Shown here: piece after piece, positions 1 through 64,000 of the stretch
Layout of the letters: every line of letters begins with the position of its first letter
Numbering within the stretch: position 1 is the first letter of the stretch
NCBI GenBank assembly: GCA_905182715.1
Contig: CAJJCP010000013.1
Span: 1 to 64,000, forward strand
Source of the DNA: an uncultured Candidatus Poseidoniales archaeon
Lineage (GTDB): Archaea; Thermoplasmatota; Poseidoniia; Poseidoniales; Poseidoniaceae
Length of the DNA stretch: 64,000 nt
Reading direction: 5' to 3'
The notes under the pieces: generated by a model
What the model saw: only the letters and a program-made list of their open reading frames with translations
The model's database searches: none
What the model was told of the DNA's origin: nothing
Program-made: the position numbers and the translations under genes

Positions 1-762
1 CACCTTATTGGATTGTCAGACCCAGAAGAATACGACCGTGTTGTCGCCGTTATCGGTGCACCTGCTGAAGCATCCTATGTGGACAAGACCGCAATCTTTG
101 ATGCTGCTGCAGGCTCTGTCAACGCTGCAATGATCATCTCAGAACCTTTCGCTGTTGCTTACGCACTCGACATGATTGAACACACCCTCGTCATCGACAT
201 CGGTGCAGGTACAGCTGACCTTTGCCGTGTCTACGGTACCATCCCTGGACCAGACGACCAAATGCACACCGGCCACGCTGGAGATTTCATCGACCGACAA
301 CTCATCAAGGAAATCCAATCCAAGTTCAACGGTGCTCAAATCACCAAGGACATGGCTCGCCGATGGAAGGAACAGTATTCCTTCGTTGGAACCCACACAC
401 CAGAATCTCCCGTTATGGTCGACTTCTCAATTGAAGGCAAGGCCATGAACCTCGACATCACCGACTGCCTTCAAGCAGCTTGTGAAGCAATTGTGGAGCC
501 AATCGTTGAAAACGTCAAGTTGTTGATTGCTGGATCAAACCCAGAGTACCACAATGAATTCCGCCGAAACATGGTTCTTGCAGGCGGCGGCTCCGGTATC
601 AAGGGCCTCGGTGCAATGATTGAGCGACGTTTGTCCGATATGGGCGACGTCAACGTTCACGTGGTCGATGACCCAGTGCGCCTCGGTGCAATGGGTGGTC
701 TACGATTGGCTATGGAAGTCCCAGAAGAAATGTGGAAGAACCTCACACTTGCTACACGCTGA
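1..762 (+). CDS. Actin/MreB/MamK-like ATPase, 5' truncated by window edge
   Basis: Frame open from base 1; phosphate-binding motif VIDIGAGTADL, adenosine motif VLAGGGSGIKGLG; actin-like fold signature. Confidence 0.75.
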   Translation, partial: HLIGLSDPEEYDRVVAVIGAPAEASYVDKTAIFDAAAGSVNAAMIISEPFAVAYALDMIEHTLVIDIGAGTADLCRVYGTIPGPDDQMHTGHAGDFIDRQLIKEIQSKFNGAQITKDMARRWKEQYSFVGTHTPESPVMVDFSIEGKAMNLDITDCLQAACEAIVEPIVENVKLLIAGSNPEYHNEFRRNMVLAGGGSGIKGLGAMIERRLSDMGDVNVHVVDDPVRLGAMGGLRLAMEVPEEMWKNLTLATR

Positions 763-933
763 GATTCATACGAGTCCTGCCTACAAAGTTAGAAGTCTGC
801 CTTTTCAGTATTGATTGTAGATTCCAATTTGTTGGAGACATTAATTTGATTGATGCACAACTAAATTCACCGTTTTATAATACTGGTTTGAGTGAAGAGG
901 AATGATAGATTTCAATCCCACATTCGTCTTCGA

Positions 934-2462
934 TCAATAGGTCTTGGAAAGAATTACACGACGAGTCATCTTTCCACTCATGTGACAAGGCATCTCCTCA
1001 TCGAAATCTTCTGTCGAATCTCCGAGGAAGGTTAGGCTTGTTGCACGTTCAATTGCTTCTGCATGTGCATCCGTACCATCGAAAGGTATCTGGTAGATTT
1101 TCCCATCTTCAATTTCACCCTCCATTACCCAAGTCCCGTCATTTTCATTCAAAGGCGGGAAGAGGTTGTATGACATCTTCCATGTGGGCGGATGATCGCT
1201 TTCTCAACTCCTCAGCAATCTCGTCCAAGATTTGTCGGCATGCATTCGGTAAGTCATCCATTTGAATTGGCTCTTTGCCACCTGTCCTTCGTGCAGCGAA
1301 TGCAGTGCCCTGGGCAATGTCTCGTGGTCCAACATCGAGTCGGAGAGGTACACCTTTGATTTCCCAATCGTAGTACTTTCTGACCAGCGTGTATATCTCG
1401 AGTATCGACCTTGACACGCAATCCATGTTTGCGGAGTGTAACTGCCATCTCTTGGGCGACAGAAACTGTATCAACATCTGAGTTCTTTCGAATCATTGGA
1501 CATATGACGACCTGGAACGGTGCCACAGCTGGTGGCATAATGAGGCCATTTTCATCACCATGCATACCAACAACAGCGCCGAGTAGACGTTCTGACATAC
1601 CATAGGTCGTCTGGTGGCAGAACTGTTGTTTTGCATCGAGGTTCTCATATGAAAGGTCGAATGCTTTGGCCCATTGATCTCGGTAATGGTGGCATGAAGC
1701 GACCTGTAAGGGTTCGCCATTTGGCATGACTGCATCGATACCAATCGTGTACCATGCGCCTGGGAATGTATCCCAGACCGGTCGCTTTGCCTTGATAATT
1801 GGTAGGCATAAGTCGTGCATGACGTTATTGACAATCTCCAAATCTTGTTCGATTTGACGTGTTGCACCGTCTTCATCAGCATGTGCGGTATGTGCTTCAA
1901 AGAAATGAATTTCGCGTACTCGAATGAACGAACGAGTTTGCTTCGTTTCGTATCGGAATGTGTTGACCATTTGGTAGACTTTGAGTGGAAGGTCTTTGTG
2001 AGAACGAATCCAAAGAGGGAACATGGTATACATGGCCGTTTCAGAAGTAGGTCGCAGGAACATTGGAATATCCAATTCATTATCTCCAGCATGCTTTACC
2101 CAATAGACTTCTTTTTTGAATCCACCTTCTTCATCTTCATCACGGAGGTCATCAGGATCTACACCTTCTTCCCGAGCACGCTTCAACCGTGCCACGAGTG
2201 CATTTTCTTTCTCCAAGAGATTCTCTGGGATGAGCAGTGGGAAATTGACTTCTTCGTGTTCGGTTCGTTCCATTTCAGCATGCGTTAGAGAATCTATGAG
2301 CTTCATGGTCTTCCAGCCATAGGGTCTCCAGACATCCATGCCTTTGATTGGATAGCGCTTATCCACCAACTCAGCAGCCTCAACCATGAATGGATACCAT
2401 TCATTAAAATTCTCAGCCTTTGATGGAATACCGCGTTTGGCCTTACCTGGTCCTTGGCTCAT
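934..2462 (-). CDS. proS: Prolyl-tRNA synthetase (archaeal/eukaryotic type), broken by two frameshifts
   Basis: Three ORFs (1254-2462, 1145-1477, 934-1176) are consecutive ProS segments: RPTSETAMYTMFPLWIRSHKDLPLKVYQ; YYDWEIKGVPLRLDVGPRD; C-terminal GKMTRRVILSKTY. Confidence 0.9.
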
Positions 2463-2538
2463 GAACTCATCTCGGCCATCACTCGCACATCAAGATGACG
2501 CTTGGTACGGCCTGAATCTGGAGTTCTTTAACCAACTT

Positions 2539-2820
2539 TCAATCTTCCATTTCAGAGTCCTTCGATGGTTTATTCGATTCGCGACGTATGAATCCTGCTA
2601 CTGCAGTGAAAAACCAAGCAACTTCAAGAATTAAAAAAGCCCATTCTTCGATCAAGTAGGCCCGAATGGCCAAGATACCAGAACCGATTGCCATGAGCAT
2701 GAGATAGGAAGACGCTTTACTATGTATCACGCTTTGAGTTTCTAAAAAGAAGGCACAGAGTATTAAAAACATGCCAAGAAAGGCTATGGTTTCAGAATTA
2801 GACTGCAAAATCCATGACAA
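2539..2820 (-). CDS. Small multi-helix membrane protein, unknown function
   Basis: Hydrophobic helices in 93 aa ORF. Confidence 0.5.
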   Translation of the reverse strand: MSWILQSNSETIAFLGMFLILCAFFLETQSVIHSKASSYLMLMAIGSGILAIRAYLIEEWAFLILEVAWFFTAVAGFIRRESNKPSKDSEMED

Positions 2821-2826
2821 CCACGC

Positions 2827-3405
2827 TCATTTGCGCATTGTCATCAAGAGGGCAACGCCAAACACGATGACTGCAACAATATCCGGAACACCATATGCTC
2901 CAGTTTGAACAGGCTCAGACCAACCATATCCCGAATTTACTTTGTAAATCTCCATCAAATTGATTCTCGTATAACCATCTGTTGGGCACAAATCTCCCGC
3001 TTCACACAAACTTCCGAAGACATACGACCAAACTCCAACGAGATTGAGTAAAACGAATCCTAAACCGGCCAATACAATTCTTTGGAACCCCTTGCTCTTC
3101 TTGGCATCAATTGAGGGCAATGGTGTAAGTGGAGGAATTTCCATATTCGGTATAGGCAATGCAGGAGCTAAGTCACCTATCACTTCAATCAGCATATCGG
3201 TTGGCGGGGCAACTTCAGTAACTTCAGTCGGTTGAGGTACACCAGTAGATGATACGAAGTCACGTGGTTTCGTGGTAAGTACTGGATCAATCTTAATCCC
3301 GTAAATTCGTTCAGCAAGGCTGACCAGCATAGGATCATTTGCGATTTCGTCAGGCGAAAAATCACCAGATAAAAGCCGATTGAGTTTATCTTGTTCCGAT
3401 GACAT
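2827..3405 (-). CDS. Hypothetical membrane protein with two C-terminal TM segments
   Basis: 192 aa ORF, TM stretches IVLAGLGFVLLNLVGVWSYVFG and DIVAVIVFGVALLMTM. Confidence 0.5.
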   Translation of the reverse strand: MSSEQDKLNRLLSGDFSPDEIANDPMLVSLAERIYGIKIDPVLTTKPRDFVSSTGVPQPTEVTEVAPPTDMLIEVIGDLAPALPIPNMEIPPLTPLPSIDAKKSKGFQRIVLAGLGFVLLNLVGVWSYVFGSLCEAGDLCPTDGYTRINLMEIYKVNSGYGWSEPVQTGAYGVPDIVAVIVFGVALLMTMRK

Positions 3406-3476
3406 CCTTCGACCTCCGTAAGTAAGCGGGTGAAGCCTTCCTTCAAGAAGCCTCCTTATGCCGAATCTTCAGTTAA

Positions 3477-4139
3477 TCAAGCATTTCCAGCCTTTTCGAC
3501 TTCTGCCCAATCCTTCATGAAACCCTCTAATCCACGCTCTGTGAGTGGATGCTTCATCAATTGGCGGAAGATTTTTGCTGGCATTGTTGCGGTGTGAGCG
3601 CCTAACTGTATGCACTGAAGTACATGTGTTGGGTGGCGAATCGATGCGGCGAGAACCTTGGTTGTAATCCAGTGATAATTCGACCATGTGTCCATGATTT
3701 CAGCAATAAGAGTCATTCCGTCGTGGCCAGTGTCATCGATACGTCCAATGAAGGGGGATACATAGGTTGCTCCAGCTTTCGCAGCCATCAGTGCTTGTGC
3801 AGCAGAGAAGATGAGTGTGACGTTTGTGTCAATTCCTTCTTCGGTCAATACTTTGGTTGCAGCCAGCCCTTCTGGAGTGCATGGGATTTTGATAATGACA
3901 TTCTCGGGCAATTCCGCTTTGAGTGCGCGTCCTTGTTCGATCATTCCAGCAGTATCCATTGCGGTGACTTCTGCGGAGATTGGACCGTCACAAATGGAGG
4001 CGATTTCTGCAACGACTTTCTTGAAATCTCTTCCGCTCTTCTTAATCAATGAAGGATTTGTTGTTACGCCATCGAGGATTCCCCAAGCGGCAATTTCTCG
4101 TATTTCATCTACGTCTGCTGTGTCAAGGAAGAACTCCAT
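3477..4139 (-). CDS. Transaldolase / fructose-6-phosphate aldolase family
   Basis: [55 protein letters not shown]. Confidence 0.93.
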
Positions 4140-4190
4140 ACTGCACTGTTGTGGGAGGCACTCTTTCAAGTATTTGCTCAACACATTGCC

Positions 4191-4556
4191 TTAGTTTTCG
4201 TAGGCAGTGTATTTTGCGGAATTTCCTTTTGCCTTTTCAATCGGATATTTGAGTCGATTTTTTTCGATTTTAGAGTTCATCATTTCAATAGGCTCAATGC
4301 CGAGAATTGAACATAAGCGGAGGCAATAGACCATGACATCAGCCAATTCGTCTCCAATGTCGGAAAGCAATTGAGGGTTCTCTTGAACTTCTTCTTGAGT
4401 TGGATTCGACCATTGAACAGTTTCGTTCAATTCACTCGCTTCAATTGAAACAGAAGCCATGAGGTTTTTTACACTGTGAAACTGTTCCCAATCCCGTTCA
4501 TTGGTAAATGCGTCAACTTTTCGCATTGTATTCACGAGGGTGTCTTCGTTCGACAT
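4191..4556 (-). CDS. MazG-like nucleotide pyrophosphohydrolase
   Basis: EASELNETVQW ... DIGDELADVMVYCLRLCSILGI MazG/DCTPP1-type metal motif. Confidence 0.8.
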   Translation of the reverse strand: MSNEDTLVNTMRKVDAFTNERDWEQFHSVKNLMASVSIEASELNETVQWSNPTQEEVQENPQLLSDIGDELADVMVYCLRLCSILGIEPIEMMNSKIEKNRLKYPIEKAKGNSAKYTAYEN

Positions 4557-4598
4557 GTATGGCACACATCGGTTTCAAATAAAGCATTTTCAGCAGGA

Positions 4599-5534
4599 TT
4601 ACTTACGGGAAATCGCCTTCTTTGCAGCCAATGCGATGTAATGAGCAGAAATCTGCATGACTTCGAGCATTTCATCTGCCTGTCCAGATTCACCGAATCG
4701 ATCTGGTACACCGACCATTTCGAGAGGGGCAAAGGTGTTGGCAACTAAATGCTCTGCAACCGCACTTCCAAGGCCGCCAATGACATTGTGATCTTCCGCA
4801 GTGACAAGTGCGCCGCATCGAGTCGCAATGGTGTCGATGAGTTCACCATCGATTGGTTTGAGAGTATGCATATCAACTACGGTTGCGTGAATTCCTTCAG
4901 CTTTCAATGACTCAGCAGCCTTGAGTGACTCAGATACGAGAACGCCACAAGCTACAATCGCGACATCATTGCCTTCTTTCAAAACAATTCCCTTACCGAT
5001 TTTAATTTCGTCTTCCCGTCCATCGTAGAGTACTGGGGTCTTGTTACGAGCGGTTCGCATATAGGATGGAGTTCCAAGTGCTGGAAGTTGCATGGTCAAC
5101 ACCCGTGTGCTTACATCATCACATGGATGCATAACCACAACATTTGGCAAAGTCCTGAAAATGCCTAAATCCTCAATCGATTGTGCAGAAGAGCCATCGG
5201 TACCGGTATGGGTGCCTCCGTGGCTGCCACACAAATGCACTGCAAGGTTTGGTCGGGCAATACCATTACGCATTTGTTCAAATGCTCTTTCAGTGAATAT
5301 AGCAAAGGTGCTGGCGAATGGAATGTAGCCAGATGCTGCCATACCTGCTCCAACAAGAAGCATGTTTTGCTCACCAATTCCGCATGAAATCGTGCGGTCT
5401 GGATAGGCCTTTCTAAAGTGAAGTGATTTGGTAGACTTTCCAAGGTCTGCTTCGAGAACAACGACTTTTTCATTACCCGCTAAATCGAGTAGTGCTTGAC
5501 CATAGCCATCTCGTGTTGCTGCCATTCTAGTCAT
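4599..5534 (-). CDS. Transketolase, C-terminal subunit
   Basis: SCGIGEQNMLLVGAGMAASGYIPFASTFAIF, HGGTHTGTDGSSAQSIEDLGIFR. Confidence 0.92.
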   Translation of the reverse strand: MTRMAATRDGYGQALLDLAGNEKVVVLEADLGKSTKSLHFRKAYPDRTISCGIGEQNMLLVGAGMAASGYIPFASTFAIFTERAFEQMRNGIARPNLAVHLCGSHGGTHTGTDGSSAQSIEDLGIFRTLPNVVVMHPCDDVSTRVLTMQLPALGTPSYMRTARNKTPVLYDGREDEIKIGKGIVLKEGNDVAIVACGVLVSESLKAAESLKAEGIHATVVDMHTLKPIDGELIDTIATRCGALVTAEDHNVIGGLGSAVAEHLVANTFAPLEMVGVPDRFGESGQADEMLEVMQISAHYIALAAKKAISRK

Positions 5535-6364
5535 GCTTCCACCTCCCCAAGTTCAAGCATTGCTTGGTGGAACTGTTCATCATTTGGAGCCGCACCGTGG
5601 AAGGATGGGTTATTTTCCATGTATGAGATTCCCGCACCTTTGATGGTGTGTGCGATCAAGATTGAAGGTCCGTTACAATTTTCTGGTGCTTCTAAGAAAT
5701 CAAGCCCCTCCATGACCTCGGTCATGTTGTGTCCATCAATCTCCTTTACATTCCAACCAAATGCCTTCCATTTTGCAGGAATGTCAAACATTCGCATTTG
5801 AACTTCACAGAAATCATCGTTTTGGATACGATTACGATCAAGTATTACTTTGAGGTTGCCGAGTTCATGGTGTGCTGCTGCCATTGCCGCTTCCCACACA
5901 CTTCCTTCTTGCATTTCTCCATCTCCAATCATGACAAATGCACGACGGTCACTACCATCAAGACGGGCAGCAGTTGCACATCCCATTCCAAAAGAGAGGC
6001 CCATGCCGAGTGAACCTGCTGAGAAGTCAACACCAGGGCACCACTTCATATCGACGTGTCCTTGACAGACTCCACCAAGTACACGGTATGATTTCAAATC
6101 TTCATGAGAGATGAATCCCATTTCTGCGAGAATCGAATACATTCCAGGAGATGCGTGACCCTTCGAGAGAATAAACCTGTCACGGTCACCCCATTTTGGT
6201 TCATCCGGCCGGACTCGCATTCGAGTTGCATACAATGCTGCAAGTAAATCAATCTCAGACAAAGAGCCACCGGGGTGACCCGCTTGAGCGCGGTGAACCA
6301 TTTTGACAATTTCAACTCTGCACTTACGTGCAATTTCTTCTAAATCGGAGATTGACTTGGTCAT
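5531..6364 (-). CDS. Transketolase, N-terminal subunit
   Basis: AQAGHPGGSLSEIDLLAALY, SKGHASPGMYSILAEMG, IGDGEMQEGSVWEAAMAAAHH TPP motif; 4-nt overlap with downstream gene. Confidence 0.92.
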   Translation of the reverse strand: MTKSISDLEEIARKCRVEIVKMVHRAQAGHPGGSLSEIDLLAALYATRMRVRPDEPKWGDRDRFILSKGHASPGMYSILAEMGFISHEDLKSYRVLGGVCQGHVDMKWCPGVDFSAGSLGMGLSFGMGCATAARLDGSDRRAFVMIGDGEMQEGSVWEAAMAAAHHELGNLKVILDRNRIQNDDFCEVQMRMFDIPAKWKAFGWNVKEIDGHNMTEVMEGLDFLEAPENCNGPSILIAHTIKGAGISYMENNPSFHGAAPNDEQFHQAMLELGEVEA

Positions 6365-6446
6365 AGAATCGGCTCGCAAACCTTTGGCTTAGCGGGAGCC
6401 CTTTGATGGTTTTCATTCAAACAAGGTGAATACTTACTCGGATTTT

Positions 6447-8495
6447 TCACTTCAAGTTCTTGAGTTTGAAAGCATTAAAGAATTTCCACGTAATGTTTTT
6501 TAGAATAAAAGAAGCCTCGCTGAAGAGATTACCACCCTTCGGTAATGCTCGAGTTGCGAGCCAAATGAAGACTGCAACAAACCATCCAAAGAAGAGCAAT
6601 GAAAAGACATCATTGAGCGTAGTTACTCCAAATATGGCATCAAGCTTAATGTTCATGACAATGAGTACCGCAATGAATACGCCAAGAATAGATTCTCCTG
6701 CTATGAATCCTGCACCGATGAGTACACCTCTATTTTCGACATCCTTCCCAGCTTTCTCTGCTGCTTTCGAGGGTTTGCCATCGAGGTGTCCATCTATTCG
6801 AAGATAGGCTGAATTGAGTGCGAAATATGAGATGATACCACCGAGCATAATTGGCACAGAGAGGCCGAGTGGGAGATAGATTCCTATTGCAACACTCATG
6901 ACTGGCATTTTCAACATGATGAGTGCAACAGCAATAATTGCTCCGAGCATGACCATTTGGATATTCAAATCTCCACCAAACGCCCCTTGAACAATGGCAC
7001 CAATCAATTCTGCTTGTGGAGCGAATAACGCATTTGAACAGGTAGGATCATCTGGTAGAGGATTCATTTCGCAGGCTGTTTTTGAAATCCGGAATGCACT
7101 ATGGAGGAGCTGAAGTGTTGGTCCAATAATCACAGCCCCCGTTACAACGCCAATGATTTCTGCAGTTTGCTGGCGCCATGGTGTTGCTCCAACCATATGC
7201 CCCGTCTTGAGGTCCTGCATGACGTCTCCAGCTATGGCAGCCGATGAGGCAACAATTGCTGCAATGAGTAAAGTAGCGAGCATCAGTTCTTCAGTGGCTA
7301 AGCCGAGGAAGAAATCTCCAACGATCCATACCAGTGCAACGGTGAACAAAAGCGTAGCAATCGTCATTCCAGATACTGGAGAGTTTGAAGACCCAACAAC
7401 TCCAGCAATATATCCTGCAACTGCGGCGAAAAAGAAGGATACAACTCCGAGGAAAAGAGCACCTGCAAGTGCTAAGATTAGAGAACCGGTCGCCCACCAA
7501 TAGTAGAGGAATGTTAAACCAACAAGTACGCCACACACCATCAAAACCTTGTCAAGTGGTAAATCGATTTCAGTTCTAAGTAGGACTTCATCCTTATTTT
7601 CCTTCTTGATCAAGGCCTTAGAAAGTCCAGTGAAGATTGTTTTACGCATCGACCAAAGCGTATAGACGCCTCCTACGACCATTGCTCCTACACCTACATA
7701 TCGAATTTCAGAAGCCCAAATCGAATAAAAACCAGTGACCAAATCAGGAGAGTCGGGCCATCCGCGAATCAGCCCATACATTGGTACAAGTACTCCGAAA
7801 CCAATGACTCCGCCTAGGAAAATAAACGACGCAATCCGTATCCCAACGATATAACCGACTGAAAGAAGAGCAATTGAAAGGTCCATTCCGGCATAGAGTC
7901 GAGTTCCTAAAAACTCCCAAGCAGATTCAACATTGTGATGGGTTACTTTGAAACCTTTCACCATCAAACCATAAATCGCACCAATTCCGAGTGCGTAAAG
8001 AATTGCCAAGGCACCTTCTCCACCTTCTTCACCCGCAACAAGAACTTCCCGACAAGCAACGCCTTCAGGATAAGGAAGTGCTTCTTCAACAATGAATAAG
8101 CGTCGTAGAGCAATAGTAAACATGGTTCCGAGTAAACCGCCAAGAAGGGCTATAATCAATGTGTCAAGCCATTGGATTTCGTCCCAAATACCGATGACGA
8201 GAAGTGCGGGTACAGTGAAAATAACTCCTGCTGCAAGCGATTCACCAGCACTGGCCATTGTTTGAACAGCATTGTTTTCAAGAATGGAGACATCATTGAA
8301 CATTGTCCTCAGAATAATCATTGACATAACGGCAGCAGGAATACTTGCAGATACGGTCATCCCCGCATAGAGTCCCAAGTACGCATTCGCAGCAGTCATT
8401 AAGATTCCCAAAAGAATTCCAACGATGACAACACGCAGTGTAAGTTCTTTCGGAGACTCACTCGCTGGGATGTAAGGTTCACCCAAAGCGCTCAT
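6447..8495 (-). CDS. OPT family oligopeptide transporter
   Basis: 682 aa, many TM helices, ELTLRVVIVGILLGILMTAANAYLGLYAGMTVSASIPAAVMSM and YPEGVACREVL. Confidence 0.88.
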   Translation of the reverse strand: MSALGEPYIPASESPKELTLRVVIVGILLGILMTAANAYLGLYAGMTVSASIPAAVMSMIILRTMFNDVSILENNAVQTMASAGESLAAGVIFTVPALLVIGIWDEIQWLDTLIIALLGGLLGTMFTIALRRLFIVEEALPYPEGVACREVLVAGEEGGEGALAILYALGIGAIYGLMVKGFKVTHHNVESAWEFLGTRLYAGMDLSIALLSVGYIVGIRIASFIFLGGVIGFGVLVPMYGLIRGWPDSPDLVTGFYSIWASEIRYVGVGAMVVGGVYTLWSMRKTIFTGLSKALIKKENKDEVLLRTEIDLPLDKVLMVCGVLVGLTFLYYWWATGSLILALAGALFLGVVSFFFAAVAGYIAGVVGSSNSPVSGMTIATLLFTVALVWIVGDFFLGLATEELMLATLLIAAIVASSAAIAGDVMQDLKTGHMVGATPWRQQTAEIIGVVTGAVIIGPTLQLLHSAFRISKTACEMNPLPDDPTCSNALFAPQAELIGAIVQGAFGGDLNIQMVMLGAIIAVALIMLKMPVMSVAIGIYLPLGLSVPIMLGGIISYFALNSAYLRIDGHLDGKPSKAAEKAGKDVENRGVLIGAGFIAGESILGVFIAVLIVMNIKLDAIFGVTTLNDVFSLLFFGWFVAVFIWLATRALPKGGNLFSEASFILKNITWKFFNAFKLKNLK

Positions 8496-8618
8496 GCCAC
8501 CTCCAAATCAAAGCAGTTGTTGAATACATCGCTTCTTAGAAAAGGGACTCCCACCATTATTATGATAAGTCAACTCTCATAGCGCAACGCATTCGGTTCT
8601 GCCGATAGGGTGTTTATT

Positions 8619-11506
8619 ATGAGTTCATGGCATGATTTAAATTCAGAAGAAACATTCCACACACTCGACACTGAATTGGATGGTTTAACGGAGCAAGAAG
8701 TACAAAAACGTCGTTCACGTTATGGAATGAACAAGTTGAAAGAACCAGAAAAGACATCTTCCATTCTTCGTTTCCTCTCTCAATACCATGACCCTTTGAA
8801 TTATTTATTGATTACAGCGGCCATTGTTGCCCTCCTGATTCATCCCGAACAACCAGGAGATGCAATCTTCATTTTTATCGTACTTACTGCAAATGCAACC
8901 TTTGGATTTTGGCAAGAAGGTCAGGCAGAGCAAGCCATGGATGCACTTAAACAGATGTCGGTGTCAACTTGTGTCGTTATACGTGAAGGCATCGAATGGT
9001 CGATTCCAACACCTGATTTAGTACCTGGAGACGTTGTAAAACTCGATGAAGGACTCAATGTTCCTGCAGATATTCGAGTTGTTGAATCGTATCAATGTAA
9101 AGTTGATGAATCTTCGTTAACCGGAGAATCCAACAGTATACTCAAATCTACAGATGCCCTTCCGTCTTCCACCCTTCTTGCCGACCGCAATAACATGGCG
9201 TACATGGGTACCTGTGTTTCGACTGGTCGTGCAATTGGAATTGTAGTTGAAACTGGGATGTCGACTGAACTGGGTCGTATTGCAAGTAATATCGTTGGTT
9301 CTGAATCACCCAAGACTCCGCTTGAATTAAAATTAGAATCTCTCGGTCGTTTCTTAGGGTTTATCGCTTTAATTGTGGCTACGCTTTTGGTTTCTATTAA
9401 GGTCCTCATCGCGTATGGAGATCCAGAAATTGATACAATTGGTCTTCGTGATGTGGCAGTCGAGCAATTTATTGTCGCCATAGCCATTTTCGTGGCAATT
9501 GTTCCAGAAGGGCTACCCATCATCCTCGTGATTACCCTCGCCTTGGGAATGCGCAACATGGCGCGTCACAAAGCGATCATCCGCAGAATGAAAGCCGTTG
9601 AAACATTAGGTTCAACTACAGTTATTTGTTCTGACAAAACTGGTACACTTACCAAGAATCAGATGACAGTTCGACAATTTACGACCACAGATGGGACATT
9701 TACTGTATCGGGTGAAGGATTCAAACCAAAAGGAAAACTTTCGTATGAAGGCGTCGAAGTATCCGATTCAAAATGGAAGAACTTCAGAGTGACCTCGCAT
9801 TTCGACTGTCAGCAGCTTGTTTGAGCCTATGCCACAATTCACAGATTTCGAAAGTTGAATCTCAATGGCAAGCCATTGGCAATCCCACAGATTCAGCCTG
9901 CGCTGTATTGGGATGGAAAATAAACGGTGATGTACGTAAATTTGCGCAACGCCATTCACGTATTCATGAGTTCTTTTTTGACACAACTCGAAAACGTATG
10001 TCTGTCATTCATGAATACGAAGGTGAACGTTGGGTCTTTTCGAAAGGTGGAGCAGGTGGCTATGTTTCACTTGCTGAATGGAAAATAAAAGATGGTGAAA
10101 TCGTCCCTATCGAACGAGATGATATCGAAGCCGCTTCACAGGTCAACAAAGATATGGCGAGTCAAGCAATGCGTGTTCTCGCCCTTTGTGCTCGTAAATT
10201 AGATGATGATGAGGATATTCATGATGTGAAAGTCGTTGAATCAGGTTTCATTTTCCTTGGCCTCGTTGGAATTATGGACCCACCTCGTGCCGAAGTGAAA
10301 GATGCAATAGCCATTTGTCAACAGGCAGGAATTCGAGTTAAAATGATTACAGGTGACCAGCAATATACTGCCGAGGCAATTGGTCGTGAATTGAACATCA
10401 CCGAAGGAGGAATCGCTCCAATCAATGGTAGCGTCCTTGCGACACTCGATGACGATGCCATCAGTGAGGCTGCTTCTCAAGCTAGTATCTTTTCGAGAGT
10501 CACTCCAGAACAAAAAATGCGTATTGTATCAGGACTTCAAGCACGTGGTGAAATTGTCGCAATGACGGGTGATGGTGTGAACGATGCACCTGCCCTTTCT
10601 CGCGCGAACATTGGTATTGCAATGGGGATCGCTGGAACAGATGTAGCGAAAGACGCCTCTGACATGGTCTTACAAGACGATAATTTTGCGAATATCGTTC
10701 ACGCAATTGAAGAGGGTCGTAAAATTTATCAGAATATTCGTAATTTCGTACGCTATCAAGTTTCGACAAACGTAGCTGCGGTCGCCTTAATCATCATCTC
10801 CACATTTATTTTCGGCTGGAACTTACCGCTCACCGCGACACAAATTCTTGTGATTAACATCTTGATGGACGGCCCACCAGCCGTTGCTCTCGGCGTTGAA
10901 AAGAAGCATGGCAATGTGATGTCACGCCCGCCGCGTCCTGTGAACGAAGGTCTTCCTAATTTCAGCGATATTGTTCTTATCTTTTGGTTAGGAGCAGTCA
11001 TGGTCACAGGGACGCTCTTGGTCTTCTTCCTTGCTGGAGGAGGCATAAACGGGGAACTCTGTGAAACAGCACCTCTTACCGACCTCGATACCTTTACTGG
11101 CTATGATATGGATGCGTGCATCGCAGGTGATACCGCTGCGTCAGAGGAATATGCAAACGCTAAATTTGCTTATGCTCAAACCATGACGTTCTCGGTCTTC
11201 ATCCTGTATCAACTGTTCAATGTCATCAATTGTCGTTCAAGCGATGAGAGTATTTTCAAACTTGGAGTTTTTTCCAATAAAGCGATTAATTATGCCCTCA
11301 TCATTTCTTTGAGCCTGCTTCTTTTCTTTGTTCAACTTTCAAATTATACCATTCCGGTTCTTGATGTTCAAATTGGCAACCTACTTTCGACTATGAGTTT
11401 GAAAGCAAGTGACTGGTTTGTGATCACTTTGGTTGCATCCGGCGTATTCATTGTTGATGAGTTCAGAAAATTCATTGTCAATTCTCGTTATTTTGCAGTT
11501 CAATGA
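8619..11506 (+). CDS. P2A-type cation-transporting (likely Ca2+) P-type ATPase, one frameshift
   Basis: CSDKTGTLTKNQM, DESSLTGES, VPEGLP, MTGDGVNDAPAL; two ORFs (8610-9824, 9773-11506) join near 9767-9775. Confidence 0.9.
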
Positions 11507-11568
11507 TTGTTATAATTCCCTTAAGGTAACAACCACATCTTGAAGAATGAAGCGCCACAGGTTAAGCC

Positions 11569-12783
11569 ATGTCAGCATGGGAATCTTCTACCCAAGATGC
11601 TGGTTCTAACATCGATTGGAAAGAGAACTTACCGAGTTTGGTCGGAGATTTATCTTCTTGGAGTGAACACATTCAGCCAATCGCTGAGAAAGTCGCTAAT
11701 GGTCAGCGTCTCACGCTCAGCGACGGTCTTCTCTTGTACGCTCACCCGAACCTATCTGAAGTTGGAAGGCTCTCCAATTGCGTCAGAACCGCACGATTTG
11801 ATTCGTACGCTTTTTTTAATTCAAATGTCCATGTCAATCAAACCAATGTCTGCGTTCTTGCATGCAAATTTTGTGCTTTTCGTCGCTCAAAACGTGCTTC
11901 AGATGCATATTCACTCGATGTAGAGGCTTACCTCGAAGATTTGGCGCAGTATGCAGACTTTGTTGATGAAGTTCATTCCGTGGGTGGCCTTCACCCTGAT
12001 TGGGATGTTGATCATTATGAATCACTCTTCAAGGCTTCAAGACAACGATTCCCCCATATCGCCATCAAGGCATTAACGGCTGTTGAAATTAAGCACCTTT
12101 CGCAACTGTCCAACATTTCGTTCAAAGAGACACTTCAGAGATTGAAAGATGCGGGACTCGGTTCGTTACCTGGCGGTGGTGCTGAAATTTTGGACGACGG
12201 CGTTCGAGCTGTGATTTGTAATGGTAAAGAAAGTTCATCCGAATACCTTGAGATTCATCGAACTGCACATGAGTTGAGTATTCCAACGAATTGCACGATG
12301 CTTTTCGGAACCATTGAGACTCTTGAACAACGGTTGATGCATATGATTCAACTGCGCGAACTTAACGATGACACCCATGGTTTCCAGTGTTTCGTACCAT
12401 ATCCATACCTACCAGACCATTCACGATTGCCAGAGGCTCAATTGGCAACAGGAAGTGAAATTCTACGTACCATTGCTATTTCACGTCTTATGCTTGATTC
12501 AATCCCACACATCAAAGCCTATCGGATGAATATCGGTGATGAATTGGCAGAACTTGCTCTACAATACGGAGCAGATGATATCGATGGCACGGTCCAAAAA
12601 GAATCAATTATGCACCTTGCAGGTTCAACTACGCCGCTGGATCACGACAGAATTCGTTTGGCTCGTCTCATCTCCGATGCCGGTTGCATACCTGTTCAAC
12701 GTAATACGACCTATGAAAAGTTCGAAATCTTTGTCCCTCCCGTTGTTAAACCGCGTGTCAAGTTGAAAATGGCGAACCTTTGA
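11569..12783 (+). CDS. mqnE: Aminodeoxyfutalosine synthase (radical SAM)
   Basis: CVLACKFC radical SAM motif, VGGLHPDWDVDHY, LGSLPGGGAEIL, MqnE-like. Confidence 0.87.
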   Translation: MSAWESSTQDAGSNIDWKENLPSLVGDLSSWSEHIQPIAEKVANGQRLTLSDGLLLYAHPNLSEVGRLSNCVRTARFDSYAFFNSNVHVNQTNVCVLACKFCAFRRSKRASDAYSLDVEAYLEDLAQYADFVDEVHSVGGLHPDWDVDHYESLFKASRQRFPHIAIKALTAVEIKHLSQLSNISFKETLQRLKDAGLGSLPGGGAEILDDGVRAVICNGKESSSEYLEIHRTAHELSIPTNCTMLFGTIETLEQRLMHMIQLRELNDDTHGFQCFVPYPYLPDHSRLPEAQLATGSEILRTIAISRLMLDSIPHIKAYRMNIGDELAELALQYGADDIDGTVQKESIMHLAGSTTPLDHDRIRLARLISDAGCIPVQRNTTYEKFEIFVPPVVKPRVKLKMANL

Positions 12784-12792
12784 GTTGATTGT

Positions 12793-13590
12793 ATGCAGGA
12801 TTCACTATGGATGAAAACAATAGGAAGGGTTGCCTTTCTGAATTGTGATCCATTGTTTTACGGCCTTGACAAACAGTGGGAGGTCCTCGCAGCACCTCCA
12901 GCCTGGCTCACTGGTCACCTTCTACGGAAGGATTGCATCTTAGCACCGATTCCTGCTGCAGATTACGCTCGCCACTCCGATGAACTCATTCTCTTACCAG
13001 ATATTGGAATTTGTAGCCGAGGAGAAGTTGGAAGCGTATTGGTGTTTGGAAATATTCCTCTTGAAAGTATGAAATCAATTGCCCTCCCAACGGATTCTGC
13101 TACTTCGGTTCAACTCCTCAAATATCTTCTTGCTAAAAGAAATCTCAATCCTCATCTTGAACTCATGGGTCCAGACCTTGGAAGTATGCTAGCGAAATGT
13201 GATGGTGCATTACTGATTGGCGATAGGGCGCTTGAAGAAGCTAAGAGCAATCCTGCTTCTGTCCAACTCGACCTAGGTACTGATTGGCTGCGGTTCACTC
13301 AAAAACCAATGGTATTCGGTGTTTTTGCAGCACGCAAGGATACGCCACTGGAATCTCTCAGAATTGCACAAGGCATGCTCACTGAGAATCTTCGACTTTT
13401 CGAACAAGACACAAAGCAACGGGAAAAAGTCATTCAATGGGCTCTTTCACGTTCTGACCTTGATTATGAACGTCTTGACCGATATTTTGGTGAAGTCTTC
13501 AATCGAATGGATGAAGAACACCTTTCTGGATTGAATGAATTCCTCGTTGAAGCATGTGGATTGGACGATGGTGCAGAATTTGCCTGGTAG
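12793..13590 (+). CDS. mqnA: Chorismate dehydratase
   Basis: GRVAFLNCDPLFYGL, LLPDIGICSRGEVGSVLVF; follows mqnE. Confidence 0.85.
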   Translation: MQDSLWMKTIGRVAFLNCDPLFYGLDKQWEVLAAPPAWLTGHLLRKDCILAPIPAADYARHSDELILLPDIGICSRGEVGSVLVFGNIPLESMKSIALPTDSATSVQLLKYLLAKRNLNPHLELMGPDLGSMLAKCDGALLIGDRALEEAKSNPASVQLDLGTDWLRFTQKPMVFGVFAARKDTPLESLRIAQGMLTENLRLFEQDTKQREKVIQWALSRSDLDYERLDRYFGEVFNRMDEEHLSGLNEFLVEACGLDDGAEFAW

Positions 13591-13619
13591 ATACCACTGA
13601 ATGATTACACAGGTCAGTA

Positions 13620-15809
13620 CTACTCTTCCTCAGCAGAATAGGTCACAACTCTTCGTGTTTTCACAACTTCAGACTTTTGAGGTTTGGAAACAACTTTCTT
13701 CTTTGATACCGTTTTCTTTCTCGAAACTATTTTTGGTTCCGATACGACGCTATCAAGCCGCTTCCGTTTTACTTTCGTAATCGGGCCATCTGTTCCAAGG
13801 GGTGATTGTTTGGCCTTTCGCCTGGGTTTGGCAGGTGCTTGAATAACTGGTTCATCTGCCACAACAGGTTCTTCATAAGGCTCTTCGGATTCATCTCCTA
13901 CCTCTTCTTTCCCGTTTGGATGGTGTTCATCATCAAAATCCATATCAATTGAATTCTGTATTCGAATGATAAAAACAATACCAGCTACGAGAAGTCCCAG
14001 TATCGGGACAAACAGTATCGGATAAGAAATGAGTATCTCCGATATTCTTTCTGAAACACTCGGTTCAGGCTCTATTTCTTCCTCCAATGTGAATGAAAGT
14101 TCACCTTCGATGACCCACCATGGTGACCAATGCTCTGATTGTGAATCCGTACTGTGTGCAGAGACATCGATTGGATGCATTTGAGCATGTTGAGCGAGTG
14201 AGGCATCCGTTGCTGTTGGTTGGGATTGGAGCGTGAATTCGAAGGGATAAGCCATGTTTTCACTCAAATTAAAGGTGAGGACATAGGTGAATGCGACATG
14301 TGTAGTTTGATCGTTTTTGGCAGTGAGTACCATTCCACTTTCAATCTGACATTCGACTTCTCCGTCTTGAAGTTGCCCAGATGAGAGTAGAATGACATTC
14401 TTCCATGAACTTATGTAGTGATTCTGATTCATATTTTTGCAGACGGTTTGAGCTAAGAAATCAGCCTCTTCTTGGCTGAGTTTTATATCTCCAATCAATG
14501 AACCTCTGGATAAATTCCTCAGGGCTGAAGAAGTTTGAGAGTCCAATGTATAGGTGTCCTCAATCTGGAAGGTATTTGCATCGACTGAAATCTCAACACT
14601 ACGAATTGTGTCGGTATTCGGAGATTTACTGCACATTTGTTCCAGTCCTGCGCACAACTTGTCATTTTCATCGAGTATGGCGTCCCCGTCATCGTCGTTA
14701 TCGAAAATATCTGGGATCTGATCGCCATCGAGGTCTGCTCCATTTTCACCATAGCCTGCGGGGATGGGCATTGTCCCATACACCGCGATGTGTCCGGTAT
14801 TTGTGGCTACAAAGGCCATATCACGAGTCGCATATGTGTTCTCGCGAACAGTGAAATCAAGCGCTTTGTGGGCGAGATAGATCGAAACTGAAGCATCCAA
14901 ATTTGTCGAATTCACAGTGAGTATCCGAGGAGAATTACCATTTTCTAATACGTGAATGACCTTATTATCGGATGACCAATATGATGCAGCACCACCATCA
15001 AATGTCACTTCAGATATCAAACCGCCTGCAAATGACCAGGTACTCAATTCTCCGTTCTCTGTTAACACTGCAAACCGCTCATCTACCGAATCAAAACTGC
15101 ATGATTGAATCTTCGAATTGAGATTCCATTCTTTGTCGGTTGGGTGTCCTTGAGAGGTCCACATGACCAGGCGTCCTGCTTCATCCCCGGTCAAGATGTA
15201 ACTTCCAAGGGAAGAAAAACCGATGCAAGTTACACGTGCGTTATGTTCTCCATTGAGCGTTCTTTCGATCTCCATATCAACAATGCGAATGAGGTCTATA
15301 CCATTGTTCATGTTCGGGACAGCAAGCATATTTGAGTCGGGAGACCACTGTATCATTTCCGGTTGAGAATTTGAACCATGTTGTTTCGTTGTTCGTTCCA
15401 TGGTATGCAAGTCAATCACCTGAATCGTATCAATCTCCGCAGAATTTCCTGAACGTGAAAACGCTAAAAATTGGCCATCAGGAGAAAATTCGACGTCTAA
15501 TACATCGTTTTCAACCGAGAAGGAGACAATCAGTTCGAGCGTTTCGACATCATGGATGGCAACGAGTCCATCATATGCACTTGCAAGATATGTTCCGTTA
15601 TGATTGATGTCTACAGCTTGTGAACCTGCCGCAGAAGCAGCATTTGTGGCATCGAGATAAGCGATGTCCGAATATTGTCCAGCGGCTGATGGGATTATAA
15701 TTAAACAGGTCATTAGGAGGCATATTTGTGCTTGGAATTTAGAAAGTCCCTCCAACATGCCCTCCGCCCCAAACTCTCTTGGGTGCCTACACTTGAAAAC
15801 TTGGCGCAT
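13620..15809 (-). CDS. Secreted/membrane beta-propeller (WD40-like) protein with a TSP3-like Ca-binding segment and Lys/Arg-rich C-terminal tail
   Basis: N-terminal hydrophobic signal, FSPDGQFLAFSRSGN and WSPDSNMLAV repeats, DLDGDQIPDIFDNDDDGDAILDENDKL, C-terminal TM YPILFVPILGLLVAGIVFII. Confidence 0.75.
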   Translation of the reverse strand: MRQVFKCRHPREFGAEGMLEGLSKFQAQICLLMTCLIIIPSAAGQYSDIAYLDATNAASAAGSQAVDINHNGTYLASAYDGLVAIHDVETLELIVSFSVENDVLDVEFSPDGQFLAFSRSGNSAEIDTIQVIDLHTMERTTKQHGSNSQPEMIQWSPDSNMLAVPNMNNGIDLIRIVDMEIERTLNGEHNARVTCIGFSSLGSYILTGDEAGRLVMWTSQGHPTDKEWNLNSKIQSCSFDSVDERFAVLTENGELSTWSFAGGLISEVTFDGGAASYWSSDNKVIHVLENGNSPRILTVNSTNLDASVSIYLAHKALDFTVRENTYATRDMAFVATNTGHIAVYGTMPIPAGYGENGADLDGDQIPDIFDNDDDGDAILDENDKLCAGLEQMCSKSPNTDTIRSVEISVDANTFQIEDTYTLDSQTSSALRNLSRGSLIGDIKLSQEEADFLAQTVCKNMNQNHYISSWKNVILLSSGQLQDGEVECQIESGMVLTAKNDQTTHVAFTYVLTFNLSENMAYPFEFTLQSQPTATDASLAQHAQMHPIDVSAHSTDSQSEHWSPWWVIEGELSFTLEEEIEPEPSVSERISEILISYPILFVPILGLLVAGIVFIIRIQNSIDMDFDDEHHPNGKEEVGDESEEPYEEPVVADEPVIQAPAKPRRKAKQSPLGTDGPITKVKRKRLDSVVSEPKIVSRKKTVSKKKVVSKPQKSEVVKTRRVVTYSAEEE

Positions 15810-15873
15810 ACTTCCTCTCTTCTCTATCTCTTGTCGGCGGTTGGTTCATCAAGGTCCCCAATGTGGGAGCATC

Positions 15874-16758
15874 ATGGTGGCACAGTTACCCCTCGATGAA
15901 GACGGCAACAAGATAGTTCGAATCGGGCATTCTCCCGATCCTGATGATGCATTTATGTTTCATGCCATGACAACTGGAGCATTCCCTACACCAGGCTACA
16001 ATTTCACTCACGAATTACAAGATATTGAAACACTTAATCATCGTGCAATGAAATCTGAACTCGAAGTTTCAGCAGTTTCTATTCATGCCTTCCCTGAAAT
16101 CTCCAAGGATTACGCTTTGATGAATTGCGGTGCTTCGATGGGTGAAGGATATGGTCCAATGATTGTTTCACTTCCAGGCACCTCTCTGGATGAAGTTCGT
16201 TCATCAACGATTGCAGTTCCCGGTTTGAAAACAAGTGCGTATTTGGGTTTGCGACTTTCTTGGGGCGATTGTGATATTGCTGTCGTTCCTTTCGATGAAA
16301 TCATTCCTCGAATTCTTGATGGCACTTACAAAAGTGGATTAATCATTCACGAGGGACAATTAACCTACGTCGATGATAACCTCTCAGTCCATCTTGATTT
16401 GGGAGTTTGGTGGAATGAGCGCACAGATGGGTGGCCAATGCCATTGGGCGGCAATGTTGTTCGGCGAGATCTCGGCCAACAAGTCATGGAAGATATTACC
16501 AAATATACGAAAATGAGTATTGAATTTGCATTGAAGTCACCCGATGAAGCTTTGGAATTTGCAAAGCAATGGGGCAGAGGAATCGATGATGAAACCAACC
16601 GCGAATTTGTGGGTATGTATGTCAATGATCGAACAATCGATTACGAAGCAGAAGGACGAGCATCGGTCCGTCGTTTTATCCGTGAAGGCCAAGAACTCGG
16701 TCTGATTCAATCCGACTTCGATACTGAATCGATGTCTTTTATCGGATCAGGTGAGTAA
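15874..16758 (+). CDS. mqnD: 1,4-dihydroxy-6-naphthoate synthase
   Basis: IGHSPDPDDAFMFHAM, LQDIETLNHRAM, PLGGNVVRRDLG. Confidence 0.85.
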   Translation: MVAQLPLDEDGNKIVRIGHSPDPDDAFMFHAMTTGAFPTPGYNFTHELQDIETLNHRAMKSELEVSAVSIHAFPEISKDYALMNCGASMGEGYGPMIVSLPGTSLDEVRSSTIAVPGLKTSAYLGLRLSWGDCDIAVVPFDEIIPRILDGTYKSGLIIHEGQLTYVDDNLSVHLDLGVWWNERTDGWPMPLGGNVVRRDLGQQVMEDITKYTKMSIEFALKSPDEALEFAKQWGRGIDDETNREFVGMYVNDRTIDYEAEGRASVRRFIREGQELGLIQSDFDTESMSFIGSGE

Positions 16759-16895
16759 GTTAGTTTCTTCAGGTGGATTTCTCTCGATGTACTCAATTGG
16801 AGTACCAGTGCAGCATGTGAAGTAGCGAAAGGTGAGTATTTTGAAACCTCAAGTTCAAAGACTCCATGCTTCTGCGTAGGAATGAGAGGGATTCC

Positions 16896-17102
16896 ATGCC
16901 ACACGAACATATTACGCTCGCCCAATCTCCAAACGGTGAAATTGGACCACGGTGTGAAAACTGCGGCATCCGCCTCACATTTGGAAATGCAATGGTTGTA
17001 GGGAAGTACTACATGTGCTGGGAGCATTATGTCGAAGCCACTGGTGCAGACACCTCAACAACTGTTGGAGAGGCGGAAGAACGCTTCTGGATGACCGAAT
17101 AA
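16896..17102 (+). CDS. Small zinc-binding protein, unknown
   Basis: CENCGIRL ... YYMCWEHY. Confidence 0.55.
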   Translation: MPHEHITLAQSPNGEIGPRCENCGIRLTFGNAMVVGKYYMCWEHYVEATGADTSTTVGEAEERFWMTE

Positions 17103-17154
17103 TTTCGGCGTGTATTCAATAACCCTCACCTCTTCCCTGTCTTCGGGGTATTCT

Positions 17155-18357
17155 ATGGCAACAGGATGGGCAAGATTTGCACACCGCTTTGGTGCGTACT
17201 ATCGAAGCGCTGAATTTTGGACTCCCCCTCGTTTGAAAACAAGAGAATGGATGTTCATTCCTTTTGGTGGCTCACCTCCAATACGTCACAAGGGATTCAG
17301 TGACATGAATTCAGTGCGCCAATTCATCACCGAACGATCGATGCATTCTTGTTTTTATTCTACGGCGTATTGGGACCGGCCTTTTGAACTCAAAATGTCT
17401 GACAAAATCTGGCGTGGAGCAGACCTTATTTTTGATTTGGATGGTGACCACCTTCCCGGAGTGACTGACAAAGATTTTCCTGGTATGCTTGAAGTGATTC
17501 AAGAACAAGCATGGTCTTTATGGAATGATTTTCTCGAACCGGAATTTGGCTTTGATGAAAAATATCTACAAGTTACTTTTTCCGGACACCGTGGATTCCA
17601 TTTGCACTATCGGGATCCTGCCTTGTTCCACCTTGATTCAGAGGCTCGGCGTGAGATTGTATCCTACATTCGTGGTGAAGGTGTCGATGTCAAAGGCGGT
17701 CTGGCACGCTATCACGATCTTACTTCGGAAGGTTGGACTCGACGCATACGCGATGGAATGGGAGATATGATTGAAAAGTTACGTACTATTTCACGTAAGG
17801 AACAAGGATATACCGCAGAAATAAATACACTTCATCAAGGACTCCTCAGTCAATCTCAGCGTGAAGGGCGAACATCGACGAAAGGTAAAGTCTCGATTCA
17901 AAAATTAGCTGATGTTGTCAACCATGATGCTCGTGCTCAGCGTCTACGGAATGGGAGTTTCGGGGTCTTAGAAAAACACGAAGGACTCTTTCTCGATTTA
18001 TTGAAAACAGATTCATCGGTTGTTCTCGGTTCAGCCGGTGAAACCGATGAAGTGGTAACCATCGATGTTAGAAGACAAATCCGTTGGCCAACATCGCTAC
18101 ACGGTAAGACTGGTATGCGAGTGAGTGAATTCCCACTCAGCCGCCTTGATCCGGATGGCTCGAATCCATATTCAGCCTTGCATGAAGCGGTTGTTCTCAA
18201 TCAACAAGACAAAATGGAAGTCGAAATGATTGTGGATGATTCGATCTGTAAATTCGGAGATAAAGTATTTGATAAACAATCTGGGGACCGATTTGAAATC
18301 CATGAAGCAGGAGCTACTTTCCTCATTCTGAAAGGTTGGGCGAAAGTAGTTTCCTGA
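17155..18357 (+). CDS. priS: DNA primase small (catalytic) subunit
   Basis: YRSAEFWTPPRLKTREWMF, DLIFDLDGDHLPG (catalytic DxD), FSGHRGFHLHY. Confidence 0.92.
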   Translation: MATGWARFAHRFGAYYRSAEFWTPPRLKTREWMFIPFGGSPPIRHKGFSDMNSVRQFITERSMHSCFYSTAYWDRPFELKMSDKIWRGADLIFDLDGDHLPGVTDKDFPGMLEVIQEQAWSLWNDFLEPEFGFDEKYLQVTFSGHRGFHLHYRDPALFHLDSEARREIVSYIRGEGVDVKGGLARYHDLTSEGWTRRIRDGMGDMIEKLRTISRKEQGYTAEINTLHQGLLSQSQREGRTSTKGKVSIQKLADVVNHDARAQRLRNGSFGVLEKHEGLFLDLLKTDSSVVLGSAGETDEVVTIDVRRQIRWPTSLHGKTGMRVSEFPLSRLDPDGSNPYSALHEAVVLNQQDKMEVEMIVDDSICKFGDKVFDKQSGDRFEIHEAGATFLILKGWAKVVS

Positions 18358-18450
18358 TTTTTAGAACGCATCAAATTACCGTTATCTTGTACAATGTCGA
18401 AGGTAAGGTTCAAGACTCCACCCGCATCCAGCGGTTTAGAGGTGAACCAC

Positions 18451-19428
18451 ATGGGTCTACGCAAAGGCAAGAAAAAGAATGCTCAAAACCCCCCTGCTCC
18501 GGGTTTGCCACTGCCCCCGCTCGCTGGTATGCCTCTTCCAGCACCCGCTGGCCTACCATCTCCGCTTCCGGCTCCTGGTGCACTACCACTCCCTGCCGCA
18601 CCACTGCCACTCCCTGCCGCACCACTGCCACTCCCTGCCGCACCAACACCTCTCCCACTCCCCGATGCGACAGTTGCAAATTCCAAACCATCATCTGACG
18701 AGTATGGAAGTATGTGGGCCAAGCGTTCAGACAAACCCCTCCAACAAATCTACGGGCATATTGATCGATTAGCTAAAGGCGAAACTGGCTCACTTCTTGA
18801 CCGGTATTCCGAACGCTTTGGTCATTCACTCGACCGCGAAATCATTGTTCTTCGAAAAAAGGAACACGACTCGAAGGTTTCTGAAATCCGTGACGCACCT
18901 GTTGTGGAATTGCTTAGTGATGAAGGCTCCAGTGACTTACAGTCTCAACTCGCTTCCTTGGAAAAGGAACTTCGAACACTCAAACCTGAATACCAGGCAG
19001 CCAAATCTTCCGGAGATGCTGAACTTCTTGCACAACTCCGTCCTGTTCTCGAAGGGCTCATGTCGGAACGTAAGTTAGTCATGGCTATGATGGAAGAAGA
19101 AAATGAACCAACTGTTGCTGAAGAAGCACTCAGTTCAGAAATTTCGGGTGACACCGACGAACTCTTTGTTGCTTTCGTCGGTCTTGTTGACGAACTCCTT
19201 GGCTCAGACCTCCCAGAAGATGTCGTTTCAGCTTTCATTGCGAGCGATGAGTTTGAAATTTATCAAGAGGTCGGAAATGATCCAGCAGCTGCTGGAGACG
19301 AATTGCGCAGACAATTCGTTGCCATCGTCGATAATCAACTCGGGAACATGAGTGAAGAGTCAGTAACTGCTTTTGTTGAGTCCTCCAGTTTCGAGATGTA
19401 CAGTACAGTCGCAACACTCTATCAGTAG
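18451..19428 (+). CDS. Hypothetical protein with Pro/Leu/Ala-rich N-terminal repeats
   Basis: PLPAAPLPLPAAPLPLPAAP tract followed by acidic helical domain. Confidence 0.6.
   Translation: MGLRKGKKKNAQNPPAPGLPLPPLAGMPLPAPAGLPSPLPAPGALPLPAAPLPLPAAPLPLPAAPTPLPLPDATVANSKPSSDEYGSMWAKRSDKPLQQIYGHIDRLAKGETGSLLDRYSERFGHSLDREIIVLRKKEHDSKVSEIRDAPVVELLSDEGSSDLQSQLASLEKELRTLKPEYQAAKSSGDAELLAQLRPVLEGLMSERKLVMAMMEEENEPTVAEEALSSEISGDTDELFVAFVGLVDELLGSDLPEDVVSAFIASDEFEIYQEVGNDPAAAGDELRRQFVAIVDNQLGNMSEESVTAFVESSSFEMYSTVATLYQ
18592..18654 (+). repeat. In-frame tandem repeat, about 21 bp unit x3 (encodes PLPAAPL)
   Basis: ccactccctgccgcaccactg repeated. Confidence 0.75.
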
Positions 19429-19461
19429 ATGATAGTTGAAGAATGAATAGGAAGTGAAAAT

Positions 19462-20424
19462 ATGGGATTACTCGATAAAGCAAGTGATGTTGGCTCAAAA
19501 TCAGAAAAGAAGCCAGTCGCTAAGGCAGTACCAGTCGCCAAAGCTGTTGCCAAGGCAGCACCTGTTGCCAAAGCAGCACCTGTTGCCAAAGCAGTTGCAA
19601 AAGCAAAACCTGCACAGAAAGTAGTCGCAGCCAAGGCAGCCAAGGCAGCCAAACCGAAGAGAGTACGAGCCACACCAGCCGGGCTCCCTGTAGACTTTGA
19701 AATCGCATCTCCAAATGCACGCCGTATTGCCGGATTAACCAACTTCGTAGTAAATCTTGGACCTATCTTCGGATTTTTGTTCTCTGTGACAATTCTTGAC
19801 GCGTTCACAACAATATTCGCACTCGTCGCTCTTGCCGCATTGATCATGAATTTGGTAGTTGTACCAATTATGTCTGGTCGAACGCTTGGAAATTTTGTTT
19901 CCCGAACAAAGAACATTACTTCGAACGGAAATAAACCAATCTTTTTGCACGCTCTTTTTGTGAATTCAACAGGAATTCTTGCACTCTTGGGATTTATCTT
20001 CTTGATGATCTTCGCAGGTTCAATGTTTTCTACGAAAGGCAGCGAACAAATATTTGCATCTGTTTGGTCCATTCTCGGGATTATATTCATCATCCTCTAC
20101 TTCGTCAATTATTCATTTAAGAAAGGTAGTGAATTGAAACAAGGCCTTTACGACTCATTGTTTGGTGCGTTCCTTGTCAAGCACATACCTGCTGAAGGTG
20201 AAGTTTCAACTGGATTTATCGGCAAGCTCGAAGGCATGGCATCCTACGGCGACCGTTTCACACAACGTCAGGAAGAAAAAACTGCAAAGAGAGCTGCTAA
20301 GGTTGTTTCCGATGCCGAGAAAGCAAAAGAAGTAGCTGCTGATGTAAAAGACGAATCTTCCAAAGAAGAGAGTGAACCTGCAGACGATAAAAATGAGAAG
20401 AAAGACAAGAAGAAAACTAAGTGA
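19462..20424 (+). CDS. RDD-like membrane protein with Ala/Lys/Pro-rich N-terminal tail and acidic/Lys C-terminal tail
   Basis: KPVAKAVPVAKAVAKAAPVAKAAPVAKAVAKAKPAQ followed by four TM segments. Confidence 0.6.
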   Translation: MGLLDKASDVGSKSEKKPVAKAVPVAKAVAKAAPVAKAAPVAKAVAKAKPAQKVVAAKAAKAAKPKRVRATPAGLPVDFEIASPNARRIAGLTNFVVNLGPIFGFLFSVTILDAFTTIFALVALAALIMNLVVVPIMSGRTLGNFVSRTKNITSNGNKPIFLHALFVNSTGILALLGFIFLMIFAGSMFSTKGSEQIFASVWSILGIIFIILYFVNYSFKKGSELKQGLYDSLFGAFLVKHIPAEGEVSTGFIGKLEGMASYGDRFTQRQEEKTAKRAAKVVSDAEKAKEVAADVKDESSKEESEPADDKNEKKDKKKTK

Positions 20425-21440
20425 TGTTACTTGGTGATTCCATGTCATTTTTTTCTACGAAGTGGATGCGTACGCACTTTTGGATTCTCACCTCAGTTTT
20501 CGTTGGCCTCTGCACTTGGAACCAATATCTGTTTCCTTCACCCATTCTTTGGATCATCATCGGTTCGTATTGTTTGTTGAATGCTTATATTGAATTCATG
20601 GTCATTGCACTCTTCATTCAACCAGGTCCAGCTAAAAAATCAATTGAATCGAGTGAATGGCAATCTCACTTCTGCGAATACGATTCACGAACGACACACA
20701 TTCAAACTTTGGAACAAGACCACATAGCGCCGCTCATTGTATTCATTCACGGCTGGAGAGGTTCTTCTGCTTCAGTTCTAGAAAGAGCACAGTGGTTTGT
20801 GGAAAAAGGATGGCATGTGGCTATCTGCGAGTTGCCTGGGCATGGTAAATCGACGGTTGTTCAACGATGGAATGCAATCACTGCTTCGAAGAACTTACAA
20901 CACCATATCAAAAACCTCCACACTCTAATCAAGCAAAAAAATGTTTCACACGTACTCTATTATGGTCACAGCATGGGAGGATATGTGTTCACGCGTATAT
21001 CCTCAGATGAAAGTAACACACCATTCAACTTACCACTGACTGGACTCATTCTTGAATCACCACTGCTATTGTATTCTCAAATACTTGATGAAATACGAGA
21101 CAAACTAAAGATTCCATTTGCGCTCCATCGTTTGCACCTACGTAGGGTCTTTCGCGATGTAAAAAACATGCACCCTTCTATTACATCTGAAAATCTCAAA
21201 CAGTTTGACATACCTCAATGGGGGGTGCCTACTGCTCCGACATTATGCCTTCAAGCTAAAACGGATTCACGTCTAGGAAGGGATCATTATGATGCTGCAG
21301 TTGAGGCATTTACCTCTAAGTGTGAATTTACACATCACTTGATTGAAAGTTTAACTCATTCAGGTGCAAAGACGAATGAGGAACGTGAATCGCTTCTTTT
21401 AGAATGGCTACAAACCTTTGAATCACTCATTCTCAGTTAA
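20421..21440 (+). CDS. Alpha/beta hydrolase
   Basis: IVFIHGWRGSSASVLERAQWF, VLYYGHSMGGYVF nucleophile elbow. Confidence 0.82.
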   Translation: MMLLGDSMSFFSTKWMRTHFWILTSVFVGLCTWNQYLFPSPILWIIIGSYCLLNAYIEFMVIALFIQPGPAKKSIESSEWQSHFCEYDSRTTHIQTLEQDHIAPLIVFIHGWRGSSASVLERAQWFVEKGWHVAICELPGHGKSTVVQRWNAITASKNLQHHIKNLHTLIKQKNVSHVLYYGHSMGGYVFTRISSDESNTPFNLPLTGLILESPLLLYSQILDEIRDKLKIPFALHRLHLRRVFRDVKNMHPSITSENLKQFDIPQWGVPTAPTLCLQAKTDSRLGRDHYDAAVEAFTSKCEFTHHLIESLTHSGAKTNEERESLLLEWLQTFESLILS

Positions 21441-22457
21441 ATCTGCTTGTTCACGTGCGAGTTCTCGCATGTCATCAACTTCATCAAGTTCATCAACGAT
21501 TTCTTCACCCAAAAGCGTTTCAAGCACATCCTCCATGGTTACAATCCCCGCAGTACCACCAAACTCGTCTTGAACGAGAGCAAATTGCTGCCTTTCTTCG
21601 AGGAACATCTCGAGAACCTCATCAACGTTAGCCGTTGATGGTAACATGGTGACAGATTTCTTGAAATCACGCATAGGCAAATCCCATTCATCGCGGCTAG
21701 CAGCCATTAGAATTTCTGAACGAATCACGATGCCTGAAGCGTCATCGATTGTTTCATCAAAGACCGGAATCCGAGATACACGAATGATTTTGTGCTCATC
21801 TAACACTTCTTGAACAGTACTTGATGAATTGAATGCAGTCATCACGACCCGAGGGGTCATAATATCGACCACTTTGATCTCACGGAGTTTGAGTAGGTTT
21901 TGAATGACCTTACCTTCATCCTCCTCGATGATTCCTTCTTCTCCTCCAAGGTCGGCGAGTGCTGCAACATCATCACGTGTGACTAAAGCATGGTCGCCTT
22001 TTGGTAGAATCGCCTTGAGCGCTTGAATTGGGATAATTATAACCGCTAAAAGTTTAATCAAGATGTTCAATACTTTTCCTGTAAAAGGTGCCAATTTCTT
22101 CCAATATGCAGTTCCCAAAGTTTTCGGAATAATTTCAGACAAAAATAACACTGCAATTGTCAAAATGATTGAAGCTACTGTGAGGGCACTTTCTCCCCAA
22201 ATAGATTGTACTTCGGAACCAACACCAGCAGCGCCCATGGTGTGGGCGATGGTATTGAGTGTCAATATTGCAGTAAGTGGTTTGACGGCGTCATCTTCTT
22301 TGAGATTCGCCCAAATCGCACCACTTTTTTTACCATCCTTTTCCAATACGGCGATATAGGTATGTGGTATTGAAAGAACGACTGCTTCTAAAATAGAGCA
22401 GAGGAAGGAGACTCCGAGAGCGAGAGATGCATACAGGATTAAGGTGGTCATTGCCAT
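21423..22457 (-). CDS. CNNM/CorC-type (DUF21 + CBS) membrane protein
   Basis: DUF21-like TM domain, VVDIMTPRVVMTAF, FALVQDEFGGTAGIVTMEDVLETLLGEEIVDE. Confidence 0.88.
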   Translation of the reverse strand: MAMTTLILYASLALGVSFLCSILEAVVLSIPHTYIAVLEKDGKKSGAIWANLKEDDAVKPLTAILTLNTIAHTMGAAGVGSEVQSIWGESALTVASIILTIAVLFLSEIIPKTLGTAYWKKLAPFTGKVLNILIKLLAVIIIPIQALKAILPKGDHALVTRDDVAALADLGGEEGIIEEDEGKVIQNLLKLREIKVVDIMTPRVVMTAFNSSSTVQEVLDEHKIIRVSRIPVFDETIDDASGIVIRSEILMAASRDEWDLPMRDFKKSVTMLPSTANVDEVLEMFLEERQQFALVQDEFGGTAGIVTMEDVLETLLGEEIVDELDEVDDMRELAREQADLTENE

Positions 22458-22619
22458 GTGACTTCTGGGACTCCTAGCGGGTGGCCTGTCTTTAGGAAGA
22501 GCAAGGGGTTATTGAAAATGTCCCTTCGTACACTTTGCAACATCGAATTATGAAGCAGTTGTTAAAAGAACAGGGGTGAAAGTCAAGAGGTGAGTGCATT
22601 TCCAACGAATTGAGGGGCC

Positions 22620-24914
22620 GTGATGACCGATGAACATGTCTTGATTTGTGTCGCCTGGCCATATGCGAATGGCCCGCTACATCTTGGCCATGTTGCTGGG
22701 TGTTACCTTCCACCCGATATCCAAGCGCGCTTTGAACGGGCACGAGGAAATCGAGTACTCATGGTATCTGGTTCTGATGAACATGGTACTCCAATCACGG
22801 TCACTGCAGAACAGAACGGAATTACCCCGCAACAGGTTGTTGATGAGTACCACACCCTCAACGCAAAGGCCTTGTTAGACCTCGGATGCTCGTGGGAGCC
22901 TAAGGTAGATTCACGCGGAATTGAATTCGGTGGCTCTTTGTTTAACCGTACCACCGATCCACGTCACAAAGAAATGGTCCAAGAAAACTTTCTTCAATTG
23001 ATGAATGCCGGTCTCTTTGAAACCAAAACGATGGAACAATATTATGAGATTCACGCAGATGGCGGAGGTCGTTTCTTGCCAGACAGGTACGTGGAAGGCA
23101 TCTGCCCTGCCTGTTCCGCAGATGGTGCGAGGGGTGACCAATGCGACGAATGCGGTGCAACCTATGAATCATCTGAACTCAAAAACCCAGTTTCAAAGAT
23201 GAACCCTGGCGCTGCAATCGAAATACGAGATACCGACCACCTTTTCTACCGTCTCGACGCATTTCAAGGCGTTCTCGAACAACATGCTTCCAATCAGCAA
23301 GGCAGCTGGAAATCAAATGTCCGAGCAATGACCAAACAATGGCTCGATATGGGCTTGAGGCCACGTGCAGTCACCCGTGATCTGTCATGGGGCATTCCTT
23401 TACCAATGGATGGCGATGAATGGGATGGTAAGTGCGTCTATGTATGGTTCGAGGCAGTACAAGGTTATTCGACATGCGCCCGAATATGGGCTGAAGAAAT
23501 TGCAGCACCACACGACCACAGTCTCGGTAAGGATGCTTGGAAAAAGTGGTGGTGTGTAGCGGAAGATGGTACGATTCCTCGTCACTTGTATTTCCTTGGC
23601 AAAGATAACATTCCATTCCACACGGTCATTTGGCCTGCTCTCATCATGGGACTTAACCATGCAAAGAATGGCAAAACAATTGACGAACCGATTCAATTAC
23701 CGGGTCCGGGTGATTACGCATTAGAGTCAAATGTTCCTGCTATGGAATATTTGATGCTCGCAGGTGGTCAATTTTCTAAATCTCGGAAGCATGCTGTGTG
23801 GCTCCCATCTTTCTTGGAACGTTTCGACCCTGACACACTCCGCTACTATCTTGGAATTAATATGCCAGAAAACCATGACACGGATTTTAACTGGCCAGAC
23901 TTTGTTGAAAAAATCAACAGTGAACTTATTGCTGCATATGGTAATTTTGTTCATCGAGTTTTGACGCTTGGCGCCCGTTTACCATCATCTGAAACCGGTC
24001 CGTTCACTGCATTTGATCATCTCGTGAACACTCGTGAGACTCAACAGAAACTCGAAGCACTTCATGCATCGATTACCGAGTCTCTCTCACGACATCGATA
24101 CAAAGAAGCATTGAGGTTTGCAATGAATGCAGCTCAGGTTGGAAATCAATTGCTTCAATCAGCAACACCTTGGAAGTATCTTTCTGAATCTGATGATGGT
24201 TCGAACCCTCAGTATACCGATGAAAGGAATGCTGCAATGGCTTCTCTCTCCTTTGGTTGGCGCATTGCCAGATTCTTATCAATCACAATGCAGCCATTTT
24301 TGCCCTTCAGTTCTGCTCGACTCTGGTCATCGCTTGGCCAACCTGGAGATGTGTCACAAATCCCCTGGGATTCCGCAATCGATTGGACAGAACCAATGAC
24401 ATGGAATACTGCCAAACCCGAACCCTTGTTCCAACGTCTCGATTTAGAAGAAATTCTCGCCTCTGAACAGTCACTTGTTGACTCTTCGGAATCGAAAGAA
24501 CAGCCTGGCCACACAGTAAAAGGTGGTAAAAAGAAGAAGAAACCCACGGAGGAACCAAAGATGACAGACGCACCAGAAGGAATAACATACCTCGATTTCG
24601 AGACATTTATGGAAGTTGACTTACGAGTTGGAAAGATTACTACGGTTGAAGACCACCCGAATGCGGACCGTTTGTTCGTCGTATCAATTGATGATGGAAC
24701 TGAACAAGGCAGGACCATTTGTGCAGGTTTGAAGGAATATTATTCTGCAGAAGAGATGACCGGTAAATCAGTGGTATTTGTTGCGAATCTCAAACCGCGT
24801 GCTTTGCGCGGCGTCACTTCAGAAGGGATGATGCTCGCAGCAGATGACGGTGAGGGTAAGGTTCGCCTCATTACCATCGATGGTGATATTTCAACAGGTT
24901 CACAAGTACGTTGA
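22620..24914 (+). CDS. metG: Methionyl-tRNA synthetase with fused C-terminal tRNA-binding (EMAPII/Trbp) domain
   Basis: CVAWPYANGPLHLGHVAGCYLP, KFSKSRKHAVW-type KMSKS region (FSKSR), C-terminal DLRVGKITTVEDHPNADRLFVVSID. Confidence 0.93.
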   Translation: MMTDEHVLICVAWPYANGPLHLGHVAGCYLPPDIQARFERARGNRVLMVSGSDEHGTPITVTAEQNGITPQQVVDEYHTLNAKALLDLGCSWEPKVDSRGIEFGGSLFNRTTDPRHKEMVQENFLQLMNAGLFETKTMEQYYEIHADGGGRFLPDRYVEGICPACSADGARGDQCDECGATYESSELKNPVSKMNPGAAIEIRDTDHLFYRLDAFQGVLEQHASNQQGSWKSNVRAMTKQWLDMGLRPRAVTRDLSWGIPLPMDGDEWDGKCVYVWFEAVQGYSTCARIWAEEIAAPHDHSLGKDAWKKWWCVAEDGTIPRHLYFLGKDNIPFHTVIWPALIMGLNHAKNGKTIDEPIQLPGPGDYALESNVPAMEYLMLAGGQFSKSRKHAVWLPSFLERFDPDTLRYYLGINMPENHDTDFNWPDFVEKINSELIAAYGNFVHRVLTLGARLPSSETGPFTAFDHLVNTRETQQKLEALHASITESLSRHRYKEALRFAMNAAQVGNQLLQSATPWKYLSESDDGSNPQYTDERNAAMASLSFGWRIARFLSITMQPFLPFSSARLWSSLGQPGDVSQIPWDSAIDWTEPMTWNTAKPEPLFQRLDLEEILASEQSLVDSSESKEQPGHTVKGGKKKKKPTEEPKMTDAPEGITYLDFETFMEVDLRVGKITTVEDHPNADRLFVVSIDDGTEQGRTICAGLKEYYSAEEMTGKSVVFVANLKPRALRGVTSEGMMLAADDGEGKVRLITIDGDISTGSQVR

Positions 24915-25544
24915 TCACTGAGACATACGCTCATGAACTGCATGCATAATTTTACGTGATATTTCACTGCACTCCATCCGGATAGCAGGTACTCGTTCTC
25001 TCATTTCGCCACCCATATCTTCCGGCAACGACTGTAGATTTATTTCGACATTGAAGAGTGCGCCTTTGACAGCAGCACTTGCTAAAAGTGCCGCAACACC
25101 TACGTCCGATACGGCATTTCCATTCCCATGTACGGCGAGTGCTTCTTGGCAACTGAGCAGTTCCATGCCGAGTACAACGGTTTCGTAAGGAATCTCGGAT
25201 GCTTTGAGCGTAGCCTGTCGAATACTGTTACGCCGTATTTGGATTTCTTCATCGTTTGACTTGGGGAGTCGGAATGCCGCCATTACTTGGTCAAAAGCAT
25301 CACTGTCAAGTTGTGCGAGTTCACCAGAACGACTGTATGTCTTGTCACAAATGGCTTCAGCTTTTTCAGCACCAATCCAACCTTCTTGCCATTTCTCTTT
25401 GCCTAAAGTCAATTGTGCGACCATTCGAGTGAGTGCAGTAGCTTGGCCCAATGCAACTGCTGCAGCAGTTCCCCCACCAGGGGTTGGGTCGGATGAGGCC
25501 AAAGCATCTTGGAAATCGCCAAGAGTCATGTCCATCCAGTTCAT
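24915..25544 (-). CDS. fchA: Methenyltetrahydrofolate cyclohydrolase / formiminotransferase-cyclodeaminase family
   Basis: DPTPGGGTAAAVALGQATALTRMVAQLTLGK; overlaps ftcD. Confidence 0.82.
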   Translation of the reverse strand: MNWMDMTLGDFQDALASSDPTPGGGTAAAVALGQATALTRMVAQLTLGKEKWQEGWIGAEKAEAICDKTYSRSGELAQLDSDAFDQVMAAFRLPKSNDEEIQIRRNSIRQATLKASEIPYETVVLGMELLSCQEALAVHGNGNAVSDVGVAALLASAAVKGALFNVEINLQSLPEDMGGEMRERVPAIRMECSEISRKIMHAVHERMSQ

Positions 25545-26587
25545 GCTTTCACCGCCTCGAGCAATGCCCATTCAATTATTCTTTTTTCAGGTACAAAGGT
25601 TTCAAGGCGACTTAATCCCAAACCTTCGATCGCTGCGTTCACAAGTATCCGTTCATCCATTTCTCCTTCTTCGGCATACCAGCGTCCTGATTCAAGCATT
25701 GCTTCAAGCGGAACTAATCCTACAAGTTCACTGCCTGGAGTTTCAATACCGTGATCGCTTGCAATACTTTTGCATGCTTCATAGGCTACATGCATAGGAC
25801 ATTGTTCGACATCTCGCAAATTCATCGAAACTTGGCTGATGCCATGGGTTTCAAGTGAGACGCCCATACCTTGTACCATCGGTAAAATACCACTGATGCG
25901 CATTTTTCTACCGTCTGGTTGTTTGATGAGCCGTCCAGTTGACCGAACAAGGGAACCGATTTTCTTTGCCACCACAGCATCAGGTTCACCGATATTGACG
26001 TTATATGCAACTAAGATTCCTCTCGCCCCAATCGTAATGCCGCCAGAGCGTTTGGCTTGTTCGGTCCACTCTTTTGGACCATAATCAGGAAAACGTGTGT
26101 TTTCTGAATGAGGCGTTACACCACCATTAAGCCGTGCCTCTAATCCTTCATATTGGCCCTTTCGAATTGTTGAAAGTAAATTCTTCTCATCATTCAACGC
26201 TGCCGCCCCATACAAAAATGTAGGGACATTACATTCATTCCCAACACGTTGTGCTAATGAATGAGCCAATTCCACACAATCGTCCATATCCATTCCTTTC
26301 AACGGGACAAATGGGCAGACATCTACTGCTCCAAGCCGTGGATGTTCACCTTCATGCCCCGTCATATCAATTTCTTCTGTTGCCTTTTGAATGAGTCGGA
26401 ATGCAGCCTCCTTGACCGCTTCTGGAGCCCCTGCAATGGTGATGACAGTTCTATTGTAATCGCTGTCAGGTTCTACGCCCAGAACTGCACACCCTTCTAT
26501 CCCGCGAACGACCGAAATAATGCGTTCGATTTTATCGGAATCGCGACCTTCGGATATATTCGGTACGCATTCAACTATTGCTTCCAT
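25541..26587 (-). CDS. ftcD: Glutamate formimidoyltransferase
   Basis: MEAIVECVPNISEGRD, GHEGEHPRLGAVDVCPFVPL, MNLRDVEQCPMHVAYE. Confidence 0.9.
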   Translation of the reverse strand: MEAIVECVPNISEGRDSDKIERIISVVRGIEGCAVLGVEPDSDYNRTVITIAGAPEAVKEAAFRLIQKATEEIDMTGHEGEHPRLGAVDVCPFVPLKGMDMDDCVELAHSLAQRVGNECNVPTFLYGAAALNDEKNLLSTIRKGQYEGLEARLNGGVTPHSENTRFPDYGPKEWTEQAKRSGGITIGARGILVAYNVNIGEPDAVVAKKIGSLVRSTGRLIKQPDGRKMRISGILPMVQGMGVSLETHGISQVSMNLRDVEQCPMHVAYEACKSIASDHGIETPGSELVGLVPLEAMLESGRWYAEEGEMDERILVNAAIEGLGLSRLETFVPEKRIIEWALLEAVKA

Positions 26588-26640
26588 ACGCCGAGGTTGA
26601 AGAGACGGGCTTTGAATGTTAACGCTTCGATTGAAGAAAA

Positions 26641-27942
26641 TCATCCATATAGGGCATCGGGTGAAGAGGTCACACCGCTGGTTGATTTCTTAATTTGAAT
26701 TCTTTCAACAGCGAGTAAGAGATCTGCCTGCGTGATTTTGTTCCGCTTGTCTCGAATTGCAACCATTCCTGCTTCGACGCATGTTGCTTTGAGTTCGGCA
26801 CCTGAATAGCCTTCAGTTTTATCGACAATCGCTTTCAAATTGACTCGTGAAGTTGACATTTTGGAGGTGTGGAGAGCAAGTATATCTTTGCGGCCTGCAG
26901 CATCTGGAAGCGGTATCGTCACAATACGGTCGAAACGACCTGGTCGTAACAATGCATCATCGAGAATATCGGGTCTGTTGGTTGCAGCAATAATCTTGAC
27001 ATTCTCAAGCGAGTCGAAACCATCGAGTTCTGCAAGTAATTGCATCAATGTTCGCTGAACTTCACGGTCCCCACTTGTAGAACCATCCAATCTTTTGGCA
27101 CCAATAGCATCAATTTCATCTAAGAAAATTATTGATGGTGATTTTTCTTTTGCCAAGGAAAATAATTCACGAACCATTCGCCCGCCCTCTCCGATGTATT
27201 TTTGCGCCAATTCGCTACCAACCATCCGAATAAATGTGGCATCTGTTTGATGAGCCACGGCTTTTGCGAGAAGTGTTTTCCCACAACCTGGCGGGCCGAC
27301 GAGTAAAATTCCCTTTGGTGGAATAATCCCAATATCGGTGAACAATTTCGGCTCGAGGAGTGGCAATTCAATCGCTTCTCGAATGGTTTGAATTTGCTCA
27401 TCAAGTCCAGCAACTGAATCATAAGTAACATCTGGTTTCTCAACCATTTCTGCCCCACTCACCATCGGGTCCCATGCTTCATGCAGTACTTCAATGACTG
27501 CCAAAGTATCTTGATTCAATGCAACGCGTGTACCTGGCTTCAATCGTTCAGGGTCTAAGCGTTGATTGAGGGAGACTTGGAATACAGTTCCATTCGATGA
27601 ACGAACGATTGCGGTACGCTCGTCGAGAACATCTTGTAAGTGTCCGATAATCAGTGGTGGAGTTTTCAACAATCGGACTTCATCATCGAGGCGTGTAGCT
27701 CTCTTCTTCAGTGTACGTATCTCTGTTTCCAAATATGAACGTTCATTGATTAAATTCTGAGAATCATCAAGAAGTTTTTGATAATCTTCTTCTAATTGTT
27801 TAATCTCATCATCAGAGTGTGATGGATGAGGGGTATTGCTTTTTTCAACCTCGGAACTCATTGGACTCAAACACTCGTCGTGGCTACAGTTTGTTAAGTC
27901 GTCGCTCTCGTAAATTGCTGTCATTCCTTCCGAAGGCTTCAA
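26641..27942 (-). CDS. pan: Proteasome-activating nucleotidase (AAA ATPase) with C-terminal HbYX-like LYG
   Basis: N-terminal coiled coil, LVGPPGCGKTLLAKAVAHQTDATFIRMVGSELAQKYIGEG, SRH DILDDALLRPGRFD, C-terminus ALYG. Confidence 0.92.
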   Translation of the reverse strand: MKPSEGMTAIYESDDLTNCSHDECLSPMSSEVEKSNTPHPSHSDDEIKQLEEDYQKLLDDSQNLINERSYLETEIRTLKKRATRLDDEVRLLKTPPLIIGHLQDVLDERTAIVRSSNGTVFQVSLNQRLDPERLKPGTRVALNQDTLAVIEVLHEAWDPMVSGAEMVEKPDVTYDSVAGLDEQIQTIREAIELPLLEPKLFTDIGIIPPKGILLVGPPGCGKTLLAKAVAHQTDATFIRMVGSELAQKYIGEGGRMVRELFSLAKEKSPSIIFLDEIDAIGAKRLDGSTSGDREVQRTLMQLLAELDGFDSLENVKIIAATNRPDILDDALLRPGRFDRIVTIPLPDAAGRKDILALHTSKMSTSRVNLKAIVDKTEGYSGAELKATCVEAGMVAIRDKRNKITQADLLLAVERIQIKKSTSGVTSSPDALYG

Positions 27943-27979
27943 AGACAGTCACCATGAGCACTATGTGGGACTGAGTGGC

Positions 27980-28483
27980 ATGGCAGATTGTGAATTATGT
28001 GGTGCAATGAAAGTCAGTGTCCGTCACGTCAAAATGGGGAAGGCAGAAGTTGCTGCTTGTGCCCGTTGTTCCGAAAAAATGAACCTCGGCCCTAAGGAAA
28101 CAGCACCCGGTTTAGCACGTGCTCAAAGTATGAATGCGCGCCCTGCTCACCTCACACCATATTCGGCGAAGGGTAAGAAAGGCAAAGACATCATGCTCAA
28201 ATCAACATTGGAACTCGTTGATGATTATGCTCTGCGTATTACAGCAGCTCGGAAGGCAAAGGGTTGGAACCAAGCAACGCTCGGTAAAAGAATGGCTGAA
28301 ACTGTGAACATTATCAAATCTACAGAAAGCGGTAAGAGGCCGACGGACTCTGTCCTCAAGAAGTTTGAACGAGTCCTTTCGATTACACTCTATGAGGCAT
28401 CCACACCCTCTCAAACACAACGAGTTGACACTTCAACAGGGCGTGGAATGACGCTTGGCGATTACCTTGATGACCTCAGGTGA
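27980..28483 (+). CDS. MBF1-like transcription factor (zinc ribbon + HTH)
   Basis: CELCGAMK...CARCSE plus HTH ITAARKAKGWNQATLGKRMAETVNIIKSTESGKRPT. Confidence 0.85.
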   Translation: MADCELCGAMKVSVRHVKMGKAEVAACARCSEKMNLGPKETAPGLARAQSMNARPAHLTPYSAKGKKGKDIMLKSTLELVDDYALRITAARKAKGWNQATLGKRMAETVNIIKSTESGKRPTDSVLKKFERVLSITLYEASTPSQTQRVDTSTGRGMTLGDYLDDLR

Positions 28484-28487
28484 TTCC

Positions 28488-29048
28488 ATGCCTAAGATTT
28501 CAGTTCACGCGGTTTGGCTTGCTCAGGATGACCCAAAGAAAAACACTGCAGTACTTGCTTCTAAAAGAGGCAATTTACGTCTTCACAAGCGACTTAACAC
28601 CCTTCCAAAGCGGGGCATTATCCTTGAACCATTGTGCGGAAAAGTGTTTGGGCCAGAAGATCATCAATTGCTTCTCAAAGGTGGTTCACTCGTTGGACTT
28701 GATTGCAGTTGGGCGCACATCGAAGAAAGTGTTCGGCAAGTGATGAAGAAAACGAGACTGCAACCTCGTATGCTTCCACTTCTCTTAGCCGCCAACCCCG
28801 TCAATTGGGGGAAACCCGGGCGCCTCACAACTGCTGAAGCGCTTGCAACAGTTCTGTACCTCATAGGCGAAAGGGAACAGGCGAGAGAGGTTCTGGGTGC
28901 ATTCCGTTGGGGTGAACGCTTTTTCGAACTCAACAAGGAGCCCTTAGACGCGTATGCTGAAGCGAAGTCGAGTAGCGAATTAGTCGATTTACAATTCGAA
29001 TTTTTTGATATTGAACGTCCAGATGAATCCGAAGAGACTTCAAGTTGA
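28488..29048 (+). CDS. tsr3: Tsr3/DUF367 rRNA aminocarboxypropyltransferase
   Basis: VGLDCSWAHIEES, RMLPLLLAANPVNWGKPGRLTTAEALATVLYLIGE. Confidence 0.88.
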   Translation: MPKISVHAVWLAQDDPKKNTAVLASKRGNLRLHKRLNTLPKRGIILEPLCGKVFGPEDHQLLLKGGSLVGLDCSWAHIEESVRQVMKKTRLQPRMLPLLLAANPVNWGKPGRLTTAEALATVLYLIGEREQAREVLGAFRWGERFFELNKEPLDAYAEAKSSSELVDLQFEFFDIERPDESEETSS

Positions 29049-29064
29049 GTTTGTATAGCGAATC

Positions 29065-29835
29065 ATGGAGCGTAGCCGCCGCATAGGCATTCACCGATAT
29101 TCCGCAGGCAGCTCCCATCTTGCAGAAGACCATTTGGCCAGTGAAACATTAATTCACTTACATTCAGATGAGAAAAAAATTGCAAGTTTACTCGGAACAC
29201 CGATCGACCTCAAGGAATTGTTTCTCGGTCACGCATGCAGTGAAGGGTATGGGTGCTTTCCAGATGCAGAGATTGTAGCAGAACAATCGCAGAGTGGTTC
29301 TGTCAATGTTTCGCTGAACCAAGTTGTCTCTTCTCCGAATTCGAATCGACGAGTGATCACTTCCTCTTGCGGTGCATGTAATGCAGACGGATTAGAAGAA
29401 TTAATGACTGGTTTACCGATGTATTCCAGTAGCCATCCGCAAACCCAACACACGATACTTTACCAAGCCTTAGAGTCAATGAAATCACTCCAAATCGGTT
29501 TTGCTGAAACTGGTGGCATGCATGCAGCAGCACTTTGGAATCACCAATTTGGTTTGCGGCACCTGAAAGAGGATATTGGACGTCACAATGCTGTGGACAA
29601 AACGATTGGCAGTGGATTAATTGAAGGCGTTTCTTTTGGTGAGGAATTACTGTTCCTTTCGGGAAGGTGTGGATGGGATATTGTTGCGAAAGCGGCTCGC
29701 TCAGGCATCGGCACAATCGTCTGTATAGGTGCTTGCTCTACATTAGCAGCTGATACAGCTCGAAGCCTTGGTATGCGAATCTATTCATTCATGAAGCGTG
29801 AGAGTAGTGTCGCAATAGGCCTTGTTTCTCACTGA
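29065..29835 (+). CDS. fdhD: Formate dehydrogenase accessory sulfurtransferase FdhD
   Basis: TSSCGACNADGLEEL, FAETGGMHAAALW, EDIGRHNAVDKTIG, SGRCGWDIVAKAARSGI. Confidence 0.9.
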   Translation: MERSRRIGIHRYSAGSSHLAEDHLASETLIHLHSDEKKIASLLGTPIDLKELFLGHACSEGYGCFPDAEIVAEQSQSGSVNVSLNQVVSSPNSNRRVITSSCGACNADGLEELMTGLPMYSSSHPQTQHTILYQALESMKSLQIGFAETGGMHAAALWNHQFGLRHLKEDIGRHNAVDKTIGSGLIEGVSFGEELLFLSGRCGWDIVAKAARSGIGTIVCIGACSTLAADTARSLGMRIYSFMKRESSVAIGLVSH

Positions 29836-32176
29836 GAATACAACAAGGCTTGAGAACCCCCCCTACGCAGGACAACTTGGTGAGCGTATGAGGGATGATG
29901 TCCGAGCAGATACTCCACCCGACCAACGTTCATTGAAAATAAAGAAGCCAAAGAAAATGGCTGCTGGGATTCCGGCTGTTACCTCATCGATGTTGCATGG
30001 AATCAAAAAAATGGGATTGGTACGTTCTGCGAAAACACTCACCATGGTAAATCAGCAGAATGGTTTCGATTGCCCTGGTTGCGCATGGCCGGACCCGGAA
30101 CATCGTACACATTTCGAATTTTGTGAAAATGGGGCGAAGGCTGTAGCCGATGAAGCGACGAAAAGTAGAGTCACGCCTGCCTTCTTTGCAAAGCATAGCG
30201 TTCAAGAACTCGCTGAACAAAGTGATTACTGGTTAAACAAACAAGGTCGACTTACGCACCCTATGCATCTTGTCGAAGGCAGTTCGCACTATGCTCCAAT
30301 TTCTTGGGAAAGTGCTTTTGAAATCATTGCTGCAGAAATTAAATCAATGGAACACCCCGATCGTTCAGTGTTCTACACCTCTGGGCGAACAAGTAACGAG
30401 GCGGCATTTCTCTACCAAGCCATGGTTCGAAGTATTGGGACAAATAATCTTCCCGATTGCTCAAATATGTGTCATGAATCAAGCGGCAAAGGACTTGGCC
30501 CCACAATTGGAATCGGTAAAGGAACCGTCCATCTTGAGGACTTCAACCACGCTGATGTGATCATGGTCATTGGTCAAAATCCAGGTACAAATCATCCTCG
30601 AATGTTAACTGCCTTACGTGATGCTAAAAAGAAGGGTGCAAAAATAATTCACATTAATCCTCTGCCAGAGGCCGGTCTTGAACGTTTCAAACACCCACAG
30701 GATTACATGAAATTGGATTTCAGCACTACGAAATTAGCAGATTACCATCTACCAGTACGCATTGGTGGTGATGCTGCATTGATGAAGGGATTTATCAAAG
30801 TACATTCCGAATATGGAGGATTAGATCAAGATTTTATCGACAAGAGTACTGAAGGTTTTCGAACGATGGTCGAACAAGCTCAATCCTATACTTGGCCAGT
30901 CCTTGAATTGGATTCTGGCATTGAGGAGGAACACATTAGAGAAGTCGGCAAAGTTTTGGCGAGATCAAAAGCAACCATTGCTTGCTGGGCTATGGGTCTC
31001 ACTCAACAACCAAATGGAGTTTCAGTTATCCAAGAAATAGTCAATCTCCTGCTCATGGGGGGGCATGTCGGACGCCCTGGAGCAGGATTCTGCCCCGTAC
31101 GCGGCCACTCCAATGTCCAAGGTGACCGTACCGTCGGTATTTGGGAAGCAGCACCTCCTGAATTTATCAAAAAGATGGAAGAGGGGCTAAACATTTCCAT
31201 TCCAGAAGAACACGGTTATGATGTAGTGAATGCAATACATGCGATGAGGAAAGGCGAAGTTGATGTTTTCTTTTGCATGGGTGGTAATTTTATTTCTGCA
31301 ACCCCCGATACGCACGCCACTGCTGAAGGAATACGCAACGTTGGTCTCACCGTCCAAGTTTCGACAAAACTCAACCGTTCACACCTTGTAACCGGCAAGC
31401 AAGCTATTATCTTACCGTGTCTTGGACGTACAGAACTCGATATTCAGGGCGATACACCTCAATTCGTCACGGTCGAGAACTCTATGGGGATTGTTCACCA
31501 ATCTCGCGGAGGACTTCAACCAGCATCGAAGGAATTGCGAAGTGAACCCTGGATAGTGTCACATCTCGCATCACATCTGTTCACAGACTCTCCAATTAAG
31601 TGGCTCGAGATATCCGGTAACTACGATTATATTCGCGATTTAATGGAGCGTTCACTCTTCGGATTCGACAATTATAACGAACGAGTCAGGAATGAAAATG
31701 GATTCTTACTCCCGAACCCCCCTCGAGACTCTCGCACGTTTTCCACACCATCGGGTAAAGCACATTTTACCACACATCCACTTCCGAACCTTGCCGTGGG
31801 CGAAGATCGTTACATCATGATGACAATTCGGTCCCACGACCAGTATAACACAACAATTTACGATGTCCATGACCGCTATCGAGGACTCAGTGGGAATCGA
31901 AGAATCGTATTGATGAACGCACTCGACATGGTTGAAAGAGGTTGGAAAAACCGTCAACACATATCAATTACAAGTCACTTTGAAGGGGAGACTCGACACT
32001 CCACCGGTTGGCTGGTAGTCGCTTATGAAATTCCTCGTAAAAATATCGCCACATACTTTCCAGAGGCGAACTCATTGGTCCCATTGAATTCTACTGCTGC
32101 AGTTTCAAATACGCCCACTTCAAAATGGATCGAAGTATCGCTTGAATCAGATAAATCCCTCTTCGAATGGAGATGA
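29822..32176 (+). CDS. FdhF/YdeP-family molybdopterin oxidoreductase (start may be about 29888)
   Basis: NQQNGFDCPGCAWPDPEHRTHFEFCENGAKA, HESSGKGLGPTIGIGKGTV, GRPGAGFCPVRGHSNVQGDRTVGI. Confidence 0.88.
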   Translation: MFLTENTTRLENPPYAGQLGERMRDDVRADTPPDQRSLKIKKPKKMAAGIPAVTSSMLHGIKKMGLVRSAKTLTMVNQQNGFDCPGCAWPDPEHRTHFEFCENGAKAVADEATKSRVTPAFFAKHSVQELAEQSDYWLNKQGRLTHPMHLVEGSSHYAPISWESAFEIIAAEIKSMEHPDRSVFYTSGRTSNEAAFLYQAMVRSIGTNNLPDCSNMCHESSGKGLGPTIGIGKGTVHLEDFNHADVIMVIGQNPGTNHPRMLTALRDAKKKGAKIIHINPLPEAGLERFKHPQDYMKLDFSTTKLADYHLPVRIGGDAALMKGFIKVHSEYGGLDQDFIDKSTEGFRTMVEQAQSYTWPVLELDSGIEEEHIREVGKVLARSKATIACWAMGLTQQPNGVSVIQEIVNLLLMGGHVGRPGAGFCPVRGHSNVQGDRTVGIWEAAPPEFIKKMEEGLNISIPEEHGYDVVNAIHAMRKGEVDVFFCMGGNFISATPDTHATAEGIRNVGLTVQVSTKLNRSHLVTGKQAIILPCLGRTELDIQGDTPQFVTVENSMGIVHQSRGGLQPASKELRSEPWIVSHLASHLFTDSPIKWLEISGNYDYIRDLMERSLFGFDNYNERVRNENGFLLPNPPRDSRTFSTPSGKAHFTTHPLPNLAVGEDRYIMMTIRSHDQYNTTIYDVHDRYRGLSGNRRIVLMNALDMVERGWKNRQHISITSHFEGETRHSTGWLVVAYEIPRKNIATYFPEANSLVPLNSTAAVSNTPTSKWIEVSLESDKSLFEWR

Positions 32177-32182
32177 AGAGGA

Positions 32183-33430
32183 ATGACTAAGATTGGTTAT
32201 TGGGGTCTCATAACTTCAAATTCTAAATTCAGGCGGCTATGGCTGGCATCCGTCGTTTCGATGCTTGGTGAATGGTTCAATACGATTGCCTTGTTTCTTT
32301 TGATATTCAAATATACAGATTCGGAGTTTTTGCTTGGTATTTTGTTCACAGTACGGATGCTTTGCTTTGCTTTACTCCAACCGATCAGCGGTTTGCTTGC
32401 AGACAGAATGAATCGCAAACACATCATGGTGTGGTCGAATGTTCTCCAAATGTTTCTCGCTCTGGGATTCTTGGCAGTTGATGGCCCAGAGGATATTCCT
32501 TGGATGCTCGGATTATCGGGAATCATGATGCTGCTTCATGGCGCCTATGTAACTGCGGAAAGAGCTGCTTTACCGAATGTAGTTTCGAAAGAAGAATTGG
32601 CCACAGCCAATGCTCTCGATGCAGCTTCTTGGTCTACAGCACTGTGTTTAGGTGCTATGCTTGGAGGTATCGTCGTCGAATACTTTGGAACAGATGCCGC
32701 ATTTATAATCGACGCTGGAACGTTCTTATTCGGAGCAATACTCCTCATTCCATTGACGATTCCTCAAACTTTTGACAAAGAACTTTCAGGTCCATTGTTT
32801 TCAACTGCGTTCTCAAACATTCGCAAGGGTTGGGTTCGTATTGCCCAAGAAGCACGTTTGCTCAGGATTGTATTTGCTAAAGCCTCGTGGAATATCGCTG
32901 GAGGAGGTCTAGCAGGTGTATTCCTTGTGATAGCAGGTTCGAACGTCGATGGATTCGGCGTTGCACTTGGGTTCGGATTATTCTTTTTCGCTCGAGGAAT
33001 TGGCACAGGTACGGGCCCAATACTTGCGCGTAAATTCCTTACTGATCAAGATAAATGGCCAGTGCTCATCGGCGTTTTGGTAATGATATCCGGATTTTTC
33101 TACTTCTTCGTTGGGTATACGCTTGGAACCAATATTTGGCTGACCGTATTCTTGGTGATGCTTGCACACTCGGCGAGTGGTGCCAATTGGGTCTTGTCGA
33201 CCATATTGACTCAAATGTGGGTTGAAGATGAAATTCGAGGGAGAGTATTCTCGATTGACATGCTCATCATGTCCCTCACCTTCTCCATCTCAAGTGCGAG
33301 CGCCGGATATTTACTTGAAAAGGACATACTTTCTCTCCAACAAGGATTCCAAATTTTCGCCCTCCTCATGATGTGCTCGGGACTTATATTCACCCTGTGG
33401 AAGCCGGGGAATCTCTCTCGGGACATCTGA
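32183..33430 (+). CDS. MFS transporter
   Basis: 12-TM-like pattern, LQPISGLLADRMNRKHIMVWSN. Confidence 0.85.
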   Translation: MTKIGYWGLITSNSKFRRLWLASVVSMLGEWFNTIALFLLIFKYTDSEFLLGILFTVRMLCFALLQPISGLLADRMNRKHIMVWSNVLQMFLALGFLAVDGPEDIPWMLGLSGIMMLLHGAYVTAERAALPNVVSKEELATANALDAASWSTALCLGAMLGGIVVEYFGTDAAFIIDAGTFLFGAILLIPLTIPQTFDKELSGPLFSTAFSNIRKGWVRIAQEARLLRIVFAKASWNIAGGGLAGVFLVIAGSNVDGFGVALGFGLFFFARGIGTGTGPILARKFLTDQDKWPVLIGVLVMISGFFYFFVGYTLGTNIWLTVFLVMLAHSASGANWVLSTILTQMWVEDEIRGRVFSIDMLIMSLTFSISSASAGYLLEKDILSLQQGFQIFALLMMCSGLIFTLWKPGNLSRDI

Positions 33431-33495
33431 TTGCCTCCTCTGATTCGAGGAGTCGTCATAAGAATGCTCAAGGGCAATACCTCCAAGGAACAAAC

Positions 33496-35532
33496 ATGGG
33501 GGCCGAAACGTCTGCACTTCGTATGAGTCTCGGCGAAGGCATACCTGCGATAATCCCTTCACGCCCTGAATGGGATGAATCCGTCGACCATGCACCTCCT
33601 CGTCGTCAAATACTTACTCCAAAGGAGAAGAAACTCGCACTCCGCAATGCATTACGATATTTCCCTGAAGAACAACACGAAGTGCTTGCGAGTGAGTTCC
33701 TCGAGGAGTTGAACTCATTTGGTAGAATCATTATGTGGCGCTATCGCCCAACTGAGTATGAAATGCGCGCACATCCAATCGACGAATATCCAGCACAATG
33801 CAAACAAGCCGCATCGATTATGCTCATGATTCAAAACAATCTAGACCCAGCAGTTGCCCAATTTCCTCATGAACTCATCACCTATGGCGGAAATGGTTCA
33901 GTGTTCCAAAATTGGGCACAATATCGGTTGGTAATGGCCTATCTTTGCAAGATGACTGAATCACAAACACTCGTAATGTATTCCGGTCATCCACTCGGAC
34001 TCTTCCCTTCAATGCCTGAAGCGCCACGTGTTATTGTTACCAATGGTATGGTTATTCCAAATGCTTCTTCACAGGATAATTATGAGCGAATGAACGCTCT
34101 AGGCGTGACACAATATGGCCAAATGACTGCTGGCTCATACATGTACATTGGACCACAAGGAATTGTCCACGGAACCACAATCACTCTTCTAAACGCTGCA
34201 CGAGCCCACCTCGGCCTTGGTGGTGATGAGGGTCTCGGTGGAGTTACATTTGTGACCTCAGGACTCGGTGGAATGTCCGGGGCACAAGCGAAGGCGGCAG
34301 TAATTGCTGGAGCATCTTGTATCGTTGCAGAATCCAATGCGCATGCAGCTCATAAACGTCATGAACAAGGTTGGCTTTCAACAGTAACTGATGATGTTGA
34401 TGATGCTATTGACCAAATGGTGGAAGCGGCAGATAACAAAACACCTCTATCAATAGGCTATATTGGAAATATCGTCAAACTTTGGGAACGATTAGTCGAA
34501 CGTAAGATATCGGTCGACCTCGGCAGTGACCAAACCAGTTTACATAACCCCTTCCAAGGTGGCTACTTCCCAGTCGGCCACACCTATGATGATGCAGCAT
34601 CGATGCTTTCAAACGAACCGGAACGATTTGCTGAAGAAGTCCGCTCAACACTTCGCCGTCATGCGAATGCAATTAACCTCATGTCGGAGAATGGCATGTA
34701 TTTTTGGGATTACGGAAATGCGTTTTTGCTCGAAGCAAGCCGTGCTGGCGCTGACGTAATGGCTGACGATGGTGGGTTCAGATATCCAAGTTATGTCGAG
34801 GACATCATGGGCCCGATGTGCTTCGATTACGGTTTTGGACCCTACAGATGGGTCTGCTGTTCCGGTGATCCGGAGGATTTGAAAATTACTGATGATATTG
34901 CGTGTCAAGTACTTGAGGAAATGCTGCCAAACTCTCCAATTGAAATACAACAACAAATGATTGACAATATTCGTTGGATACGTGGTGCTGGGTCCAATGA
35001 CATGGTCGTTGGAAGTCAGGCAAGAATCCTTTATGCAGATGATGAAGGGCGTAGAAAAATCGCTTCAGCGATGAATACTGCCATTGGAAATGGACAACTT
35101 TCAGGACCTATTGTACTTGGACGAGACCACCATGATGTCTCAGGCACGGATAGCCCGTATCGTGAAACTGCAAACATTCGCGATGGTTCGATTCAAACGG
35201 CTGATATGGCCGTGCATAATTTCGTCGGGGATGCTTTTCGTGGCGCCACTTGGGTCAGCCTCCATAACGGCGGCGGTGTAGGCTGGGGTGAAGTTGTCAA
35301 CGGTGGTTTTGGAATGCTTCTCGATGGAACTGATGACTGTGAAGCGAGACTTCAACGAATGCTACACTGGGATGTTAACAACGGTGTTGCTCGAAGAGCA
35401 TGGGCGCGTAATGAAGGAGCTGAATTTGCCATTCAAAGGGCAATGGATTCGGAACCGTTGCTACGCGTCACTTTACCTCATCACATGAATGATGATTTAC
35501 TTGAACGATTATTCAAGGAGGACGGACAATGA
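33496..35532 (+). CDS. hutU: Urocanate hydratase
   Basis: VMYSGHPLGLFPS, GQMTAGSYMYIGPQGIVHGTTITLLNAAR, SGLGGMSGAQAKAAVIAG, SLHNGGGVGWGEV. Confidence 0.95.
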   Translation: MGAETSALRMSLGEGIPAIIPSRPEWDESVDHAPPRRQILTPKEKKLALRNALRYFPEEQHEVLASEFLEELNSFGRIIMWRYRPTEYEMRAHPIDEYPAQCKQAASIMLMIQNNLDPAVAQFPHELITYGGNGSVFQNWAQYRLVMAYLCKMTESQTLVMYSGHPLGLFPSMPEAPRVIVTNGMVIPNASSQDNYERMNALGVTQYGQMTAGSYMYIGPQGIVHGTTITLLNAARAHLGLGGDEGLGGVTFVTSGLGGMSGAQAKAAVIAGASCIVAESNAHAAHKRHEQGWLSTVTDDVDDAIDQMVEAADNKTPLSIGYIGNIVKLWERLVERKISVDLGSDQTSLHNPFQGGYFPVGHTYDDAASMLSNEPERFAEEVRSTLRRHANAINLMSENGMYFWDYGNAFLLEASRAGADVMADDGGFRYPSYVEDIMGPMCFDYGFGPYRWVCCSGDPEDLKITDDIACQVLEEMLPNSPIEIQQQMIDNIRWIRGAGSNDMVVGSQARILYADDEGRRKIASAMNTAIGNGQLSGPIVLGRDHHDVSGTDSPYRETANIRDGSIQTADMAVHNFVGDAFRGATWVSLHNGGGVGWGEVVNGGFGMLLDGTDDCEARLQRMLHWDVNNGVARRAWARNEGAEFAIQRAMDSEPLLRVTLPHHMNDDLLERLFKEDGQ

Positions 35533-37076
35533 CACTCATTTCACTTGATGGAAACACACTCACTGCAGCAGAAGTAATGCGAGTTGCTACAGGTAACGCT
35601 CAAGTTTCACTTTCCTCTGACGCAATCCCTCGTATCGAAGCAGCACGCGCAGTTGTAGAGCGAATATTATCAAACAATGAAACGGTCTATGGAATCAATA
35701 CTGGATTTGGTGCACTTGTCCACCAACGGATATCTTCCGAAGACTTGGCTCAATTGCAAACGAACTTGGTCCGTTCACATGCGACTGCAATTGGCGAATT
35801 AATGTCAAAAGAATCTGTCCGCGCCATGATGACAGTACGTATCAACTCTCTTTCGAAGGGCAATTCAGGCGTGCACCCCGAGGTATTGCAACAGTTAGTT
35901 CATTTCTTGAATTATGATATCACGCCTGCAATTCCCCGTATAGGTAGTCTTGGAGCAAGTGGTGATTTAGCACCTCTCTCTCACATGGCTTTGAGTCTGA
36001 TCGGCGAAGGAGAAGTTTTGTCCGGCAATGGTGAGACCGAGCCAACTCTGAATCAAATGAAAAAGCATGGTTTAATTCCGCTTGAATTACGGGCAAAGGA
36101 CGGTTTGTCACTGATCAATGGTACAAGCCAAATGTGTAGTTTTTTAGTTTTAGCCGAGCAACGTATCGCTGACCTGCTGGTGTATGCCGACCTCGCACTT
36201 TGTACATCAATTGAAGCGCGTAAAGCAAGTGTCAAGCCATCGGATGTACGAGTTCATGATGCAAGACCGCACCCAGGGCAAGTACTGGTATCTCGACGTA
36301 TTCGAGCAATTCTCAAGGACTCCCCTATCATGGAATCGCACTCGAATTGTGAGCAAGTGCAGGATGCTTATTCATTCCGTTGTGCGCCACAAGTTCACGG
36401 TGCAATTTACGAACGATTATTGTCTTTGCAGAATACTTTGGATATTGAATTGAACAGCGCCACTGACAATCCACTCATATTCCCTGACCTTTCCAATCCA
36501 GGCTCGCATGAAGTTATTTCACAGGGCAACTTCCACGGCGAAGTCTTGGCATTGACTGCAGATGCGATGACAGCCGCGATGTTTGAACTCGGTTCTATTT
36601 CCGAACGTAGAATCGACCAGATGCTCGACCCTGCTCGAAGTGGTTTGCCGGCTTTTTTGGCCAAAGATTCAGGTCTTGAGTCTGGATTGATGATTGTACA
36701 ATATGTCGCTGGCGCCTCACTTGGTGAGCTCCATGGGCATGCAGCACCCCGCTCAATATTTTCGACTTCGACATCAGCTGGCCAAGAAGACCATGTGAGC
36801 ATGGGTGCGACAGCATGTTGGAACTTACTTCAAGCCACCAATCGTCTTTCCGAGGTATTGGCTTGTGAGTTCATAGTTGCATGTCAAGCATTAGAATTTA
36901 ATGACGTTCAACCTTCGAATGTGATTGTGGCTATGAAACAGCGAATTCGTTCAATCGTCGAGCCGTTAGAAGGAGATCGAAGTACAAGCGCAGATATTAT
37001 TTCTGTTGCGAACGAACTTCTCGATGGGGCATGGTTAGCAAGAGTTGAGGCCGAAGTAGGCCGCCTACCTCGTTAA
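35529..37076 (+). CDS. hutH: Histidine ammonia-lyase
   Basis: VYGINTGFGALVHQRIS, GSLGASGDLAPLSHMAL (MIO motif ASG), DNPLIF. Confidence 0.95.
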   Translation: MTLISLDGNTLTAAEVMRVATGNAQVSLSSDAIPRIEAARAVVERILSNNETVYGINTGFGALVHQRISSEDLAQLQTNLVRSHATAIGELMSKESVRAMMTVRINSLSKGNSGVHPEVLQQLVHFLNYDITPAIPRIGSLGASGDLAPLSHMALSLIGEGEVLSGNGETEPTLNQMKKHGLIPLELRAKDGLSLINGTSQMCSFLVLAEQRIADLLVYADLALCTSIEARKASVKPSDVRVHDARPHPGQVLVSRRIRAILKDSPIMESHSNCEQVQDAYSFRCAPQVHGAIYERLLSLQNTLDIELNSATDNPLIFPDLSNPGSHEVISQGNFHGEVLALTADAMTAAMFELGSISERRIDQMLDPARSGLPAFLAKDSGLESGLMIVQYVAGASLGELHGHAAPRSIFSTSTSAGQEDHVSMGATACWNLLQATNRLSEVLACEFIVACQALEFNDVQPSNVIVAMKQRIRSIVEPLEGDRSTSADIISVANELLDGAWLARVEAEVGRLPR

Positions 37077-37959
37077 TCTTCAAAAAATTGATTTTCGAGT
37101 TCATCAAGACCAGTGAGTTGACGGATTCTGAATCGAGCAGTTGCATCATTGGATGCAGAGAGTGAAGTCGTGTTGAGGTTGAGATATTGTTCCAGTTCGA
37201 CTGCTCTTCGCACCTTCTCCTCAACCGCCGCGTACAATGCATATGCTTCATCAGGTTTGAAACTTAATGCCGCCTCAGCTTCAGAAACATCGAGACCCAT
37301 TCTCCTCCATTGGAGGATACGTTTACGAAGAAGTGACAGAGTAAAACCAGTTGAGGGTAGTCTCGACAGCATTACCAGTCGTGGTGTCCCATCCTCCATA
37401 ATTTCCAGCCCCTTCATTTCGATTTCTGAATCAAATTCTTCAATCGATTCGACCTCAGCGTGATTCACATTCTCTTGAGCAGCCTTTGGTAAAGTGAGGT
37501 CAATCGCAGGTGCTTCACGTCTTAGTCGAGCTAACCAGAGAGATTCGAATGCTAACGAACGTATCGGCATGATAATTGTCCACTGTGTCCGATGTACGGA
37601 TTCACGTAACTCACGTACGAAAGAAAGTACTGCATCCTCTCCGTTGATGGTCATGAGCCATTCAAGACCCTCAAGCACAACAATTCCTCCGTGGTTGGAA
37701 AGGTGCCTCAATATATGGTCGCGGATTTCACCAATGTCGGGACGTACTGCACCTTCGGTTGCTCTTTCTGTAAGCCAATAAGCTTCGACAGCATTGATGT
37801 CGAGGTGCTCAAGTAAACGTCGATGTGGTAATCTCGAAAAGAGGAGTATATGTTCCTCGGATGACTGACTTTCTCGATCAACCCAGCCGAGTGTTTCGTC
37901 ATCACTGATGAATTCGGTAGTAAATATTCGGCCTTTTTCGATGATCTCACCCCGCGCAT
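37073..37959 (-). CDS. DUF835-like protein, one frameshift near the N-terminus
   Basis: 37073-37711 reading frame stays open upstream (ARGEIIEKGRIFTTEFISDDETLGWVDRESQSSEEHILLFSRLPHRRLLEHLDINAVEAYWLTERATEGAVRPDIGEIRDHIL); frame lacks a start unless one base is added to the G4 run after ATG 37959. Confidence 0.65.
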
Positions 37960-38042
37960 ACGACTGCTCGTATTACGGGTTCAGCGTTCAAAGTCTATGA
38001 ATCATTATATCCGAAGATGCGATGGGAGGAACAGGTGTGGTA

Positions 38043-39666
38043 ATGGCTGACGAAACCAAAGAAGAAATTGCAATGGCCGAATGTGGGGCTTGTAGAGCCA
38101 TCGTCCCGCTCAATTCCGATAACTGCCCCGAATGTGATATTTCCTTTTCGGGTGTATCTGACGAATCACTCGGCGAATGTGGAGCATGCCAAGGACTCGT
38201 GCCTTTAGATTCTACCAAATGCACCCATTGCGGTACAATATTCGTCGCTGATGATGTTGTTGATGTCTTGAGGAAATGGCTTGCTGAGACCGGTATTACA
38301 ATCCCGATTCTCTTCAAGAAATTCGATAAAGATGGAGACGGGCAAATTGATTCTGCTGAACTTAAAGCTGGACTTCTTAGCCTTAAGTTGGCAGACTTGC
38401 CACCTTCACAAGTTGAGCGCTTAATCGACACCATCGATGAAGACGGCGATGGTCAAATCGATCTTGCTGAATTACACGAAACAATTACTGGCGTGTCATA
38501 TTCTAAAGTTGCCAAAGAAGAAGACACCAACATCTGATGCCGCTGGCGAAGAAGAAGATGAAGAGAGAAGATGAAGAAGAAGAAGGAGAAGAAGAGAGTC
38601 TTCTGAGGCCGACATGGAAACCGATGAAGAAGAAATTTCGGAAACCGAGACTGAAGATGTTGATGAGGACGATGATGAGTCTGAATTCGAAGATGAAGAA
38701 ATAGAAAACACTGTTGAATCTGAAGATGAAGAAACAGAAGACACTGATGAATCCGAAGACTCTGATCTTGATGACATGGATGATGTCCTCGATGATATCG
38801 AAGATGAAATGGATGAAGATGATGAGATGGAGGCAATTGATGTACCTAAACCACTTTCAATCTTGCACCTTATATCCGATGCAATGGATGATTCTGGTGA
38901 TTCACCAAACAAATTCTTTAATTCACTTGACAAAGATGGTGATGGAAATGTTTCTGTGGAGGAATTCACTGAGGCTATCGAAGGGCTCATTGATGAAGAA
39001 GTCACTTCCAAAGATATTGAATCCTTCCTTGTGAATGCAGATGACGATGGTGATGGTGCCATCGATATTATCGAATTCGTCACTGCTCTCGAATCATTAG
39101 AGGATGCTGACGAAGCCGTCGATGATGATTCAAGACTTTCGAAAAAGGTGGAGAAACCTTTCCCTACCGAAATGCAGCGAAAAATGATGGGCAAACAATG
39201 GAATGATATCGTTTGGCCACTGATTCATTTGGCTTTTGGCCTCTTCATTGCCGTATGGCTCATCAATGGACTTGGTGGTATTGGACCACTTGGAGTTGAC
39301 GGCTCAGGTGGAAACATAGCTCTCGAAACTGCTTATGAAATAGGGTTTGAAGATTGGAATGAAGGAGACATTTATCCTTGCGATGCTTCAGTTCAAGTCG
39401 GAGAATGTAAAAACTCACTCACACCATTCTCTGGATCTGCATCATCGATGCCTGCTGGATTCTATTGGGATGGGATTTTCTTGATGGCTCTTGGAGCCAT
39501 CGGACTCATTGCTTCACTCGGCATCCATCTTGCTATTGTCCCTGGATGGCGAGCACGTGCTAAAGCAATGAAAGAAGTCGAAGATGATACTGATGAAGCG
39601 CGCTCAGAAGATTCGAATGAAGAGGACGAAGACGGAATCGATGAAGATGATTCCGAGGACGAATGA
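38043..39666 (+). CDS. Zinc-ribbon / four-EF-hand / transmembrane protein, broken by frameshifts in a GAA-rich tract
   Basis: CGAC..CPEC and CGAC..CTHC zinc ribbons; loops DKDGDGQIDSAE, DEDGDGQIDLAE, DKDGDGNVSVEE, DDDGDGAIDIIE; two TM segments; ORFs 38022-38537 and 38614-39666. Confidence 0.75.
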
Positions 39667-39890
39667 ATTTACTTGAAGGATTAGAAGATGAAGGCGATGA
39701 TGAAGATGAAGATGGAGAGGGATCTGATGATGAAATTGATATCGGATCTCATGTAGGAATCTCACTCGAAGATGAAGAAGTGTTTGGAGTTATCATCGAA
39801 TTTGACGATGATGAAGAGACCGTTACTATCAAAGAAGATGGTACTGGAGACCTGGTCACCGGATATCAAGAAGACATGTTTGTGGAGTGA
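39663..39890 (+). CDS. Small highly acidic protein
   Basis: 75 aa ORF overlapping upstream gene by ATGA. Confidence 0.55.
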   Translation: MNLLEGLEDEGDDEDEDGEGSDDEIDIGSHVGISLEDEEVFGVIIEFDDDEETVTIKEDGTGDLVTGYQEDMFVE

Positions 39891-39894
39891 AAGG

Positions 39895-40215
39895 ATGACC
39901 TCTCACGACACACTTGAGTCATTGAAAGGTAAATCGTCTTGTCCTGTTTGCGGTTGTATCGAGCAGGTAGGCAGCATCCGATGTTCTGAATGTGGAACTT
40001 TCCATTCGGGAATCCATCTCGAGGAACGTGAAGCACCAGCACCTAATTCAACACCTGAACGTGAAGTCATCGACCCTTCACTCTACTCTCTTTCCAATCA
40101 ACACGCCATACCTGAGGAAGATTTCGAAGAAAGTGAAAAAATATCATCATGGTCTGGCGGCTCCACTGACTTCACTATGACTGATGAGGAAGAGAAAGCC
40201 ATTGTCAAAAATTGA
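39895..40215 (+). CDS. Zinc-ribbon protein
   Basis: CPVCGCIEQVGSIRCSECGTFHSG. Confidence 0.6.
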   Translation: MTSHDTLESLKGKSSCPVCGCIEQVGSIRCSECGTFHSGIHLEEREAPAPNSTPEREVIDPSLYSLSNQHAIPEEDFEESEKISSWSGGSTDFTMTDEEEKAIVKN

Positions 40216-40266
40216 TTCTGACGATTTAGTACTCCCCGAACCCGAATCCCTCGCCGATTGATTTAC

Positions 40267-40305
40267 AGGCAATACTCTTTTGATTCGAAAAGAAAATAAT
40301 TGCCT
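40267..40305. terminator. Hairpin between converging zinc-ribbon gene and tRNA-Val; possible bidirectional terminator
   Basis: AGGCAAT-ac-TCTTTT-gattcg-AAAAGA-aaata-ATTGCCT. Confidence 0.35.
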
Positions 40306-40351
40306 TTCAAAAAACTAATGTCGAGAATTCATACGACTGGTTATTGAATGG

Positions 40352-40424
40352 TGGGTTCGGAGAGAATTGAACTCTCGATCTTCGCCATGTCAAGGCGACG
40401 TCATAACCCCTAGACCACGAACCC
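40352..40424 (-). tRNA. tRNA-Val (anticodon GAC)
   Basis: Cloverleaf read on minus strand: acceptor GGGTTCG/CGAACCC, anticodon stem TCGCC/GGCGA with loop TTGACAT, T-arm GAGAG-TTCAATT-CTCTC, discriminator A. Confidence 0.93.
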
Positions 40425-40482
40425 CTAGGTAGCCTGTCCACTGAAACGGTGTATTAAATCACATCGGTGTGGGCAGGTGAAT

Positions 40483-40635
40483 TCAACTCACGATCTTGGA
40501 AATCTTACCAGTACATCCAGGCTGTGAACAAACACCGCCCATTCGCGTTCTACCGTTTTTCATTTTTATGAGCTGACCGTCTTTAATCGGCCCATATGTT
40601 TTACACTTCAGGCAGAATCCTTCAACAACATCCAT
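40483..40635 (-). CDS. Small zinc-binding protein (DUF5679-like)
   Basis: MDVVEGFCLKCKTYGPIKDGQLIKMKNGRTRMGGVCSQPGCTGKISKIVS. Confidence 0.7.
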   Translation of the reverse strand: MDVVEGFCLKCKTYGPIKDGQLIKMKNGRTRMGGVCSQPGCTGKISKIVS

Positions 40636-40901
40636 GAGAATCGTTCTTCCCACAGAGTCGTTCGTCTTAGATTCTTCGCAGAAGACATTCTTTTCGCCAG
40701 CAGTTGAAAATCTTAGGTTCTGGACACTCCGACCCCCTACTTTGCGTGGATATTTGCCAATATGTGTGCTCCTGATGAGCATGTTTGATGAAAAAGAGGC
40801 TACTGAGGCGCTATCTCGAATTACCCCCGCAACGTAAAACCGGTCCCATTTACGCCAATGTCGTATAACATACATTATGCGACATAACGGTCTATGGTAT
40901 T

Positions 40902-41246
40902 TCATTGGTTTTCAGTAACGCTGGCGAGGTTCAGTGCAGAAAGCGGAGATTCGAACATTCCAACAAGTGGTGGCCCTCCAATAACGCCTTCTAAACCACC
41001 ATCTTTAGAATCAAGTTTTTCAACGATCGATTTGGAAATGCGCTTCCAAGACTTTTTGTCTACAAATACCGAATGGACGAGAAATAATCCTTGACCATCA
41101 GTTGATTGTGCAATCCAAGCAGCGAGACAACCTGATTGTCTGCGTTTATATTCTTGGCGTACGTCGAGCATTCTTTTGAATCGAGCTTCTTTTCCAGGTG
41201 CACCCGAACAGACTACAGTTTCAATAAGCACAGTTTTGATTTTCAT
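40902..41246 (-). CDS. Hypothetical protein
   Basis: 114 aa from internal ATG (MKIKTVLIETVV). Confidence 0.5.
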   Translation of the reverse strand: MKIKTVLIETVVCSGAPGKEARFKRMLDVRQEYKRRQSGCLAAWIAQSTDGQGLFLVHSVFVDKKSWKRISKSIVEKLDSKDGGLEGVIGGPPLVGMFESPLSALNLASVTENQ

Positions 41247-41306
41247 TCTTTCCCCTCTCCCAAGTAAGTAGTAATAAATAGCATTCAAGAATCAATTAAA
41301 TATAAA

Positions 41307-42582
41307 TCAATGATGGATAAGTTTTCCATTCAAGCAGGTTGAAACGAATGGAGTATCAGATGGTTGCATACACCATGCCTCCCAATAAGGGGCGTTCAGT
41401 ATATTGAAATTCGCAACAGCGCCTTCTTCAATACGTCCATGTATTTTTCCAGTTGGATGCGGAGAGGTTTCGGAAGGGTTGCGCGTAGCAGCAACGAGAG
41501 CTGCAAGAGGATGTACCGAACAACGCTGGGCGAGAAGTGAGCCTACAAATGGTAAGCTGATTGTTTTACAATTCGGATTGAAATCAGTTGCGATACTCCA
41601 AGTGAAGTTATTATCAATCGCATCGTTAAAGTCAGGCCATTGAGCACCCATTGCATATGGAGTGCCGGGTAAGAAACCCGTATTGACGCCTGCCGCCTCC
41701 ATCTTCATTCTTGTATCATGGCCCGTATAGTGCGCATGATCGGCAGTTATCACTTTGAGTTCTGAAGCCAATCCTCCCCCTCCACCATCTGCAAACTCAT
41801 CAATATGCATTCGCAGGTCAAGCCCTCCTGCACGTGATGCTTTGAGGATATCTTCAGATTGTTCTAACGAGAACCAGCCGGGTTCACAAAACACATCAGC
41901 TGAACGAGCAATTCCTTGTTCCAACACTCTTGGCAATTGTTCGGATAATATTTGTTCGACATATGCATCGGCAGTCATTCCAGTTGGCGATATCGTGTGC
42001 ACCGAGCCATGTTAAATCCAGTGAAGGGAGGTGATTCATAGACTGCAGTTGTGATGCAATGCGTAACAATCTCAATTCCGATTCAGTTGAAAGCCCGTAT
42101 CCGCTCTTTGCCTCGAGATGAGTCGTACCGGAACGAAGAGCTGAACGCATCCGCTCATAACCCAGTTGCAAAAGGCGTTCGTCTGACACTTGAGATGTCG
42201 AACGGACAGTATCTTGAATCCCACCACCCAATTCCGAAATGTCCTTGTAAGATTTTCCTTCATGCCTCCATGAAAGTTCACGTGAACGGTCGCCTGCCCA
42301 CAATAAATGCGTATGACCGTCGACCAAGCCTGGGATAACTGCGTTACCATGTAATGAAAGAACAGTAACTTCTGATGTACTGTCCGGTTTGTCACTTGCG
42401 GCACCATATTCATCTTGGAGTTCTGCGGAAGATGCAATTTTCTCAATCGTATCACCGAGGACAACAATACCCATTCCCGGTGCATCGATTAATCCGTCAG
42501 AATCGAACAGAGAATGCCCTTGCAATGGGCCTTTTCCAGATAAATGCGCCATTGGTCCAACATCAAGGAAGACTGTGCGCAT
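41307..42582 (-). CDS. hutI: Imidazolonepropionase, one frameshift
   Basis: AVIPGLVDGHTHLLWAGDRSRELSWRHEG, LEAKSGYGLSTESELRLLR; continues HTISPTGMTADAYVEQILSEQLPRVL and ATDFNPNCKT in second ORF. Confidence 0.9.
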
Positions 42583-42640
42583 ATCTACTGCTAGAGGCTT
42601 AGGGTTGAAGAACAATGGCTCTCTGGCTTAAACGATTGAG

Positions 42641-43654
42641 ATGGGTGATTGGACACTTGGTATTGAATCAACGGCACATACATTGTCGTTCGGTCTCGTC
42701 GATATTGATGGAATCCCATATCCTGCTTGCTCAGATACCGTTCGCCCCGACAAGGGCGGAATACATCCGAGGGAAGCGGCGGATCACCACAAAGATGTAG
42801 CTCATTCTTTGTTTGATGCATTGCTCGAAAAATATGAATTATCGCCTTCTGATATTGGAACAGTTGCGTATTCACAAGGTCCTGGTTTGGGCCCGTGTCT
42901 ACGCGTAGGTGCAGCATTGGCTCGCGGGATTTCAAGTCGTTTATCAGTGCCATTAGTTGGAGTCAATCATTGCGTCGCTCATATTGAAATCGGCAGACAG
43001 CAATGCGGTTGTAATGACCCAGTGCTGCTCTATGTATCTGGAGGGAATACGCAAGTCATCGCACATCTCGATGGTAAATATCGCGTTTTAGGAGAGACAC
43101 TTGACATCGGCATCGGCAACATGCTCGACAAATTTGCTCGAACCCAAGGCATTCCATTCCCTGGCGGTCCAGTGATTGAAAAGCATGCTGCGGAATGGTT
43201 GGGACGCCAAGAGAATCCATCATTGGATGGACTTGAGTTACCGTTTGCAGTTCGTGGCATGGATCTTGCTTTTTCCGGTGTTATGACAGCAGCGCAACGC
43301 CTTATAGAAAATGGTGCAGAATTGGGAGCTGTTTGCTGGTCATTGCAGGAGCATGCATTTGCGGCATGTGTTGAAGTTGCCGAACGCGCACTCGCCCATA
43401 CGGGTAAGAATGAACTTCTCTTAGGAGGTGGTGTTGCGTGCAATACACGATTACGAACAATGTGTGAGCAGATGGCTGAAGAACGAGAAGCCACTTCACA
43501 TGCTCCACCAAGGATGTATTGTATCGATAATGGGACCATGATAGCGCTTCTTGGCAAGTTAGAACTCGAAAATGGAAGACACACGCCCTATGATGAAAGT
43601 GGCGTCGAGCAGTACCTGCGGACCGACCAAACACAGGTGACATGGGCCGTATAG
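42641..43654 (+). CDS. kae1: Kae1/TsaD/OSGEP tRNA threonylcarbamoyladenosine protein
   Basis: GIESTAHTLSFGLVD, SQGPGLGPCLRVGAALARG, GVNHCVAHIEIG, YVSGGNTQVIA. Confidence 0.94.
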   Translation: MGDWTLGIESTAHTLSFGLVDIDGIPYPACSDTVRPDKGGIHPREAADHHKDVAHSLFDALLEKYELSPSDIGTVAYSQGPGLGPCLRVGAALARGISSRLSVPLVGVNHCVAHIEIGRQQCGCNDPVLLYVSGGNTQVIAHLDGKYRVLGETLDIGIGNMLDKFARTQGIPFPGGPVIEKHAAEWLGRQENPSLDGLELPFAVRGMDLAFSGVMTAAQRLIENGAELGAVCWSLQEHAFAACVEVAERALAHTGKNELLLGGGVACNTRLRTMCEQMAEEREATSHAPPRMYCIDNGTMIALLGKLELENGRHTPYDESGVEQYLRTDQTQVTWAV

Positions 43655-43703
43655 CCTTTCACATTACGCTAATTGTTTTTAAGTAGTCAATGTCGAGAAG
43701 TGA

Positions 43704-44618
43704 TTGGGGGAATCTACTATCAGCGGTGAGAAGCGGAAAAAGGATGAGCCATTCAACCCATTTGCTCGCGATGCGAGTGCTCAGCGTAACAAACGCATGA
43801 GCGAACGTTCTCAAGCACAACGCCGAAACGCCCCTGCTCCCAAAACCGCTCCTCGCCCAGAACAAAACAACCAATCTGCACATAATGAATTGGCCAAAAA
43901 ACGCCAAGAAGCTTTGAGCAGATTAGGTACGCAAGAAAAAAAGCAGCAACCAAAGGCAAAACCAAAACCTCAACCACAGTCACAACCAGAGGTCGTTGAA
44001 GAACCAACATTTACCACCTCAGTTGAGAAACAAGAGATGTCAGCACCAAAAGTTTCTCGCGAAGATCGCATGGCTGAGTTAAGACGTAAATCTGAAGAAT
44101 CTCGTAAAAATGCAAAAGCTCAACGGAATATGGGTGCTGCTGTAGCAGTTGAGCCGATTGCAGTTGAATCAGAACCCGTCATCGAATTTGTTTCGGCGGA
44201 ACAGACTTCGGTCCCTGCCCATATTCAGCCAGCTACCGATAAAGCAAGTGCGGACTTAAAATCTCGAAACGATGTATTCAAAACCATTCAAACTGAAGTT
44301 GCAAAGCCTTCTTCAGACCGACGCCGAAAAAGACGCCGTGGAGATAAGAAAGGTGGCGGCCGTCAAAAGCAAGAAAAGAAACTCAACCGTCAAAAATACC
44401 TCGAGTACAAATATGCAGCTCGGGCAATTTTAGATAATGATTCAATCGCAGAAGAACAACGTTCCAATGTACTTGGGCAAGTTTGGGCGAAAGGTGAACG
44501 AATGGGTGTTACAGATTCACTCGAGTTCATCGAACTCAAGGTAGAAGAAGAAATTCTACCACGTCAAGTCGCTGATAAACTAAGAGATTTAGTTTCTCGA
44601 ATGACAACAAGAAGGTGA
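43704..44618 (+). CDS. Hypothetical Lys/Arg/Glu/Gln-rich protein
   Basis: 304 aa ORF with TTG start; low-complexity N-terminal half. Confidence 0.5.
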   Translation: MGESTISGEKRKKDEPFNPFARDASAQRNKRMSERSQAQRRNAPAPKTAPRPEQNNQSAHNELAKKRQEALSRLGTQEKKQQPKAKPKPQPQSQPEVVEEPTFTTSVEKQEMSAPKVSREDRMAELRRKSEESRKNAKAQRNMGAAVAVEPIAVESEPVIEFVSAEQTSVPAHIQPATDKASADLKSRNDVFKTIQTEVAKPSSDRRRKRRRGDKKGGGRQKQEKKLNRQKYLEYKYAARAILDNDSIAEEQRSNVLGQVWAKGERMGVTDSLEFIELKVEEEILPRQVADKLRDLVSRMTTRR

Positions 44619-44622
44619 AATT

Positions 44623-45129
44623 ATGACAGAATTAACAGTAAAAGAAAATATGGTAGCAAGCGTGCATTACACCGGAACTCTCCCCGATAGCGGGGAAGTT
44701 TTTGACAGCAGCGAAGGCCGAGAACCACTCTCATTCCTCGTCGGACACAAGCAAATGATCCCTGGTTTTGAAGAAGAAATCATGGGCGCTAAAGTTGGTG
44801 AAAAGAAGGAGTTTACCCTCTCCTCAGAGAGAGCTTACGGAGACCGTGACGATGAAGCTGTCATGGAAATCCCAAGAGAACAATTCGCTCAACTTGAAGA
44901 AGAAGCGTCTTTGGAAGTTGGTATGCAACTCGTTGCCCAGATGCCTCATGGCCCATCCCCATTCACAATCACAACACTTACGGCAGAAGCAGTAACTGCA
45001 GATTTCAACCATGCTCTTGCAGGACAAGCGCTCACATTCAATGTGGAAATCGTTGACCTTCGAGAAGCAACAGCTGATGAACAATCCCACGGCCATGCTC
45101 ATGGTGCAGATGGCCAGCACCAACATTGA
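44623..45129 (+). CDS. FKBP/SlyD-type peptidyl-prolyl isomerase with His-rich C-terminus
   Basis: VHYTGTLPDSGEVFDSSEGREPLSFLVGHKQMIPGFEEEIMGAKVGEKKEFTL; tail SHGHAHGADGQHQH. Confidence 0.9.
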   Translation: MTELTVKENMVASVHYTGTLPDSGEVFDSSEGREPLSFLVGHKQMIPGFEEEIMGAKVGEKKEFTLSSERAYGDRDDEAVMEIPREQFAQLEEEASLEVGMQLVAQMPHGPSPFTITTLTAEAVTADFNHALAGQALTFNVEIVDLREATADEQSHGHAHGADGQHQH

Positions 45130-46772
45130 ACCGTGCGAGTGTTGATGAAGTCCCTCTTCATGGAGGGTACATGGTCAGTCAACGTAAAGAAGACTGGAAG
45201 ACACTAAGTGGTCTTGATTTGGAGTTGCAAAGCAATCCTGACACACTTGGACAACTTGGTGCAGATGTTTCAGAGATTGGCAATGCGGGGAGCCCTCCAT
45301 ACACACGTGGAATTCATCCCACGATGTACCGCTCACGTTTGTGGACCATGCGGCAATATGCTGGTTTTTCAAGTGCAAAGGCTACGAATGAGCGATTCAA
45401 ACTCTTGCTTGAGCGCGGGCAAAAAGGACTTTCTGTAGCCTTTGATTTACCTACGCAACTCGGCCTTGATGCCGACGATGAGATGTCTCTCGGAGAGGTT
45501 GGTAAGGTAGGTGTGTCCATTTCAACTGTTGATGACATGCGTCAACTCCTCCAAGGTATTCCATTGGATAAGGTAAGCACTTCAATGACAATTAATGCCC
45601 CTGCAATGATTTTACTTGCCATGTACATTGCAGTTGCGGAAGAACAGGGTGTTTCATCTCACGAAGTATTGGGTACGATTCAGAATGATATTCTAAAAGA
45701 ATACATTGCCCGAGGAACATATGTATTCCCTCCAAAAGAGAGTATGCGGCTCATAACCGATATTTTCGAATACTGCTCTGAACATGTACCTAAGTGGAAT
45801 ACCATTTCCATTTCGGGCTATCACATACGTGAAGCGGGTTCAACTGCCGTACAGGAAGTTGCTTTTACACTTGCAAATGCCCTTGCTTATGTCGAGGCAG
45901 CCATCGATAATGGGCTCGATGTCGATTCATTTGCACCACGACTTTCCTTTTTCTTCAATTGTCATAATGATTTCTTTGAAGAAGCATCGAAGTTCCGAGC
46001 AGCACGTTCATTGTGGTATGAATTGATGACATCGAGATATGCGCCAAAGAATCCAAAGTCCTCAATGTTAAGGTTCCATACACAAGTAGCCGGCGTAAGC
46101 CTTACTGCTCAACAACCACTGAATAACATTGCTCGTGTCACTATTCAAGCGTTAGCGGCAGTATGTGGTGGAACGCAAAGTTTACACACGAATTCATATG
46201 ATGAAGCGCTCGGATTACCGACCGAAAAGTCTGCAACCGTTGCGTTAAGAACTCAACAAATCATCGCAGAAGAGAGTGGAGCAGCCGATGTGGTCGATCC
46301 ACTCGGCGGGTCATACCACGTCGAAGCATTGACCAAACAAATTCATGATTTAGCATTGGAGCAAATAGAGAAAATCGAATCTCTTGGTGGGGCTTTGAAA
46401 GCCATTGAACAAGGTTGGCAACAACGTGAAATTCACAATGCTGCCTACCAACACCTCAACGATGTAGAATCCGAACGGAGAAAAATCGTAGGAGTCAACC
46501 ATGGGCTCATGGATGACGATACGGTAACTGAAGTGCTCAAACTCGACCCGTCCGTAGGCGAAGAACAATGCAGCCGATTAAAGAAATTACGTAGTTCGAG
46601 GGATTCAGAAACTGTACAGAACTGCCTTGCCGCTATTGTTAAGGCTGCAGAATCCGACGACAATCTCTTCCCTCACGTACTCTTTGCTGTAAAGAATGAT
46701 TGTACGCTCGGAGAAATTGTACAGGCAATGAAGGATGTCTTTGGAACTTGGATGGCTCCAAGTGGATTTTGA
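45126..46772 (+). CDS. Methylmalonyl-CoA mutase, large/catalytic subunit
   Basis: YTRGIHPTMYRSRLWTMRQYAGFSSAKATNERFK, SISGYHIREAGSTAVQEVAFTLANALAYVEA, GGTQSLHTNSYDEAL. Confidence 0.95.
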   Translation: MNRASVDEVPLHGGYMVSQRKEDWKTLSGLDLELQSNPDTLGQLGADVSEIGNAGSPPYTRGIHPTMYRSRLWTMRQYAGFSSAKATNERFKLLLERGQKGLSVAFDLPTQLGLDADDEMSLGEVGKVGVSISTVDDMRQLLQGIPLDKVSTSMTINAPAMILLAMYIAVAEEQGVSSHEVLGTIQNDILKEYIARGTYVFPPKESMRLITDIFEYCSEHVPKWNTISISGYHIREAGSTAVQEVAFTLANALAYVEAAIDNGLDVDSFAPRLSFFFNCHNDFFEEASKFRAARSLWYELMTSRYAPKNPKSSMLRFHTQVAGVSLTAQQPLNNIARVTIQALAAVCGGTQSLHTNSYDEALGLPTEKSATVALRTQQIIAEESGAADVVDPLGGSYHVEALTKQIHDLALEQIEKIESLGGALKAIEQGWQQREIHNAAYQHLNDVESERRKIVGVNHGLMDDDTVTEVLKLDPSVGEEQCSRLKKLRSSRDSETVQNCLAAIVKAAESDDNLFPHVLFAVKNDCTLGEIVQAMKDVFGTWMAPSGF

Positions 46773-46781
46773 GGTGATTGA

Positions 46782-47213
46782 ATGGATTTTGGACCCATAC
46801 ACATCGACCACATTGGTATAGCAGTTGACTCACTTGACGAAGGTAGTACGTTTTGGAGGTTGCTTGGATTGATTGAACGCGGTGAGGATGAACTGGTCGT
46901 AGACCAAGGTGTTACGACTCGGTTTTTCTCGACAAGTCATTCTGTTGAACAAGACCATCCAGTACAGATCGAATTACTAGAAGCTACAGGGCCAGATACC
47001 CCAATCGGGAAATTTATTTCTAAAAAAGGCAAAGGTGTGCAACAAATTTGTTTCCGCGTAGGCGATTTAATTGGTCTCATAGCGCACCTCCTTGAACATG
47101 GGGTCCACATGATAGATACTGTACCTCGGAAGGGTGCTGGCGACAAAATGATTGCCTTTGTTCACCCACGTTCAACTGGTGGGGTTTTGGTTGAATTGAC
47201 TCAGGCCGCATGA
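46782..47213 (+). CDS. Methylmalonyl-CoA epimerase
   Basis: HIDHIGIAVDSLDEG glyoxalase/VOC fold, GKGVQQICFRVGDL; follows mutase. Confidence 0.88.
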   Translation: MDFGPIHIDHIGIAVDSLDEGSTFWRLLGLIERGEDELVVDQGVTTRFFSTSHSVEQDHPVQIELLEATGPDTPIGKFISKKGKGVQQICFRVGDLIGLIAHLLEHGVHMIDTVPRKGAGDKMIAFVHPRSTGGVLVELTQAA

Positions 47214-47217
47214 GAGT

Positions 47218-47565
47218 TTGAGGGTAAGCATCATATCTTTGCATCCCCACAATGAATTGATGCGAACCTGTGTTGACAACCTCATCGCTCTACCCCATAT
47301 CGATGGCCCACGAATCCGTACTGAAGTTGAATTCTTGGCAAACCGCCTGGAACTGTTGCGTCAAAACCGACAAATTACGAATGAAGCATATCTTGATGCT
47401 GGAGCAATCCAAGGTGCCTTTGATATGATTGGAAATTTGGTAGAAATGGGTGTTCCACAACAAGAGGTTTTTTCTCAGATCAAGCAACAGTTGGAACGAG
47501 CATGTAATCTGGAAGTGAAACATCCAGGTTTGAATCAAGCCATAGAATCCGGCCGCGTTTCGTGA
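47218..47565 (+). CDS. Hypothetical helical protein
   Basis: 115 aa ORF between epimerase and ABC genes. Confidence 0.5.
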   Translation: MRVSIISLHPHNELMRTCVDNLIALPHIDGPRIRTEVEFLANRLELLRQNRQITNEAYLDAGAIQGAFDMIGNLVEMGVPQQEVFSQIKQQLERACNLEVKHPGLNQAIESGRVS

Positions 47566-47573
47566 GGGATTTG

Positions 47574-48407
47574 ATGCCGGAATCTCTTCTCTCAATTCAA
47601 GGTGTGACCAAGAACTTCGCTGAAGTTCAAGCGTTGCATGAAATAAACTTGGAGATTCATTCTGGTGAAATTGTTGGCTTAGTCGGTAGCAATGGTGCTG
47701 GGAAAACAACACTGTTGCGGCTCATGGCGGGCGTCTACAAACCATCGAGCGGAACAGTCAATCTGAGCAACGGAGAGCCTGTTACAACTATGCGGCACGA
47801 ACTTGGAGTCGTCCCTGAATCGACTGGATTATATTCAAGACTCACCGCCTGGGAGAACATCCGATATCACAGCCGCATGCATGGGATTCCAGACTCGATT
47901 TCATGGGCACGAACCGAAAAGTTCGCTGAACATTTGGACATGAAAGAGAATTTGAGCAGACATACGAAAGGATTCTCCAGAGGTATGAAGCAAAAAACAG
48001 CCTTGTTGCGGGCATTGGCACACGGTCCGAATATACTCCTGCTGGATGAGCCAACTGCTGGACTCGACATTACGAGTGCGAGAACTGTACGTGCACTCGT
48101 TCGGCAATTGCGCGATGAAGGGGGCACTGTGATTTATTCCACTCATCAACTTGCAGAAGCACAACAAGTGTGTGACCGAATTGTCATCATCCACAATGGT
48201 GAGATTCGCGCAGATGGTTCACCGTTTCAACTTTTGAACGATACAGATACAGATTCTCTTGAAGAAGCATATGTTTCACTTACGCAAGACCAAGCGAGAA
48301 CTCGTAAGGAGGACAACGATCGTGAAAGTGCATTCACAGGCTGGTGGCGTCGATTCTTCACTCCAAAAACTCCTAAAACCACTCGTGAGGTGATGGAAAG
48401 TGAGTGA
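47574..48407 (+). CDS. ABC transporter ATPase (NatA-like)
   Basis: VGSNGAGKTTLLRLMAGVYKPSSG, FSRGMKQKTALLRALAHGPNILLLDEPTAGLD. Confidence 0.92.
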   Translation: MPESLLSIQGVTKNFAEVQALHEINLEIHSGEIVGLVGSNGAGKTTLLRLMAGVYKPSSGTVNLSNGEPVTTMRHELGVVPESTGLYSRLTAWENIRYHSRMHGIPDSISWARTEKFAEHLDMKENLSRHTKGFSRGMKQKTALLRALAHGPNILLLDEPTAGLDITSARTVRALVRQLRDEGGTVIYSTHQLAEAQQVCDRIVIIHNGEIRADGSPFQLLNDTDTDSLEEAYVSLTQDQARTRKEDNDRESAFTGWWRRFFTPKTPKTTREVMESE

Positions 48408-49623
48408 CGGTAGTTTCCTGAGGGTACGTGCCATTGCTAAGAAAGAAGTCGTTGAGTTCACTCGAGACTGGCGGACTATTATCGCTATTATCGTCATACC
48501 ACTGCTCATGTTTCCTCTTTTGTTTATTCTCTTTCCAGTCTTACTTGAATCTGAAACTGCAGAACTCGATGCTCTCGAACTCTCAATTGTGATTCAGACG
48601 GACGGCCTTCCAGAGAATCTCGCTGAGAATATTTCTCTCAGCAGCATGGATTATTCAATTGAATTGTTACCGAACTTAACGAGTTTATCTGAACCGGGGC
48701 AAGACCTTGAACGGGTCAGAAACAGTTCGACAGATGCAATATTACGATTTGAGTCAAGTGAAGATGTGTGGGACTTTGCTATCCTTCACCTCTCGACTTC
48801 CGAACGTTCGAACGAAGCTCGTAACCGCCTGTTGATCACACTATCAGAATGGGAGAGTTCCGAAATCCGAGTACGAATCGTTGAAGGTGGAATGGATGTC
48901 AATACCACACTCGACCCATTGAGATGGGATGGTGAAGTTTCTTCAGGGGATGTGGCAACTTCTGGTGAACAGTCCGGCATGATTCTTTCAATGTTCATCC
49001 CCTTAGTCTTAGCAATTTGGACTTATTCGAGTGCAATTCAACCATCGATAGACATGACTGCTGGAGAACGTGAGCGAGGGACACTCGAAGCATTGCTCTG
49101 CCTCCCATGTACGCGTATGGAACTCTTATTCGGAAAATGGCTCGCTGTAGCGACGATTACAGGCGTTGGAGTTCTGTTACAGATATTCGGGCTGTTATTT
49201 GCGATTGGATATCTCGCATCTTCGTCAAGTTTCATTGGCGTACCGCAACTCTCGATGATCTCAATCGGCCTCATTGTTCTTTCAATCATGCTCTTTGCCA
49301 TCATGGTTGTCGCATTTGAATTAGCTTTGGCAATGCGTTCCCATAGTGTAAAGGAAGCAGGTTCAATATTGGCTCCAGCCTTGATGCTCATCCTCTTCCC
49401 AGCATTGTTCACCCAAGTTATCAACCTAGATGGTATTGAAGGGTTCTGGTTTGCAATACCTGTAGTGAATATTCTCTTGGCATTGCGTGAACTCCTGATG
49501 AACCGAGTCATCACAGAACACGTATTGATTTGGGGATTCTCATCAATAGTTTACGCAACTCTCGCAGCCTACTATGCCTCTCGACAATTCAATCGAGAGG
49601 ATATTGTTACTTCCCTTTCTTGA
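48400..49623 (+). CDS. ABC transporter permease (NatB/ABC-2 type)
   Basis: IAKKEVVEFTRDWRTIIAIIVIPLLMFPLLF, TAGERERGTLEALLCLPCTRMELLFGKW. Confidence 0.88.
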   Translation: MSDGSFLRVRAIAKKEVVEFTRDWRTIIAIIVIPLLMFPLLFILFPVLLESETAELDALELSIVIQTDGLPENLAENISLSSMDYSIELLPNLTSLSEPGQDLERVRNSSTDAILRFESSEDVWDFAILHLSTSERSNEARNRLLITLSEWESSEIRVRIVEGGMDVNTTLDPLRWDGEVSSGDVATSGEQSGMILSMFIPLVLAIWTYSSAIQPSIDMTAGERERGTLEALLCLPCTRMELLFGKWLAVATITGVGVLLQIFGLLFAIGYLASSSSFIGVPQLSMISIGLIVLSIMLFAIMVVAFELALAMRSHSVKEAGSILAPALMLILFPALFTQVINLDGIEGFWFAIPVVNILLALRELLMNRVITEHVLIWGFSSIVYATLAAYYASRQFNREDIVTSLS

Positions 49624-49624
49624 A

Positions 49625-51118
49625 TTAAGAAAAGTGATGGAAGGAAGCACGGACAACATCGATAATCGCATCGATTTCAGCCGAGGTAATTCCGAAATGA
49701 GGCGTGAAACGAAGAGCGTTTGTTCCTCCGTGTATGACACCGAGCCCATGTTTACGGCACCATGTCTCAACAGCATCGAATCCAACGACTGGGAATTGGC
49801 TTGGTTCGAGTTCTGCACTCAATAATAATCCAGTGCCTTGAACTTGAGTGATGATACCTGGCATCTCGAGAGCTAAGAGTTCCAATTTTTCTACAAACTC
49901 TGCGCCTCTGTCACGAATGTTTGCACGTAATTCTGGAGTGATTTGGTCGAGCACTGCACATGCAGTTTCGAGCGCACGAGGATTCGTAGTCATGGTATTT
50001 CCGTAAATCCCAACAACATAGTTTTCTGATGCCCTTTGATTGAGACCAAGTACTGATAATGGGTATTGGCCAGCATTCAGTGCTTTTGACCATGTTTCTA
50101 AATCAGGACATACGGCATCTTGGAAACCATCATAGTCGATAATTGAAAGACAGCCTTGGCCTCGAATTCCTGCTTGAATAGAATCGACAAGTAGCATCGA
50201 GCCATGTTCAAGAGTGAGGCGGCGAGCAGCATCGTAGAAATCACGCTCAACACATGAACCTGGGTTTCCTTCTCCTTGAACTGGTTCTATTGCCATGAGT
50301 TCGATAAAGTATCCATCAGATTCAGCTTTTGCATATGCAGCCTCAAGAGCGGCAACATTGTTCGCTGGAACGAGAATCAAATTGTCGCGATTCCTGAATG
50401 TTGCGAGGTTTTTATCGTATGCAGTCATACATGAATGCGAAATTTGTGCAGGGCGGTCAGTACGTCCATGGAATGCCTTTTCAACAGCCATGAGTTTGAT
50501 TTCTTTGCCTTCGTGCGGGCCACCAGGGCCAGTCATTTTACGTGCATTAACGTCAGCAATCCGTAGGCTAACCGTAACTGATTCCGATCCACTGTTCATG
50601 CAGATAAAGCGAGTAAAAGGGCATGAGCCTCGAGTATGCCCGAGTTCGCTTTGCAAGCGCGTTGCGAGACGCTTATGGCTGTAAGAAGGAGTCATGACGT
50701 TCGCCATTACCCAATTCTGCGACATAGAGGAAATAATCGTGCTCGGTCCGTGGCCACTACCAAGCATCCCGTAGCCCCCGTTGTCGTGAAGAACTGCACC
50801 ATGAGCCGTAATAATCCAAGGTCCACGGGCAGCAAGGGCCACATAAGGGTTAACTGTGGCTGGGGCATAAAAATTGATGTAGTCCGATTGCAGTTCTTTA
50901 ACCAAGTCTGATTCCGAAAGATTCAACAAATCATTACCGAATTCATCTTTGAGGTGGTTTCTTCGGGCCACTGCTTCTGTAATAGCCATCCCCAAAGTCG
51001 AGTCGCTGGAAAGAAAACTTTGAATCACATCATCCGTTAAACCAACGGTATCTCGATGACCTGAGAGGTTTCGTAAATTTTGAAGATGGGCGAAAGCATC
51101 TACAGCATGTTGAGTCAT
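49625..51118 (-). CDS. Class III PLP-dependent aminotransferase
   Basis: CMNSGSESVTVSLRIADVNARKMTG, AIEPVQGEGNPGS, LLVDSIQAGIRGQG, WSKALNAGQYPLSVLG. Confidence 0.88.
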   Translation of the reverse strand: MTQHAVDAFAHLQNLRNLSGHRDTVGLTDDVIQSFLSSDSTLGMAITEAVARRNHLKDEFGNDLLNLSESDLVKELQSDYINFYAPATVNPYVALAARGPWIITAHGAVLHDNGGYGMLGSGHGPSTIISSMSQNWVMANVMTPSYSHKRLATRLQSELGHTRGSCPFTRFICMNSGSESVTVSLRIADVNARKMTGPGGPHEGKEIKLMAVEKAFHGRTDRPAQISHSCMTAYDKNLATFRNRDNLILVPANNVAALEAAYAKAESDGYFIELMAIEPVQGEGNPGSCVERDFYDAARRLTLEHGSMLLVDSIQAGIRGQGCLSIIDYDGFQDAVCPDLETWSKALNAGQYPLSVLGLNQRASENYVVGIYGNTMTTNPRALETACAVLDQITPELRANIRDRGAEFVEKLELLALEMPGIITQVQGTGLLLSAELEPSQFPVVGFDAVETWCRKHGLGVIHGGTNALRFTPHFGITSAEIDAIIDVVRASFHHFS

Positions 51119-51204
51119 CAGTTTATTGCCACCCACGGGGTTCTTTGAACGTTCGCTTCAATTTTACTGAGAATCTGCTGGAAGATGAGTGTTTTTTGCA
51201 TTAG

Positions 51205-51240
51205 AGTAATACTATAGTAATACTCAGCGAATACTTATAT
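51205..51240 (+). promoter_or_regulatory. Operator-like array (AGTAATACT x2 plus degenerate GCGAATACT, 11-bp phase) overlapping a TATA-like element
   Basis: 51205-51213 AGTAATACT, 51216-51224 AGTAATACT, 51227-51235 GCGAATACT; TATA-like ACTTATAT about 25-27 nt before ATG 51263. Confidence 0.55.
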
Positions 51241-51262
51241 GCTCTGGGCCGAACCATCAATC

Positions 51263-51424
51263 ATGCCGAAAATCTCTTTGGACATGCCAGCGGAATTGGT
51301 TGAAGACCTCCGCAAACATGTCGGAGACCAACATAAATTTGTGAGTTTGGCGGATGCGGTACGTACTGCATGCCGTAAACTCCTCGATCAGTTGGATGAA
51401 ATTGATGCTCGGCATGGAAGGTAG
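51263..51424 (+). CDS. Ribbon-helix-helix (CopG/Arc-like) transcriptional regulator
   Basis: MPKISLDMPAELVEDLRKHVGDQHKFVSLADAVRTACRKLLDQLDEIDARHGR. Confidence 0.7.
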   Translation: MPKISLDMPAELVEDLRKHVGDQHKFVSLADAVRTACRKLLDQLDEIDARHGR

Positions 51425-52002
51425 TGAATCATATGGTGACAACAGAAGAAGCAGAAAACGCAGTGAAAATCTTGCTCGAGTACCTTGAGGGCGATGCTCA
51501 ACGTGAAGGATTGCAAAAGACTCCTCGACGTGTCATTGAATCATGGGATGAAATATTTTCCGGGTATACGACCGATACTGAAGAACTTCTCCAATCGACA
51601 TTCAATGGCGAAGGATATGATGGCATAGTTCTCCTCCGCGATATTGAATTTCATTCGACATGTGAACATCACTTACAACCATTTAGTGGTCGTGCACATA
51701 TTGCATACATCCCCGTAGATCGTATTGTTGGAATCAGTAAATTAGCACGTATTGTTGACGCTCACGCTCATCGATTACAGAATCAAGAACGCATTACCAA
51801 AGGCATCGCAGATGACCTGGAAAAGCACCTCAATCCGCTTGGTGCAGCAGTCATCCTTGAGGCGTCGCATGGCTGTATGCGTTGCCGTGGTGTACGAAAA
51901 CAAAACTCAGTCATGACGACATCGGCAATGCGCGGCGTGTTTTTCGATAAGGCAGAACCTCGCCAAGAACTCATGCAGCTCATACAATCAAGACCACTCT
52001 GA
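51424..52002 (+). CDS. folE: GTP cyclohydrolase I (type IA)
   Basis: HSTCEHHLQPFSGRAHIAYIP, VGISKLARIVDAHAHRLQNQERITK, HGCMRCRGVRK. Confidence 0.93.
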   Translation: MNHMVTTEEAENAVKILLEYLEGDAQREGLQKTPRRVIESWDEIFSGYTTDTEELLQSTFNGEGYDGIVLLRDIEFHSTCEHHLQPFSGRAHIAYIPVDRIVGISKLARIVDAHAHRLQNQERITKGIADDLEKHLNPLGAAVILEASHGCMRCRGVRKQNSVMTTSAMRGVFFDKAEPRQELMQLIQSRPL

Positions 52003-52078
52003 GGCGTTAATATGACCGAGCATATCTTGTGAACTCTCGGGTAAGCATACCGTTGATTCGGCTTCGGACCTCGGAACC

Positions 52079-52674
52079 GTGTACAAGATTGTCGAAATAT
52101 TTCATTCCGTCCAAGGAGAGGGCGTACATGCAGGAATACCTCATGTATTCATCCGCTTCGGGAAAATGTAACCTCCAATGCGAATGGTGTGATACCGACT
52201 TCGAAACATTTGATGAAATGGCTGCAGTCGACATACTCGGTGAGGTAATGAAGTACCCTTCGAAAAGAATTATCTTTCACTGGTGGTGAGCCGATGCTGA
52301 ATGATTTATGGCCACTCCATCGTTTGTTGAAGTCCAGAGGATACCAGTTATCCTGTGAATCAAATGGGACCATCGAGATTCCAGAAGATTTACTCGATTG
52401 GATCTGTATCTCCCCTAAAGACCAGATGTACCCTCAAGTGAAAATTCGACAACGTACGGGGGATGAACTCAAATGCGTTTATGTTGGTCAAGATTTAACA
52501 CTCTATGATGGATTAAAAGATGGCTTCAACCACCACTTCTTGCAACCTTGTTATATCGATTCTGAAAGTGTAGAATGGAATGGTAAGAATTTTGCAATGA
52601 CTGAAGCCGTTGTGAAACAATCACCGCCTTGGCGTTTGAGTCTCCAAACGCATAAGTGGATGGGGGTTGACTGA
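52079..52674 (+). CDS. queE: 7-carboxy-7-deazaguanine synthase (radical SAM), two frameshifts
   Basis: Joined frames give VYKIVEIFHSVQGEGVHAGIPHVFIRFGK / KCNLQCEWCDTDFETFDEM...IIF / TGGEPMLNDLWPLHRLL. Confidence 0.87.
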
Positions 52675-53826
52675 ATGAAACGAGCAGTCATGGCACTCTC
52701 TGGTGGAATGGATTCGACCGCACTCTTGATGCGGCTTTTAGCCGATCAATACAAAGTAGATTGTATCTCGTACAATTACGGTCAAAAGCACAGTGTGGAG
52801 TTGGAACGAGCGCAATTGAACATCAAATATCTTGCATCAAAAGGATTCGAAATTGAACATAAAATAATCGACCTTTCGAGTGCAATGGGTGCGTTTGAAA
52901 GTTCACTTCTCAGAGGAGGTGAAGACATTCCTGAAGGCCATTATGAGGCTGAACAAATGAAGTCAACCGTGGTGCCGAATCGGAATGCTATATTCGCCTC
53001 AATAATGTATGGATATGCTCTCTCAGTTTCGAATCGTGAGAGTTGCAAAGTTGAAATTGCTCTCGGTGTTCATTCCGGAGACCATGAAATCTATCCGGAT
53101 TGCCGACCTGAATTTTATCAGGCAATCGAACACGCTTTTGCCATTGGAAATTGGGACAGTGAAAACATCTCATTCACCCTACCCTATCTCGACGGTGATA
53201 AGGCATCCATACTCGAAGATGCCCAAAAGGCCATTCTTCAGCTTGACCTTGAATTCAACACGGTGTTTGCGAATACAAATACCTCCTATAATCCTGATGA
53301 AGAAGGGCGAAGTTCTGGAATGAGTGGCGCCGATATTGAGCGTATTCTTGCCTTCCACAGCCTTGGACTCACCGACCCCGTCGATTACCAAACCACTTGG
53401 GAAGAAGTGCTTAGAAACGCCCTCGAGGTTGAAAAATCGCATAAGGAAGAAGATTACCGTCAACGTCTCACTGAAGAACAATACTTAGTCACACGTCAAA
53501 GTGCTACAGAACGCGCCTTTACGGGGATCTATTGGGATGAAAAAAGAGATGGCGATTACTTTTGCATCTGTTGTGGTCATCTTTTGTTTACTTCTTCTAT
53601 GAAATTCGATTCAGGTTGCGGTTGGCCATCATTCCACACGGAGCATCCCGATGCAGGAATCAAGCACATCGAGGATTACACGCATGGAATGCAAAGAGTT
53701 GAAGTTCAATGTTCAAAGTGTGACGCACATTTAGGACATATCTTCGAAGACGGGCCACGAGCATTCGGTGGGCAAAGGTATTGCATCAATTCAGCTTCAC
53801 TGGATTTTGAGGAGATGGAAGAATGA
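52675..53826 (+). CDS. queC: QueC-like 7-cyano-7-deazaguanine synthase fused to MsrB (peptide methionine-R-sulfoxide reductase)
   Basis: N-terminal MALSGGMDSTALLMRLL, SYNYGQKHSVELERA, VPNRNAIFASI; C-terminal CICCGHLLFTSSMKFDSGCGWPSFHTE ... CSKCDAHLGHIFEDGP...GQRYCINSASL. Confidence 0.93.
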   Translation: MKRAVMALSGGMDSTALLMRLLADQYKVDCISYNYGQKHSVELERAQLNIKYLASKGFEIEHKIIDLSSAMGAFESSLLRGGEDIPEGHYEAEQMKSTVVPNRNAIFASIMYGYALSVSNRESCKVEIALGVHSGDHEIYPDCRPEFYQAIEHAFAIGNWDSENISFTLPYLDGDKASILEDAQKAILQLDLEFNTVFANTNTSYNPDEEGRSSGMSGADIERILAFHSLGLTDPVDYQTTWEEVLRNALEVEKSHKEEDYRQRLTEEQYLVTRQSATERAFTGIYWDEKRDGDYFCICCGHLLFTSSMKFDSGCGWPSFHTEHPDAGIKHIEDYTHGMQRVEVQCSKCDAHLGHIFEDGPRAFGGQRYCINSASLDFEEMEE

Positions 53827-54272
53827 CAACACGTATACGAAGATTTGTAGAGACTGACACAGGGCACAGAGTTCCGAATCATAAAAGTAAATGCCGACAC
53901 ATGCATGGTCACCGTTACCGTTTCGAAGCAGAAATTGAAGGCGATACTGTCCAAGAATCAGGCGTCAGTGAAGAAGGAATGTTGATGGATTTTTCAGATG
54001 TGAGTGCGATACTGATGGAACATGTTCATGACATCGTAGATCACGCATTTGTGGTATATGAAGGCGATTCTGAAGCAAGAAACGCTTGTGCTGCAATGGG
54101 CGACGGGCATCGGACAGTTGTAGTACCGTTCATCCCCACTGCAGAGAATCTCGCCAAATGGGCTTTTGAGCAGGTTCAACCACATATCACGACTGCTTAT
54201 GGAAATCGATTGAAACTCGTTGCTATGCATGTGCGAGAAACTCCGAAGAGTACGGCATCATGGATTCCATGA
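53823..54272 (+). CDS. queD: 6-pyruvoyl-tetrahydropterin synthase / 6-carboxytetrahydropterin synthase family
   Basis: ETDTGHRVPNHKSKCRHMHGHRYRFEAEIEGD, GMLMDFSDVSAIL, PTAENLAKWAFEQ. Confidence 0.9.
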   Translation: MTTRIRRFVETDTGHRVPNHKSKCRHMHGHRYRFEAEIEGDTVQESGVSEEGMLMDFSDVSAILMEHVHDIVDHAFVVYEGDSEARNACAAMGDGHRTVVVPFIPTAENLAKWAFEQVQPHITTAYGNRLKLVAMHVRETPKSTASWIP

Positions 54273-55121
54273 TTACTCTTCTTCTGTCGGCGTAATTTTA
54301 CGTCGTCGTTGGCTTTTCCATTCAGCATTTCCTGCGACGTATTGGAGAGCAGTCGTCGCATCGAGGATACCACCTATGAGGCGTGTTGCCTCATCATCCG
54401 TAGGCATGGAACGCATTAAATTCCGCCTTAAATTCTGTGAAAAACTTTCTCTTCGGTCGTCATTACCCGGCAAGACTTGGCCAAATTCCAAAATCCCTTG
54501 GTTGAGAATACGCTTCAGAGTGGGATTCATGCTTCTTTCGAGTGGTACGATATTGGGGATGCCGGGATTCGAACCCTGTGATGAACGTACAGTTGAGCGA
54601 TGGAGTTCATAGACACAAGCATTGACTGCATGTGATAAATTCGCAATTGGATAGCCTTCCCATGTGGGCAAGGTCACCAAGAAATCACAGAGTGCAAGGG
54701 ATTCTGTAGACAGCCCCATTCCCTCTTCTCCAAATACAAGCGATACTGATTCGGTAAAAGAGTCCAATCGTTCCGCCATTTCCCACGTATAGGTGAAGTG
54801 ACGAAAGGTCGTCTTTGCACCGATTTCACGCTTACCTGAAGTTCCGATTGTCAAACTGCAATCGGCTGTTGCAGCTTCGAGTGTGTCGAATACTTGACAA
54901 GTATCAAGGACGCGTCCAGCATGCTTTGCTCGATTCCTTGCTTCAATATCATCGGGTGAGCAAGTGGGCGATACAAGGCGAAGAGAATCAAATCCATAAT
55001 TCAGCATCGTTCTACACACTGCCCCAAGGTTTCCAGGGTGAGATGCTCCCACCAATACGATATGCAGGGAATAGTTTCGGCGAGGAAGTTGGAGAGTTTG
55101 TCGATCGCCCATCTCACTCAT
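54273..55121 (-). CDS. SpoU-family tRNA 2'-O-methyltransferase (TrmJ-like)
   Basis: VLVGASHPGNLGAVCRTMLNYGFDSLRLV, LVFGEEGMGLSTESLALCDFLVTLPT, ANLSHAVNACVYE. Confidence 0.88.
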   Translation of the reverse strand: MSEMGDRQTLQLPRRNYSLHIVLVGASHPGNLGAVCRTMLNYGFDSLRLVSPTCSPDDIEARNRAKHAGRVLDTCQVFDTLEAATADCSLTIGTSGKREIGAKTTFRHFTYTWEMAERLDSFTESVSLVFGEEGMGLSTESLALCDFLVTLPTWEGYPIANLSHAVNACVYELHRSTVRSSQGSNPGIPNIVPLERSMNPTLKRILNQGILEFGQVLPGNDDRRESFSQNLRRNLMRSMPTDDEATRLIGGILDATTALQYVAGNAEWKSQRRRKITPTEEE

Positions 55122-55347
55122 CCTCCCTAACTTCAGGCATCAGTTCCTCGAATTCTAAGATCCATTTAGGATTACAAGGTTGGTAGATAAAAAAGAGATA
55201 CCCGCCTTCATCTCGGTCTTTCATAACAAGTGAACGTTTTCGGACACCGTATTTATTACGAAGATGGAGTATCAATGTCTCCAGAATATCTTGATCATCA
55301 TGATGAACTGAAACGGGAGTGCGGTCCCAATTGACGCGCACAGTCAC
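55114..55347 (-). CDS. Hypothetical small protein in ribosomal-protein neighbourhood
   Basis: 77 aa ORF overlapping the methyltransferase start. Confidence 0.5.
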   Translation of the reverse strand: MTVRVNWDRTPVSVHHDDQDILETLILHLRNKYGVRKRSLVMKDRDEGGYLFFIYQPCNPKWILEFEELMPEVREDE

Positions 55348-55360
55348 TTCATCGCCTCAA

Positions 55361-55552
55361 TCAGTCGACTCTACGCTTACGGTAGGTTGTGACGTAGCCA
55401 GCAATCCAGTTGCGTAACTTTTTCGATTCAACGTCAGTGAGTTCTTGAACCATCTTCTTGTTGTGATCGAAATCTGCGGTGAATTTCTCACCATGATCTT
55501 CCACTAGATGGATGGCTCGGATTTTGATAAAACTTGGTCGGATATTTCCCAT
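55361..55552 (-). CDS. rps17e: Ribosomal protein S17e
   Basis: [60 protein letters not shown]. Confidence 0.92.
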
Positions 55553-55557
55553 ATGAT

Positions 55558-55842
55558 TCACTCCTCAAATAATTTGACTTCGATTGGAATATCAGGTTCG
55601 TCGTGTCGAGTGACCTGCAAGCGAATCTTGCGAGGTGGGTTTTCGATACCACGGGCCCAGATATGTTCGTTGACACTTGGGTCAATCCAAACTTCTTCAT
55701 CTTCACGAACTTTCAAGTGATGAATCACATGTTCACGGATGATTTGGATTGCACGAGGTGCACGCTTGTAGCGGGTAATGCTCCACGCTTTGCGTAGGGG
55801 GACAGTTAATTCGGATTCATTTGCACGTACCATATCATTCAC
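55558..55842 (-). CDS. rpl31e: Ribosomal protein L31e
   Basis: [67 protein letters not shown]. Confidence 0.93.
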
Positions 55843-55843
55843 C

Positions 55844-55999
55844 TCATCGTTGGAGCTTACTACGGCGCCAGTGGTGTCTCTTAGGGTGGGACACAGTATT
55901 TCGGTCGGTCTTCAACATGACCCAAACGGGGACACGCCGATTTTGCTTCCCCACTTTCATGAGGCGTATTTTCTTAGCTGCTGGTTTATTTCGGGACAT
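55844..55999 (-). CDS. rpl39e: Ribosomal protein L39e (absent from supplied ORF track)
   Basis: Hand translation: [51 protein letters not shown]. Confidence 0.95.
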
Positions 56000-56013
56000 G
56001 TTCGAGCACCTTC

Positions 56014-56373
56014 TCAGATTCTTCGGATGGACGCACTACGGCGGCTCTTCGATTGGGATTGGAGCAATTGTTTCAATTGCTCATCATTCATTATTGTGTT
56101 CAACTTACCTTGGCTGTGGAGTTGAACGATTGTTTGTTTGATCATTTCAGCACGCTCAGGCGTAGCCAAAGCGATTGCGGAGATGCGGGAACGGGCTTCT
56201 GGGGAAACTAAGTTCTTCATTGCAGCATCAAGGTTTTGAGAAACCAACTGTGCTTCTTGTGCTTGAACTTCAGCATTGGCTTGTTGGGCGGCTTGCTGTT
56301 CGAGTTGTTGTTGAAGTGCCATGCGTCGTTGTTCACGAAGTTGATTCAACTCATTGTCTTGAGTCGAAACCAT
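56014..56373 (-). CDS. PDCD5/TFAR19-family DNA-binding protein
   Basis: [22 protein letters not shown]...[38 protein letters not shown]; between S19e and L39e. Confidence 0.9.
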
Positions 56374-56396
56374 GCTTGTCACCTCATTCACTTCCT

Positions 56397-56891
56397 TCAG
56401 TACTTAGAGAGTCCTGGATATTGTTCATCAGCGATTGGACGACACTCATGTGCAACATTGTCAATCATTTTGTGACCAGCAGCAGTAATGCGGCGGCCTT
56501 TGAACAGTTGGAGTGAATCACCATTTTCGTCCTCGACAATTCGTCCAGCAACTTTCTCGACTAAACCTGATTCTTCGAGTTGTTGGAGTGCGGTGCGGAT
56601 GATGTGTCGTGATGCAACACCGGGAGTATTTGGGCTTGCACCGTTATCCTTGCGTCCACCGAATGCTTGAGCCAAATGGGTTACACCGATTGGCCCATCA
56701 CGGGAAACCTTGCGCAGAATAGCGGCAGATCGAAGAAACCACCAGTTTTCTTGTGAAGGAGGGCGTTCTCGGTCGACACCGGTTTTAACGAATTCAGCCC
56801 ATTCAGGGGTTGAAACGCTCTTTGTTTCTTCGAGTCGCGCTGCAAGAGCTGGGCTAAGGATTTCAGCGGGTATATCGTATAGAGTCGTCAT
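56397..56891 (-). CDS. rps19e: Ribosomal protein S19e
   Basis: MTTLYDIPAEILSPALAARL, WWFLRSAAILRKVSRDGPIGVTHLAQAFGGRKDNG. Confidence 0.93.
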   Translation of the reverse strand: MTTLYDIPAEILSPALAARLEETKSVSTPEWAEFVKTGVDRERPPSQENWWFLRSAAILRKVSRDGPIGVTHLAQAFGGRKDNGASPNTPGVASRHIIRTALQQLEESGLVEKVAGRIVEDENGDSLQLFKGRRITAAGHKMIDNVAHECRPIADEQYPGLSKY

Positions 56892-56909
56892 GATAAGACA
56901 CCGAGCAAT

Positions 56910-57857
56910 TTGCCGACCGAACTCCCCTATATGAAGAGAACGGCTAAAACGCACCGGCGAATACATGTCATCCTCGTTCGGTTGTGCGAAAAAGGGATAG
57001 AACAAGGGTTCAATACAGGAGGGCTCTTGGCAAGGATAATGAAGAAGGCCTTGGCACAGAATCCCAACCTTTTGCGTACTTTACTTGGGTTGTCCGTGAC
57101 ACTCATTGTTTTACTCTCATATGCAGTCTATGGAGCAACAGTCTCCCCTTCATATTATCTTTATACGACTGAATCAACAGAAACTGATCACGAAATTGGA
57201 GAGCCTATTCGGATCTATCAGGAATCTTCGAACACCACAACATGGTCTTGGGACATTCCTGCAAACAGTTCGAATCTGACGTGGGTTCACCTCTCTGCAG
57301 TCGAACTTTCATCCAATGCGAAAGTGAGATTGATTAATTCAGCCGGACTCTACAGCCATCGCCTTCTTGGTGTTGAATCCGACCAAGCATTCAGTTGTGC
57401 TGAACAATGTCAAAAAAATTCCACGCATGAAGTCGAATCACCCAATGGTGATACAATTGTCATTCATGCATTGACCTCGTACGACCCTGCACGAAGGAAT
57501 AACGGGACTGTATATGGCTCAGATCTCGCTGAAGCGACTTTGAAAGCAAAGGACTTGATCGCATATGAACACAGCCCTTCTTTACTGCGCGTCGAGATTA
57601 TCGAGCAAGGTGACCGACTCACATCGCCTGAAATTATGATGTTGAGCGTTAACGAAGAGTTTGACTCAATAAAGGTATTTTCAGTCGATGCAGCAACAGA
57701 ATTCATGTGGGCTCTGGCCGCAGTAGTTGGATGCTTTTCCATGGTCTTAATCCCGTCATTTACGGTCTATTTTGCTGCAAAAGCGAAAGAAAAGAAGGAC
57801 CAAGTGAAATTACAAGATTCAGAAAATCAGGTCAAAGCCTCGATTGAAAAATCTTAA
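56910..57857 (+). CDS. Hypothetical membrane protein with large extracytoplasmic domain
   Basis: TM segments LRTLLGLSVTLIVLLSYAVYG and MWALAAVVGCFSMVLIPSFTVYFAAK flanking an N-X-S/T-rich domain. Confidence 0.65.
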   Translation: MPTELPYMKRTAKTHRRIHVILVRLCEKGIEQGFNTGGLLARIMKKALAQNPNLLRTLLGLSVTLIVLLSYAVYGATVSPSYYLYTTESTETDHEIGEPIRIYQESSNTTTWSWDIPANSSNLTWVHLSAVELSSNAKVRLINSAGLYSHRLLGVESDQAFSCAEQCQKNSTHEVESPNGDTIVIHALTSYDPARRNNGTVYGSDLAEATLKAKDLIAYEHSPSLLRVEIIEQGDRLTSPEIMMLSVNEEFDSIKVFSVDAATEFMWALAAVVGCFSMVLIPSFTVYFAAKAKEKKDQVKLQDSENQVKASIEKS

Positions 57858-57889
57858 GCTCAACTTGTTCCCCAATTGCCTCATATATA

Positions 57890-60800
57890 TTGAAGCCATG
57901 TGATGCAATGAGCGTCATGCAGAAGTTCGTAGCATTCATCTTCCTTGCCCTCTTGCTGGGGAGCAGCATGCCGACTTGGCATGATGTGGAAGTGGGTGAT
58001 GTATCTCCACATTCAACATCAGCCCGTGCAACGGGAGTTGATGTTACCGTCACTGATGTTTCCTTTTCGTATACAACTGCAAGTGATGAAGAACAATATC
58101 GCATGTTTTCCTCAAACTATCCAGTTCCAGGATTTAACCGACCCGAAATGCTCTATGTTGTTGACGCTGTCATTAATGTCCCAATACAACTGGATCTTAT
58201 GATTGAAAACCTTGGAACCGTTTCTTCAGGAACAATTGACGTGAATGTCAAGGTACTTCATAATGAATATGCTTTGTTTGAAATGGTCAATCAAACGGTA
58301 CAATTAGGTGCATTGAGCGGTGGAAACTCAAATTCAGTTGCAACGACAATAACACCCACCTATTCAGGTAACCATACACTCGTGGTACGAGCTACCTCAA
58401 CCGTGCTTGACGACAACCCACAGAATGATGTCAAAACCGGTAGTTTTACCGTGGCGAGTATGTACTTCAATTGTGATTCACTGGTTGGATGGACCCCCGG
58501 GGCACAGTGGGGGCTGAGTACTGATACTGGTCTTTCTATGGGAAGCAGTTGTCATATAGGAAACGGTCAATCTTCGAGTTATACAAATAACCTTGCAACA
58601 TCATTGGTGACGCCAGTCATGGATATGTCGGATGTGGCATCAAATCCAACGCGCACCAATGGTTTAAGTTTCTATTATACTGGAAGTGCCGCTTCTGGAG
58701 ATATTATGAAAATCGAAGTTCTGACTGCAATGGGTGGTTGGTTTCAGTTAGGAAGCATTAGTAATACGATTGACCAAGATTTTGTCGATGGCCAGGATTA
58801 CCAAACGTTTTCTGTCAATAATGCCGGTGCAACTTCACCACTTATCCCGGTACCGAATGAACATTTCCACAGTCAAACTCAATTTCGATTCTTGTTTGAA
58901 TCAGATGCATCCGGTACAGATATTGGTTACTATCTCGATGAACTTGTATTTGTATATGACCAGAAAGTACGTCAAGATGAATACGCTCTCTCATCAAGCG
59001 GCATCTCCACAGTAGGCTCTGTTGCTGGCCAATGGGGCACTGTACGAGTGGAAATTACCAATGATGGGAATATATCAGATTCAGTGTTGCCAGGGATTTC
59101 TGGATTACCTGATGGCTGGGATGTCTATTTCGCACACCCGAGTGGTGTTTCCATCAATACGCAAAATGGAGTTTTGTTAGCGCCGGGTGAATCTAAATTT
59201 ATTGATGTAAAAATTCAACCGGACCCGAATGCAACGACTGGGCTTCAACAGATGACGTTCATAGGGACCTCAAGTCAGCATTTGGTGGTCAACACGACGC
59301 TGCCAATGCAATTCCAAGTTATACCGGACAGAGAGCCCTTCATTGTAAAACCTGAAACTTCAGTAACATGCTCTCCTGGAAGCTCATGCCCGTTTTCGAT
59401 CGAAATTCAAAACTTAGGAGACGCGACTGATGTATTTGATTTGTCAATCGATACTTCCGCACTGCCTGCAAATTGGATGGTGAACTTGGCATGGACACAG
59501 GAATCCAGTGTACTTGTTCGAACAGATACACCAGTAATGGTTGATTTCACCTTAACTATACCGACAGATGCCATACCTGATTCAATGTTCAGTTTTGCTT
59601 TAACGGCCCTTTCACAAAACAATTCCATCCGAAGCCACACACAAAACATCGATGTATCGGCTTCGATGATTAGTAATGCAACAGTTGGAATATCTGAATA
59701 TCAGATGCAACAGGATACGACGGTTGACGCAGGAGAATCAATCTCAATAGAATTCACCATTTGGAACAATGCAAGCCGGCAAGATATATTTTCCATTGCT
59801 ATCCTACATGGACCGGCTGGTCTGTGGGTCATCGGACAACCAGCACTGAACAATGCCGTTATTAACAGCCAGTCATCGACATCATTCAGCATTGAAATCA
59901 CCGCTCCTATAACTGGTCAAGCTGGAGACACTGCCCCTACAATCACGCCCAGCATTACATCCACGCGAAGTGGAATGGAATACCAAGGAATGCCATATGA
60001 TGGGATTGTTGTAAGCACCGTAAGTGACCTCGAATTAAGACTTCTCGAATCACCCCGTAAATTGACTCCGAGTGTTCCGACGATGGTGCTGTTAGAAGTT
60101 GAGAATAATGGCAATGGACAGGTATCAGCACTACTTACCAGTTCTACGATACCCGATGAATGGGATTGGTGGTTAAGAATCGACGACTCAAACCATTCAG
60201 GACCAATTGAATTATCAGCGCCCTATGATGCTGAAGATGTTGTAACCATCGAAGTGTGGATCCTCTTGCCGAGTTCTGAAAAGGCAAGTGAAGTCAATAC
60301 CATTGAATTTACAGTGATGAACGGTGACGGAATAAGTGACCTCAAAATTGAAGATAACAGCATATCATTTGATTCGATTACAGCTTCAATCCGTAAACCG
60401 ATGTTAATTGCGAATCAAAGTGAAACAACTGCAGGCGTCGGCGGTGTTGCATCTGTGAATGTTACTCTGAAAAATATTGGAAATGCTGCGGATGATCGAT
60501 TCATGGTAATGGCGTCATTATCAACATCTCCACCGAATCAGAATGTGATTGCCTTCCTCAATATTGGGACTCTTGAAGAGTACAACCAATTAACGATGGC
60601 TGCTGGTCAAGAAATGGTTGTTACAGTCGACTTGATGATTCCAGACGATATGCCCCTTAACACCAGGATCGTCATCTCATTTGATGTTCAGGCCGGAGAG
60701 GACTTTGAGTCAAAACCTTACGAATTACATCACGATATTTTGGTTCTCGTTGATACTCAACGGGCGATGGTAGCAGAAATGAGTCTTCAATCTGAGCAAA

Positions 60801-61468
60801 CGTTCACCGATGGAATGCCAGCACCATTCTGGATTAATGTCACATCCTCTTCAACTCAAGTCGAACAATATGTGATTACGGTAAATCAACCCGAACAGTG
60901 GCGTACTGTATGCCAAGGTGTGTTCATGAATGAGTCAGGACAAGAGCTTGAACACAGTGCAGGCCACATGACTCCGAAATATACCGATATGTTGTGCGAA
61001 TTGCATCGTATTGGAGGTGATTCAAATGGGGAAGTGACCGTCACAGTTGAATCAATCGACGGCGTCTTAAGTTGGTCCGACAGTCGCACTTTCCAATTCC
61101 GCATTACAGAGGATGATGGCTTTAATTTGAATACCGAAGTGATTGCATCTTCAATTGCAGGGGTACTCTTTATTGCTCTCCTCTTGACACTACTTTTGAG
61201 GAAGCGACGGGAAACTGAAAAAAAATATCTGCATTTCAATCAAGAAGAAATTGTGGAAAGTGAAGCACTTGTTCAACCAACAACGGATGGTCCACCAACG
61301 AGTACTGGTGGCCCTCCTGTTACAAACTTCAATCACCATGAAAAAATGCCGGAATCAACAGAATCCGATTCATCAGGCCCGCAATTACCTGCAGAAGGGC
61401 TACCGCCGGGCTGGACGAGCGAACAATGGCAATACTATGGCCAGCAATATCTCGATACGAAACAGTAA
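57890..61468 (+). CDS. Giant surface protein with CARDB/NEW3-like Ig repeats, C-terminal TM anchor and WTSEQWQYYGQQYL tail
   Basis: 1192 aa; N-terminal signal KFVAFIFLALLLGSSMP; repeated 'ENLGTVSSG', 'ITNDGNISDS', 'IQNLGDATDVF', 'LKNIGNAADDRF' motifs; C-terminal TM IASSIAGVLFIALLLTLLL. Confidence 0.8.
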   Translation: MKPCDAMSVMQKFVAFIFLALLLGSSMPTWHDVEVGDVSPHSTSARATGVDVTVTDVSFSYTTASDEEQYRMFSSNYPVPGFNRPEMLYVVDAVINVPIQLDLMIENLGTVSSGTIDVNVKVLHNEYALFEMVNQTVQLGALSGGNSNSVATTITPTYSGNHTLVVRATSTVLDDNPQNDVKTGSFTVASMYFNCDSLVGWTPGAQWGLSTDTGLSMGSSCHIGNGQSSSYTNNLATSLVTPVMDMSDVASNPTRTNGLSFYYTGSAASGDIMKIEVLTAMGGWFQLGSISNTIDQDFVDGQDYQTFSVNNAGATSPLIPVPNEHFHSQTQFRFLFESDASGTDIGYYLDELVFVYDQKVRQDEYALSSSGISTVGSVAGQWGTVRVEITNDGNISDSVLPGISGLPDGWDVYFAHPSGVSINTQNGVLLAPGESKFIDVKIQPDPNATTGLQQMTFIGTSSQHLVVNTTLPMQFQVIPDREPFIVKPETSVTCSPGSSCPFSIEIQNLGDATDVFDLSIDTSALPANWMVNLAWTQESSVLVRTDTPVMVDFTLTIPTDAIPDSMFSFALTALSQNNSIRSHTQNIDVSASMISNATVGISEYQMQQDTTVDAGESISIEFTIWNNASRQDIFSIAILHGPAGLWVIGQPALNNAVINSQSSTSFSIEITAPITGQAGDTAPTITPSITSTRSGMEYQGMPYDGIVVSTVSDLELRLLESPRKLTPSVPTMVLLEVENNGNGQVSALLTSSTIPDEWDWWLRIDDSNHSGPIELSAPYDAEDVVTIEVWILLPSSEKASEVNTIEFTVMNGDGISDLKIEDNSISFDSITASIRKPMLIANQSETTAGVGGVASVNVTLKNIGNAADDRFMVMASLSTSPPNQNVIAFLNIGTLEEYNQLTMAAGQEMVVTVDLMIPDDMPLNTRIVISFDVQAGEDFESKPYELHHDILVLVDTQRAMVAEMSLQSEQTFTDGMPAPFWINVTSSSTQVEQYVITVNQPEQWRTVCQGVFMNESGQELEHSAGHMTPKYTDMLCELHRIGGDSNGEVTVTVESIDGVLSWSDSRTFQFRITEDDGFNLNTEVIASSIAGVLFIALLLTLLLRKRRETEKKYLHFNQEEIVESEALVQPTTDGPPTSTGGPPVTNFNHHEKMPESTESDSSGPQLPAEGLPPGWTSEQWQYYGQQYLDTKQ

Positions 61469-61493
61469 GGGACTCGATTCAAGAGGCTTAGGT

Positions 61494-61673
61494 ATGGAAT
61501 CAGCGTCATATCCACCGGCGTGGTACTTACTATGGCTTATCATTGCCGTTTGTGGCGTAGGTACGTGGTTTCTACGGAATTTTACTGAACGAGTTGATGC
61601 AACCAGGCTTGTTGCCTTTACCGGAGTTGCTTCAATGACAACGATGGTCATTTGGACCTTTACACAATTTTGA
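61494..61673 (+). CDS. Small two-helix membrane protein
   Basis: MESASYPPAWYLLWLIIAVCGVGTWFLRNFTERVDATRLVAFTGVASMTTMVIWTFTQF. Confidence 0.5.
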   Translation: MESASYPPAWYLLWLIIAVCGVGTWFLRNFTERVDATRLVAFTGVASMTTMVIWTFTQF

Positions 61674-61682
61674 GGTGTTAAC

Positions 61683-62237
61683 ATGGAACTTGCAGATGCA
61701 GATCGCCACCAATACGCTGATACTTACCCGTGTAGATTACCAGTATGGTGGGCACGTGTGGGAGAAATTGGACCTCATATTGAAGAGGATGGGATTACAG
61801 GGAAAAATGTAGTTCTTCGGATTGAAAAGAGATTTACGAGATTTGAAAGGCTTTTGGCAAAACTTTTCCGCGCTCCTCGAGAGGTACGTAGACCGCTTGA
61901 TACAATGAACAGTATGTTATGGGAATTGTGTGATGGTTCGAGAAACTTCCAATCCATTTGCGTTGCGATGGACGAAATATTCCATGAAGACATAGCTCCG
62001 GCCGTAGATAGGACTGCATCTGGAATAGATTCACTACGAACTCGAAACATGGTGACGTGCCTCGGCCAACCGTTTATGCTCAAATGGAACATTGGGCCTG
62101 GACAAACTCCAAAACACCAGACTCTCACAGCGATCAATGAAAAAAGCGGTTATGATATCGAGCCACGAACGAAAGCTGAGAAGAACTTCATTGAAGAAGA
62201 TCAATCAGAGCCTCAACTGGACGTCCAATCCGAGTAG
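61683..62237 (+). CDS. PqqD-like domain protein
   Basis: RRPLDTMNSMLWELCDGSRNFQSICVAMDEIFHEDIAPAVDRTASGIDSLRTRNMV. Confidence 0.6.
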   Translation: MELADADRHQYADTYPCRLPVWWARVGEIGPHIEEDGITGKNVVLRIEKRFTRFERLLAKLFRAPREVRRPLDTMNSMLWELCDGSRNFQSICVAMDEIFHEDIAPAVDRTASGIDSLRTRNMVTCLGQPFMLKWNIGPGQTPKHQTLTAINEKSGYDIEPRTKAEKNFIEEDQSEPQLDVQSE

Positions 62238-62547
62238 AAATTCCGTTATCAAGCCAAGGGCGTTCCATTAAATGGCCGTTGTTTGAAAGAAAGCGTGCGA
62301 TTGATTCAATGCTGGTTCGGTCAACATCAGGGTTTGCAATCTTTTTGAATGACGTATCCTTCCACCGAATGGCAAGGTGAAGTTCACCATCAAGGCGAGA
62401 AAGAAGCGAATGAAGCGTGTCATAATCAAGAGGCTTTGTGAGATAGGCATGCACCTGTACATCTTGCGGTGATGCTTCGCAAAGGGCAAGGGCCTCCCGT
62501 GATTTGGAACAGCGGGGATTGTGATAGAGAATGGCCAAAAGAATATC
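62188..62547 (-). CDS. ArsC/Spx-family arsenate reductase-like protein (start uncertain)
   Basis: ILYHNPRCSKSREALALCE...VHAYLTKPLDYDTLHSLLSRLD. Confidence 0.8.
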   Translation of the reverse strand, partial: DILLAILYHNPRCSKSREALALCEASPQDVQVHAYLTKPLDYDTLHSLLSRLDGELHLAIRWKDTSFKKIANPDVDRTSIESIARFLSNNGHLMERPWLDNGISTRIGRPVEALIDLLQ

Positions 62548-62557
62548 TCCAAAAACA

Positions 62558-63301
62558 CTAAACTGGTTGCCATACAAGACGGAATCCAATACCATCACTG
62601 CGGAGCGTCATCAAAGCAGAGCCTCTTGACGAACAGCGAGTTGAATCAGATTCGGTGAACCACGAGCCACCACGATGAATACGACGCAAGGAATCTCCCT
62701 GCATCGGTGACTGAATGCCTTCATGAGATTCATAATTTGGAGTAAAAGCATCTTCACACCATTCTGATACTTGGCCATGGAGGTCCAAAAAACCCCAAGG
62801 ATTTGCTTTCTTTTGCCCAACTTCGCGGGTACTTGCTCCTGAATTACCTGCATGCCAACCATAATCGCTCAAATCACCATCTCTGTCACCAAAAGCCCAA
62901 CGTGATGTGGTATTCGCACGTGAGAGGAACTCCCATTCTGCTTCAGATGGAATTCTCCAAACGCCACGTACTCCGAGACGTTCAGTGTCTTGATCAAGTT
63001 CATTCAACTGAGTGAGAAATTCATGAACATCATTCCAAGATACTTGTTCAACTGGACGCAGGCCAGCAGCCCAGCCTTCGGTAAAGGCCGAAGGGTTGTC
63101 ACCCATTATGGTCTGCCAATGAGCTTGCGTTACTGGTCGCTCGCCGCAAAAAAAAGGTTCGGTAATACTGACTTTGTGAAGAGGTTTTTCTGAGCGAGTA
63201 CCCTTTTCATCCCCCATCATGAAGTCGCCGGGTTCAACCAAGAGGTAGCGCCCACCATATTCATCATCGAAAAACGGGCGTTGCTCAGCCATTCGTCTCA
63301 C
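62558..63301 (-). CDS. SUMF1/formylglycine-generating-enzyme family protein
   Basis: FMMGDEKGTRSEKPLHKVSITEPFFCGERPVTQAHW, RIPSEAEWEFLSRAN, NPWGFLDLHGQVSEWCED, RIHRGGSWF. Confidence 0.9.
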   Translation of the reverse strand: MRRMAEQRPFFDDEYGGRYLLVEPGDFMMGDEKGTRSEKPLHKVSITEPFFCGERPVTQAHWQTIMGDNPSAFTEGWAAGLRPVEQVSWNDVHEFLTQLNELDQDTERLGVRGVWRIPSEAEWEFLSRANTTSRWAFGDRDGDLSDYGWHAGNSGASTREVGQKKANPWGFLDLHGQVSEWCEDAFTPNYESHEGIQSPMQGDSLRRIHRGGSWFTESDSTRCSSRGSALMTLRSDGIGFRLVWQPV

Positions 63302-63855
63302 TCACTCTGAGTCGCAAAAAGAGATGAAGTCTCCATCACAGAATCAACCAATGCGTGAAGTCGATTTTGCATATCTTCGTCAGTCAAACTCCCTTCGCCA
63401 TCAAATGCCTCTTTGACATGCCCGACTGCTAACTGCTCGGGCACAGGCCAAGCATGTAGCCAGCGAAGCATGATACGCATATGGTTGAGGGTATTCGAAT
63501 TTTGCATCCCACCAAGAGTACACATGAGTCCGAATACCTTGCCTCCAACGTGTTTATCATAAAGCCAATCAAAGGTATTTTTCATCACACCCGACATAGT
63601 GCCGTGGTATTCAGGTGAACAAATTAAGAAAGCATCACATGAAGATGCAAGTTCTTGAAATTCTTTGACATGAGCATTCTCCCAACACCCATCTTCTCCA
63701 ACGAAGGGGAGTGGTTTCTCAGCACAATCCCAAAACAGGACTTCTGCACCTTTTGACTCAGCATAAGCGAGAGCCAAGTTTACCAACATTCCACTCTTCG
63801 AAGTTGGGCGATACTCTCCAGAGAGTCCGAGAATACGAAGCGAGGTCTGAGTCAT
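63298..63855 (-). CDS. NADPH-dependent FMN reductase family flavoprotein
   Basis: LRILGLSGEYRPTSKSGMLVNLAL, DAFLICSPEYHGTMSGVMKNTFDWLY. Confidence 0.9.
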   Translation of the reverse strand: MTQTSLRILGLSGEYRPTSKSGMLVNLALAYAESKGAEVLFWDCAEKPLPFVGEDGCWENAHVKEFQELASSCDAFLICSPEYHGTMSGVMKNTFDWLYDKHVGGKVFGLMCTLGGMQNSNTLNHMRIMLRWLHAWPVPEQLAVGHVKEAFDGEGSLTDEDMQNRLHALVDSVMETSSLFATQSE

Positions 63856-64000
63856 ACCTCACGATTTTGCCGGCGGCATTTGAATATAGTGCTCATTTCC
63901 ATGGCACGCCGAGAAGCAATGCTTATGCCGGTCGCTTAATTGGTAAGGCTTGGTGACACTATGAACGGAACCGGTGCAGAATCCCCAAATCCTACAGATA

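Follow-up and report, generated by a model that had tools for sequence, protein, structure and literature searches.

The window, a stretch of 64,000 nucleotides from a Ca. Poseidoniaceae (MGIIa) MAG (1.78 Mb, 36 contigs), carries a gene that combines a double zinc ribbon, two pairs of EF-hands, two transmembrane (TM) helices and a small C-terminal domain. With modest confidence we read the predicted product as a membrane-anchored, cytosol-facing sensor or adaptor that responds to Ca2+. The gene and its parts, all on the forward strand, are the following:

38043..39890, +, whole gene: zinc ribbons, EF pair 1, acidic linker, EF pair 2, TM helix, loop, TM helix, acidic linker, C-terminal domain (31 distinct full-length relatives, nucleotide alignment)
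38082..38135, +, zinc ribbon 1 (Cys 14, 17, 28, 31; all four invariant in 30 orthologs)
38178..38231, +, zinc ribbon 2 (Cys 46, 49, 60, 63; all four invariant in 30 orthologs)
38325..38360, +, EF loop 1, DKDGDGQIDSAE (D1, I8 and E12 invariant, D or N throughout at 3 and 5; PF00036)
38436..38471, +, EF loop 2, DEDGDGQIDLAE (D1, G6, I8 and E12 invariant)
38512..38860, +, acidic linker 1, unconserved, holding frame breaks (20% mean pairwise identity, 56% D/E, modelled as disordered)
38929..38964, +, EF loop 3, DKDGDGNVSVEE (D1 and E12 invariant, 3 and 5 D/N/S)
39040..39075, +, EF loop 4, DDDGDGAIDIIE (D1, D3, D9 and E12 invariant, position 5 D/N)
39208..39270, +, TM helix 1 (model helix, hydrophobicity scan of orthologs, 70% mean identity)
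39271..39471, +, loop between the helices, with an NSLTPF motif and invariant Cys at 39379-39381 and 39406-39408 (conserved columns)
39472..39543, +, TM helix 2, followed by a conserved WRARAKAMKEV stretch (model and alignment)
39545..39725, +, acidic linker 2, holding a frame break (27% mean identity, 58% D/E)
39726..39890, +, C-terminal small beta domain, IDIGSHVG...TGYQEDMFVE (conservation, partial beta model)

Extent of the gene and its frame breaks

In the window the gene is split by indels into three frames, and an ATG upstream at 38022 is another possible start. The nucleotide alignment with the relatives places the breaks in both GAA-rich linkers, at ~38530-38620 and at ~39650. The relatives were extracted from two collections; the other loci that were fetched turned out to be duplicates, contig-end truncations or interrupted by runs of N. 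All 31 distinct full-length relatives (the 30 aligned sequences and L044) encode the protein as one ORF, none of them has a conserved stop between the fragments, and in every one the ORF extends into the counterpart of the window ORF 39663-39890. The 30 aligned proteins are 559-745 aa long. The first-pass annotation had joined two ORFs, had proposed to look for a continuous ORF in relatives, and had named separately encoded orthologs with a conserved stop, or unconserved loops, as the counter-case. The relatives bear out the join and the counter-case was not encountered, but the extent had been drawn too short, as the gene passes 39666 and the third fragment (39663-39890) had been missed.

Several other genes of the window are broken as well:

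1254-2462, ProRS, frameshift-broken
8610-11506, P2A-type ATPase, frameshift-broken
37073-37959, strand opposite to that of the EF/zinc-ribbon gene, DUF835 protein, frameshift-broken
39895..40215, +, following gene, for a small zinc-ribbon protein, whose start lies a few bases past the stop; 3' end frameshifted
41307-42615, HutI, frameshift-broken

The P2A-type ATPase is in two halves, which align to consecutive parts of TIGR01522, HutI and ProRS are likewise split or truncated, and the orthologs of HutI, of the DUF835 neighbour and of the downstream zinc-ribbon gene are unbroken elsewhere. Because nearby genes are broken in a like manner, the breaks in the EF/zinc-ribbon gene are most simply put down to indel errors of this assembly; they may also reflect a genuine frameshift of recent date in this strain alone. 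One could argue that the fragments are genuine genes and that the orthologs, too, are encoded as two or three proteins, since the frames are broken in the window and ATG codons are present at 38614 and 39663. However, every full-length relative is a single ORF and adjacent genes of the assembly carry the same type of break, so that we consider this reading highly improbable. Programmed frameshifting is ruled out by the single ORFs of the orthologs. A viral origin of the gene was also rejected, as no relatives were found among phage records or viral contigs.

The surroundings of the gene are syntenic across the family and comprise HutU, HutH, the DUF835 gene on the other strand, the EF/zinc-ribbon gene, HutI, Kae1 and others. 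The downstream zinc-ribbon protein gene (~120 aa) starts within a few bases in 14 of the 17 loci examined, and the two genes may therefore form one operon. No such link exists with the P2A-type ATPase, whose gene lies ~27 kb away in the window. Elsewhere in the window (52675-53826) a QueC domain is fused to an MsrB/SelR domain, and the zinc-binding cysteines of ordinary QueC seem to be absent from the C-terminal part of this fusion.

Domains and their conservation

The double zinc ribbon, the four EF loops and the two TM helices that had been read from the letters are all found in the sequence at the places assigned to them. Proteins of the double zinc ribbon family have two CxxC pairs per ribbon, and the product shares with the PF12773 proteins its two CxxC...CxxC ribbons, with 8 of 8 zinc cysteines invariant in the 30-sequence alignment. 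It differs from them in that it scores below the Pfam cut-off (18.6-26.3 vs 27.3) and joins the ribbons to EF-hands and TM helices. The architecture is not covered by any Pfam or NCBIfam family.

An EF-hand consists of a 12-residue loop with ligands at positions 1, 3 and 5 and a glutamate at position 12, is flanked by helices and usually occurs in pairs. The EF-hand signal is far beyond chance: Pfam EF-hand_1 matches two window fragments with E-values of 3.4e-13 and 3.9e-9 and four stretches of the intact ortholog L032 with 9.5e-19, and the profile matches calmodulins at ~1e-16. All 30 orthologs have D at position 1 and E at position 12 of each of the four loops, with only D, N or S at positions 3 and 5, so that the loops had rightly been called canonical, with ligand positions both intact and conserved. 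In the model the EF pairs form helix-loop-helix units with pLDDT >70 for the majority of their residues. The pattern of all loops, the profile matches and the model thus place the protein in the EF-hand superfamily (PF00036/PF13499). Four EF-hands, the number that had been read in the window, is the usual one, yet it is not fixed, and five to seven loops can be recognised in some orthologs. Pair 2 is less conserved and its position 6 is replaced by R/E/K/N/D in some orthologs; in these, pair 2 may therefore bind weakly.

Region identities were computed on the 16-sequence alignment A2 and invariance on the 30-sequence alignment. Mean pairwise identity amounts to 80% for the zinc ribbons, 78% for EF-hands 1-2, 54% for EF-hands 3-4, 63-70% for the TM helices and their loop, and 79% for the C-terminal domain (81% mean column identity). 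Against the closest ortholog, L032, dN/dS is 0.023, 0.055 and 0.082 for the three fragments, showing that the gene is under purifying selection.

The helices are flanked by stretches rich in K/R, QRKMMGKQW before TM1 and WRARAKAMK after TM2, which lie on the same side as the EF, zinc and C-terminal parts. On account of these flanks we assign a cytosolic position to the zinc, EF and C-terminal parts and a probably exterior one to the cysteine-containing inter-helix loop. A structure prediction had been suggested as a check on the first reading, and the model of the full protein does contain the helix-loop-helix EF pairs and the TM helices; these are its usable parts. Its mean pLDDT is low (56) because about half of the protein is disordered, including both linkers, and the linker between the EF pairs is as acidic as had been claimed. 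In the full-length relatives the protein has a conserved end (IDIGSHVG...GDLVTGYQEDMF). Modelled alone, this C-terminal domain folds into three strands with a mean pLDDT of 67. It has no Pfam match, no solved relative and no significant fold match. SH3-like, Tudor and KOW barrels have five strands, and the weak Tudor/KOW matches together with a model of three strands give only a hint of a resemblance.

Calmodulin, a soluble protein of ~150 aa with only two EF pairs and a short linker, is the best match among solved structures. Two EF pairs (PF13499) with canonical loops are common to both, and to the extent of this EF-hand homology the earlier label "calmodulin-like" is justified. It holds no further: with 559-745 aa the archaeal protein is anchored in the membrane, has ~100 disordered acidic residues between the pairs, adds zinc ribbons and a C-terminal domain, and varies in the number of its EF pairs. 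It might work like the STIM-type sensors of the ER in that both carry EF-hands on a membrane-anchored protein. STIM, however, has an exterior (lumenal) EF-SAM part, a single TM helix and a coiled coil, whereas here there are two TM helices and the EF-hands would be cytosolic, judging from charge. No SAM or coiled-coil domain was matched, PF25578 gave a weak match below the cut-off in one ortholog, and no homology to STIM was detected beyond the EF motif.

Distribution and related EF pairs

The family profile detects the gene across the Poseidoniaceae and, in the sister family f2, in a scatter of genera; weaker matches elsewhere in the phylum are taken to be short zinc-ribbon or EF matches. For EF-hands in general, EF-hand_7 at E <= 1e-5 was run against 147 genomes from the phylum, all with a completeness of 85% or more except the window's own. 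All 24 Poseidoniaceae genomes have matches (5-11 each), as do 15 of the 16 f2 genomes, and outside the order only three genomes of the set do so (two of the same class, one from elsewhere). Of 14 well-known genomes used as controls, Caulobacter alone was positive. The Poseidoniaceae lineage is thus unusually rich in EF-hand sites for its phylum, and the view that four EF-hand loops are unusual in an archaeon holds for the phylum but not for this order, which has many EF-hand proteins.

Similar EF pairs are found in or fused to other multi-pass membrane proteins, bioenergetic ones among them, which differ from our protein in lacking zinc ribbons; we call this pair the Poseidoniaceae EF module. 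In the window's own genome an EF pair is inserted in V/A-ATPase subunit I, where it separates the N-terminal part from the membrane domain (L106, EF pair L056; G000:C34:31352-33694; PF01496 3.4e-30, EF-hand_7 7.5e-8). Most genomes of genus g1, to which the window's genome belongs, have this insertion, one (G001) being without it; in the remaining Poseidoniaceae genera subunit I is shorter (mostly ~680 aa) and aligns on either side of it. G083, a genome of a sister genus, has a closely similar EF pair in a NuoL-type subunit of complex I (L136, G083:C17, ~856 aa; PF00361 3e-61, PF00662 1.8e-8), and several other genomes of that genus have similar pairs in frames of 847-872 aa. Many Poseidoniaceae genera encode an 11-TM protein with a C-terminal EF pair of the module type (L062, L138, L141, L146, L160), in which Pfam detects EF-hands and nothing else; we suspect it to be heme-copper-oxidase-like. 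With the module as phmmer query, EF pair 1 scores ~37-44 bits on average and calmodulin 16-25, and an LPP motif is common to EF pair 1 and the module. This suggests that they share descent, although the sequences are short.

Amino-acid permeases (L055, L083, L094; PF13520, tested on L055) also have a C-terminal EF pair, whose score against the module is no better than that of calmodulin. A metal-binding-lipoprotein-like protein of ~856 aa (L137, G074:C1) combines EF-like loops with very long tracts rich in His and Asp.

Modules that contain calcium-binding domains and are specific to subgroups have been described in Poseidoniales, and a signalling role was suggested (PMC9258230); a study of MGII metabolism (PMC6336850) does not mention calcium, and PMC7016017 provides background on Ca2+ components of prokaryotic origin. 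That these archaea have calcium-binding families is already on record in PMC9258230. We found no published account of the architecture or of the EF insertions in V-ATPase and complex I, in a search that was thin on subscription journals, and both are apparently unreported.

Possible function

Outside the cell sea water is rich in Ca2+, so that EF-hands in the cytosol could sense an influx. At the roughly 10 mM of sea water, EF-hands on the outer side would stay loaded all the time. Two genes for Ca2+/cation exchangers (PF01699) were found per genome in six genomes tested, and the window encodes the P2A-type ATPase; judging from these genes, the cells appear equipped to hold cytosolic Ca2+ low. 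With its N- and C-terminal parts in the cytosol, as the charge bias suggests, the protein could respond to a rise in cytosolic Ca2+ by loading of the EF pairs, which would then open up to take hold of a target. Both acidic linkers would be long, flexible spacers, and the zinc ribbons and the C-terminal domain might hold partner proteins at the membrane. We favour a sensor because 30 orthologs retain the loop ligands, in contrast to linkers whose identity is down to 20-27%. The low dN/dS, the modelled helix-loop-helix pairs and the wealth of EF pairs in this lineage speak for it too, and the Ca2+ sensing suggested in the first-pass annotation is plausible.

The linkers, 56-58% acidic, could also be viewed as part of a membrane-tethered buffer in which EF-hands and Asp/Glu tracts absorb Ca2+ and no signal is passed on. 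The number of EF pairs varies among orthologs, as expected if capacity outweighs geometry. A buffer would, however, need neither the zinc ribbons and the C-terminal domain, which are conserved at least as well as the EF-hands, nor the invariant loop cysteines, and we regard it as quite unlikely. A structural scaffold also seems unlikely to us: the EF-hands would then be constitutively filled with Ca2+ or Mg2+ and act as protein-binding modules of a membrane complex. Prokaryotic EF-hands often are structural, and the strong conservation of the whole array would suit a scaffold too, but the loops retain the full canonical ligand pattern including E12, which is typical of regulatory Ca2+ sites.

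The sensor reading can be extended to a Ca2+-control system of the Poseidoniaceae, in which the EF module would have been copied into V/A-ATPase subunit I, NuoL and other membrane proteins, and the zinc-ribbon protein would be the general sensor anchored in the membrane. We put this forward tentatively and consider it rather doubtful. If this is true, a prokaryote would possess a coordinated Ca2+ signalling network independent of that of eukaryotes. Surface oceans harbour abundant Marine Group II archaea, and the EF-hand membrane protein, together with the related pairs in V-ATPase and complex I, offers a concrete place to seek coordinated Ca2+ control in prokaryotes.
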